Below are positions 1 through 64,000 of a stretch of 64,000 nucleotides of DNA, in pieces (position 1 is the stretch's first letter; the number at the start of each line of letters is the position of its first letter). The position numbers were made by a program, and so were the translations under genes. The stretch is from positions 9,477,001 through 9,541,000 of the forward strand of contig NC_135258.1 of NCBI RefSeq assembly GCF_964204865.1. The letters are read 5' to 3'. This stretch comes from Styela clava (Eukaryota > Chordata > Ascidiacea > Stolidobranchia > Styelidae). The notes below the pieces were generated by a model. The model worked only from the letters and a program-made list of their open reading frames with translations. It did not search any database and was not told the DNA's origin.

Positions 1-356
1 ATATTGATTAATAATGTATTTTTAGACTGATTCTTTGAAATATGGTCTAAGCTAGGCCATGTGCACTCACACAGAAGAACTACTGAAACTCCCATATTTT
101 CAAGATAATAAGACGATTTTCTGGAAATATTTTTTTGCCTGATTTTCTGGGGTCGACTTATTGGGTGGTTCGATTATCTTCTTCTTTTCTGAGGTCAGTT
201 TGGTATTAGTTTTGAACCAGAAAATACAGAAGAAGAAGAAAAAAGCAACAGAATACACCTATAGATTATTTGAAGTCAAGCCAGGGCTAATTCATTTATC
301 AAAAATGTTCTTATTTTTTGATACAGCTACGATTTGAATGCATACTTGGTACTCAC

Positions 357-4974
<4,618 letters not shown>

Positions 4975-5252
4975 TTATTTCCGGTCTTACTACTTACTGA
5001 ATACAGCACGAAACAGCGCAAAATAGTGGGGAAACAGCGCGAAAGAGCGCAAAACAGAGGGAAACAGTGTGAAGCAGAAAAAAATTTTGCAATGAGTTCG
5101 GGGCACCTTGTTTTGAGTTGGATTACCACGGCAGCAAATTAAAAACACAAACCAACGTATGTAGCCAATAATGCTGTAATGGCCGGTCTGCCCCTGCTGG
5201 TGACACATTTTGGGTACCATAATTTAGAACATTTTCCATGTGGATATGGTTG

Positions 5253-5273
5253 GCTTTAGGGTTAGGGTTAGGT
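5253..5273 (+). repeat. Short interstitial TTAGGG run
   Basis: Three near-perfect copies of the animal telomere hexamer TTAGGG in tandem inside the fold-back element, directly left of the nested hairpin element. Too short to be a telomere. Confidence 0.75.
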
Positions 5274-5276
5274 AAA

Positions 5277-5397
5277 AAGGGACCTCCAGAAGTATGTGCA
5301 TCAAGATGGCGCACAACCTGAAAATAGTATGTGTGTGTGTGTGTAGCGCCTTCAGGTTGTGCGACATATTGCTGCACATACTTCTGGTGCACCAAAA
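5277..5397. mobile_element. Nested hairpin MITE, copy 1 (with GT microsatellite loop)
   Basis: A near-palindrome of about 120 bp. The left arm runs CCTCCAGAAGTATGTGCATC to CACAACCTGAA; the right arm is its reverse complement, TTCAGGTTGTG to TACTTCTGGTGCACC. The loop carries a (GT)n tract near 5331-5345. The same arms occur at 51.33-51.44 kb with a different loop, so this is a dispersed hairpin element rather than a chance palindrome. Confidence 0.75.
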
Positions 5398-5694
5398 AGG
5401 TAGATAAAATTTCGCATGATAACCTATAATCCGGTACATAACCTTGTAAATATACCGGAAATAGCGCCATAAAACCATGGCGAGAGGCGCCGTGGTTCTT
5501 TCGTGGCAGGAGGTGGTAATGACTGCGTCTCCTGTTTTGCGCTGTTTCCCTCTGTTTTGCGCTGGTTTCCCTCTGTTTCGCGCTGTTTTCCTCTGTATTG
5601 CGCTGTTTCGCGCTATTTTGCGCCGTTTCGCGCTGTTTAGCGCTCTTTGCGGTGTTTCGCGCTGTATTCAGTAAGTAGTAAGACCCGTTTATTT

Positions 5695-8078
5695 CTGAAT
5701 CTCTGTGAAAGTGCTACATACACGCAACAACAATTATGCTGTAAACTGTATTATAAATCTAAAGATAATACAGGCAATCGCAATTCCATGTTTTTTCAAT
5801 AACTCGTAAAACAAATATGTTAATCAGAAACCACACTGGAACCGAAATAATTCAGTTCAAATAAAATTCACCAATGCAGTGAAATCATAATATATACTGA
5901 CTTTACAAAGTTGAAAACAACCTATCGTAATCTTGATGAAAAGTATGATAATATATAGAATATTCCTATGCATAAATTATGCAATTCAAGAGTCTTGCTG
6001 CACACTAACACAAATGTTTTTTCTGTAATGTTTTGTCTGACTAAATTCAGACTTCCTCAGTCAAGCAGTTTACAATAATGACAAGAAAAGAACAATCATG
6101 CGGTTTAAATACGATGATAAATAAATTTTTTAAAAATTGAATTTTCAGATGAAATGTGACCAAACAATGATAAAAATAATTATTAATGAATAGCAAGAAG
6201 ATAATTAAAGCAACTGATAAATATGTTACATGTTTATGAATTTCACAAAAAAAACAGTAACTCCTGTTATCTGAACAATTATAACGGCAAGCATTCATAT
6301 AAACATCCTTGGCCTCAAAATGTATCAATAAATATACCTAACTAATTCAATAACCAACATCACTGCCCGGAACATTCTTAAAGTCAGACAATGAGAAACG
6401 CCTTTTGTATTGTAATGTAAATAATTCAGTTATGCTTCAATGGGCAGGACAGGATGTTTGAACAGTCACCCAAATTACAAAGCGTACTTCAGTACAAAAA
6501 TATTCTGATGTCATGTCTAAGAAAAGTAGTCAAGATTCCTTTCTATTATAAAAACCAAGATCTGATTGTGTAAAACTATAGTAAATTTCAGTTAATATAC
6601 AGTCTGCAAAATATTTCAAACGCAGATAATAGCATATTTGGATATGGAAGTCAACTATAGTTTTTGACCTGTCTTGAGAAACACTTAAAAATGATAAAAG
6701 CGAGGAAACCTCTTGGTCTTATTTCCAATATAAAGACAAAAAACCAACAAAGACCGAATGATATATAATTTATGAACTTTCGCACATTTTAATTCATTTT
6801 GTTTACATTTACATTGAATAATTTCATTCCATCTTCCTTTTGCTGAAGGACAGAATACAGAAATATAAAACCAGCAGACAGTACATATTCCACTAATTTT
6901 CTTTAGATTTATGGCGATGGGCAGCACGAAAATCAGGAAGTGAAAGACTGCAGTGATTGTTCAAACTATGTTCAACTTCATAAGTTACTAGTACCGGTAG
7001 ACTACCTAAGTCTACTTGTATTACAGTAACGGTATGCTGCTACAGAATACCGGTATCCGTAATTTATATTTACGGTACGCCGCAGCCGGAGCGAACCCGG
7101 TGGGTGTCTATTTTATCTGACGACATTGACCTCACGTTCCGATACTAAACTGAATTTATTCGCTCTATAGTGACATCTTCCGATTTAAAATTTCGACCCA
7201 AACTTACGAACCGAAGATACTGAACAGAGCGAGAAAGAATTTATTGCTCTCGTCAAACCAGAAAGACAGATGATCATATACTATACATATATACAAAATA
7301 AGAATTCAGAGTTTTTGGTATATGACTGGGAGGTAACGATACTACCGATAAGGTCATCAGAGTCTGATATCACACAATATGAATAAATACTTAATAGGTT
7401 CAACATTTTTGACTCTCCTTATATTTTGTGAAAAAAAAGAAAGTTTTGTACTAACTTCCATGCTGATTTCAAAATATGAATTAATGACGGGCAAGCAGAA
7501 TAAAAAAATAAAATAGCTGAGAGTGAAGTCTCATAAACGGTTATGTGGGAAATGAAGATTGTACCAGAATTTGTTTGGAAGTCTTGGGCTCAATACACAA
7601 ATGTATGAAGATTCAATGAGCGATTATTGGTTTAAATGTGCTATTGGTGCAAAAGTTCCCCATGTAATGTTACTCTTGTACATAAGATTTAAAATTTTAC
7701 AAAGGCTCAATGAACAAGCAATGCAAGTTTTTCGAATAAAGATATACTCAAATGCCTGTTTGAGTTAATGCAACACAAACACCGCGGACGTAGTTACTTT
7801 TATCATTATAATTAGGTTCCAATCAAGATGTAGACTACCAAAATCATAAAATTATTTACATTTCAAATATCATGTGGCTTACTGACATTCGTAAATACAT
7901 ATACAAAAGCCGTCACTGACATGTGTTTACGTGAACCATCCTACGACGTTGAGTAATTGTCGCTCACATAATTACCCCTTCACAGGACGCGACCTGTGCA
8001 GGGTAACTATTAGAAGTACTTTGGCAAGCTTATTCCTACGCTTTGCACAGAACCCCAGCATTTGTTGAAACGCTGGAC
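5695..8078. other. Intergenic, no gene seen
   Basis: AT-rich region without a convincing exon on either strand. The longest open frames (93 and 80 codons, minus strand) are low-complexity and match no family I recognise. TACCGGTA palindromes appear near 6995 and 7050, a motif shared with other repeat-like patches at 11.0, 12.0, 12.25 and 49.25 kb. Confidence 0.5.
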
Positions 8079-8849
8079 CAGCGTTTCCCAAACTTTTTTG
8101 GCCACGGAACACTTACGCTTTTCATCTCGCCTCGCGGAACACCAAAAAATGAAAGGGTAAAATTGATAAAGAAATGGTGTAAAGTAGCGGTTCTCAAAGG
8201 GTGCGCTGCTAATGCGCCGTGGGGAGTTGCCAAATGCGCTGCGAACACTAACAGAATTGTGTTCAACATAACTAAAACATGATTGAATATTTTACATATT
8301 GCATTTATTATAAATGTTTTATTTCTTTTTATTGTAAATGCTGTGTATAGTAATCAATAAATTCATGTTACCTTTCTATGTCGCTTACTTCTATTACGTA
8401 GTGTTTGCCTCTAATGTTACGTAGTACCAATGGAAATAGAAGTACTTGCTGCAATTTTGCGAGCTGCGATTTATTTATCTGCTGAATCGAGTTTGGCGAA
8501 CATAATTAAGCTTTTCAGCATTTCAAAGTAAAACCAGGCAGATGTGAAGAAAAAAGAGTTGGCCCTTTGCCTTCATTATCTGGGTCTACGCGTTTGCCTA
8601 TTGCAAAACCAAAAAGATTGCCATTAATTTGATAATGAACTTGACAGTCAAAAAGCTAGGCCGACGGTTAACGAAAATGCCACTACATTCAGAAAGTTAG
8701 TCCGATTTAGGCCGAAGGTACGCGATATTGAACAGTCGCCAGTTGGGCGACAACTTCACGATCCCGAAATAGCCAATTTAGTCGTAATTTTGATCCCTTT
8801 TCCACGGAACACTCGGAAGATGCTCGGAACACAGTTTGGCATACGCTGC
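8079..8849. mobile_element. Non-autonomous hAT-like element, about 770 bp
   Basis: The left end CAGCGTTTCCCAAACTTTTT and the right end GTTTGGCATACGCTG are imperfect inverted repeats of the hAT type (CAGxGxTxxCCAAAC). They are flanked by near-identical octamers, CGCTGGAC at 8071-8078 and CGCTAGAC at 8850-8857, consistent with the 8-bp target duplication of hAT transposons. Inside, GGAACAC repeats lie near both ends, and a segment at about 8187-8260 starting CGGTTCTCAAAGGGTGCG looks like part of a second element. No transposase reading frame is present. Confidence 0.7.
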
Positions 8850-9652
8850 CGCTAGACTACTGGGCATACCAGGTTTTGCATGCCTTGAAGTATTTTTTTC
8901 AAATAACATATACAGTTCTACTTTTTGTTAATATTTTTTGTTGGACTTGCTTGTGGGTACGGGTGGGTATAGGTAAAAATTGATTCTTAATCATTCTGAA
9001 ACACTCGAGAGGTGTCGCGTGGTAATGGATCTTTTCCCATCATAGTTAACTTAATATAGTTAGCTCACGCTATTTTCTTCTTTGTTTATTTATGTTACAC
9101 AGTTCTCTCGTTGCTCTTGAGTGATGCGTCATGGTATTCTCTCAACGCAATATTGTGGCGCATGTAGTTCTCGGCTATCTGGCTGTAGCCGATGTCTAAG
9201 GAGGATGTAGGTTATCGGACTGGTATGATATCGTTCTATATTGTTTGAATGTCTCTTGCCTTTGACAGAAAACGATTGCTCCTGAGAGCAAAACTCATAA
9301 AATAACATCTTGAGACAAATTCATTTCTGTTACCAAATTTTAATTTCCAGTTATCATCGCAACTTTTTTTTAATTTATCGTCAACTAAAATACCGCCCGA
9401 CACTCGACCAGGCGTGTGTCGCGCTGGATCGATAGGAACGGATTCATCAGCGACTCAAAATCCAAAATATATGTATTTTATTGGGAGCGCAAAATAAATG
9501 TGACAAAGCGCATTGTTTGGCGTTATAACTTTGTATTCTCGGGAAACGGCTGTCGTGAAAAATAAAATTTGATCCAAATTAATCACAAATAATGTTTTAT
9601 CATCTAACGCCGGTACACATCATTTTCCGGTAAACTCGAAAAGTCATTTCAA
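8850..9652. other. Intergenic, no gene seen
   Basis: Mixed sequence between the hAT-like element and the LINE remnant. No exon, RNA gene or clear repeat structure was found. Confidence 0.45.
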
Positions 9653-10790
9653 TATAGATAGATAGATAGAAGTTTATTCATCATCCAGTCATTAGCCAAT
9701 AAGTCAAACACAAACAACAACATTCGATAAGTAAAAGAAGAATAAATCGACTAACAACGGAATTGATAGGAGGTTGGAAGGACCATACGGTCACTAAATC
9801 GAAACAACTCTCCTGGCATAAAAAAGGTTGACAGATTACATTTTATATTATAGCAATTATAAAACCTTTTAACTTGTTGTAACTAACAATTGAGCAACAA
9901 GAGTAATGTGACACATATTGAGACAAATTTAAAATAGAAGCGGCAAGAAAAAGCATTTAGTTTTATATCACACAAAATAAAAACGTACAAGTAGAAAAGT
10001 TATGAATCAGTACTTATTCAGAAAAGACTGGAAATACTTCTTGGAAAAAACATTAAAACTGGAAATTTCCTTTAGGTTTTCGTTAATATCGTTCCAAATT
10101 CTCACACCCTGGTACTTTATGGAATTTTGGGCCCGCGAGGATGAAAATCGTGGTACAAATAATCCTCCCTTTCGAGATGAACGAGTACCATATGTATGTG
10201 AATTTTTTGTTGTAACAAAATATTGTTGTATTACGCGAGGGGCAGTGCTATTTACCGCTTGATACATGAGCCTTCCCATTTCATAAAAATATAGATCTTT
10301 TATTCTAAGAATACCAAGAATTTTGTAATTACTACTCAAATTTGCCCAGCGTGGCACCCCGTAGATGGCTCGAATTGCTTTATTTTGGATTAGCTGTAAT
10401 TTGTTAAGACTGGTTTTGTCACAACAACCCCAAGTTACGATACCATACAGAATACAAGAATGAAATAATGAATAGTAAATGATTTTTAAAGCATGCAATG
10501 TCAAATAGTGTCTAAGTTTGAACATAATCCCAGTCACTCTTGATAACTTGCTATATAGATATTCAGTATGAGCATGCTATTTAAATTTATTGTCAATAAT
10601 TATCCCAAGATATTTCATGCATGACACTTCAATTAACATTTTATCACCAAAAGATACATGGAAAGCTCTACTTATATTTTTTTGGTGAGAAAGCATATAG
10701 GTCGATTTAGAATAATTTACAGTCAATTTATTTGCTCTCATCCAGGCATCCACTTTGCTTATTTTATTATTTATGAGAATTTGAAGAATA
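9653..10790 (-). mobile_element. 5'-truncated non-LTR retrotransposon (reverse transcriptase C-terminus)
   Basis: On the minus strand an open frame ending at 10007 encodes the C-terminal part of a jockey/CR1-like reverse transcriptase: MTGIMFKLRHYLTLHALKII, then CILYGIVTWG, LQLIQNKAIRAIYG and a tail with YGTRSS. Upstream, in the same frame, lies the RT thumb region (WMRANKLTVNYSKS, KYLGIIIDN), interrupted by a TAG at 10579-10577 where a tryptophan is expected. Nothing recognisable as RT is seen beyond about 10790, so the copy is 5'-truncated and dead. The 3' end (low coordinates) finishes in a short GATA repeat near 9655-9672, as many LINE-like elements do. Confidence 0.85.
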
Positions 10791-10904
10791 TGAGGGCAGT
10801 GGTGGCTTTTAGCAATACATGTGTCATATAAAATGAAGAATGTTTCACTATTCCAAAAAATTAAAATTGTTGCAATCGAAAAATCGCCTGTAAGATAAAT
10901 ACAA

Positions 10905-11402
10905 GAGAGCTATGCTCAAATATATGGACACTTAAAATAAAACGAAATATATTATCATTACTTCACCGAAAACCATAGGGTATCCTACACGAATCTGAAC
11001 AGTGAAACAGCTGCATGGCTATGGTAACTGACTTACTAGTACTTGGTACAAATACCGGTACAGGGACTGTCATAGCTCTTCCATGTCCTGTGGTAATGAT
11101 TTATGTTGTTTACATCAGAACTGTAACGAAAAGATGAGAGCGTAATTCACAAAGGTACCGTACGGTACCTTACCAGTAGGCCTACCTGTTGCTGTACTGT
11201 CGGCCTGTTAATCTATCGTGGAACGGTTCTTCTCTGGCATATAAAAACGAAATTCCATTTGCTCTTATCAAAATTGGTCCAGTATTTGAAGAGAATAGCG
11301 ATTTTATAATAGTGGTGGTGACGAAAAAAAATAAGAAAAATAACAACAACATAATATTGAAACGATCGTTATGTCCACTAAAGTGTCCAAAAATGATGCC
11401 AT
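10905..11402 (-). repeat. Dispersed repeat family R1, long copy
   Basis: Matches 49060-49740 over its length: it begins AGAGAGCTATGCTCAAA, has ACCGGTAC palindromes and a TCCATGTCCTGTGG stretch in the middle, and ends with AAATTGGTCCAGTATTTGAAG followed by GAAACGATCGTTATGTCCAC. The right portion is the reverse complement of the shorter R1 copies at 22.7, 27.1, 52.6 and 55.5 kb. No coding capacity. Confidence 0.65.
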
Positions 11403-13755
11403 AATGCCGTCTTACGCGTTCTAAATATTCAAGCTGGAATTACGGTGTTTGACATCTGCGAGCTCTTTACGAGAAAACGCAAGTATAATCACGCGAGACA
11501 GATTTCGTCGCCAGTGAATAAAACTCGTCCCTGAATAATAAATTGACGTACGGCGACGAAGAGGCGGAAACCGTGTCCTATGGATTCAAATCCTCCGGAT
11601 TCGGTATTCTATATCGCCCCTTTCTACTTGGGAGTATCTGAATTCTTACTTTTGTGCTCTAATCCTGGTATAAAATTTTAATTACCATCCAATAAATGCT
11701 ATCACAGAACAGCAGAAACACTCTACCCCTACTCCACTTTGATAAATTATGGTACCGACGCAGAGATGATTGGCAGATGCCACGACATCCCACTTTATTC
11801 TAATGCATCAGTATATATTTTCACTAACAAAACCATTCCAAATACGCAAATAAATTCAAACGGAAATCCTCTTCCGTAAGCTTCAAAATGTAGCAAACTG
11901 ATGACGCAGGAACGCATCACTCATGCGTAGCAAACCGGCCGTGAGCGAACTGTATTCAGTAAACTATGGTCTTATCGTGGCGGTCCACATCTTAGATTCA
12001 GAGTATATTTCTGCATATACGGCAGTGGTATTGTTGTAACATACGGTACCGGTATCGGACGGCACGGCGCGGTAAGTTATTAATGTATGTAGGCTATGTA
12101 GTATGTTTAGTTGCCTCAAAATTGTAACAGTATCTGTATAATAATTAAACAGTATAACAGAGACAGGGTACATGTTCGATGTTCAAGACCTTCTGATCTT
12201 ACTGGCCTAAGATACAGATGTGCGACATGCACCCCAACAAGTAGGCTACCGGTACCGGTATAACTGCATTTTAGGACTGCTGCGTTATAGTAGGACAACA
12301 GACATGAAATATACAAATAACACTCTTGTTAGCTGTTGATTGGCGCTAGATGCTTCCAGTCACTTTTTCAGGTAGTTTTATTTCGATAGTCTTAAGTGTT
12401 TAAGTTAATAGTCTTTAAGTCTAGGTAGGAATGTTACGAAACACGCTTTTCTGCATCAAAAAATATATGCATCACGTCTGCTAAGTACCGAACCATTAAG
12501 CCGTGTCGTAATACCGTACCGTACCTCTCATAAAAACGACTACGAACTGCCTGCTGTTGTTTGGAATTCCTGCTGTTGTTTGGAATTCCATGAAATTTTA
12601 ACCTAACTTAGACAAAATACATAACTATGATTTGGTATTTGAATTTTTTCATTAGTGCATAAATTTCCCAACATTTGGAGCTTTCAAAAATTACGCTCAA
12701 GTTATACGTACTGCAAATTAATGATATTGTCTATGGACACCAATAAAATTTATATGGACATGTGTATGTCATTCCTAACTTGATACTTGATACAATTTTT
12801 ATGAAGTTTGTCCAATCAGAACATCGATAATTATTACCCGTGAGGAGGCACTGTCAAACTAATATGCACAACTCCAGCAAGTTCTTACTAAAAAAAGGCA
12901 ATTTGCATACGTATACGAGACGCTACAAATTAATTCAAGGCTCGTAAAATATGATCTTAGCACGAGTCTGTCAACGCGTATCAGTTATCGATTCAATGCC
13001 AACATTTTCCCTCGCAGCGATTCCTCTCGTTTTGTGCTTCACTAAGTGCGGTAAATATCTTACGATTTGGGAATTTTAAATGATAATTAATTGTTCATTT
13101 ATTAAGGTCGGACATGAAAAACGCCATATCAGTTAATTACCGCGTAGGCGCGGACTTGCGTAGTGGGGATTGGGGAAGGTCGTTGCCGACCAGAGGTTAT
13201 GTAAAGTTCAGAGACTTTCTCAAACATAATTAATTGGAAAGCAGCTAATTTCGTTAAAAAGAATTTGTAAACATTGTTGCATTAGGTTCTTCTATTCACA
13301 ATATCTTTTCGTTCAGTGTTCATTTAAATATATTTTTTTTGTAACATACCTAGTCTATATATAGTACGGCCTAAAATCTGAGGTATAAACAGCTGTTGTA
13401 AATGGTAACTTGATAATTTTTGCGCTATAGATAGTGAAAGATTTTCCCTCAAACTATTTACTTTACATGAACTGAAGACTGAAAGACACTTAGTCTACTT
13501 TCAGACTTAAATGAATAGAAGTGCCAAATGTGTCAAACTCTCGATTTTTTTAATAATAATCAGATTATTAACACAGATTCATTGTCATCGCAAAATGAGT
13601 AAACCACTCCTTGTTTATACAGCCTTGTTACAGTATTACTGTATTAGGCATTCTGACTTATTTACAGTATTTATGTTCATCTTAAGAAATTTGTAATTGA
13701 ATCTCTAAAATTTTAATATATTTAAGTGCTCGATATAAACTAGGCTAATTCGAAA
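11403..13755. other. Intergenic upstream of riboflavin kinase
   Basis: No exon recognised. It holds ACCGGTACCGGT palindromes at about 12044 and 12250, and a perfect 20-bp tandem duplication of TGCTGTTGTTTGGAATTCC type at 12551-12590. A comparatively GC-rich patch at 13,000-13,200 could be the RFK promoter region, but no core motif is clear. Confidence 0.45.
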
Positions 13756-14256
13756 ATGAATGGCATAAAAACATTCTCCAGCTTGCCTTATTTTTGCCGA
13801 GGAACAGTTATCAAAGGCTTTGGCAGAGGAAGCAAAGAACTTGGTATTCCCACTGCAAATTTTCCAGAATCTGTTGTTGATAATTTACCTCACGATGTCT
13901 CTGCTGGAGTGTATTATGGATGGGGACAAATAGGTTCAGGTCCTGTGCATAAAATGGTTATGAGCATTGGATGGAATCCATATTACAACAACACAAAAAA
14001 GTCAATGGAAACACATTTAATTCATAAATTCGATAAAGATTTTTATGGCAGTGAACTCGGATTGGTTATCCTCGGGTATATTCGTCCGGAGACTAATTTT
14101 GACTCCCTGGAAAAGCTTGTTAAAGCCATTCGTACAGACATTGAAATTGCAAATCATAAACTAAACCAGGAAGATGCAAGAGAATTTTTATTGCATGACT
14201 TTTTCAAACATCCTGTGGGGCAATCATCTACCAATGGTACACATAGTAGTTTATGA
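13756..14256 (+). CDS. RFK: Riboflavin kinase
   Basis: An uninterrupted 166-residue frame encodes riboflavin kinase (flavokinase), which transfers phosphate from ATP to riboflavin to make FMN in the cytosol. LPYFCRGTVIKGFGRGSKEL at residues 10-29 is followed by the PTAN motif (32-35) that binds Mg-ATP and riboflavin. The core SIGWNPYY and the KKSMETH segment carry the catalytic glutamate at about residue 85, and the family region RPETNFDSLEKLV is present. The length is close to the 155 residues of the human enzyme, with about ten extra residues before the conserved LPYFCRG. The coding region is intronless; a 5' UTR intron cannot be excluded. The next gene starts 1.5 kb downstream on the same strand after a polyadenylation signal, so no operon is implied. 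Confidence 0.97.
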   Translation: MNGIKTFSSLPYFCRGTVIKGFGRGSKELGIPTANFPESVVDNLPHDVSAGVYYGWGQIGSGPVHKMVMSIGWNPYYNNTKKSMETHLIHKFDKDFYGSELGLVILGYIRPETNFDSLEKLVKAIRTDIEIANHKLNQEDAREFLLHDFFKHPVGQSSTNGTHSSL

Positions 14257-14521
14257 TGACAGATGTTTGACCAAATCTATATTCATATAATGATTTCATT
14301 GTGAATATCAACATGACGATAGTTCGATATTTTAAAAATTATTTTACACAACTTTCATTTATTGATATTCTATATTGATTTATGCTATTGTGAAGCAAAA
14401 TCATGATATATGCGAAATTTTGCTTGCATTTAATTTTACAAAAGTTACGATTGTCTTTCAATTAAATTCTTTCGTAAATACACTGGTCAATTTTGACACC
14501 AGCCTATAATTCACAGAATGT

Positions 14522-14527
14522 AATAAA
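14522..14527 (+). terminator. Polyadenylation signal for RFK
   Basis: AATAAA about 265 bp after the RFK stop codon, the first canonical signal in the right orientation. Confidence 0.55.
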
Positions 14528-15778
14528 AGTGAATCAATATCTGTATTGCCAATTTATTGATACATTCCTCTCTCTAAAATATACCATGTTATGAATTATA
14601 TGGTATGGGACTAGTCATTCTGCTTTCCAGGCTATTTGAACTATATCCCTGTGCTTTTCCAAAAATATCAATTGTGTGCAAACTGGAAATATTTAAATTA
14701 GAAATTTTTGTACTTTCATCATTATTCCTCGAAATGAGTTTAATGCTGTCTACGATGTTATTTCAAATTACTGTGTTTGTATGTATTGCCTTGACGGAAG
14801 TCTGAAAATATTTGTAATTATCATTAGCTAATATGCAATTTGTAGAAAATACTATTTGAGTTGATATAAATTGCAATGATACATAGTATATAATTTAAAA
14901 TTGAAATTGCCTCATATTTTTCTTACTTGCTAGAATTTAATGAATATTTTCAACTGTTCCATTTATAAAAAATTCAAACATTTTTTATTAAAAGGATTCG
15001 CTATATTTTTGCATTCTAGACATATTATACATCCCCTTAGGCATGCACTACTGTCAACAAACCAGTTTTTCTTAAAAGGTGATAACAAGTGATAATAAAC
15101 TAATTCCTTCCGGCCATATATTTGTGATAGGAATATCATTATTTGTTTACACAAATTATACAATCGTGCTGCTACTAACAACTGCCATTTCGTTGCGGTG
15201 TAATAGATCCAATATTCCGAATTTACTGTTTTGAATTTCAGCATGATAATAATCTTCTGCACTATTTTTTACTTTCATTACGTTTTTAGTTAAAAATAAA
15301 TTAATTTATGCATGAATTTGAATACAAGTGAAACTTGCTAATTTGAAAACGGTGTTACTCAAGAATGTGGAAAAAAATTCAGTTTTTTCAATAGTAAAAC
15401 ACATAAAATTCCGTCGATATACAGAACTTCATTTACCAATATACCAGCTCAAATTCACCATTTTTTAAATTAAATTTATTGCCATGATAATTGACTACCT
15501 GCAGCCTAAATTTTCGTTTCCCATTTGCAATCCTTATAATTTATCATTGAACCATGTTATATCTTTTCTAATTCATGTTCCAATATTGAAAATTATATGA
15601 AAATTGATTTTAATATGGCCATATCTTACAACAATTCGTTCATCATATTTATTGTATTTGTGAGCATCATAATTTTATATTTATATAATGAAAATAATAT
15701 AATTTGGAGATTCAGAACTTCTAATTTTTTTAATTATATCTTCTTTTTAAAGGTATTTTTAACTATTTATCAATAAAA
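14528..15778. other. Intergenic between RFK and GNPNAT1
   Basis: AT-rich. Open frames of 66 and 99 codons have no recognisable content. A TTTTAAAG just upstream of the GNPNAT1 start could be part of a 5' UTR acceptor, but this is uncertain. Confidence 0.45.
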
Positions 15779-17693
15779 ATGGCTCAAATTGATGATTCGA
15801 TTGTTTACATGTTTGACTCGAAATTGTTAGAAGGTCTCGATCTTACTCAGTATAATGTTTGTTCCTCTTACTTAAAACCTGGAGATGGGCTGATACTCAG
15901 GCCTATGTCAACCAAGGATTTTCAGAAAGGTAGAATTGTGTATTATTGGTTGCTTCATCAACTTTTGAAGCACACTCCCTTTTGCAGAAGGACTATAAAA
16001 ACTGTAGTTCAGTTGGGATCCCAATCTCACCCATTCAAATTGGAATAGTTTGATATGTTTTTTTTACTCATATTCTTTGTCAGAAGCTGAGATTGCCTCT
16101 ATAGCACTCTATTCCATCTCTGATGTTTTAAACCTCATTTCAATTTTTTTTTATAAAAAAAGGTTTCTGCATTTAGGCTTCAGCAATGAAGATATTTATT
16201 CTTTGTATATTCAGATACAATCCACGCTCTTAAAGGTCACTCAGCAAATAAGAAATCAGTTTATGACTAAAGTTTATGCTATCATCTTTCAATATGTGAT
16301 ATTACCGTAATCAGTTATTTATTCCGAACCACACCCTAGTAAATAATGATATAAAACTATTTCATAATCGAACGCAAAAGGAAATCAAAAATTAAACACT
16401 TTTGAATTTATTTGTAGTATGTTATTCAGTTTTGGCCATCGCTATATTCACACATTATATTTATCTTGTTTGTCAGTCATCAACTAAATTTCACAGTGTG
16501 ATTCTTATTTTGTACTTTATATTATTTTGCAGGTTTCATTGATGTTGTCAATCAATTGACACTCGCAGGAGATGTCACTGAAGAAAAATTTCAAGGTGTC
16601 ATTTTTCACACTGATAATATTTTCATTAACGTTTATGAAGGATTTTGTTGTATCATTTTTTCAACTTTTTTGTGTAAACTGTGGTGTTAATATTTAAAGA
16701 AATGCCTCATTTTTCAATTTCATAATTATGGATTTCTCAAATATCATTTCCCAATTATGATCAATTACAACTTACATCAGTTTCACTCATGGGTAATGAC
16801 CTTTGTAGATAATTTCACCTGGACAAAATTCAACTCTAACCCTAACATCCACAAAAACTTTTTTATATTTATTCGGTGCCCAGCAATCATTGGTCTGACG
16901 CCTTCTTTAAATTTCTTTCATCTTAAAAAAATATTCATCTCCATTTTTATCTCTATTTGAAAACTTCTTTCCATTTTTCAGACAGATTTAATAGTATGAA
17001 GAAAGCTGGTTGTTATTATCCGTTAGTTGTTGAAGATACCGAAGCAGATTCGGGCCGGGGAAGAATTGTAGCAACTGGGACTCTAATTGTGGAAGAGAAA
17101 TTTATTCATACTTGTGCTTTGGTACAGTATTTTTTTTTAATATTAATCATAATTAAAATAACTTTCATTCTAACAGGTCTATAAGTAGGAGATGAAATGA
17201 AAACTGCCATTTAATGCTATTCAGGAATGCCAATGAATTGAATTTTTGATTGCATTCAAAATTTCTTACAATCATGCAAATAAAAAGAAATTAAGTGAAG
17301 ATTATTATTCTCTAGGAATTTTGTTTTTATGTCTGCTCTTCTTATGTTGAACGTTTTATATTTTAGAGAGGAAGAGTGGAGGAAGTTGTAGTTGATAGTA
17401 AATACAGAGGACAAAAGTTGGGAAAAATGTAAGTATGGCTTGTTCCAGAAGAAAGTAATGAGTTTCATATGATAGCTTTGAAGTTACTATTTTTCCAAAA
17501 TGAGTATTAGGGGATATTAACATTAAATCAAATCATTTTTATCAGAATTCTGGCTGTTGTCACTGCACTGAGTAAGAAACTAACTTGCTACAAAACAACA
17601 CTGGAATGCAAAGTGGAAAACATCGGGTTTTATCAAATATTTGGCTACGTTCCTGACGAAGAAAAGTTCATGCAGTGTAGATTCAGACAATGA
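15779..17693 (+). CDS. GNPNAT1: Glucosamine-6-phosphate N-acetyltransferase
   Basis: Five exons: 15779-15929, 16533-16595, 16982-17121, 17367-17428 and 17546-17693. All introns are GT-AG and the joined length is exactly 188 codons including the stop. The product is a single GNAT domain that acetylates glucosamine-6-phosphate with acetyl-CoA, a step toward UDP-GlcNAc. Family landmarks in order: [11 protein letters not shown] at the N-terminus, [11 protein letters not shown], the [14 protein letters not shown] segment, [18 protein letters not shown], the acetyl-CoA pyrophosphate loop YRGQKLGK, and the C-terminal [22 protein letters not shown] and CRF. The 187 residues match the 184 of the human protein. 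The start is the ATG before [13 protein letters not shown], which aligns with the short human N-terminus. A plus-strand frame at 16050-16310 is intron 1, not coding. Confidence 0.96.
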
Positions 17694-18708
17694 ATGCTGT
17701 AAAATGATATGTTCACCTCAGATTAGCAAATCTATTGTAGGCAATTATAATCCTATATTTCCTAAATGTTATTAATTTCTACCTATTTATTGACAGTGCA
17801 ATTTAATGTAGTAGAAAGCGATCGTTTACCAGCGAAATTATATATAGATTGTAGCTTGCTGGCGCTCTTTGGCACAAAAATGTTTCTCAGCCTTTTTCAC
17901 TCAGAAAATGAAATTTGAATATTTCAGTAATTCTGTTTCAAGAGCTATTAATAGTTAAATTGAAATTGTTTAATTTTCTATTGTTGTCGAAGTAGTGCTT
18001 GATGTCTTGTGAGATAAATGTGAACCAAATAGGTCTCTTTTGAACAATGCAATCTGTTACCTAACAACGAAGCCAAAATGGAACAAAAACTAGTATACTG
18101 TGACCCGTATATAAACGTCGCTTACGTCAGTATGGTCATTATGTTTGTAAAGTTTGTTTGTAACCTTCAACTCAGATAAGATTCAGATTTTTGAATTCCC
18201 TAACGATTTTTTGTTCCATATTTTGATTTCTTCATTTTTTTGTGATTAATTTGACTTCTAATGATATCATGACCAACTTTGGAGTTCAATCACATTCTTT
18301 GCCATATTGCTGCTTGTGTTTTTGCACGTGTTTGTTCTTTTTGAAAGTAGAAAATTCATGTACACAATTTAGTATATGCATAATAATTAGTATTCGCAAT
18401 ATCATTGTGTCGTTTCTTTTATAAAAGGAGTTTGTTAGACAGATATTTTTTGATTTATTGTTGTTGCTTAACAGTGGTGTGGAGATATTTGATTTGGGAG
18501 TGGTTTTGATATTTCCGAGGCGTGAGCAAGGGGGGTATTGTTTATATAAGACTCCTGAGCTACTGCGCCGTTACTATATATTTTTGAATATTAGTCAAGT
18601 GGAAGGTAGGTAATATATTTCGTCCATTTTGAAAATACACTTTAGAATCTGCTGTGTGATATAAACATGGCTACATGGCAGTGAGTTTCGGAAAACGTCA
18701 GTACAGAG
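17694..18708. other. 3' flank of GNPNAT1, no further gene seen
   Basis: The GNPNAT1 3' UTR followed by intergenic sequence. No clear AATAAA close to the stop and no additional exon. Confidence 0.45.
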
Positions 18709-19011
18709 CAGAGGTGGGCAAGGTTATTGGATCATGGGCCAAAAGTTTTGCCCATCTGGAATGGCTCATGTAATTATGTTCCATGTAAAATTACATTTTA
18801 TGAACAATATTTACAGTGTTGCAAAACAGAAGTGGAAAACAATAAGCCTCGTGCCAAAACTAAATTTAATCACAATCTCAACAAATTCGCAAGGTATTTT
18901 TTAGCTAAAACATTAAAACTTGGTTTTAGTTTGGTTGTGGCAGCGTCAGGCGGGTAAGATTAAATTTATCAACGGGCCGGATTGGCCCGCGGGTCCTAGT
19001 TTGGTCATGTC
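18709..19011. mobile_element. Small hAT-like MITE, copy A
   Basis: About 300 bp, starting CAGAGGTGGGCAAGGTTA and ending TTTGGTCATGTC, with GGCCCGCGGGTCCTA just inside the right end. It aligns along its length with 51515-51821: shared internal segments include GGGCCAAAA, TTTTATGAACAATATTTACAG and GGTTTTAGTTTGGTTGTGGC. Terminal repeats of the CAGxGGxGGGCAA type and the small size without a reading frame indicate a non-autonomous hAT element. A target duplication is not clear for this copy. Confidence 0.7.
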
Positions 19012-20010
19012 AGCGACAGCTTTAGAGCAATAAGAATAAACGGAATGAAAGTATGATAAAACGGGATTTTGTTGTCTTTCAAAACGATAATATTGTGACG
19101 GGCCTTTTATCAAACTTGGTAGCGAAAGACCCAGGATGTCAGAGTACTTGCATTTATTCGTGTCGTTCAACTACAATAAATTATTTTCATCACAATCTTA
19201 CTTGTTTACAATCATAAAATACTTAAAACTTTTCGTACTCATGACGTACCTTTTTAAAACTCATGAGGTATTCTAGTTTGTTTGAACTATTTATGCGCAT
19301 GTCGAAAACGAATTTAACGAATGGTAACAGATGATGAAATTCTCTGGTGCACGTTATTCTTTTTGTCTTTGCACACCTGATACCACCGCGCCCCAGATGA
19401 CATAAGTGCGGTATATTTCACCACGGGTTTAATTATTAATTTTGAAACGATTGTCTCGATTTAGGTTTTCTCCCTAAATTTAAACTAATTTTTCGATATT
19501 GAGGTTATATATTAAAAAACCTTGCTGTCTGATCACAATTTGAGGGAAGAGAAGCTGCTGGTTTGAAATCGAAGACTAAAAGAAGGTGAGTCATGGCTAA
19601 GTTACGACCAGATTCAGAGAAATAAATCGCCCAATGGGCAGACGTGCGCATTCCTATTCGTTGGTTATCCGATTTCGGCAATTTAACATCCGAATCTATT
19701 GTTACAAGAATGCCGGTGGCTGTTTTGATGGCCTGCGAATACATCCGAATACTTATTTGTATTTCATAATCCCTGTTTATTTCTATGAGCACATCGTATT
19801 GTCAAAAAGCAATTTTGATTGTGGACAGTTTTGGAATTTATTCTAATCCCCAACGCTTGATAGTATCGCTTCACTTTCATTGATGTTAGAAATAGCATCA
19901 TATTTTTCTTGCTAACTGTAAATGAGTTGGAGTCATTCGCGTTTTAAATGAAATATTTGAAAACAGATATATATATATATATATATCTATATTTTTTTTT
20001 TTTGTAGATA
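19012..20010. other. Intergenic / 5' region of the YQG small-protein gene
   Basis: No coding exon found. A dinucleotide (AT)n tract at about 19967-19988 and a T-run lead straight into TTTGTAG just before the next gene's ATG. That suggests a splice acceptor for a 5' UTR intron whose first exon lies somewhere in this interval. Confidence 0.45.
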
Positions 20011-20892
20011 ATGGATCAACAACAAAAAGCCAACAACGATAATCGTTCAAACCAGGATAATCAGAACAACTTTCGGTAATACAATTATTTGAAAACATTT
20101 ACAATGGCCGTCCGTGACATGGGCTTCAGAGACCAATTACCGACCAACATGCGTCCGGTGCTTCTGCTGTACTTACTGCTCTTATGTTGTTCCTTTCAGA
20201 TACCAAGGCCATCAGTCAGGATATACCGGAACTGGAACAAAATCGGACTTGAGTAACCACGCGAACCATAAGAATCCGAATAACCCGAGGTAACCTATAT
20301 TTATTCATGCAATCATGTGTCAGCGTCCGAATTTTATTCGAATGAGTTGTTATTATTGTATTGTGAATTCGTGATTGTGACATTAACTGGTAGCCTTAAC
20401 AACATCTTAATCTGTGATTGACTGTAGTTTAACTTTGGCCGGTATTTATTTCGATTGACTGAATACAGAGTTTTGTGAATTTGATTTATCAGACAAAATG
20501 TCCGATACCCATGCCATCGAAAATTGTCTGATTGAGGTCTATAAATTGTCGGACAGCAGGTTATTGGATACTGAGTAATAAAGACAGCCATTTGCAACAT
20601 TTGTTCAAGATTATCAGAGTGAATACTTCATTTTCCATTTCAGCTGTCCCAGTGTAAAAATGCCCGAAATTCTAATTTTAGTGTTACAGTTAGGTCATTA
20701 CTAATGCTAGGTTAACAGAGAAGTTGATTCTCGGGGAAAATCCATGGTCAGCCGCGAACCCGGCTATTCACACTAGACGTATATACAGGCTATTTCTGCT
20801 CAGACTACGAATTATTGGCCACCATTGCTACTCTTTTTTACTCAGCATATTGTCAATGTTTATTTTTTTACAGATACCAGGGGAAGAAATGA
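20011..20892 (+). CDS. Small Asn/Gln-rich protein with repeated RYQG motif (57 aa, unknown function)
   Basis: Three exons, 20011-20075, 20200-20289 and 20874-20892, with GT-AG introns both in phase 2. The reading frame closes exactly to 57 residues. It begins MDQQQKANNDNRSNQDN; both splice junctions create an arginine followed by YQG, giving RYQGHQSGYTGTG in the middle and PRYQGKK at the end. NHANHKNPNNP lies between. The composition is dominated by N, Q, G and K, with no signal peptide, membrane segment or cysteine, so it is probably a soluble, disordered cytosolic or nuclear protein. I do not recognise the family. In favour of a real gene are two canonical introns with matching phases, a strong acceptor before the ATG and an AATAAA 18 bp after the stop. 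It is too short to appear as a single open frame. Confidence 0.72.
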
Positions 20893-20909
20893 ACCCGTGA
20901 CAAAAGATG

Positions 20910-20915
20910 AATAAA
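20910..20915 (+). terminator. Polyadenylation signal for the RYQG small-protein gene
   Basis: AATAAA 18 bp after the TGA stop codon of the three-exon small gene. Confidence 0.6.
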
Positions 20916-21495
20916 TGGAAATTAAAGAAATATTAATTTTATTTTTATAATAATCATCAGCTTTTAAAACGATCAATTTTTGAGAATACAATTACGTGAA
21001 ATAGTATATTTGCGTTTACTTCTTTATGGGCATAGAAAGTCAGATTTCACTGTTATATCATTTAGTCAATCTATAGAATAAAAAGTAGCACATATGTATA
21101 TTTAAACATCTGATATTTTATCGTCATGTATCGTTTCTATTTAAAAAAGTATAAATTATTTGACTCAGACGATTTCAATGCAACAAATCCAAACCAATGG
21201 ATGCCTAGAAAACAAATTCCATATTCATATCAAGGGTTGCGTTATACAATGGATTCCTACTCAACTAACTAGGAATGGAAAGTTCCATTATTTGATCGAC
21301 CAATCCTAAAACCCGACCTGACGATGGAGTTGGTACAGAAATCCGTGGCCGCCGCCGCATACGTATTTATATGCGTTCGTTTCTCCACGGATAAATATGA
21401 GAAAATTGCTTTTTTTACGAAGTAAAAATATTTACAATCCCCAATGTCCTGGACTAATTTTTAGCGTTTATTTACGTTATTTTCAGTATTAAAGA
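20916..21495. other. Convergent intergenic gap
   Basis: About 0.6 kb of AT-rich sequence between the 3' ends of the plus-strand small gene and the minus-strand WD40 gene. No feature seen. Confidence 0.5.
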
Positions 21496-21501
21496 TTTAT
21501 T
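21496..21501 (-). terminator. Polyadenylation signal for the WD40 gene
   Basis: AATAAA on the minus strand (TTTATT on plus), about 50 bp past the stop codon at 21551. Confidence 0.6.
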
Positions 21502-21550
21502 AAAAAAATGTTATCATTGAACATAGAATGAACACAATAGTTGGAAAAAA

Positions 21551-24500
21551 TTAGTATTCAGCTAAATCATGCGGTGTTATGCTCACAGCGTTTGAATTGC
21601 AGGAAGGAATTCGAACCGTTATTGATCTTCTGCCGGATGCCACTGATTCCGTTTGAATCCGAGGTAGTTTCAGAAGTTTCTTCTGAGACAATTCACGAGC
21701 AGATTTCATCAATTTTTTCAGTGATTTACTCTTTATTTGATACAAAGAAACTGGATTTTGTCTTCGCACTTCTATAGCATTAAAATGCCTCGCATTCATA
21801 ATATCATCCCAATACATAGATCTGTAATTTGCTACAGGAGTAGGCATTGGGCCTCCAAAGTCTTGATCTCTAAATAAGACTGACATATTCTCTCGTTTAC
21901 GAAGTTCACAAAAATAAGGTTCATTGCATGTCCGTGATGTGTAATTTCGACATGTTGTATACAGCTCCTTCTTGAAACTTTGCTTGTTTGACGAGATTTT
22001 GTAGCTATCCACCATTCCACCATGTTGTACACGTCTGGCTGGCTGGTTTACCCATCTGAAAGCAAGTGCTCCGTACCTATACATATAAATACAAATTTCA
22101 TTTCAAACTAAGCATATGATTAGCGTTTTCAGTACTCAAACAAAATAATTAAGTTTCGAATATGCAAGCTTGGTGTGAAGTACGTTCGCTGCGCAATGGC
22201 TCAAAATCCGTAGATAGCACTGAACATTATCAGAGTCGATGCAAAGTAATAGGAAATATGCAAACAGGAAATCGTACTGCAGGTTTTCAAATATAAAATT
22301 TTCTACTGCATTGATGGCAAAGGATTGATTTATCGACATCTTCCGAGAGAAATACAGAAAGAACAAAATAAAATCACTAAGAAAAAAAAAATGATAAGTG
22401 GGCATATATATCACCTGCTTTCTGCTGTGTATTTTGAACATGTTTGTGCTCCATGTCTACCAGGAAGAGGACAAATTATCGTCTGCTTTTCATTTGTCTT
22501 TGTCGCTTCGTTATCGTTGGATTTGACTATGTAATCAGTAGCTAGTCTTTCACCTGGTGATGTAGCGTATACATTCTTGGGCAACGTGCCACCGCCAACG
22601 ATTTCTTTTGGAATCGGAGGAAGCGTCAGACGTTTCTTAATGTTGTCCTGATTTCCAGAATTTGTTTTACGAGAACCTGACAAAAATTGCGAAATGTCCA
22701 AAATACACGACATACAATTCTTTGTCATCGCTTTTCTCTTTAACTACTGGAACAATTGCTTTGAAATTTTCAGTGATTAAAAAGACTGTTGTTGTCGCTA
22801 GAAGGCTATTACTCTTATTTATTCTTAAAGTTCTATGAATCCTATGAGATCTGATATTTTATCCGAAATTTCGCTGAAATGTTTTTTATCCTTGGGAACA
22901 CGGTTTTTAATCCGCCAAGCGGCTGTTTTACGTTTTGATTTTGCAAAATCTTGCGACGCGAATGTCAGAAATTTTTCGATATCGATGACGCATACTGGCC
23001 ACACAACACTGTTAATGATTTAATACTATAGTTGTCAGTCGAATAATTTAGCATTTCAGGTTGGCACAAGACGCGTAAATCATCAATGCCAAAGGATCTG
23101 GTAGCCAGGGCATTTCGGGGTACTAGCAAGATGGCCCACAGTGTCAGCTTTTTCCAGGATATAGTTTTTGGGGAAATCATGGGTAAAATACTTCGTTTCC
23201 CTCAAAACCCCTTTCAATCTTATCCCTTTCTTCTACAAATACTAGTATTAGAAGAAGGCCTACCGGATATTGTAACGGCAGCGTATATGCTGTGGAAATT
23301 ACCTACATTTTACTTGCTTCAATCTCTTGAGGCTGGATCTCCAATCACTGCTGACAACATCCGTCGACCGTTGGTCAGTATATGTATATCCAGAATCTTG
23401 ATAAACCAAACTGCTTTTTTTATATTTGTGTATTTTTGTTGAAACAGCATTCGTTGAGCACCTGAATTTGGATAAAAAAATGATAACCAATTATCAAAAA
23501 TTATAACCAATCTATGTAAAATACAACAATGGAGTAAAGAGAATAAAACAAAGTGTTGTATATTTTGAAAAGTATTCCTTTTTGTTCCATTTTGCATTTA
23601 TTTGGGGGTTGCTAACTTACTTTTCCTCGTCTTGATCGGTTGATTGCAAAACGTTTGTTGATACCGATCCACCAAGAGCGCTGTCAAGTGGACGATTTGA
23701 AAATATAGCTGCAAAGGAATGACTGGTTTAACGAAAGTTTATTGCTTGAAGATTATTACAAGAAATCATAATAAAGCTGTACATTATATTCGAAATATTG
23801 GAACATTTTTGTTTTCCTCACATGTATGTTTGTTCAATTCAATAGGTCGGTAGTAGAAGAATCATAAAAATCAGAGATGCTGACTTCGGTATTTAGACAA
23901 ATTGCCTCCTCCGCTACTACACCATAAGACTGGACTGCTGACTATTCATTTTATGACATCGGGCTTTATTTTGTGCGTAACACACGAATTGTATCATAGT
24001 TAATTCGTACTAAACTTACTAAGATCCTAAGTACCTGATGCTGGTTGACGAATGTCATTTACATCAGGAAGAGACGCCATAGTGGATAAATGATGTTTAT
24101 CGGGAAGCATTGGCAATCGAAATCCAGCCGTATTTCCACTATCGGAAACATCTTCTGCAAAATGTGAGGATGCAGAAATCGGCGGAGTTGGAGTCAGAGT
24201 TGTATCCGATAAATAACATTTGGATTCGTTAGATGAATTTTCAGCAACTCCAGTATCTGGCATGTTCTGTAATGTACTCTCTTTTTCTGAAGATACCTGG
24301 CTGATTGAAATGTGCTGTGGCTTTGCTAGACTTTCTGAAGCTAAAATAGAATTATTTTTTGAAATTGTTTCCGTCGAGTATTGTTCAGAACGACCAGGTT
24401 TATATTCAACATTAACAACAGGAGATTGATTGTCTTTAGTCTCTGGCATGTCCACCGATAATTGTGCGTTCGACATTGCATTGGTATACCTTGCGTGTTC

Positions 24501-27500
24501 TTCGGCCATATTTTGTCTGCTATTCACTGTTGTGACGTTATATTGCGACCGTGACAAATTTGCTTCTTGTGATGAAGGTTGACTCATTACACTTATTGTA
24601 GTGTCATCAAATGATTCTTGGCTAAACTTAGTCGAACGCTTTTTTGACAAATGTTCTTCGGCACTATCAGATGCTGTGCTGTAAGGTATGTCCACAGATC
24701 CAAATATTGAGGTTTTTTTCACATGTATTGGTTCGCATATCAGTTCGATCTCCGACTTAGGACCTTCTTTTACATGAATTGTTGCTCTCCGAGAAACCTC
24801 ATTGTCCGGTATAGGAATCCTTTTTGTTTGCGACAAACGTGTTGATATCTTGTCACAAGACACTTTCTCTGTTTGATCCAAACTCCGGCTATTGGTTGAC
24901 CCAATAGTTGAGGATTGATTCGAAGGTTCATGATGTGAAATACGTCGAGTTTCATTTTGTGAAGAACGCCGCCGTTGCATTCGAACTGCCGTTTGTACCG
25001 TTTTCATTGTTCGCATCATTTTGATTGTACGTTTTGTTTCCTCTGGAATTGCTTTTTTCCAATTAATTTTTGGATAGTTCGTGAATGGTTTGCCACCTTC
25101 ATACGGCCTACAAAAACAGATGGCAATTATTGAAGGAAAAAGTATATATTAAAAAGGGCGGCCTGAAAGTACGATGCTATTTAATTTTAATCACATGAGA
25201 AATTTTTAATTATCGTTGACTGTTGACCTTAATAGCCAAAGATTTCACTCCGATGTTATTCAGAAATTAATTATTATTACAGTTTACAGTTTTTGTTTTT
25301 ATGTGAAGATTTGATGACAGGGTTGTAAACATCATTTTTGATTTGATCGAGTTGTGAGAGTATTACGATAGCTTGCCGACAACAAATTCCAGTAAATGAG
25401 TTTGTGCGGAGAATAATCGACAAAATTAATGACCGTCATCTATTCTAATAAAAAAATCATATACAAAACTAAAAAATTTCCGATTTTTCAAGTAGGTTTA
25501 TTGGGTTAATTAATTCAAATGAATAGGACTACTAACCTCTCTATAACCTCTTCTTTTTCCACCGTGAACTTTTTTCTTTCTCTTGCCTCTTTCGGTTGAA
25601 ATCTCATATTTCTTTTTCTTTCCGCAGAGTTTGAATCTCGTCTAAATCTGGTCGTTTTACCAGCTGACCCTTCAGAGCTCACACTTTCCCCATCTCCAGC
25701 AGCAACAAAGTGTTCATCGTCTCCGGTTGTTGAATCTTTATTCTTACTGCTGGTTTTAAACGTGCTTGTGCTTGATGTTTTTTCGCTATTTTTGTCTTTA
25801 GGCAAGCTGGATTTTCTGCTCGAGACTTTGTTGCTTGATATACTGCTCGAGTATTGAGTTTGAGATCGGGATTCTTCATCATCTACACTTTGCCTTCTCT
25901 GAGATATAACAAGATTTAATCGTTCTGCCATCCTTGGAGCGTTCGCAAGAGTGAAAAGACCCTGAATAAAGCATAACCAATAATAAACATAAAGAGCTTG
26001 TTCCCATTTGCCTTTTTTTTAGCCTCCAAAGAATTATGATCATTTATTTTGTTTAGGTAAAGTGATGAAATACTCCAAATAAAATGATCACTCACTGTTT
26101 TTACTCTTTGTAGAAGTGAATGCAAACTCTCTTTTTCATTTTTCGAATGAGCTTCAGGTGGCATTACCACGTCATCTCCGACTATACTTCGAAGTTTTGA
26201 TGCCAGTTTATCCCAGGAATCGATGTTTAGTTTTTCAGTAAGGATTCTGTGAATAGGAAGTGATTGATATACCCAATAGTTGACTCTAGTTGACAAATAA
26301 CCATTAGACAATATTGAAATAACAATAATTTTGTAAATGGAACAACAGTAACAACCACTATGGTTCTGTTTTTTTGTCTGACAACAATGACCGTGATATG
26401 GTTTTATTGGTTTGCTCTCGTTATAGCATATAAGCCTTTATTTTAATTATTTCTCTCTGTCTCCCAAATTCTCTTAAAATTTTTTTTGCGTCTGAAGATT
26501 GTAAACTCCTTGACAGCATCTTTCTAGTTTTTGCTTCTTTCCAATTTCTTGCCTAAAACCCATCTATTTGTATCGGTATTTCTCGATTTCTCAATCTACC
26601 ATTTATCGAATAGGGTCCTCACACACCTCAACACGTAAAAAACATCAAGTTTTTGTGCTATGCTGTTTCGAATATCAATATTTTCCAACCTACAGTCGTA
26701 TATATTTATTGTACTGTTTATAAAATGAGTCTAATGTAACTGGCTTTTGTAATTCACGAGTTGTGAATGATGGATCTTTTGATATGATACTGTTTCATTC
26801 AAGTCCTCACAATGTAAACATAGTTGTTCCATAGTTGTGATATTATACTACTAAATACGAAGGTAAGTTTCTATTAATATAAATCGGTATTTATGTTTGA
26901 GGGTTAAATCAAATATACGCCTAGCCCGAAGAATCGGAAATATGTTTGCTTTCGATTAATAAATCATTATTGTAACGTTCTTAGATAATCCATGTCAGTA
27001 CAAAGCGGCAAATGTTTGCGCGAAGGGGCAACCACATTTTTCCATCTAATACTTGAGTGTAAAGTAGGGTGAAAGGATTTTTTTGACACGAAGTGGACCT
27101 ATACATCGTTTCGGTATTATGTTGTTGTTGTTAGAATTCTTTTTTCTGGCTGTTATGCTTTTCTATTCAATTACTGGACCGATTGTTTTAAATTTTTCAG
27201 TGGTTAAAGATTGTTGTCGCTAGAAGGCTATTGCTTTTATTTATTTCAAAAATTTCTGTGAACTCTAGGTCTAAGAGATTCATTTTTTGTGTGTGTGATG
27301 ACCTCATCAAAATTGATTTTTATGAACAAACCATGACCGATGTATCACGTAAGTTTGAAATTTTGGTGTTATTTGTGATATATTTGCTTAAAATATACGT
27401 TTATGAGCATCTGAGCCTCTAAAAGCGACTTGGTTTGTAGTTTATGTTACCAATAATAATGCGAAGTCTTACTTCATCGCCTTTTTCTTTATGTCTTCAT

Positions 27501-30500
27501 TTTCATCTGCTGATAGTCTTAGAATTCCACACGAAATTTCTTCAGACATTCCAATTCCAGCATCAATGGCATCGAGAGCATTGTGAGCAAGTTGAACTCT
27601 GTTCGGATTTTTCTTCCTGCTTTCTTCTATTTCTCGTTTTATTTCTTCACTTTGAACTCCCGTCATGCTGAATCTCGGAGTAAGGTAAGACGCGATAAAA
27701 AGTTCTATTCGGTCTATAATATCATCGCTAAGAATATTGCCAAATTCGCCTCTGTCTGTTCCCGTTGGTCCAAACGCTCTGACAAGTCTGGTTAAGTTTT
27801 CACATGCTTTTTCGTGAGCCACCACTCTTGTAGTGTTACCCATTTCCAAAAGTGCGACAGTCACTGTTCCTGCTGTAACATTCGACAGTTTTTTCCTGAA
27901 CCACAACGCTTTTGTGATTTCCTAGATTGAAAATGAAAAAAGAATGTGAATTTATTAAAATGAATGATTTTCAATCAGATTTTTTGATTGCGGAAAACAC
28001 AATATCTTGTTGTAGGCCTACATTAGTCAAAATGGAACAATTAACAAATTTAAACTTTGTTTATTTCAACTCGTTAAAACTTCATCCACATGCACGTGGT
28101 TTGTATATTTCAAATTGATCGTTCACCTGAACCAACTAACCTCGAGTAAAGGATGAATTGTTATGACATCTTTAACTTTTAATTTGTCCGTTCTGGTTTT
28201 GAGTAGTTTTGCTTTCATGTCAGGTTTTGTTCGCAACGTAGATGGTGCTTTTCTTGGTTGTACTGTCTGCATTTCAACAGCTACAGTTTCCTGCATCATT
28301 CTGGACATTGCTGAAAACGATTCCTTAGCGGGAAGAAGCACCACAGGATCAACAATATCTTCTGTTTGTTCCTCTTCTTCATTTTGGGAATCTGCGTACA
28401 ATCCACGTACTTGGGAAGTATATTTTGGAACTCTTCCTTTGCCTTTACGTTGCTCGAAAGTAACTACTCGTTCTTTTTCGCTGGGGGATTCTAGGGTGTT
28501 TCCCAATCTTCGAAAAGTATGATCTTTACCTGATGATCGAGTTGTTTGCCTAGAATACTTTTCGAAATCGCTGTAATCGTCGTCTTCATCGATGTCTGTT
28601 GCTTCTTCTTTTTGCTGATTCATGTAGTATTGCTGCAAAATGGATTCCGCGTTTTCCAAATCGAAGTCACTTCCTGCCAGCATTATAGACGTACGCATCA
28701 TGCTCAAAGTCGATTCTTCATAATTCAATGTGGCGGTACTGGCCTCAGCAGCAGCAGCGGTTGCCCAATGAATATTATCTGTTGCGACTTCTTTTAATTT
28801 AAATATTTCAGCTTGGATTTCGGGCGGAGGTGGTGGCGGCTTCACGCGCTTTCTCACTATTGAATTTGGAACGTATCCATCTGGTGCTACTGGAAATTTA
28901 GGTTGTTTTTCTTCATTCGTGTCCTGTTTTTCATTCCCCTCTTTTTTTGAAAGTTCAGACATGCTATTAACACCTCCAGTATCACCACTACTAAAATCGG
29001 ATTTTGAAGTAGAAAAATCTCGCGTATCTGTGTCATCATGCTTTATTTCATTTTGCTCAATTTTCTTCAAAAATTCTGCAATTTTCTCTTCGTCTTCGAA
29101 CATTGCTATTGATCCTCTTTTAATTTCTTCATTAATTTTTGAAAATAAATCCTTCCAAAGTTCTGTCCGAGTTCCTGCCCGATGCTGTAATAACAAACAA
29201 ATGGGTATACTATCTACTACACATTGACATTTAAAATAAAGTTTTTCTTCACTGTTGAGTTTGTTGTTTTGTGATGTTATCGATCGACAGTAGACAGAGA
29301 TCACGAATTCATGTATATTCTTAGTTAATTTGATTCGATTCTTTCATTCATCCATTCCAAAAATTTATAATATTATCCTATATTTTATTACCGGGTTAGC
29401 AAACAAGATATATATATTGGTGCCATTTTTATTATATTTTCCAGCTTTAACAGTCTGTGGAGGGCAAGGGTTGAGTAAATATGGTAGATGTGACAAATGA
29501 AATAATAACTAGGTGCAAATAATGTTCTAAATTGATATTTCCTCCGAAATAAACGAGAATGAAATAGCAGTCATATTCAGTCTAGAGCACTTTCATTAAC
29601 ATGCTTGTTAACCGTAGTTGTTGTCGATATAGAAATATAAAGTTAACAAAATGCTAGATCATTATATTGATTTCTTCCCTGTAGTCTGTATACATGTTAT
29701 ATTGCTTTAATGTTTGGAGCCTGGTTTGAGCAAACTCAAAAATTAACGAAAAAGATGAAAAACAACATGTTTAATCTATATGTGAAGTGTACTACTGTAA
29801 AAAATTTGGTTAGATGAGAGCAACGATGTTTGGCTAAGTAAAAGTAGTTCGTCCCATAACGACTCACTTGCTCTTGTACTTGCTTGCTTTCGTCCGAAGT
29901 TGAATCATTCTTTCTCGGCATTGTAGCATTAAGAAGGTCAAAATAGTCCAAAGGTTTTGGTGATGGCAAACCTATAGCGACGTCACTACGATCTAATCTC
30001 CTTGAACTGTATTTATCAGCGATCATAAAACGTCTGTGGAAATATAATAAAATATTAACCAGCTGTAGACTGCGGCATACCATTAGTCATTTGGAGACAG
30101 TGCTCTGTTAGTCTTTCTTCGTTCCTTTTATTCAATTTTTAAAAGTTGTACATCATGTACTGGAAACGTATACTTAGCAACTCATTACGCTGCCTCGCTT
30201 TGTTTGCATTGAGATTTTTTATGCAAGAGGGTTTGCAACAATTACTGATAAATTTGAGTAACATTTTCGGTTCTATATAAATACATGTGAGTGAATTAAA
30301 AAATAAAAATTCAAATCAATCGAAGCAGATGTGACCCTAGCGCCATATCTAGAAAAGGTACAAGAAAAAATTGTATGTAAAGTTAGATTTATAGAAATTT
30401 CCCAAATAGTGTGCAAGCAATAGCAAATGAAATACCAGTAATGCACGGAAAACGACAATAAAAACCTTTCAAAGATAAATACAAATGTTAAAAATTAGTA

Positions 30501-33500
30501 AAAATATTCGTTGGCACAGCAAAGTTCGCAATTTTAACGCAGAATACCTCGAGAAAGACAAGCAGGTTTAATGGATGATAATGCGCGAGAAAATTGCATG
30601 TATTGTGGGTTATCTGGCATAAAGCTTAAATTCAAAAAGTAACTTGTTATGTGAAATCAATGCCCATTTAATCTTTCGTTAAATTAAATCTACTTATGAT
30701 CCAACATGAATGCTGTGAACCTGATATTTTCTTCAACCATTTCATCTGGTACCAATTGTCTCATGTTACCCATGAGCTGAATTGTTGGAAGGTTTTCTAT
30801 CTTGGATATGACGCTTATGTCATCGTCGTATTTTAAAGCCGCCTCGTTTGCCATGTCCTCAAATTTTAAGTCGGCTATTTGCCGTTCTGTTATTAAAGTC
30901 CTCGTCAGAAAAGTTGAACATTCAATGGCATAGATTCTTCCTTCCAATGCCACAAGAAGATCTCGTCCATTAACGAAACTTATTGCTGTAACTGGATTTG
31001 GCAGGAAGCAAAGTTCCCTCAATAACCTACAATGTAAAATACTGAAGTTAGGATCTGTTCATTTTGATGAATGATTATCATCATTTTATACCACATTTAA
31101 CAAAAAACTAGAAGGCTGGAACAGGTCATAATTTAATTCAAAGAGCGTATCAGTGGAGATTTGCTTTGTTTTACAAATTTCGTCAAATACAATCATCATG
31201 TTATGCTTATTTAGTGCGAATAGGATGATGAACGTTTTACGTCTAGCGAAGTGAAACGAAAATTTTGCACTTGTGAAGTTGCATAGACAACACCTCTATT
31301 TGTGTGTTTTGACGCCTATAACCAAAGACCAAAAAAAAACGACAAATTGCATCATTGTATGAGCTAATGAATTTCGGATATGCTATTTTAAATATAATCA
31401 CCTTTATATAAATAAAAAAGACATCAATATGTTCGGTATATCCGTATTGTGACCTTTTGTTGACGAAACTGTGTTCGCAAGACACACCCTGAGTATATTT
31501 TACCTGTTCATTTCATCCCATATTTTAACGTAACCGTCCACACTTGCGCTTGCAAAGAATCTAAGACCCGGAGAACTGGATAATGCTGTGATCCTGCCTT
31601 TGTGATCGTCTTCCGGGTTGTGAGTATGAATTAAGTTACTTCTTTCTTTCATGCGTAACAGATTTCCTACACTTTGATTAGCTGTAAGATATGTCGACAG
31701 TCTATGCTTTTCCAAAGCTGCTTCAATGGCGATTCGTTCATTTCGACTAAGTTTTGAGAAGTCAAGTTTCTGTGAAATTTGCATGATGGTTGGCAGTTGC
31801 ATTCTATTTTAATATTATTCTCGAGATTTATATAAAGAGGATTTTCGAAGTGGCATAAATGCAAAATTTACCAGTTTATGCAAATGATCAGTTGAGTGAA
31901 ATAGACAACATTGTGTCACGAGACACTCCAACCCTTTTATTATTTATAATATATAAAGATGTTGAACATGGGGTTTATATACCCTAGCTTTCCTTCTGCG
32001 ACACCGACTTAGAAAGACATAACACGCACGCAATCTTTTGTACGTATGAGCTTTTTTACCTTTTCGTCTTCGTCGATTAGATAACGTTGTATTTTATCTG
32101 CAGCATTTGAAACGTAAGATATTTCTTTCTCTTCTCGTGGTGATGGTTCAGATTTTCTCGTAATTTCAATGATAACTATGTGACTATCTTCTCTCACCAA
32201 ACACAGTCTATCGCTAATTGCAGCTACAAACACTGGATGAAGACACTGTCCAGGTAGAAAGACTTTCGTAACAGGCTGCAGCGTGAATTCGAATTCAGTA
32301 ACTTTTCCACGATTTGCTGGTGGTTGACCAAAAAAATCTGTTTTCAAAAGAACCTTCCAGATTCGTATACTACTCGCACCAACGCTGAATACTTGGTCGT
32401 CGCAATGTGCAAAATCTGTAAAGTTTGAATATGAATGTATAATCAGAAGTGTTTTGATTTTCTTGGTTAAATATAGAGCGTTGAGAAATTCCTCAAATTT
32501 TCAGCGGGGCGTTTCAATGTATATAGTTTTCGAAAGCGGTATTCTTCACTGTTAATGGAAATTATTTTGTAAATGGGTACCAACCTTCTTGCTTGCTTGT
32601 ATATACATTTTCAGTTGTCAATAGAAATCGCACTGCACCAGCGTGGGCCTGCACATTATTCATCCAAATCATATTAGGTCTGACCAGAACGATTTGACCA
32701 TTACATAATCCTGCAATGATAGCAGTTACTGGAGTGGATTTGTCTCGAAATTTTATCCGAACAGATGCAAGACTGCACACATCTTCATCAAACGTTATGG
32801 CAGGTACAAATCGCTGCAGAGGAACTGACGGATTACTAGTGCAATCACATTGTAATATGCTTCCATCCTGTAGCTTGATATAACTCATTCCAGAATATAT
32901 ATCAAATGTAATATCGGTGAATATCTGAAGAAATGTACGTCACAAAATAAAGTAGTTAAGACAGGTATAAATAAATTTACCAAAAACATTTCACTTAAAT
33001 ACTTCGTTGAGAAATAGTTTACAAATCTCGTCGTATCAAATCGTACCTGGAACGTTGTCATCGGATATATCATGGTAAGCATGAGTCCTGTATTTGGTGA
33101 AAGAATTGCTACAGATCCATCCGATAAAGCAGCAAGAATTCTTCCTTGACGTGAAAATGATACATCTCCACTGATTGGACAGAGTGTTGCCGGAGTTGAG
33201 TGAGGAATTGAATATATTGAGTAGAGATTGTGGTAATAGTAGAGGCTAATCTAAATGAAGTTTATCAGTAAGTTTACAATGTTTTATAGGCACCAGACAA
33301 CTAGACACACTGAATGAATCCAGATATACCATTCTCAATAAAGTGAAATGATATCCAATATATATTCAGTTTCAGCTTATTTATTTTACCTTCATTCAGA
33401 ACATTTGCACACAACTAAATTGTTTAATTTTCTCATACTATAACTTTCTGTTGGGAATTAAATAGAGATTGTTTGTTCTGTTCATTTAGCTTTAAAGAAA

Positions 33501-36500
33501 GTCGCTGTTTGGAAATTATCATAGACTCAAATGAGAACGCATGAGAACGCGCGTCTAAAAAAACAGCCACATTTTTGTGCTACCGATTTATAAACATTCT
33601 GAAATCTTAATATAAGCATACTTACCTGGTGATAGAAAAAAACTCGGAGTGGCATTAACCTCACCTTTCTCTTGCTATGTAGAAAGAAAGAATTGCTGCT
33701 GTCACTCAGGGTTATGTTTTCAATCAATTGACATGTATCTATTCGCTGATTTTCCCGAAATGTTTCAAGACACCAAATTCGAATTGAACCATCTTTTGAT
33801 GAACTGATAAGAATCGGGTGTTTGCTGTGGGCTACAAGACCAGTAACTGCCAAACGGTGACCGAGAAGTGTAGTGACTGTGCCGAAATTAACCTGTTGGT
33901 TTGGAACAAATAAAAACAATCTCAATAAATCCGTTTCGATTCACACTGTAAATTACTCAGCTGCCTGATTATCTCATGTCAAAATCAAATATTATTTAGA
34001 TTTTAGATAATTCGTCACGTGAAGCACAAAAAAATAATACAAAAACAAAGCAAGATAAAAAAAGCAAAAACTCACCATGTGCATTATCTGAATCATACCT
34101 TCTCCGCCTCCTGTAATAAAGTATCCGAACCGAGGAAAAAAGTCACAAACAGTAAATGAAACATGGCCCTTTATGACGTAATTAGAATGGATATTTTGAG
34201 CTGAATCATCTGCAAAAATGAAAAAACGCATTTAGGTTATATTATAATAGAGCATAACAAAAGAGCAATGCGCAAATATATATATATAGGCAAAACATAA
34301 AATGATACCACAGTGTCTGCGAAATATCAGCCAATTATGGAAAGAATTGCACGGGATGCCAAAAAACAATGTTTTCGTGAATTGAGCAGTTCCATTGGAT
34401 CCGGAGCGCTTTTTCACCACAAAAACAACAACAACAATATAGCAAGACCACTCAAGACAAAAAAATATACAAACAGTAAATAAAAATTCGTACCTTCAGG
34501 TACAGATTCTTTATCTGTTTTATCCCCAATTATAAAAGGCAGAGGACTTTGCAGCCTAACGCTCCATATCTGAAACACATCAACATTCTAGACTCTTATC
34601 AAATACATGAACAATTTTCATAATTATAAAACCTGGATAGTTTCATAAATAATCTGCAATATTTAGTAGCATAAAACAGAATATTTTAAGACGCCGCCAT
34701 ATCGTCAGAATGGCGACAGACAACGCGCTATGCAACTAATTATTTTTGTACATTTTATGATCCACCTGTTCTCGTGTCATATAATCAATTGCAACTATTA
34801 CATCCGCACTTGTGGCCACCAGCACGTGTCTCGATCCTCCAGCAACACTTCCTCTCGTATTTGACTCATTGTATATTCTCATGTTGAGGACCCATTCATT
34901 TCTCATGACGTCACATTCATACGGGTGACAAGGCTTGAAATATTTTTATAAATAAATGTTGTACTTTAAAAACAAAAGTTGGTATTTTTATTAAAATTAA
35001 AATTTTTACCTGCAGCATTTGTCTTCCTTGTCCGAATTCGGTATGTGTTGTATCTGGTATTCCACCACGGCCCTTGGAGCTGCTTTGCTTGGTTCTTTTT
35101 CCCGTTGCTGTCTTCTTTTCCTGCGCTTTATCAAGCATATTAAATACAAAAAATAATGGGACAAAGTGCTATGTTTGAGTGCTCATTTATACAAAAATTA
35201 GTAAACACTAAGATAACGCAAATATGGAACACATTAACGCATTTCAGTTTGATATTTGGAACTAAAATTGGCTTCCCGATACTTGTCTTGAACAAAATGT
35301 ACACAAACTACAGGAAGAATATAAGACCTTCGTTCTGTTCTAACCACACTTATAGTCGGGGCAATTAAAAGACTTATCAACTGTTTTCATATTGCTAAAT
35401 TTATATTACGTTTCTTACTCACGTACCACCTGATTTCTTGTCGGTTCCTTTTCTCCTAGGGTTAGAAAATCTAATTTTCCAAGGTTGTATAACGCCGATT
35501 CCTCCAGTGACAACCTCATCTGTTTCATCCAGATAGACCATACTGAGTACCGGCATTGCACAACATGTTGGTGCAGACAAAATCTGACAACGATTTCTTG
35601 TGTCAGAGAAAACTCTCATGTTTTTGTCGCTGCTTATTCCAACAAACAATCTGTGGCAAAAATATTGAAAAAGACCTTGATTATTTTATTCGTAAAATCA
35701 GGGATTTTGCCAATCTGACTACACTTTACTAACACTGAGCAAAATATTAAGAGTTTTAAGAGAAATATTAAGAGAATAAGATGAATTAAATTTGCCTATT
35801 CTATATTTCATTGTTATTATCCAATATTAGATTAGGTATTTATAAGTATTAGAGCGAACATTTTATTATCTCTCGAAATGCGTTCGAAAAAGCATTTTTC
35901 CAACCACCCTTTTTTAGTAACTCTTACTGGTATATCAGGATTGCCAATAAAGTACCCTGAGCGATATCAATGGGTATTCATTTTTGATTGCTATTTGTCT
36001 AGTTTTAACGAACCTGTGCTTTGATGCCCATACCAGATGTTGTAACGGTGGAATAGAAGAGAGATTAAATTCATTCTTACTTCCTGTGTGTTTCTTCAAT
36101 GTATCTGTCAAAAATGGTTTATCGCATGTAATCATCTTCATTAATTATAACAGTGTGAGTGTGTTTTTTTTATTCTCGCCAAAGTTTCTCTGGAAATTCC
36201 GAAAACTTAAAATATTACTAACACTAAAAAAATGCGCCACCATGTGGTAATTTGACTTCGTGGTTATATATTTATCTGTTGCTTTCTCGTTCTCAATTTA
36301 TAAAGTGTAATCGATACAAATAATATATATTACTGATCAAAAGTTTCATTTCTCACCATGCTCAGTATCTTCAGTTTGGGCATCTTTTCTGAATGGTGTC
36401 AATTGAAGAACATTGCTGTTTCCAAATCCAGAGTTCACTGATGTATTACGATAATTAGTTGAAAATGATATTAACAAATTGTATGCCATTGCATCATATG

Positions 36501-37109
36501 TATAAATGAAATATTACGCGTCATACGCTACTATTCCTAGTGCGCTACGTCCTGGCGTTGCGATCTATTGCAAGAATCGCGAGATAACCTATCGAGTAAA
36601 TCATTATTTTCCACTTGTTAGCTTGCTAGCAGGTATTGTACGTTAGATGCTTCTCCTAATTTTGTCCGAACTGCACCCCACTTGCCGGCAACGATATTAT
36701 GTATACTTGCCTGTTCTTTGCAGACAAACCATTGGAGCCTTTACCTGTAGGCCTACTTTAACATCAGTGATAACTGATTAGACGTTTTGACGATATCACT
36801 ATTCCGTGAGTGGTTGTCGTTCTTGATGGGTAGCTATTTAAACAAGATGAAAGTAACATCGAGTTGTGAATAAAACCAAGTTTGCTTACCTATGAACTCA
36901 TCTGTTAAGACATTGCTTCTATAAGCTGTACATCTAATACTGTCCCTGAATGCAAAACTTTTCTGATGATGGAATCCATGCGTTAAACAGAGAGATGGAT
37001 CGCGTTGTCTTGCGACGTCAGTTGGATGAGGATCTTCATGATATAATTTTTCGAACTCTTTTTGTATGATGTGCCATGGACGAAATTTTGGGTCAACAGA
37101 GTTTAACAT
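21551..37109 (-). CDS. Very large WD40-repeat protein, probably ciliary (WDR97/WDR87-like, tentative)
   Basis: About 24 exons: 37109-36890, 36437-36357, 36083-36014, 35650-35423, 35120-35010, 34933-34766, 34569-34494, 34209-34076, 33892-33626, 33250-33047, 32924-32585, 32415-32060, 31769-31504, 31026-30694, 30033-29868, 29184-28141, 27921-27473, 26246-26096, 25961-25537, 25107-24035, 23708-23621, 23461-23314, 22676-22415 and 22076-21551, or roughly 2,390 residues. WD40 blades are visible in exons 3-14 (DGSIRIWCLE, GYVKIWDE, SIRIWKV). Exons 16-19 give a helical, possibly HEAT-like part; exons 19-21 are Ser-rich and basic. The start ATG follows an in-frame TAG. Intron phases agree everywhere except exon 4 to 5 and exon 22 to 23, where a boundary or small exon is missing. 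Long WD40 proteins with this layout are often axonemal; the name is an inference. Confidence 0.85.
22742..22880 (+). repeat. Dispersed repeat R1, short copy in a WD40-gene intron
   Basis: AACAATTGCTTTGAAATTTT followed by CAGTGATTAAA, CGCTAGAAGGCTATTACT and a TTTATT stretch. The same ordered blocks occur at 27.1, 52.6 and 55.5 kb (plus) and at 49.5 and 11.2 kb (minus). Confidence 0.7.
27075..27330 (+). repeat. Dispersed repeat R1, copy in a WD40-gene intron
   Basis: Begins near GACACGAAGTGGACCTAT, then ACTGGACCGATTGTTTT, CAGTGGTTAAAGATTG, CGCTAGAAGGCTATTGCT, AATTTCTGTGAACTCT and AGAGATTCATTTTTTGTG to a final GATGACCTCATCAAAATTG. This is the most complete plus-strand copy of the short form. 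Confidence 0.72.
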
Positions 37110-37368
37110 CTTTCCCGCAGAATCCAGCTAACTTAAATCCAACGGCATTTCTATTCGCAATAATCTTATTTTACTTTGATCTGATATTACAATAAAACGA
37201 AAACGCGGTTATGACGTAACAATTGTCATTAAGAATCTATATTTATAATTCTGACAAACTGACATTAGCTAAAGGTATATTCATTAACAATAAAGTAAGT
37301 ATCATAATGTAGACATAGTGTGAATGGAGCTTAGTACAATGATACCCTTTACATCTCTCTATATAGGT

Positions 37369-37881
37369 AGGCTTACCATACGTCCCGCTTTAGGCGGGAC
37401 AGTCCCGCTTTTCAGAGTTTTGTCCCGCCGTCCCGACAAGTCAGCCAAAAGTCCCGCTTTTGCGTTCAGCCATCCAGAATAATACACGAACATGTTCTCG
37501 TTACTGTTGCTTCTGTGTAGCGCAGCGCTAGCCTACTTACTGAAGGTGAATGCGTTCGTTTCCCACTGATTTCAATTGATGGCAGACGCATCGCATGTAA
37601 AACCAATACTAATTAGTCTAAATTCGAATTATTTGTGCCGGTATCGTTAACGTCAATAATTCCTTTCTATTTTCCGAACTGGACCCGATATTTGGACAGA
37701 GAATATGCGCATGTAATTTCGATAACAATATGGTCAATAAATACAGCCGGGACAGCTCTAAATGTAGGAATGTAGGCCTATGTAGTAAAATCGGAACATG
37801 CGAAGTTACAAAATCACAGCTAAGGGGTCGTTGTCTTTTGAGGCGTCCCGATTTGAAGTCACAAAAATATGGTATCCCTAT
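37369..37881. mobile_element. hAT-like non-autonomous element with 8-bp target duplication
   Basis: Left end AGGCTTACCATACGTCCCGC and right end ATATGGTATCCCT are inverted repeats (AGGxxTACCATA). The octamer ATATAGGT stands on both sides, at 37361-37368 and 37882-37889, the duplication size of hAT elements. The first 90 bp hold repeated GTCCCGC/GCGGGAC words that can fold on themselves. A 143-codon minus-strand frame runs from inside the element to past its right end and has no transposase features, so it is not called as a gene. Confidence 0.72.
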
Positions 37882-37889
37882 ATATAGGT

Positions 37890-39100
37890 GATCTCCCTGC
37901 CTAACTCGGTGGTGACACCGTACTTTAGTAGTTCCTAACTTGTGATTAAATATCCAGAAATTGGCGTGTAGCCTATACCAGTTTAGATGCTCAGTCGAAT
38001 ACATGACACATTTCCCCAGCATATTCTTTTTGAATATGGTAGAACACAAGGATTATTTTTTATTCTCATTAGACATTAGTCGTCGGTGTTTTTTTACATC
38101 AGAATTTGCATGTTTGTTCATCATAATATTGTATAGTTATTTCTGTAATTACACAATGATTCAATTGATGGAAGCAGCCAAATAATTCAACAGACAACTA
38201 AGCATGCTGATACGCAAGATCGCAAGACCCTACGACGCCTGCTCCATCTTTCATTGTATGATCTGAACTACGATTAGGTAAATATCTAACTCAAAGTCTC
38301 CATCTCCATATATTGTATTCACAATTCGAATTTAGAATAAAAATGCCGTTCTAAACTAAATAAACTTCAATAATGGCACAAATATGATTTGGTGACTTCC
38401 ATGATTTTTATATCTGCAAACCTTTGACAATAGGGCAAGAGCCAACGGTATACTTCCTACCAAAGACGTATGAAATTGTACATGTATGCATGATATAGTC
38501 TTTATTATAATTGATATTGAATTAAATGTAACTGAACAAAAAACACATAAACTAGTAAATTGAGAACATATTTAATTCTTTAGAAAAGTGAACATTCCCG
38601 GTAACACAACGAGTATTGTTTTTTTGGTTTTCAAAGTTTCTTCAAATTTTGTGATAGAAGATGAGAAAATTAATTTTCTTATTAAAACACTCATTTTTAT
38701 ACACTCATTAGCATTTTTGTAGGAAGTTTTTGAAAGCTCTCACTCGAAACAAAAATTCAAAATACCTTTGTTCTTGGATAAAATATTGGGCGACCACTAA
38801 TTGCCATAAACTTCTGAAACCATACTTAATTTTGGTGGAAGAATACACACCAGTTTGAAGCTCAGGGTAATCGGCCAAATAGTTAATTGGTTGTGAATTC
38901 TATAAATTTGAATTACTGAAGAAACAAGTATATTGTAAGATCTAAGATAATAGCATATTATGAAGCAATTGACTAACAAAATAATTTCATAAAATATACC
39001 ATTTATTTTGAAATAAAATCAGTACTAATTTTACCCAACGAGCATATTTTAGAAATGAACATAAATAATTACTATAAGAAAAAAATAAGATGAATTGAAT
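37890..39100. other. Intergenic between the WD40 gene and the cysteine-module locus
   Basis: AT-rich sequence with no exon recognised. It lies upstream of the WD40 start and past the 3' end of the cysteine-module locus, both on the minus strand, so the WD40 promoter is probably nearer to 37.1-37.4 kb. Confidence 0.45.
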
Positions 39101-39106
39101 TTTATT
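39101..39106 (-). terminator. Polyadenylation signal for the cysteine-module gene, long form
   Basis: AATAAA on the minus strand, about 43 bp past the stop codon at 39151-39149. Confidence 0.6.
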
Positions 39107-39148
39107 ATATCGGTCTTCAGGCAGTACAAGTAGTCGATCCTATGAATC

Positions 39149-42100
39149 TTATCTGAAAAAAAAGAGAATAAATTCTGAAATATATTCGTTTTTAGTACAA
39201 TAATATATAGTGTTGCTTATATATCCATCCACTTATTGCGTAACACTCTTTTTTGTAGTAAGATTAAAATAATAGATTTAAATAGAAAAAAAAACTTACT
39301 TTTCTTCGCCAGCAAGATCAAAAAGTTCAGCCATTCTAAATGGACAAGCAGACATACAGATCGGATCTGCTATTGTGCATGACACGCATCTCAAATCCGA
39401 ATCTGTTATTATTGAAGGAATCAATAAAGTTACTAAAAACTTTTATCTTATGGCTTTAGATTTGCATATTCTTGAACTAATCAAGAAAAGAAATTTTATC
39501 GATAGTGTCTATAAATATATTTTCCATTTCTTTTAAAATAGGTTTTACATTTAAATTGATTCTGTGTGAACACGGAAACAAGAATGAATTGGGATTTCTA
39601 ATTTTTCAATGAAGTTAATTTAGCCCACCGACAGGTTGTTCAACATTGCGTTGCAATTCCTTCATTCTGTACGGACATGCGGATTGGCAAACTGGGTCAG
39701 AGATGGCACACGAGAGGCAGTGACGAGTGATTTGGTCTAAATGACAAGTTGAAGATTCTATCAAATTTTCAATATTTTGAATACAAATTTGTGGCTGTCA
39801 AATCCAAGTATCTGTCGTACATGATATATCAATATTAATTGGGTATTTAGACAATAATATATTTGCATATATTTATCAGTGGCTTTCCTATTATTTTTTA
39901 ATACCATGTCCTGTATTTAGTGGGTAGTGAAATAAAACATGAAGGAATGTAATAAACCGTACTCAGTTCAATGCCAAGACATGCAAAATAATAAAGAATG
40001 GCTTTTAGAAACTAGTTCTATGTGACTAATAAAATTGCAAATAAAAGTATAACACTTCACCATCCGATTGTACGTCTCGTTCCAACTCCGTCATTCTATA
40101 CGGACATGATGCTTGACAAATCGGATCAGCAATTGCACAAGAGAGACATTGACGAGTGAGTTGGTCTGAAAAGTAATAGAATGAGATAGTAGTAGTTTTT
40201 TAAAAGTATTGAGACCGGAAAACAATAATTACATATTTATCAATAAATAGTTGTTAATTTTAGCCAACTTTTTCATGGACAGTTTTCTGATTTCCCTCTT
40301 TTATAATGTAATATGTCCGATTTTCAAAAGATTTGGGTTATACATGATAAACGAACAGAGGGTTGCTCAATATTATTCATATTCAGCATGTAAGATTTTC
40401 GGAAACACCATTAAATGTCGCCGGACCATTATATATTAAATATCTCCGGTGGTCGGCTCAATCATAGTTATTGACAGACATTCAAGCAATATATATTTAT
40501 TTTACCGTCAGATTGAACGTCACGCTCCAACTCCTTCATTCTGTACGGACACGCGGATTGGCAAACTGGATCTGCGATGGCGCATGTGAGACACTGGCGA
40601 GTGAGTTGGTCTGGAATATTGAATGCAAATTTATGTGATCAGATATTTAAAGATTTTATTAGACATTTTGTCGATTTCGACCACTTTTTCACAATGAATG
40701 GGTTATAAAGTTTTATATTGAATTGTTTTATAAATTATCTTAATTTTCATTTCGAATAACACGTCCGATGTTAGTGAATATGGTACCTATTCGATTAAGA
40801 ATAGCTATACATTCAAAAAGTTGTGTTGTCGGAACGTTACATTCTTTGTAAAAAGTAGATGATTTTCTAAAATCAAAGATTAGTTTGAAGTGTAGAAATA
40901 AGCCCTACATTCCTTGCTGTGGAATAAATATCGTTAGATATGTTAGATCTATCATCAAAGAAATCTTAATTTATCCGATTTGGGCAATACTTTGTTGGTA
41001 GTTTTATTTACTTTCAGTATTTTACGTGGAATATTTCTTTTAATTTGAATGATATCTGACTCTTTCACTGCCCCCACTGGGTTTGCATTTGAAAGTCCGC
41101 AGAATAGTTAGGTCGTTCAAAATCTGACTCGATTTTAATTGCATGTCTGCTCCCTAAATAAAATTTAACAATTGAGCTACGTAATTCTGTTAAAAAATAA
41201 TTTTCGATACAACTTTTAAAATCTTTCATAGTTGACATGTAACTAAATTTTAACAATCGAATCTCACCGTCAGATTGTTGCAAGTCGCGTTCCAACTCTT
41301 TCATTCTATACGGACATGATGCTTGACAAATTGGATCAGAAATCGCACAAGAGAGACATTGACGAGTGAGTTGATCTAAAACGGTAATGTATATTACATA
41401 AATTCGTAGGATCCTTAATGTGGAGAATATTCCATTCCAATACCAACTTTATACGATTATAGCTTCTAATATCATTGATGAGATACTAAGTTATCTCATT
41501 TCATAATTTAGATCAATAAATTATTAACCGTTATTATTATTACACGCTACATATTTTAAATACTGATTAACAGCTTACCGTCCGATTTTTGCAGGTCGCG
41601 TTCCAACTCTTTCATTCTATACGGACATGATGCTTGACAAATTGGATCAGAAATGGTACAAGAGAGACATGTACGAGTGAGTTGATCTAAAACAATAATG
41701 TATATTACATAAATTCGTAGGATCCTTTTAATGTGGAGAATATTCCATTCCAATACCAACTTTATACAATTATAGCTTCTAATATTATTGATTAGATGAT
41801 ACTACCTCATCTCATTTCATAATTAAGATCAATAAAATATTACCCGTTACACGCTACATATTTGTGAATACAGGTTAACAGCTTACCGTCCGATTGTTGC
41901 ATGCCGAGTTCCAACTCTTTCATTCTATACGGACATGATGCTTGACAAATTGGGTCCGAGATAGCACAAGAGAGACATTGTCGAGTGAGCTGGTCTAAAG
42001 AAATGACATGATATTCTAACAAAGAATCCTATCAGAAGGCCATTGTTGAATGAGAGATGCATTTCAATTTTTGCATGATATATATCTGATCTAGCAAGTA

Positions 42101-45082
42101 GATTAAAACGTTTTTGATGCGTCAAAATAGATATAGATATATAAAATAGATATAAAATTTCCCATGTATAAAATGAATGTTTTAGTCGTTTTTAGTTGTA
42201 AAATCCATATTTCTAAAATACAAATTAGATTATTAGACAAATGACCAAATAAAAAAGAATGTTGGCACAATTACGGAACCTGGAGGTACACTATTTCGGT
42301 GAAACGAATTGGTAGGTTTTTAGATTATTGGTTTTCGAAGACGAATTCATTTATTTTTCATTCAAATGCTTTGTTTATTAAAACGTTTTTTACTGGGAAA
42401 TGCATACAGCGTATTCAAAACATCCTGAAGTCTTGGGGTGTCTATACATAATGAAAATAAGAATTAATAATATCAAAATGCAGCTATTAATTATAAAATT
42501 TTATTTTACCTGATTCTCGAGAATTTGGAAAAAACTTAGTACAATTTTTCCCCAACATAAATAACATTTTATAACCAATGAAAAACTGAAATTTTTTCGA
42601 GTGACAACAAGTCGTGGATATCCTGCTGCTTACTCGATACATTTTACTAAGCATCAAAGATAAACAAATCCATTCCAGTGTATTGTATACAGCATTTCGA
42701 AAACGTGAAAATTACAACACTTGCTTGGCACATTTCTGCCATTCTGCAAACATAACTCTTCACAGTTGGTATTTTTACCATTGAACATTTAATCGGACTT
42801 CTTTAGCATGATACAAAAACCGTTAAATATCCGTGTTTTTACAAAAAATATTAATACCGCCTATAAGGCTTTGTTACACTCGTTTTGAGATAAAAATCTA
42901 CCATTATATCAGGGTGGTCCAAAGTTGTTGGTATCCAGAATCACAATATTTTTTTGTATTATTCGCTGACCAAACTGATTTTTCTGGGGTGTTTTACGTT
43001 GCACGTCGCCCGCGGTCCTGGGTTTGGACCACGTTGCCCTATGTAATAATAATAATTTATACTGTGTGTCTCCAACAGCAATTTAAGTTAAAGCACCTAT
43101 CAACCACAAAAAAAAACTTTGGTCGAGTACACTATGTTTGAGTTTACTGACAAGAAATATATAGGAATTAATAGCAAAATATAACAGATTACATGCAAAT
43201 TATAGCATTGTAAAAAAGATTGTAAACATAATGTAACACAATATTATGACACAACAATACACAAGTAACTGATATAGTAGGAGTTTTTATACAATATCCG
43301 ATGTTCATTATACATTGATACAGAATTATCAACATCAACACGGAATGATGAGAAATGCAAAAACTGAACAATACATCTAGGACGGACATGAGTAGAAACA
43401 TATAGGATCGTCAATAGCGCAATTCATGCAATTCCGGGCAGAGATTTCTGGAATTAAGAAAATTTCTAATAAAGTAGTCGGAAGGGTAAAGATACCAGGA
43501 TTTATTTAACATCCCAATATAGCCTACATTAAGTTGACATACACATATAACATACAATACTTTAACCCAAAAGGGCAAAACTTGGATGAGCTGTTTTCAG
43601 AAAATGAGGAAAAGGTGTGTTTTGATTTTTAAACTCCTGTAAATATTTATTGAAAATTTTTGGTGAATAATATTTCGAATAAAGATTGAAATATGAATTA
43701 TTTATAAACAACAATTAAATATCAACTTGAAGAGCTTCCATTTCTTTGTAACATTTTCAAATAAACTTTGTTTACAAAATTTCAACTTTAACTTTGTGTC
43801 TCGAAATCCACGAATTGTCTTATTAAAACATGTTTCAGTGGGCATAGGTATATCGATAATTTGAAAACCTAAAACTCATATTAATTGTCGTAACGCGGGT
43901 AGATAAATAGACAATGATATCGAGACCTTGATGGACAAAAATGTTATAATTGTGTATATTCAAAACCAATAGTCAGGAATCGAGCGAAAGCTCACTATCG
44001 CGATATGGTAAATTTAAGTTCGATAACGTCTTATAGTAAATATACTACATTTAATAAAATGGCTTTAATTACATTTGTCAACAGCGTCCCTATCTGTTCT
44101 ACATATATACACTGTAGGTAGTGTAGCTAGAGCCAGGACTCAGCCGAAGAAACCGACTGGGAACCATGGTGCCTGTACCTCGTATAGCATCTCGTTGGAA
44201 GTAAAAAAACTAAATGCCTAATTTTTGTATGCAATAGATTGTTATTGTGCTGACACTTCTGTTCCATTAAAATTACTGTTTTTCTTTCAATATATATTAA
44301 TAAAAAAAAAACCACATGCTCCTGCAAACTCGATATGTAAATTAAAAGAAAGTCGTACCCTTTTCCACTTGTCGTTCATTTCCAGATTTCATTGCCTTCA
44401 TACATATTGTCTCATAGATTGTTGATTCTGGATTGTCTACAAGACAGAGTTCAGCTAACATGTGTTGTGATGCTTTTTTCAGAAGTGTCTTTCCTTCGTC
44501 AGAAAGACCCTTCTATTATAACACAAAAACAAAATTATCAAGTTTAAATATATTCGAAATAAATACAGAATAAGCGGCCTTATTCAAAAATGGAATAGGG
44601 GTATATGCTTATATATTCATTGTTGTATAATGTGGTTGTCTTTTTGTATGATCCATTAACCTTTTGATCAAAATAAATAGTAGAAGATCAAAAGTACATT
44701 TTAAATCACAGAACATTCACTGTTAAGGGATTCTTTTTCTGCACGATTGTGAAGCATTCGCTTCAAGCAAGGAAAATCAGCATTTAAATTATTGAATACA
44801 GATGGGAAATATAATTTAAATATAGCAATAAAAATGTAATTCAATAGAGCGAAATTACTCTGCAACAATTACATACATTGCATTTAAGCGAGATACCTTT
44901 GCAGAGTCCTAATTACAGATAAAACTCCTATGATACTTCTTATGATACATTTTTGAAAAACTTTTTATTATATAAAAATGGTATTTTACGTTCGTTGAGG
45001 TTTCTTGTTTCACACGTGGAAGAAACGCTGCTGATGTTGTGATAACGCACAAACAGAAAACCGCTATAACGGATGAATACAT
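39149..45082 (-). CDS. Secreted multi-module cysteine-rich protein (predicted long form)
   Basis: Predicted splicing: signal exon 45082-44990, helical exon 44512-44359, then seven module exons 41994-41887, 41686-41579, 41375-41268, 40610-40506, 40165-40061, 39736-39629 and 39402-39300, and a last exon 39152-39149 that supplies only the stop. About 331 residues. The first exon begins MYSSVIAVFCLCVITTSAAF, a typical signal peptide. Each module reads like DQLTRQCLSCAISDPICQ followed by ASCPYRMKELE and an acidic/Gln tail: cysteine pattern C-x2-C-x6-C-x3-C-P with an invariant DP. The first six modules are 35-36 codons with phase-1 introns on both sides; the seventh diverges and exits in phase 2 into the stop exon. 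The long form is an inference from matching phases: 2.4 kb separates exon 2 from the first module. I do not recognise the family. Two disulfides per module and export from the cell are likely. Confidence 0.68.
39300..41994 (-). repeat. Tandem array of seven cysteine-module exons
   Basis: Exon order 5' to 3': 41994-41887, 41686-41579, 41375-41268 (each 108 bp), 40610-40506, 40165-40061 (105 bp), 39736-39629 (108 bp) and 39402-39300 (103 bp). The first three differ by only a few residues, and the introns after the first two modules (about 200 bp) are nearly identical, sharing GGATCCTT, GAGAATATTCCATTCC and CCAACTTTATAC. That marks recent duplication of a unit of about 310 bp. The fourth to sixth modules are older copies; the seventh (RCVSCTIADPICMSACPFRM) is the most diverged and has lost the DQLTR lead. 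Conserved in all seven: four cysteines, DP and CP-aromatic-RM. Confidence 0.9.
42350..42642 (-). CDS. Possible small two-exon gene or orphan exon pair (70 aa)
   Basis: A start codon at 42642 opens a 44-codon exon (42642-42510) ending in a phase-1 GTAAAA donor. After a short intron a phase-1 acceptor leads to 42441-42362, which closes with TGA, and AATAAA lies at 42355-42350. The product ends TPRLQDVLNTLYAF and then KKRFNKQSI; the first exon is rich in K, F and C without a clear signal peptide. The splice sites, phases and polyadenylation signal agree, and the phase matches the surrounding cysteine-module gene. The second exon could therefore be an alternative end of that gene. No family is recognised and the pair may be fortuitous. 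Confidence 0.3.
43377..45082 (-). CDS. Secreted single-module cysteine-rich protein (short form, 105 aa)
   Basis: Three exons: 45082-44990, 44512-44359 and 43447-43377, all GT-AG, with phases 0 and 1, closing exactly at TAG. Residues 1-19 form a hydrophobic signal peptide ending in TSAA before FLPRVK. Exon 2 (51 codons, KGLSDEGKTLLKKASQ, then LAELCLVDNPE and ETICMKAMKSG) is predicted helical with two cysteines. Exon 3 encodes EISARNCMNCAIDDPICFYS, then CPS and stop: one module with the same C-x2-C-x6-C-x3-C-P spacing as the seven exons further downstream. It ends right after CP, where the other modules continue with YRMKELE. It may be a complete gene, or an alternative terminal exon of the long form, because exon 2 leaves a phase-1 end that fits both. 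The function is unknown; export from the cell is likely. Confidence 0.7.
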
Positions 45083-47306
45083 ACTTCACAAACTTTTAGT
45101 TACTCGTATAATTTGAAATACAATGTATCAATTTCTAAATATAAAAACAAAATTGTTGAAAAATATTGATATTGTAGGTTGCTCAGATAAGATCTGTATA
45201 CTTTGAGTAGCCACGTTTGATACTTTATTGTAATATTAGGTACATAAGTTTTCTAGATCTACACAGAGCTCTTTGGGCGCGGATTCGGATTGGTTGTTTG
45301 GGGTCTCCCGAGTACCTTCGTATAAAGAGACTGTTATCCAGATTTACGAAGTCTAAAGAATTATTTAGATAAGATGAAGAGTTATTTGTTCAGAGCAAAA
45401 ATTCCTTACTGCATTCCACTCATGATTCTTTCCTCTTGTAAAAATTATTTTGTTTTTAGCAAGAAACAGCTTTTCTGTTATAATTTATCGACAGAGAAGA
45501 GCCGCGTATATGCTTCTAAGCATATTTTTCTTTTAATATACCCACCTGACCTATCTGATTGTCTACCTGTATCCGACTAAAGTATTGGACATTTATAGGT
45601 AAAATTCGGAAGAAATTTTAATTAATTTTTTCCAATTACCGTCATTCCTACGAATTAATAATATATGTTTCATATCCTTATTTATAAACAGTAAACAGGT
45701 GACATATGTCTAGCAGAAGTCCGTGTACGAGTACGTGTGCAAATAGATTGTTTTCAAGACTGTTTTGTATGCTATGACGTCCATAGTTCTCTAAATATAT
45801 CGCAATACCGTATACAATTAGCTCGCGTTGTTGACTTCTGTCGGGGCAAGCGAGCAAACACTGGTTAGTAAGTTTTACATCAAAAATTCAATAGTCACTT
45901 ATTTCAGTGTAATCCAAAATGTTAATATTGTTTAAAACGTTGTGGATCGGTTATTTGTAATTTTCTTTAATGCGATTATGTCAAATAATTACAACTGGTT
46001 TAATATCAATTTTTATTTTGTACCTTTTTTTCTATTCCATCTGCCTATGTGTCGCCGTTAAAAATACGACAAGACCAGAAAATTATTGACTTGATTGGAA
46101 ATATTGGTTACCAGTTTTACTGAAATGGCTTCAAGTGAGGATTGCCATGATTGTGATCTGGAATTGTTTGTTTCACTGCAAACGTCATGGTAACTATTTA
46201 AAGTGATGAACTGATAAGACTAGAACAAACATTGTATACTTATACATTGTAAGAGTTCATTCTCCATAGATCGAAAGTGAAAAATATAATTTTCTGCCCG
46301 ATCCGAAAACAATATATATCAAAGTGGGTTCGAATTTTGGAGTATTTCAGTAAATTATCATTTTTTAATCCTTTCTAAAAATAACGATTTAGAATCACGA
46401 TTCAGGCAAACCTATTGTTAGCTGATTTCCAGACCTCTCCAATCAAAAAATTTGTATTTTGATTTAAAAGTCTGGATCCCTTATTATTCACAGCAGTCTC
46501 GAATAAGACAAAATGGTCTTTCTTTGAGGGTAAAAATTTCCCTTGCTATGGATGATTCATATTAGCAATATTTAATCAAAAAATTGGGTTTTTTGTCAAT
46601 ATGAAAAATTTCTTAATCAAGAAGGTTATTTCCCATATATTCAATAATGACTCATTTTAATGACTTAGGTAAGCTTCGGAAAATGACGTGAAATGTTACT
46701 GACAACCCAAATGTAAAAATCGTGCAAATAACGATCTCACGGCTCAATTTTTAATTAAAACTTATTTGAATGTTTTATTTTAATAAATTGGAATTATACG
46801 ACCATCTGTCGAAAGTTTGAAGAAATTACACAGTACAAACGCCGGGCATTCGCTTATTGAAATTAGAACAAATGATTAGGGTCCATATGCTATTTATCAC
46901 ATATTCTCATTACTAATTTGTTCGTTAGTTCTTTATTAATTTTGCTAAACTATTTTTTTTCAAATTTGAAACGCCATCATTTCTCTGGAATCGTTATGCC
47001 ATATGCTCATGAGACACTTATTTTGTGACCACAATGCCATTGACCCCCTTTGATCGATTTTCCTTTTTAGTAGAAACTATAATAGAACATCGCATGTCAT
47101 ACCAACAAAATATATCTTTTTCCAATCAAGCCTGATTGATCAAAAACCATTTCAGCGAACTATTTTGAACTGATTACAACATCTTCATAGAAATCCAATA
47201 CAACTGGTGGATAGTATTTCCAAATAAAATATGGATTGTTTATATTCCAACACAAATCATATTATAACTATCAGTTGGGGTTCAGGAGACTAACCGCCTT
47301 TCATTG
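45083..47306. other. Upstream region of the cysteine-module gene, intergenic
   Basis: No exon recognised on either strand. On the minus strand an AACCAATCCGAATCCGCG stretch near 45277-45294, about 200 bp above the start codon, has a CCAAT core and could be promoter-proximal, but no TATA box was placed. The rest to 47.3 kb is AT-rich and featureless. Confidence 0.4.
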
Positions 47307-47314
47307 CTCTAGTC

Positions 47315-49010
47315 CAGGGCTTCCCAAACTTTTAAGCTCGCGGCCCCTTTTAATATATTAAAATTTTTCGCGGCCCTTGTTCACGCTAATAATGCTAAAC
47401 GGTTCAAAATATGCATTTTTTATATTTTATTGACACAGCTAATTCTCAACTTTTAATAGGGCTACTCAATAACAAAAACATCTGTACTCAGATCATTCAA
47501 TGTAATGGGTGCGAATGCTTCTTGCTGCATAGCAAGTTCAGCCGTGGCGCAATGTTTGTTTATGCAGGCCTAATGATAAATTACGATGTCTGCCCACCGA
47601 CCTAGTCCTAATCCGAAATTGTTCACTCTTATTGATTAAACTTAGCATGAAGCAGCGGTTTGCAGCGGCACTAAATCATCAAGAAAAAAAAACTAAGCGC
47701 ACCTCCACTAAAAAAATATGCTGCCGCAAAATAAAACACAAGTTAATATGTACTGTATGCCTTTTAAAGGTTTATAAACATGTAGGCCTAACTCTGCCTA
47801 GCTTTTCTTTAAAATGCCTAAAACTCACTCATGTTCGATAAACTCTGTTCAGCAAACTGCGGCCAACAAAATTGCAGCATTAGGGTTTACCTGTTACGTA
47901 ACAACGTAACAGAAAGTAAATAATATAGAACGGTAAAATGAATTTGATTCATATACACATCATTTGCTGTAATAAGAAACAATAAAACATTTGGAATAAA
48001 TATAATATGTAATATGTTTCGAGGCGCACTGAGCAAATCGCTTTCCGGAACTGCTAGCTTAGCGTTTAAAGCCGGCATTGTTATGCAAGCACGCAAATCG
48101 GGTCAAACTATCAGAATATGCATTGTTATGCAAGCGCGATGATTCTACCGTGTTTCTCCCAAAATAAGTCAAAGCCTGAATTTTAAAAATGATTTCAATT
48201 CAACCGCTCGCCTTGAAAAAAGACTTCGTTGATAGCGCAATTTGTTCATCTAATCCCGTGGAAGTTTCAATTCTGCTAGGACGCAAAATTTCGTGATGGC
48301 GTTATAATAAATAAGTTTAATTCTGAAAATTCGGTTTTCTGTAAATAGCGATTATTTTTCTTTGGTTTGTATTTATATAAAGCAGAGTTTTCTACCATGG
48401 CCCAATAAATGTGATTTCACTGACTGTTGTTAGGTTTTGTTTGTTCGTTTATAAAAAAAACTCATTGCAAAAAAGGTATTATATTGAAATGTATCAATAC
48501 GTACGGAATGTTTCACGGGAAGTCGCAACTTGAGCATATTTCTGGAGGGCGTCACAATACAGTGAAGTTCGAAAACCACTGAGTCCTAGTCGATAGAAAG
48601 AAATCTACTTTTTAAATGGTTAATAATCCATATGTAGCAGGTATTTTAAATGAAAACGTGCTATTAAATTGGCATCATACTTAATCATATTATTCATATA
48701 TTTCGGTATTCATATTTTGTATATTAAAAAATCTCGTTATTCTCTACATCCCCCAAAAATGAGCCCCAGTGTTCGAAAGAAAATTGAAGATAATGTCTTA
48801 TCTTCGGGAAAACATGGTATGATGATGTATATTCACTCGGATTCGTGAAATTATCGTTTTACACTATTTTTAATAATTGTATTTCAAATCAAGAGTGAAG
48901 AAGTGCAATAGATATAGTACTTTGTATAAGAATTGGTGTTCTCTTCGCGGCCCCTAGAATTCGTTTTGCGGCCCCTTCCAGGGCAGCGGCCCCTAGTTTG
49001 GAAATCCTTG
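47315..49010. mobile_element. hAT-like non-autonomous element, 1.7 kb, perfect 8-bp target duplication
   Basis: The left end is CAGGGCTTCCCAAACTTTTA; the right end, read inverted, is CAAGGATTTCCAAACTAGGG. The octamer CTCTAGTC occurs exactly on both sides (47307-47314 and 49011-49018). Subterminal GCGGCCCC words recur at both ends. These are the hallmarks of a hAT insertion. No frame of transposase length survives; the longest (64-69 codons) show no zinc finger or dimerisation motif. GAAAACCACTGAGTCC near 48573 resembles the end of another hAT family and suggests a nested insertion. Confidence 0.85.
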
Positions 49011-49059
49011 CTCTAGTCTAAGTATATCCCTATGATTATATTGAAAGAGATGCTTTAGC

Positions 49060-49740
49060 AATAACAAGAGAGCTATACTCAAAAAGTGGACACGGAGGGC
49101 AAAACTAAATATTTTATCATCAATTTCCCGAAAATCATAAACGGTAACTTACCAGTAGCCGTTTCGGAAGACGAACAACTCGACTACACAACACGGACAA
49201 CTCGACTATACGGACAAATCTGAGAGATAACTCGACTACCCAGGGTACCGGTACCGGTGCCGGTACAGGTACTGTTGTAGCTTTCCAGGCCCTGTGACGA
49301 TTATCTATTCTTCATGATTCAGTTTCAACGTGAATTGAAATACTAACTGATCCTGATCCGAGTCACTTCTGTGTTACCAGATCAGGTACCGCAGTCTACC
49401 GTTCCCCATAAAAAACTTCCCACTTTCGCAAGACACGCGATCCACCGTCTTCGCAACGAACAGGATCCGCTGATATACGTTCGCGGAAAGCCACAAGGTT
49501 GCAAATTTTGATGACCTCATAGCTCACAAAAAACGAATCTCATACAGCTCACAGAAATATTTGAAATAAATAAAAGTAATGGCCTTCTAGCAAATATTCA
49601 ATCTTTAACCACTGAAAATTTCAAAGCAATTGGTCCAGTAGTTGAAGTGATTTTTTTATAACGAGAGAAAGTATCCCAAAGAACAAGAACAGCATAATAA
49701 CAAAACGATCCATAGGTCCACTACATGTCCAATAATGCGA
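49060..49740 (-). repeat. Dispersed repeat family R1, long copy
   Basis: Starts AGAGAGCTATACTCAAAAAG with TGGACACGG, passes through an ACCGGTACCGGTGCCGGTAC block and TTTCCAGGCCCTGTGACGAT. It ends with the reverse complement of the short R1 form (AAAAAACGAATCTCATAC, CTTCTAGC, CAATTGGTCCAGTAGTTG, GATCCATAGGTCCACTAC). It is collinear with 10905-11402. Both ends contain AGTGGAC in opposite orientation, so it may be a terminal-inverted-repeat element. Confidence 0.65.
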
Positions 49741-51327
49741 ATTTCATTACCCCGATTGCCTTTATTTGTCTTCTCTTATATTTCACTGACGCCACCACAT
49801 TGTTTTTTTCGGTAATTTGAACTCCGCGTTTCCTTTTTCTCAAATTTCATTCTTGGAACTTCAAGTTAGTTTGTGATCGATTGAAATTCTATTATTACGG
49901 CATAAAGAAATACTTTATAATCTAAATAACTTAATGAATAAGCAACAAATTGAGAACAGAGAAATCTACCAGGCCAAGTAAACGCTGAATAATCGTAGCA
50001 AAGTTCAAAGCTTGTTTATGCAATCGGTTTTGTTTCAAATATCAATCTATCGTTTAAAGATAGCCAGCTTTATATATTCGTGGCTGTTATTCCAATTGTT
50101 GAACCGAAAGGATATTTTCTGACAAAATTTATGACTGATTTCTGCTGAATGACTCTCACCTATAAAAATCTTCCATCGCACTACCCTTTATGGTAAGAAA
50201 AAAAAAAAACAGGCTAGGAAATAGGCGGGGGCGGTTTATTTAGCGGAGGCCGCTTAAAAATCGCTGATTCGAAATAAAACAACTGTAGTTTATGAATACT
50301 ATACCGTATTTTTATTATCGTATACTAAAACAAGCCAACTGCAATATAGTTATGAAATATTTATAGAAAATCACGACCCCCTCAAACTTGGTTGTCTTGT
50401 GTATATTTTGAAATAAGTTTTAAAATTTGTATTGTCTGGTTCAGGAAGCAGCGCAGATTATCTTTGCAATAATCCAGTCAATACGACAGTGCAAACATCA
50501 AAGCTGAAAAGTTAATACCATTACCTACATTCTTACCGTATTTTTTTTTATTTTTTTTAATTTTTCTATGTAAATGTATTTCCCGATTTTTTTAAAGTTT
50601 AGTCTCATATCCTCAGTATCCTGAACTCTTTTTCTGTTTTCGATACGAGTCACGCAGAATTTTGCTACACGTCCCCTGTCATAACGCATTGAAGAATGGC
50701 GAAGGCAAAATGAGTCGAAATTGAAATGAAATTTTGTAAACATATTACTCTTATTGTTACGTGATAAAGGGATATTTTGTAATCTGATAAATTTATTTCG
50801 TCGATGTGAATAAATAAAAAAGGAATTTGTGGCGTCACAATATGACAATGCAATAAGTTTTAATCAATTATGATCATGTACTTATTTTGGTAAGCTTTTT
50901 AAAATTATATTGTATCCTTTATTATTAATATTATTAAATAAATTCAGCCGTTGACATTAGACTCCAAAAAATAAAAATTATTTAAAAAAAAAACGCTATT
51001 TATGAGTTGTTACCTCGTTTTGTTATGTATTGATAAGGTCATCAGCAGACATCAGTGTCATTTTCGTCTGTGGATAATTGTTAGTTTTTTCTATCTCGCA
51101 GGCTGGTACTTAAATATTATGATAGATGTGAAAAAATTGCATTGGTTACGTTGAAATCTACTAACACATTTTGATGATCGGAATAATCACATAAAATTTC
51201 GACTGGATTCTGACTCGAGTCCAAACTGTCAAACAATGCAACAAAATGCTACGTTTCGTGAAAAGAGATTATGTTATTTTTAAGAAAAGAAGCTGGGATG
51301 CAAATAAGTAAGTATCATTATTTTTGG
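49741..51327. other. Intergenic, no gene seen
   Basis: AT-rich. The piece at about 50870-51070 (TACTTATTTTGGTAAGCTT, then TTGACATTAGACTCCA) is related to 62095-62290, marking another dispersed repeat. The minus-strand frame at 50525-50848 has no recognisable domain. Confidence 0.45.
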
Positions 51328-51438
51328 GTGCTCCGGAGTATGCGTACCAAAATGTCACACAACCTGAATAGTAACCGGTACACACATACTATGTTCAGGT
51401 TGTGCGTCATCTTGGTGCGCATACCCCTGGAGGTCCAT
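51328..51438. mobile_element. Hairpin MITE, copy 2
   Basis: Left arm GGTGCTCCGGAGTATGCGTA to CACACAACCTGAA; right arm TTCAGGTTGTGCGTCATC to GCGCATACCCCTGGAGGTCC, inverted. Same family as 5277-5397, but the loop here is ACCGGTACACACATACTATG instead of a GT run. Confidence 0.72.
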
Positions 51439-51514
51439 TTTTTGTTTATTTTTAAAGCTTTCAATACGGTTATGGCATTGGTGGAAGAATTTGAGCTCTT
51501 AGCTCAGTTTAGAG

Positions 51515-51821
51515 CAGGGGCGGGCAAGGTTTCTAAACCAGGGGCCAAAAATTTTGCCCACTTAGTCTAGTGGGCCATGTAAGTGTAACGTAAAAAGTTA
51601 TATTTTATGAACAATATTTACAGTGTTACAAAGCAAAGGTGGAAAACAATATGCCTCGTGCGAAAACTAAATTCAACCGCAGTCTCAATAAATTCCTTGA
51701 GCTATTTTTAGCTAAAACATCAAAATTTGGTTTCAGTTTGATTGTGGCAGCATCAGGCGGGTCAGATTGAATTACTCAACGGGCTAGATGTGGCCCGTGG
51801 GCCTCACTTTGCTCATGTCTG
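51515..51821. mobile_element. Small hAT-like MITE, copy B, with target duplication
   Basis: A 307-bp relative of 18709-19011. It begins CAGGGGCGGGCAAGGTTT and ends TTTGCTCATGTCTG, which inverted reads CAGACATGAGCAAA. GTTTAGAG precedes and GTTTAGAA follows it (51507-51514, 51822-51829), an 8-bp duplication with one mismatch. Confidence 0.78.
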
Positions 51822-51829
51822 GTTTAGAA

Positions 51830-52593
51830 GCATGGTATCCTCTCGGTGTGTTATTGGAAAGTACCGTTGAACACATAAGGGACTATATATATAAGGACTA
51901 TACTCTACATATATTCCACCCTCCATTCTTTCGCAGCAAATTTAAATCTACTTCGCTATACACGATATTGAATCCTCCCTCTTCCAAATCTTTTTCTACA
52001 GTTATGAAATGTTTGAAATATAAAAATTTAATATAAGTAATTGTAGTTCGAAATTTACAACAGATTCTAATAGTACTTATCTACAATTGTCTAATCGTTT
52101 AAATTATACGACTAAATGTTATGGCTCGGGATACTTTTACAGTGCTATATAGATAATGTACGGGTGTTCTAGCAACGACGGCGACTGAGTCTGTTTTTAT
52201 TTTATTTTATTATTTTAGTGTATAAAAGGACGCTAAATCAAGTAAGTCGCTTGCAAGTTCACGTGTTTGTGATCTGACGTTGAATATATTTTTTTTAAAT
52301 ATAATGGTGAGAAATTCTTCGACTGTAAAGTTGTGTCATCCTGCTGTTCTGGATGTGAATAATATTGTAGTGTTGCTTGCAATCGAACCGAGTTGGTACA
52401 GCTTTCTTGGCCACACTTCTTCTGTACAAACTGAAAATGCATGAATTAAGCACATTCTGTGATCAAACAGCTTCTTTGAAAAGGCCTCACAACTTGCAAG
52501 CCCGAATATATTTTTTTGAATGCCAGTGGGCCAACTGGCAGCATAATAATGAGTCAATGACAGTCACAGCACATGTTCACACATAATCATGTT
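51830..52593. other. Intergenic, no gene seen
   Basis: No supported exon; open frames of 69-82 codons lack recognisable content or splice structure. Confidence 0.4.
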
Positions 52594-52870
52594 CGTTATT
52601 GGACACGGAGTGGACAAATGGATCATTTTGTTTCTTAAGTTGTTGTCGTTGTTCTTGTTATTGCTGTTATGATTTTTCTTCCTATCGTTATGAAAAAATC
52701 GCTTTTCTCTTAAACTTCTGGATCAATTGCTTTGAAATTTTGAGTGGTTGAAGATTGAATTTTGCTCTTGAAGGCTATTACTTTCATTCATTTCGAAAAT
52801 TTCTTTCTCTCCACTCTGGTCTAAGAGATTCGTTTTTTGTGTGCGATGACGTCATCAAAATTGAAAATAG
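52594..52870 (+). repeat. Dispersed repeat R1, copy
   Basis: TTGGACACGGAGTGGACAAA, then TGGATCAATTGCTTTG, TGAGTGGTTGAAGATTG, GAAGGCTATTACTTTC, AAGAGATTCGTTTTTTGTG and GATGACGTCATCAAAATTG: the same ordered blocks as at 27.1 kb and 55.5 kb. Confidence 0.72.
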
Positions 52871-54327
52871 CGCCCTTTGTGGCCATTCCGTCTTCGCACA
52901 GCGATCTTGTGGTCAACCTAAGTCGTGAACACTGCAGGTACGGTAATGCGAAAGACTGTTTACAGGTACTACTCCGTGTCTATACCTCTTGTTTTGAATG
53001 AATATTGGTCGATTGATTCAGAAATGACTTTATAGGTGGGTGCGTTTCAGTCTGCTAAACGCTTCCTGCTAACCCACACAATTAGTTATTAGTTATATGC
53101 TAATCCACATATTAGTCATAATGATCCTACATACTCATGCTGAATAATAATATACCTCATGTCATGTGGTGAAAACGCATCATGCCTGAGGCTATCGACC
53201 GACATGGAAACTTATAACTTATTTCAACAATATTTTCAAATATATACCTATATAATGTATTTTGTCAAAATGTGAAATTGTGACTTTTACTTCATCACAA
53301 GACTCAAATTTTCTCAACAATATCTCACCTCCTTTTAATGTTTGTATGTCTTTGAAAGTTAAAAACGTTTTTTTTTGATAATTTATAATTTAATTTCGTT
53401 TGGTCAAGACTGTGTGTAATGCGAATTAAAAGTTTCAGAAAAAGGAAAATGTAAAAATATTGTAAATCGTAATATATTCACTCCAGCTCCTGTTGTACTT
53501 CCAGTCAGATTATTCAGAAATTGCACAAATATATGACGTGTTGATGCTACCATTTTAGTTCAAAGCGTTTGTTTGCTTATATTACCCACCTATCCACATT
53601 TGAGTGGGCTAGCATATTGTCTAGATTTAAGCGGCTGTGATAAAAGATATTTCGCTTCCATCACGCGCTATTATAAATGAGTCGTATCAGCATTTCCTTG
53701 TATCGTATGCTATATATATAAACTGTAAACTTGCTCACTCATATGTATTCTGGTCACAGCTGCGCATGGTTTATTTACACATATAACTTTGTTGGATTTT
53801 TATGCGATTTTCGTTGTCTATATTTCAAATAGTTCAATTTGTCGCTATCATAAAGAAGAAGGTATAGCAAACTTGAAAAAGACTGAGAATTGTCACCATA
53901 GAGAAAAACTATATTGAATTTTATAGAAAAGTGTCTGATTATTATATTAAAACGATCCATATCTCCAGACAATTAACAATGTAAAAAAATAGTTGCATTC
54001 AGATTAATTTTAGTACACTTCTTTAAATAAATGCACATTTCCGATTTAGTTAGTAAATTGAGACATCGTATCACTAAACATCAGAGTTTATAACAAACTT
54101 TAAAATGTGTGCTGTGCATTAATTTATGAACGGTGATACTGCAATAAAAGTACTTTTAATTTTTAGGTAAAACAGATAGCGTTTTTCGAAATAGAGAATA
54201 GTGCATATTATTAAAGCATATTGTTTAAATTCGACAAAGGCGAAAATCCTAACTTTGGAAGATGGTAAGCTACTTTTTTCAGCTTTATCAATATGTAAAA
54301 CTGCTTAACAATTTGTCTTATTTTTAG
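52871..54327. other. Upstream region of the DMG kinase gene
   Basis: Should contain the promoter and first exon(s) of the kinase gene, but none could be placed: no ATG exon with a matching phase-0 donor stands out. An acceptor-like TTTTTAG at 54161-54167 is followed by sequence I could not assign. Confidence 0.4.
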
Positions 54328-57300
54328 GGAAACAGTCAGCCAACGAATGCACCACCCAGCAAACAAGAAGTAAGTGAATATAAATGTCTGACCAATAAAT
54401 TTGTAGGTTACGTGAAAAAAAATACATAAATTATGTAAAAAAAATTTCAATTTTTAAAAATAATGTAAAATATGTTTTGTTTATTTTTCTTTTATTCAAC
54501 TACAGAAAGTAAAAAAAACACTTGCTACAATGTGTGAAGCTGTTGCGAATGCTCTCCTAGAGTGTGCTACAATGGAGGATGAATGGGAACAGGTTGAAAT
54601 AGCGAATCAATTCAATCTTTAGTGAACTTGTCCAGTTTAAGTGGTTTACATATAACTTGTTTCCAAATTAAACTTTTACCAAATATTTTTGAATATTTAG
54701 TCTACATACGCTTCCTTCACTAAAGGCATAATGTATTTCGCGAATACCGAATATATTGTTTAAAATTCAAAATATTACGTTCTATTATGACGTCACCAAT
54801 TTTTAAATTAGTAAGTTAAAATGCTGGGTACGCCATTGTTCATCTTTAAGTTGATTCAAATTTATTATTGGACACGTAGGGGACATTGCGATCGTTAAAT
54901 TAGATTGACACCGAATTTATGTAATATAGTTCATATTCACTTAATCCAGGAGGATAACATAAAGGCAGCTGCCAGAGAAATTTTAAAAATATGTGAGAAG
55001 CAAGTAACGCACAGCGCTAAAGAACTCGTGGAGGCAATTAGACAACAGAATAGAATGAAGACATGTAAGCTGTTAATAATAATCTGTTTTCAGGCATTAT
55101 TCAAAGAAAATGTTTCTATTTGTTCTCATGTATATATATATTCTTTCATGCAGTGGTCAATATTAGAAATTATCTTTATAAAGATTCGAAATTTTTAATA
55201 AACAAGCAGACTTGCACAGACCGCAAATCATATAATAAATTCTCGATGCAGAATCGTGGGTAGACATAGTTAACAATTTTTTTTAATTTCGTTTTTTTAA
55301 TTTTGTTACATTTACATAAATGGTCTATTCCCCTAGCAATATCAGTAATCAGATGTTTTATAAAATATATTTTACATTCAACTTAAATACTTAGGCCAAA
55401 GTTAAATTCAGCTTCTTCGCTTCAGGGCAATCGATAAGCGAAATCCTCGCTTATGGTTAAGCATACGCAAATCGAACAATAGATCTATTCGACAAGGAAT
55501 GGACATATGAATCGTTTTGTTTGTTATGTTGTTAGAAGTTCTTCTTATCACTTTTTGAAAAATCGCTTTTCTCTTTAATTACTGGACCAATCGTTTTGAC
55601 ATTTTCAGTGGTTAAAGACTATATTTTCGCTAGAAGGCTATTACTTTTATTTATTTCAAAAATTTCTGTGGACTCTGAGAGATTCGTTTTTCGTGTGCGA
55701 AACGTCATAAAAAATTAAAAATAGCCCAGACACGAGGAAACAGACGTGTCTCAAATATTACTTTAAACTGTATTGAATAGTTTCTGTATACCTCTTATAT
55801 CCACAGTGATGGCATCTGCTGTTGGAAGCCAAGGAGCTAGTGCAACGATGTTGGTAAGTCGATTATACAGGTGTTGGTTTATCTTCCTTAGTGTTTTAAA
55901 ATTAACAACTGCGTATACATTAAATAACAGAAATTAAAGGCGGACCTCATGTTTTTGGAATTATTAAAAGTTGCTATTGACCAAAAAATGGGTGAAACAG
56001 GGTCTTCGGCGTCTTCCAGATCAGAATCTGGATCAAGTACGCATAATTCAACAGCTATTTCACACCCATGGACTAGAAAAGACGTTTTAGGAAAAGGAGC
56101 ATTTGGCACAGTATATTCAGCAGTCGATAACAATGGACTGAAATTTGCTGTGAAGGAAGTTCCGAGGGACGGGGTAAGGGATAAAATGATTTAATACATT
56201 TGCTCTCCACAAGCAGTAGTCTGGTTTACATTTGTGTTGTCACTTAAATCGGCCATTAATTTTCACAATATACACGAATGCTTAGGTGCAAGAAAGCTGC
56301 CTAAGGAATGAGGTCAAGTTGTTGGGAAAACTATCGCACAAAAATGTAGTTAAATTGTACGGCTGTGCTGGTGATAAAGAAAAATTTTTCATGTACATGG
56401 AGCTTATGCAGGTATATTTGTATTCAACAAATATTAATTATGTTTAGTGAGTTGTAGAGAGAAGATAGGCCCTACTCTGTCTGTTTTTCTCCAGTACTAT
56501 TAAACGTACTTTAGCGGAGTACACTCCAACTGAACTCCATCACTGGTCAATGAGCACACGATAGATTGTAAATGCTAAATGTTCGTATATTGCAGAGTTG
56601 TACGATCGACTTTTAAATCCAAATACACATATATTGAAATATACAGTTAAAATCCAAATCAGTAATGCAACAAAGAAAACATGCTAAACTCTATATTCTC
56701 AATTATGAAACAGAGGCCAGAAACACGTCATTGATCACTCGGTACACAGAGAACTGCTTAAGGCCTCACCCCGATGAATCGCCATCAAGGAAATAGGAAA
56801 AAATGACCTATTTTCATTGAATTCAACATGCTATTAATTCAAAGGGGTAAATGACATTATGTTCGAGTTCCTGCTAATCTTCAACTTTGAGCCGCGACAC
56901 TGCACTTCCTAGTTAAAAGTCACGTTTCATTCAAGTGGCAAGTCGCAACAAATTCCAAAATTCGAAGGTTTAAATAAATTGGGCGAGTCATTTCACTCCC
57001 GAGTAACAAGTCAAGTTGAGTCGCTACTGTTTCGAGTCACTACTTGAGAGCGAATCGTTGTAGATTACATAGCACTAATGAGCATGACATTAGGAGTTGC
57101 ATTGGCAAAATATTCACATCTTGATATTTAAAATGATTACTTCAACTATTTCCGTTCGTAAAACAGGGATCCGTAAAGGATAAAATAGAAAAAAGCGGCA
57201 TGCCTATACCGGAAAGTATAGCAAAGAAATATACCAAAGATCTATTGCAAGGACTGATCTATCTTCACCAGAAAGACGTTATTCATCGTGATATCAAATG

Positions 57301-60002
57301 CGCAAATTTGCTGTTGGATGTTCAGGGAACAGTGAAATTGGGTAAATGTTATTATCTCTAATAGTTTGTTTTGGAATCAGATATTTTTGATGAGGATTCG
57401 CAGTTAGAAAAGTCTCCAGTATAGTAAATAATATTGGCAAAAAAGAAAAGTTGGAGCGACTAGGACTGAAATGCGAAAAAGTTACTGAACCATACAGAAA
57501 TATGTTGATGCAATACATGCCAGCAATCTATATTTTCTCTAATTGCTCATTGGTTATACAGGTCAAGTTTCAACATATTACAGCATGTTTAACACAAGTC
57601 TAGATACAAAAAAAAATCACGTAATGTTTCTTTTCAGCGGATATGGGGATTTCTAAAATTCACAAACATGAGACAGCGTTTACAACTGCAGACGACACCG
57701 CAGGTATTGAAAGTATCTATATGTACATTGCGAGTTTGAGTTTGTAGAAATAACTAAGTTTAAACCATATCTCGCGCGGGTGAAGTAAAAGTGGCATAAA
57801 CAAACTATTTTAACATTAGCTCTCTTGGGGATTGTGGTCACCAGAGCAGAAATTTGCATTTTTGTAGTTTTCCGGCAATCACTCACCGTTAACGTGGGTA
57901 TTTTTATTAATAGGAATTTTTTTCGGTACTTTTGAATATTTTTAACATGGTACGCATCTTGATAAATTTTTCTTTAAATTTTAGTGGACATAGTGTTTCT
58001 AATTAGGTTTCTCCCATTAAACCATGGTATTCAGACTGTGGCCGTGTCGTCTGGTCCTGTTCTGAGGTTGCTTTTTCTGCGATAGCGGTAATATGAGTTA
58101 GTATATAAAATACAGGTAATTAAAATGCCATGGAAGAATACGTCAGCTCTTTGTATTAGAAGAGAATGTGTAAAACTAGTGAACAAACGTTAATGAAACG
58201 GAATAAACTTTTCTACCGGCTAGCCTTCATTAAATACTAATACCGTCAATAAAAATACCCACGTTAACGATGAATAATAACCCGAAACGTACAAATAATG
58301 CAAAATTCTGATATAGTGAATACATTCCATATAAGACCTAGGGTTACAATTGTTTTGTTTATGTCACCTTAACTTTTCCCGCGTAGGAAGGGTTTAAAAT
58401 GACTGAAGCCTATTATTACTATTATCATGACTTTATTTGCAAACAGTTTTGGTTGACTAAAAAGACTTATTTTATGCGTTGAAGGAACTGTGCCGTGGAT
58501 GAGTCCTGAGGTATTGAGTGGACACGAAGGGGGGGAACGATCCGATGTTTGGTAAGTTTTTGATGTTTAATTATAATTTTCTTCAAACATTCTATTTTCA
58601 AATTTATTTACAATATTTTTTATTTACAGTAGTGACATATACCGATGACCCGCGGCTCCAGTGCAATTCTAACTATGCAACCCCCCAATCCTAACCATGG
58701 CCAGATATCATATAAATCAACATGTATTTATATATTATTATTTTTAACAACTCCCAAGAAGACGAACGTAAAACAAAATCACAAATCAACTCGTCTTTTG
58801 GTCGGAAAAGTCCGTGGGTCGAAAAGTCTCAAAACCATATACACTTTGTTCCAGATACTACCCTCAGTTTGTCAATATACTGTACGTTTCTTTATATATG
58901 AATCCAGGGTCTACATGAATCCTGTGAACTCGGGTCTCGTCAGATATTTGGTGATAGTTCTGACAGAGGTGATAACCTCAGAAACATAGTTTAGCAAAAC
59001 CTGGTGTATGCCATGCTCTTTTATTGCAGGAGCGTTGGCTGCACTGTTTTTGAAATGGTCAAAGGAGCAGCACCTTTTCAAGAAGAATTACCACCTGTAC
59101 TATTGGCAATTATATTGCCGAGAATGATTCTTGGATTTGGGCACCAAAAACTCGTATCGGATCAAACTGACTTTGGTCCAACATTACAGGTGAATTCTAC
59201 ATTTTGAAGCATATTTTAATAGCAATTTCATCATGCGTTCGACGTTTTAACGAAGACAGTGAATATTCAATAGATTAAAACTAACAAGAAATGACGTCAA
59301 ATTAGTGATAGTTTAGTCTATTATATATTTTAACGAAGTGAAAGTGCTTATTATTTGTTTATAATGAATTTGAGTTTCCATAATTAGTATATTGATATTA
59401 GATTGGAAAACTGAATAACTTTTTTTCTCTTTCTTCCCCCTTCTCTTTCTCTCACCGAGGGAAACATAGCTCTAGCTAGCTATTCAGTATGCACTCGCTC
59501 TCTCACTCTTTAAGATATATACATATAAATATATATATAGCTATGCACTATGGTGTGTGTAAGCGTTTCAGGGGTATTCAAAAATTGGGCACTAAACCTG
59601 GACAACGCGGAAATACAATAATTAACATTGACAAAAAAAATGTTATATCTGAATTCCAGAAGTGGACACGGAAAAGATTCATTTTTTTTTAAAACTGATA
59701 ATGTTTGGAAATCCCTTTATTTACTAGCTCGGCATGGAAACTATAATGTCTGTAGTTCATTTCACGAAGTTTAAAATTTACTTTTCCGGGTATACGCTCT
59801 GTGCCAATTAATTATTGTGAAAAAATACCAAGGCGGTATCGGTATATTCAGGGAATTTATTTACATTAACAAAATTTATAGTCAAATTAAACAAAACATT
59901 CTATTTATTCTATTCTATCAGAATTTTCTTCTGAGAATTTTTGTCAAGATGGACGACCGACCATTTGCTGAGCAGATTGCAGATCATCCATGGGCAAGAT
60001 AG
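54328..60002 (+). CDS. MAP3K/STE11-like protein kinase with DMG in place of DFG (5' exons not found)
   Basis: Exons: 54328-54369, 54506-54592, 54950-55064, 55807-55853, 55931-56173, 56286-56411, 57167-57341, 57638-57703, 58485-58551, 59030-59189 and 59922-60002. All junctions are GT-AG and phases agree throughout. The N-terminal part is helical (KVKKTLATMCEAVANALLE, EDNIKAAAREILKICEKQV), then Ser-rich. The kinase domain follows: glycine loop LGKGAFGTVYSAV, FAVKEV lysine, LGKLSHKNVVKLYGC, the STE11-like catalytic loop HRDIKCANLLL, then ADMGISK where DFG is expected, activation segment GTVPWMSPEV, SDVWSVGCTVFEM, and final helix FVKMDDRPFAEQIADHPWAR before the stop. The catalytic Lys, HRD Asp and DMG Asp are all present, so activity is possible. 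Substrate and pathway are unknown; the first exon is not identified. Confidence 0.85.
55494..55735 (+). repeat. Dispersed repeat R1, copy in a kinase-gene intron
   Basis: GAATGGACATATGAATCGTT, then TACTGGACCAATCGTTTT, TTTTCAGTGGTTAAAGACT, CGCTAGAAGGCTATTACTTT and AGAGATTCGTTTTTCGTGTG. It lies in the intron between exons 3 and 4 of the kinase gene. Confidence 0.72.
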
Positions 60003-60062
60003 GCCGAAAAAAAGTGATTTAATCAAAATCAGGAAAATGATCAGAGTTGAGATGCGTTAAAT

Positions 60063-60208
60063 TTAAATACTGGTTGTCTTTATTCTTACATTGGTAATAT
60101 ACATAACATATTATTATACTAATTGATCATTATAATTTACGCTACCGTGTTAATAATAACGGAATGCATATCTTTTGTACAGCGATGAGACATATTAAAA
60201 TTTAATTA
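60063..60208 (+). repeat. Left arm of a 145-bp inverted repeat
   Basis: From TTAAATACTGGTTGTC through ACATTGGTAATATACATAAC and GGAATGCATATCTTTTGTAC to AGACATATTAAAATTTAATT. Its reverse complement is at 63341-63484 with only scattered differences. It begins about 60 bp after the kinase stop codon. Confidence 0.85.
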
Positions 60209-61799
60209 TTTTATCTCTTTTTGTGAAAATCATGTTTCAGTTAAAATCACTATATATTAAAGCGTTTATTTTGTGCGCTGTATTGCTGTATTAAATTGCC
60301 ACCGCCACATACATCATATTTTATAATGTGGTTGTGGTGTAAAACAATCAACTTTAATTGAAGAATTAATATGTATTTTGAAGTATATCAAAAATATATA
60401 ATTTGTAATTGAAAGCAAGAAAGTAATGGTACTTCCCATCAGGCCGCGGTATGGCACTGATGCCACGATAATATTCTATCACAGTCCAAAGTTAACGTTG
60501 CTATATTGGTAGCTGTTCCTTGTGTTGTTTTCATGATCGTTCAACTTTAACTACTAAATTCATTAATTTTTGCAACTTGTTGAATATTTTTGGAATATTC
60601 TTACTATTCATTACCCTCAGAGTTACGTCGTAATATTTTATTTTTATTCCAATGCCAAACAAGTTCACTTATGTCGGCGTTAATCTAGCCCTTTGCTAAT
60701 TAAATAAAACGAATGTTATTATCATTCGAACTTAGAAGGTCAAGAACCTGGTAGTCTCAACAAAGCTTATAAAAAATCTAGATGTTATACTGTATTCGGA
60801 AAATATTGGATATTTATGATATTCCCTGTGATTTTTTGAACTTACTTACGTCACATCCTATTTCATGCTAATGCTATCTTCAATTGCCGTGTAAAGTTCA
60901 TCCAATTCAATTTTGTCTCTTAATATCAATATCCTATATTTCAAGTATATGTTTTTTCGGCGTATTCTTTTTTATAGCTAATCGTGTATTGTTCTTCGCG
61001 CATTAGGCAACATTTTATGATTTCCTTTGCTGAAATTTTACCTTGTAAGCCTGCGTATAACTTTTATTCCTACGGGGTTTACAGGATCATCATTTTTTTT
61101 TAGTTCAAAGAGATTTTTATTATTCTTCCAAGTAAGTTTTATCTTCGTATATTATTTGTTGAATGTATCCTATTCAGAAATAAATTTTAACATAGAAATA
61201 TGTTTTGATGCATGTGATTCCAGAACAGACATCATAAATGTTCTTGACATAAGTGCAAACAACGAGATATCGATCGGAGACCGCCGACTTATCGATCTAG
61301 CGGCGTGTTTCCTTCGTTCTGGCTCAATAGCGACACCGCGTGTTCCATCACTAATTAATTAATACCTCGTTATTCATACGACATAATTCATTCAAAATCA
61401 ATAGGCTTCTGATCCGAGATATGATGAATGCACATGCAAAATTTGGAGCAGATTCAATTCGCTTTCGTGAGATATCACGTAACATACGAAAGTGTTTTAC
61501 AGACAGACAAACAAACAGACAAATGCCTATTAACATACGTACCGATCAAGATCGATAAGTAATAAAGTGACGTATTTCACAACGCAGCGCAGCAAGACTG
61601 CTAAATCAAATATAAAAATTGTTCTGTTTTTTTTTTCATCATCGAATATGTATATTGGAATTATTTTTTTGATGAATAAAAGCTGGGATGCCTGTTAACA
61701 CTTTTTTTTATTGTCGCTTCATAAATAAAACGATTAATTACGAAATAATAAGTATCAAAGTATTTTTCGTCAAATCTTCTCCTTCGTTCAATCTCCAGA
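60209..61799. other. Interior of the inverted repeat, left half
   Basis: No gene seen. The segment at about 61270-61555 (CAAAATTTGGAGCAGATTC, TGAGATATCACGTAAC, ACAGACAGACAAACAAACAG) carries the terminal-type sequence common to many invertebrate transposable elements and is probably a repeat fragment. Confidence 0.5.
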
Positions 61800-61909
61800 A
61801 TGAACATATTCGTAATTTTAGCGTTGTGTCTAGCAACATATGTTGCCCTGCAAGTGATAGCGAATGTAGGCTGCCTGTTACAGATAAAATCGATTTTGCA
61901 CAGGTAATT
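61800..61909 (+). pseudogene. Frameshifted copy of a secreted-peptide first exon
   Basis: MNIFVILALCLATYVA is a signal peptide nearly identical to that at 63894, and about 100-180 bp of upstream sequence also match. In this copy the stretch between the signal peptide and the DSECRLPVT block is 13 bp shorter (11 against 24 bp), so the two parts are out of frame and the initiated frame reads into TAA at 61909. The CRLPVTDKIDFAQ block itself is preserved just before a GTAATT donor at 61909. This points to a pseudogene exon, unless splicing or an alternative start bypasses the shift. Confidence 0.6.
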
Positions 61910-61939
61910 TTCAAATACGTTTATATATTTTTTGTGTAA

Positions 61940-63340
61940 AGAAAATAACAACTACCTAGTTTCTTGAACTTCTTCTATAGTTAGCTGTGGAGTGAATGGT
62001 TCAACAATAGCTATATTTGTTTTCAGCGTATTATCTATTGGTGCGTAATGTGCTAAAAAGAAAACGGTGATACTTTTAAGTTATCTCAGTCATACCATTT
62101 ACTTATTTTGGTAAGCTTATATTCATATTAAATTTTTTATATTATTATTTAATAAGTTCAAGCACTGACATTAGACTCCACAATAGAAAAACTAAGCTGA
62201 ACAATATTTAAAAATATAGTTGTGATTTGGTTATTCGGTTTTTAATGTATTGACGTCATGAGTAGTCATAACAATAACGACATTGTGATCTGCAGAAAAA
62301 TAGCCGTAAATTCAAAAGCGCTCCCTTTACAATTTTTTTTTCAATATACAAAAGAAGCTTCAACCGACGTAATTGGCCACCGCCAGATTATTTGTTGGTA
62401 TGTAATGAGCGAAAAATATGTGATATTTTGTAACATCACGTGGGACTAATTTAACAATGCCTAAATCAAACATGAAAATTCATTCATTGACATGCAAACA
62501 TTTCACCCAATGGCTGCTATTTAGCCTTAATGCCTCAAGTTAGTAATTTGCGTGGTTTATAGTGAAAAACCTTTGTGTGGGTTTTTAGGGGTAAATGAAT
62601 GTTTGGAAAAGTAGAGAAATCAGGCGAATATTCAAAGTCATTCTATATTACATTCTATCTTGAATATATATGTCTTTCTCGGAGAACAGATATTGCTGAA
62701 TGCAAACTGTACGTTTAACTTTATCATGAATCTGAATGCAAATACAAGAAATGTTGTTTTCTTTTTAAAACAAATTTTTGCATAATTTATTGCTAACAAT
62801 GTCTTTTCTCGGAGAACAGATATTGCTGAATGCAAACTGTACGTTTAACTTTATTATGAATCTGAATGCAAATACAAGAAATGTTGTTTTCTTTTTAAAA
62901 CAAATTTTTGCATAATTTATTGCTAACAAAAAAATCGATAAGAAACCCAGTTAAAACTTCTTATAATGGGACATGAGAATTATTGAACTCTATTCCACGC
63001 AAATTCAAACTTGATAATCAATGGATCTGAGATTCTGGCACGCATTATAATCTACTTGACACGAACGGAAGTGCGTTGTGAGATGCGTCACTTTGTTTTT
63101 GTGACATATGTCAAGAACACATATGCCTTATTGTTATTCTTATTGTTTGTACTTATATATGTATAAAAGCCTTGGTATAATTGGACGAGTATAAAACGAA
63201 TGTTGCTTTGTCCTATCCTATTAGATTTAGCTAAGTGCGCCCGGAAAATAAGCACAATTGAGTTAAACATAACTAATATATCATTGAATATTTATTATGA
63301 GTAAAATGTTCATTGTGCATATTGTACATGCATATCATAT
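61940..63340. other. Interior of the inverted repeat, right half, no gene seen
   Basis: Contains a repeat related to 50.87 kb (about 62095-62290) and the 130-bp tandem duplication at 62.67-62.93 kb. No exon following the peptide-like exon at 61.8 kb could be identified. Confidence 0.45.
62671..62929. repeat. Tandem duplication, two units of about 130 bp
   Basis: TGTCTTTCTCGGAGAACAGA begins one unit at 62671 and, with one extra T, the next at 62800. Both units run through GCTGAATGCAAACTGTACG and ACAAGAAATGTTGTTTTC to TTTATTGCTAACAA and are almost identical, with only two single-base differences noticed. Confidence 0.9.
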
Positions 63341-63484
63341 AATTAAATTTTAATATGTCTCATCTCTGTACAAAAGATATGCATTCTGTTATTATTAACA
63401 CGGTCGCATAAATTATAATGATCAATTAGTATAATAATATGTTATGTATATTACCAATGTAAGAATAAAAACAACCAGTATTTA
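63341..63484 (-). repeat. Right arm of the 145-bp inverted repeat
   Basis: Reverse complement of 60063-60208: AATTAAATTTTAATATGTCT through GTACAAAAGATATGCATTC and GTTATGTATATTACCAATG to GACAACCAGTATTTAA-like ends (AACAACCAGTATTTAA here). Confidence 0.85.
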
Positions 63485-63893
63485 ATTAATGTACGGGAAG
63501 AATTTTTAATAGGAATTCTATCGGAAGAGATATAATTCTTCTATTGCTCAATGCCTTTGCCCAAGTGTATCCGTATGTTAATAATGAAATATGCTGTAGC
63601 AAGAATAAAGATGGCTATTCTATTTAATTCGAGACCGTGAGGCCAGACGTAACGATACAGAAACAAATTTGCGTCAGTGAGCAGAGAGATTCTTGAATCA
63701 AATAAAAACAATCTTTCTGATTTATTTTTCCTTATGGAATATATTGAAAATATTTGATTGATGAATCATGAATAGTTGGGTTGCCTCTTAGCACTGCTTT
63801 ATTGTCGTTTTAAAAATAAAACGATTAATTCTATGAAATATTAAGTATCAAAAGTATTTGTCGTCAGATCTTCACCTTCTTTCAATCTCCAGA

Positions 63894-64000
63894 ATGAACA
63901 TTGTCGTAATTTTAGCATTGTGTTTAGCAACATATGTCGCAGAAGCTGAATCCCATGCGATTGATAGCGAATGCAGGCTGCCTGTTACAAATAAAATCGA
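63894..64000 (+). CDS. Secreted peptide or protein, first exon (partial, runs off the window)
   Basis: An ATG preceded by TCTCCAGA opens MNIVVILALCLATYVAEAES, a clear signal peptide with likely cleavage after AEA, followed by HAIDSECRLPVTNKI at the window edge. It has 35 complete codons here. It is the intact partner of the broken copy at 61800, 2.1 kb to the left; the shared upstream sequence shows that exon and promoter region were duplicated together. CRLPV is reminiscent of the start of Kunitz-type domains, but the residues after it do not fit well in the other copy (TDKIDFAQ), so no domain is assigned. Confidence 0.65.
   Translation, partial: MNIVVILALCLATYVAEAESHAIDSECRLPVTNKI

Follow-up and report, generated by a model that had tools for sequence, protein, structure and literature searches.

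Exon structure of the gene and other features of the window

The stretch of DNA analyzed here, hereafter the window, is 64 kb long (C10:9477001-9541000). Its GC content is 34%, and the observed/expected CpG value is 0.975, and therefore there is little CpG depletion. On the plus strand, a riboflavin kinase is encoded in a single reading frame at 13744-14253 (Pfam Flavokinase, 128 bits), which may be an intronless gene or a retrocopy. Exons of a WD40-repeat gene were found on the minus strand at 31503-33940, where the ORFs 31503-31808 and 33530-33940 match Pfam WD40. Two further minus-strand ORFs, at 10010-10909, resemble by eye a LINE-type element at its reverse transcriptase end; for the ORF 10010-10576, Pfam gave no match. 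In addition, the window contains a minisatellite (5003-5665; periods of 10, 20 and ~30 bp) in two blocks of opposite orientation, and two tandem copies of 130 bp (62670-62929) with 98% matches, which represent a recent duplication.

A search for the pattern CxxC-x6-C-x3-CP in six frames of the window gave eight matches, all on the minus strand and within 4.1 kb, while 60 first-order Markov sequences of 64 kb gave none. The gene that carries these modules runs on the minus strand from 45082 (ATG) to 39149 (end of TAA), and both limits coincide exactly with those proposed in an earlier note on this DNA. The gene model comprises ten coding exons, namely E1, E2, the module exons M1-M7 and the last exon, and gives a product of 331 aa. 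The exon borders are predicted splice sites, scored with weights not fitted to this species.

E1 (44990..45082) contains the start codon and the putative signal peptide MYSSVIAVFCLCVITTSAAFLPRVKQETSTN, with a hydrophobic core whose best 9-residue mean is 3.4; it ends in a phase-0 donor and is comparable to the first exon of the paralogue described below. A second E1 donor is located at 45016 and is in phase 1 (score 4.6 versus 1.2 for the modeled donor). Its use could splice E1 directly onto a module and leave out E2. E2 (44359..44512; phase 0 in, phase 1 out) encodes a predicted helical segment with a C-x13-C pair.

The array consists of M1 (41887..41994), M2 (41579..41686), M3 (41268..41375), M4 (40506..40610), M5 (40061..40165), M6 (39629..39736) and M7 (39300..39402), with exon lengths of 103-108 bp overall and of 105 or 108 nt for M1-M6. 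M2 and M3 lie within a recent 311-bp cassette duplication, M4 and M6 have a sequence type in common, and M5 has that of M1-M3. M1-M6 are phase 1-1 exons, and M7 is entered in phase 1 and left in phase 2. The final exon (39149..39152) starts with the last base of a Lys codon, followed by TAA, and its acceptor ranks first among the 261 AG sites of the region; an AATAAA poly(A) signal for the long form is found 3' of this stop (39101..39106). Eight of the nine modeled donors score among the top 20 of 335 GT sites, and the weak one is the phase-0 donor of E1 (rank 84/335). The acceptors of E2 and of six of the seven array modules score only moderately, at ranks 34-86 among the 261 AG sites.

Most of what the earlier note had described was recovered, with some corrections. 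The seven minus-strand C-x2-C-x6-C-x3-C-P exons are present where it had placed them, but their total number is eight, since one module, Mx, had been overlooked. The DP pair described as invariant occurs in 8/8 modules, and the CP-[YF]-R-M turn is found in seven of the eight, the exception being Mx. Six modules had been called symmetric, and all six (M1-M6) are bordered by AG and GT, with phase 1 at either end. The idea that any number of the symmetric modules could be gained, lost or skipped without a change of frame does not extend to M7, which is not freely skippable because its phases differ (1 in, 2 out). Both upstream exons had been thought to end in the phase of the modules; this is true of E2 (phase 1), whereas E1 as modeled ends in phase 0, which fits E2. 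The proposal of a secreted repeat protein can be retained: the modules are arranged in tandem on symmetric phase-1 exons, and the long-form protein is probably secreted. Its mature form, if cut after residue 19 as assumed, contains 30 cysteines and has a pI of 4.8.

The eighth module and a single-module paralogue

Mx (43377..43447) is located between E2 and M1 and encodes the module EISARNCMNCAIDDPICFYSCPS, followed by TAG. All four cysteines are kept, and the stop comes directly after the fourth (CPS*). Its acceptor ranks second among the 261 AG sites of the region. Its in-frame stop excludes Mx from the interior of the long-form coding sequence; splicing from a donor at 43388 would bypass the stop, but this donor is weak, and its use would also remove the fourth cysteine. 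Joining E1, E2 and Mx would give a product of 105 aa with one module.

To place this exon, a second gene is informative. E2 was found in two places in the genome, namely at its own position and at C10:9612139-9612273 (58% identical over residues 3-49 of the query, E 2.8e-10). The latter belongs to gene B, which lies ~90 kb 5' of the window gene, on the same strand of C10. Gene B consists of a first exon with a putative signal peptide and a phase-0 donor (C10:9613554-9613459), a second exon (C10:9612288-9612132; phase 0 in, 1 out) and a third exon (C10:9611625-9611558) encoding one module, GIVARSCMCAVADPVCFAACPV, followed by TAA, with AATAAA 138 nt past the stop. The predicted product is 106 aa long, and the exon order, phases and stop position are identical to those of E1-E2-Mx. 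The module of gene B ends in CPV*, where Mx has CPS*, and is one residue shorter, having C-x-C in place of CX2C. Given the shared layout, phases and stop position, Mx most likely represents the last exon that the window gene had originally.

The rate of change points in the same direction. Nonsynonymous differences between the window gene and gene B are similar for the E2 exons (pN 0.31) and the module (Mx; pN 0.28), with far higher synonymous differences (pS 0.67 and 0.84, respectively), and conservation of Mx thus seems about as strict as that of E2. This similarly slow change is the main argument for Mx being the last exon of the original gene, as opposed to debris. Amino acid identity of the gene B module is 13/22 to Mx versus 9-12 of 21-22 to M1-M7; it is the stop position that would group this module with Mx, and identity alone would not place it. 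It is uncertain whether Mx serves as a last exon, because the nearest poly(A)-like signals 3' of it are distant (ATTAAA at 583 nt, AATAAA at 871 nt), compared with 138 nt in gene B.

Copy number, growth and predicted structure of the array

The searched genome assembly comprises 376.6 Mb in 379 contigs. With M3 as the query, eight places were found, all at the window locus: M1-M7 and, weakly, Mx (E 0.048). The M7 query gave seven places, again at the window locus only, and the gene B query found gene B itself (two exons), the window E2 and, weakly, Mx (E 0.79). These single-protein searches indicate one array copy in the assembly, at this locus; as the search scores best candidates only, and the M3 and M7 queries missed the gapped module of gene B, a diverged single module elsewhere could escape it. 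Over 190 kb fetched around the window, of which 20 kb surround gene B and two stretches overlap by 1 kb, a profile scan gave gene B and otherwise no E below 1.0. The module pattern was also found in 3 stretches of IMG/VR and 11 of prokaryote genomes, and no relatives were among them.

A unit of 311 bp is present in 2.4 copies across M1-M3 and the accompanying introns. The introns i1 and i2 are identical at 180/194 aligned bases, the alignment having 15 gap columns and, in BLAST, 86% identity over 209 columns; M2 and M3 are identical at 101/108 bases, and M1 and M2 at 94/108. From the near-identity of i1 with i2 and of M2 with M3, it follows that the latest copy was an intron-plus-exon cassette of 311 bp. 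M4 and M6 have residues and codons in common that are absent from M1-M3 and M5, and the M4/M5 comparison is saturated at synonymous sites, which suggests, with modest support, an older duplication of a two-exon unit. The grouping of M4 with M6 received a support of 0.957 in FastTree, and no supported grouping was obtained in IQ-TREE; the module trees are short and poorly supported. The nonsynonymous/synonymous ratio was 0.04-0.33 in 13/28 module pairs, all among M1-M6; the remaining 15 pairs, which include those of M7 and Mx with the others, are saturated at synonymous sites. M1-M6 are thus under purifying selection.

AlphaFold modeling of one module with its seven relatives placed helices at residues 2-8, 15-20 and 22-34, with a mean pLDDT of 77.5 and a pTM of only 0.37. 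E2 modeled alone with AF2 gave helices at 5-23 and 31-43 (mean pLDDT 69.8). Each module is probably a short helix, a turn and a longer helix, with two disulphides and with the DP pair capping the second helix; the disulphides are expected because of the signal peptide and the even number of cysteines. A Foldseek search of the PDB with the 36-residue module model returned no matches. The long-form protein contains neither a furin motif nor an N-glycosylation motif, and its one dibasic site is a KK in E2, with none between modules. With no furin site and a dibasic site only in E2, the long form is probably left uncut, and its processing to individual peptides by the common convertases is not favored.

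Profile searches with the whole protein gave scores above cutoff for Fer4_10 in Pfam (34.1 bits, cutoff 25.5) and for a SPASM model in NCBIfam (43.4 bits, cutoff 27). M3 alone had no match in Pfam and reached 16.6 bits (E 0.008) for SPASM in NCBIfam, under the cutoff of 27. M7 alone matched only Fer4_2 in Pfam (15.0 bits, cutoff 24.5) and gave two sub-cutoff NCBIfam matches, to NuoI and to a radical SAM/SPASM maturase (12.8 and 10.6 bits), both iron-sulphur-type proteins judging by name. Column-shuffled six-module controls were run against the same databases. In Pfam, 3/8 scored above the cutoff of some unrelated family: one for the PriA zinc ribbon (38.7 bits), one for both DksA (29.4) and Tricorn_C1 (27.7), and one for DUF6901 (27.5); another was just under the cutoff for Fer4_20. 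In NCBIfam, where the last of the eight controls was one module shorter (178 aa), 1/8 passed a cutoff (LSD1 zinc finger, 17.6 bits, cutoff 15.5), and another scored 39.1 bits for a ribosomal protein model, under its cutoff.

It follows from the controls that repetition inflates such profile scores. As none of the eight had a match to Fer4_10 or to SPASM, these two whole-protein matches are not wholly accounted for by the controls and are probably due to cysteine spacing. The iron-sulphur profile matches to the whole array seem mostly to be a result of the summing of repeats. Membership in Fer4_10 was rejected, as the match depends on summed repeats and no single module reaches the cutoff; the weak SPASM likeness of a single module is the main remaining result in favor of a metal site. 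Sequence searches of the PDB gave a best E of 0.019 for the full protein (Hsp90) and 0.029 for gene B (protein A), both judged to be chance, and no matches for the module profile. A match of E2 to CarD_C was below cutoff and was rejected.

Interpretation and comparison with known systems

We favor, with moderate confidence, the reading that a one-module secreted gene received an additional, alternative 3' end of seven modules that grew by cassette copying. The original form would have had three coding exons, for a signal peptide, a helical segment with one cysteine pair and a module ending in CP-x-stop, and both gene B and E1-E2-Mx would preserve it. In the window gene, repeated copying of the module exon would then have built up the downstream array of seven, which has a final exon and a poly(A) signal of its own. 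Splicing to Mx would then produce the one-module peptide of 105 residues, and skipping of Mx the 331-residue chain with seven tethered modules, which would probably act as an uncut multivalent version of a one-module ligand or binding unit. In kind, this is an animal gene whose protein would be secreted, cysteine-rich and mainly helical.

That Mx is instead a dead relic or a poison exon, with the seven-module form as the sole product, would agree with the lack of a nearby poly(A) signal 3' of Mx, but seems fairly unlikely given its four intact cysteines, an acceptor of rank 2/261 and a pN to gene B similar to that of E2. The long chain could also be a polyprotein precursor, cut between modules into near-identical two-disulphide peptides with a role in defense or signaling. 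Tandem modules of 34-36 aa with four cysteines and a predicted helix-turn-helix are like those described for Tk-AMP-X (PMC7191063); the missing dibasic and furin sites between modules, with the only KK in E2, make such processing unlikely. We give a similarly low probability to a structural extracellular-matrix or adhesive protein whose chain is cross-linked through disulphide-rich repeats, as has been proposed for galaxins. The signal peptide, the ~35-residue repeats, the pI of 4.8 and the 30 cysteines would suit this role, and galaxin is likewise described as acidic, predicted extracellular and built of repeats (PMC2726143). Against it, the di-cysteines of galaxin are absent from the translated protein, and the single-module relatives, namely gene B and the Mx form, look like small soluble peptides.

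Two separate units, in which E1-E2-Mx is a complete gene and M1-M7 belong to another transcript or to an array never joined to E1-E2, would explain why E1-E2-Mx has the same order of exons, the same phases and the same stop position as gene B. This arrangement is nevertheless quite improbable: M1-M6 are under purifying selection, the array is phase-compatible with E2 and its final exon has a stop and a poly(A) signal. In addition, when the stretch between Mx and M1 was scanned for a first exon that resembles a signal peptide exon and ends in a phase-1 donor, only four weak candidates were obtained, three of which have one donor in common (donor scores 0.1-0.5). An iron-sulphur or zinc-binding repeat of the ferredoxin, SPASM or LOB-like type is very improbable, for although the whole protein exceeds the Fer4_10 and SPASM cutoffs, M3 and M7 alone show sub-cutoff likeness to SPASM (16.6 bits) and Fer4_2 (15.0 bits) and the spacing CX2CX6CX3C is that of LOB, no single module reaches a cutoff, shuffled controls pass those of unrelated families, the cysteine spacings of ferredoxins and SPASM differ from that of the module, and the protein appears to be secreted.

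If a one-module gene with an added seven-module 3' end is the correct reading, one genome keeps both the before and the after of tandem-module growth: a one-module paralogue, a terminal exon still in place and a young downstream array with datable cassettes. How a secreted protein goes from monomer to multivalent chain could then be tested at one gene, and a cysteine module with no convincing match in Pfam, NCBIfam or the PDB would be added. A more specific version is put forward tentatively, namely that the alternative 3' ends yield the original one-module ligand and a seven-module tethered form, with valency set by copying of the 311-bp unit, and that the module is a new animal four-cysteine helical fold.

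EGF, Kunitz and similar domains occur in proteins that have grown by symmetric phase 1-1 exon cassettes. The window gene likewise carries one module per phase 1-1 exon, at the predicted splice sites of all six of M1-M6, and appears to have grown by cassette duplication; the EGF and Kunitz modules themselves differ from the window module, as judged by eye.

The earlier note had known of no named family with this cysteine spacing. However, CX2CX6CX3C, present in 8/8 window modules, is identical to the spacing of the zinc-finger-like motif of the plant LOB (LBD) proteins (PMC7178066), which was the only family recognized by title among the matches listed in a literature text search for that string; the strings C-X2-C-X6-C-X3-C and CXXCXXXXXXCXXXC and the module peptides gave no match. 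Homology is not indicated: PF03195 (LOB) did not match the window proteins, gene B or the short forms at E up to 10, and LOB proteins are plant transcription factors with a GAS block and a coiled coil, whereas the modules here are in tandem and probably secreted. A clear match to a known domain family had been named as the result that would speak against a new protein, and no convincing one was found for the module in Pfam, NCBIfam or the PDB.

Schistosome micro-exon genes likewise encode secreted proteins in series of small exons, and spliced isoforms are made. Their exons are given as 3-81 bp in PMC10526429, whereas M1-M7 are 103-108 bp long and each encodes a whole four-cysteine module, and membership was rejected. 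Coral galaxin, in the description cited above (PMC2726143), has tandem ~30-residue cysteine-rich repeats with di-cysteines; no CC is found anywhere in the 331-aa translation, so the window protein was not assigned to the galaxins.

The alpha-hairpinins, as described in PMC7191063, carry two CX3C pairs and form a helix-turn-helix, which is only predicted for the window module. Their fold consists of two antiparallel helices with the disulphides C1-C4 and C2-C3. According to the same account, their precursors likewise have a signal peptide and tandem four-cysteine modules whose number varies between related genes. The Tk-AMP-X precursors contain 5-7 modules and are encoded by intronless genes, whereas the window gene has one module per exon, and the window array is without convertase sites between modules, unlike the plant precursors. 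The first cysteine pair is CX2C in 8/8 modules and CXC in gene B, not CX3C, and membership in the alpha-hairpinins was rejected on this point. While they fail on the first cysteine pair, the alpha-hairpinin precursors, as far as this source describes them, may serve as the closest working analogue of the window gene.
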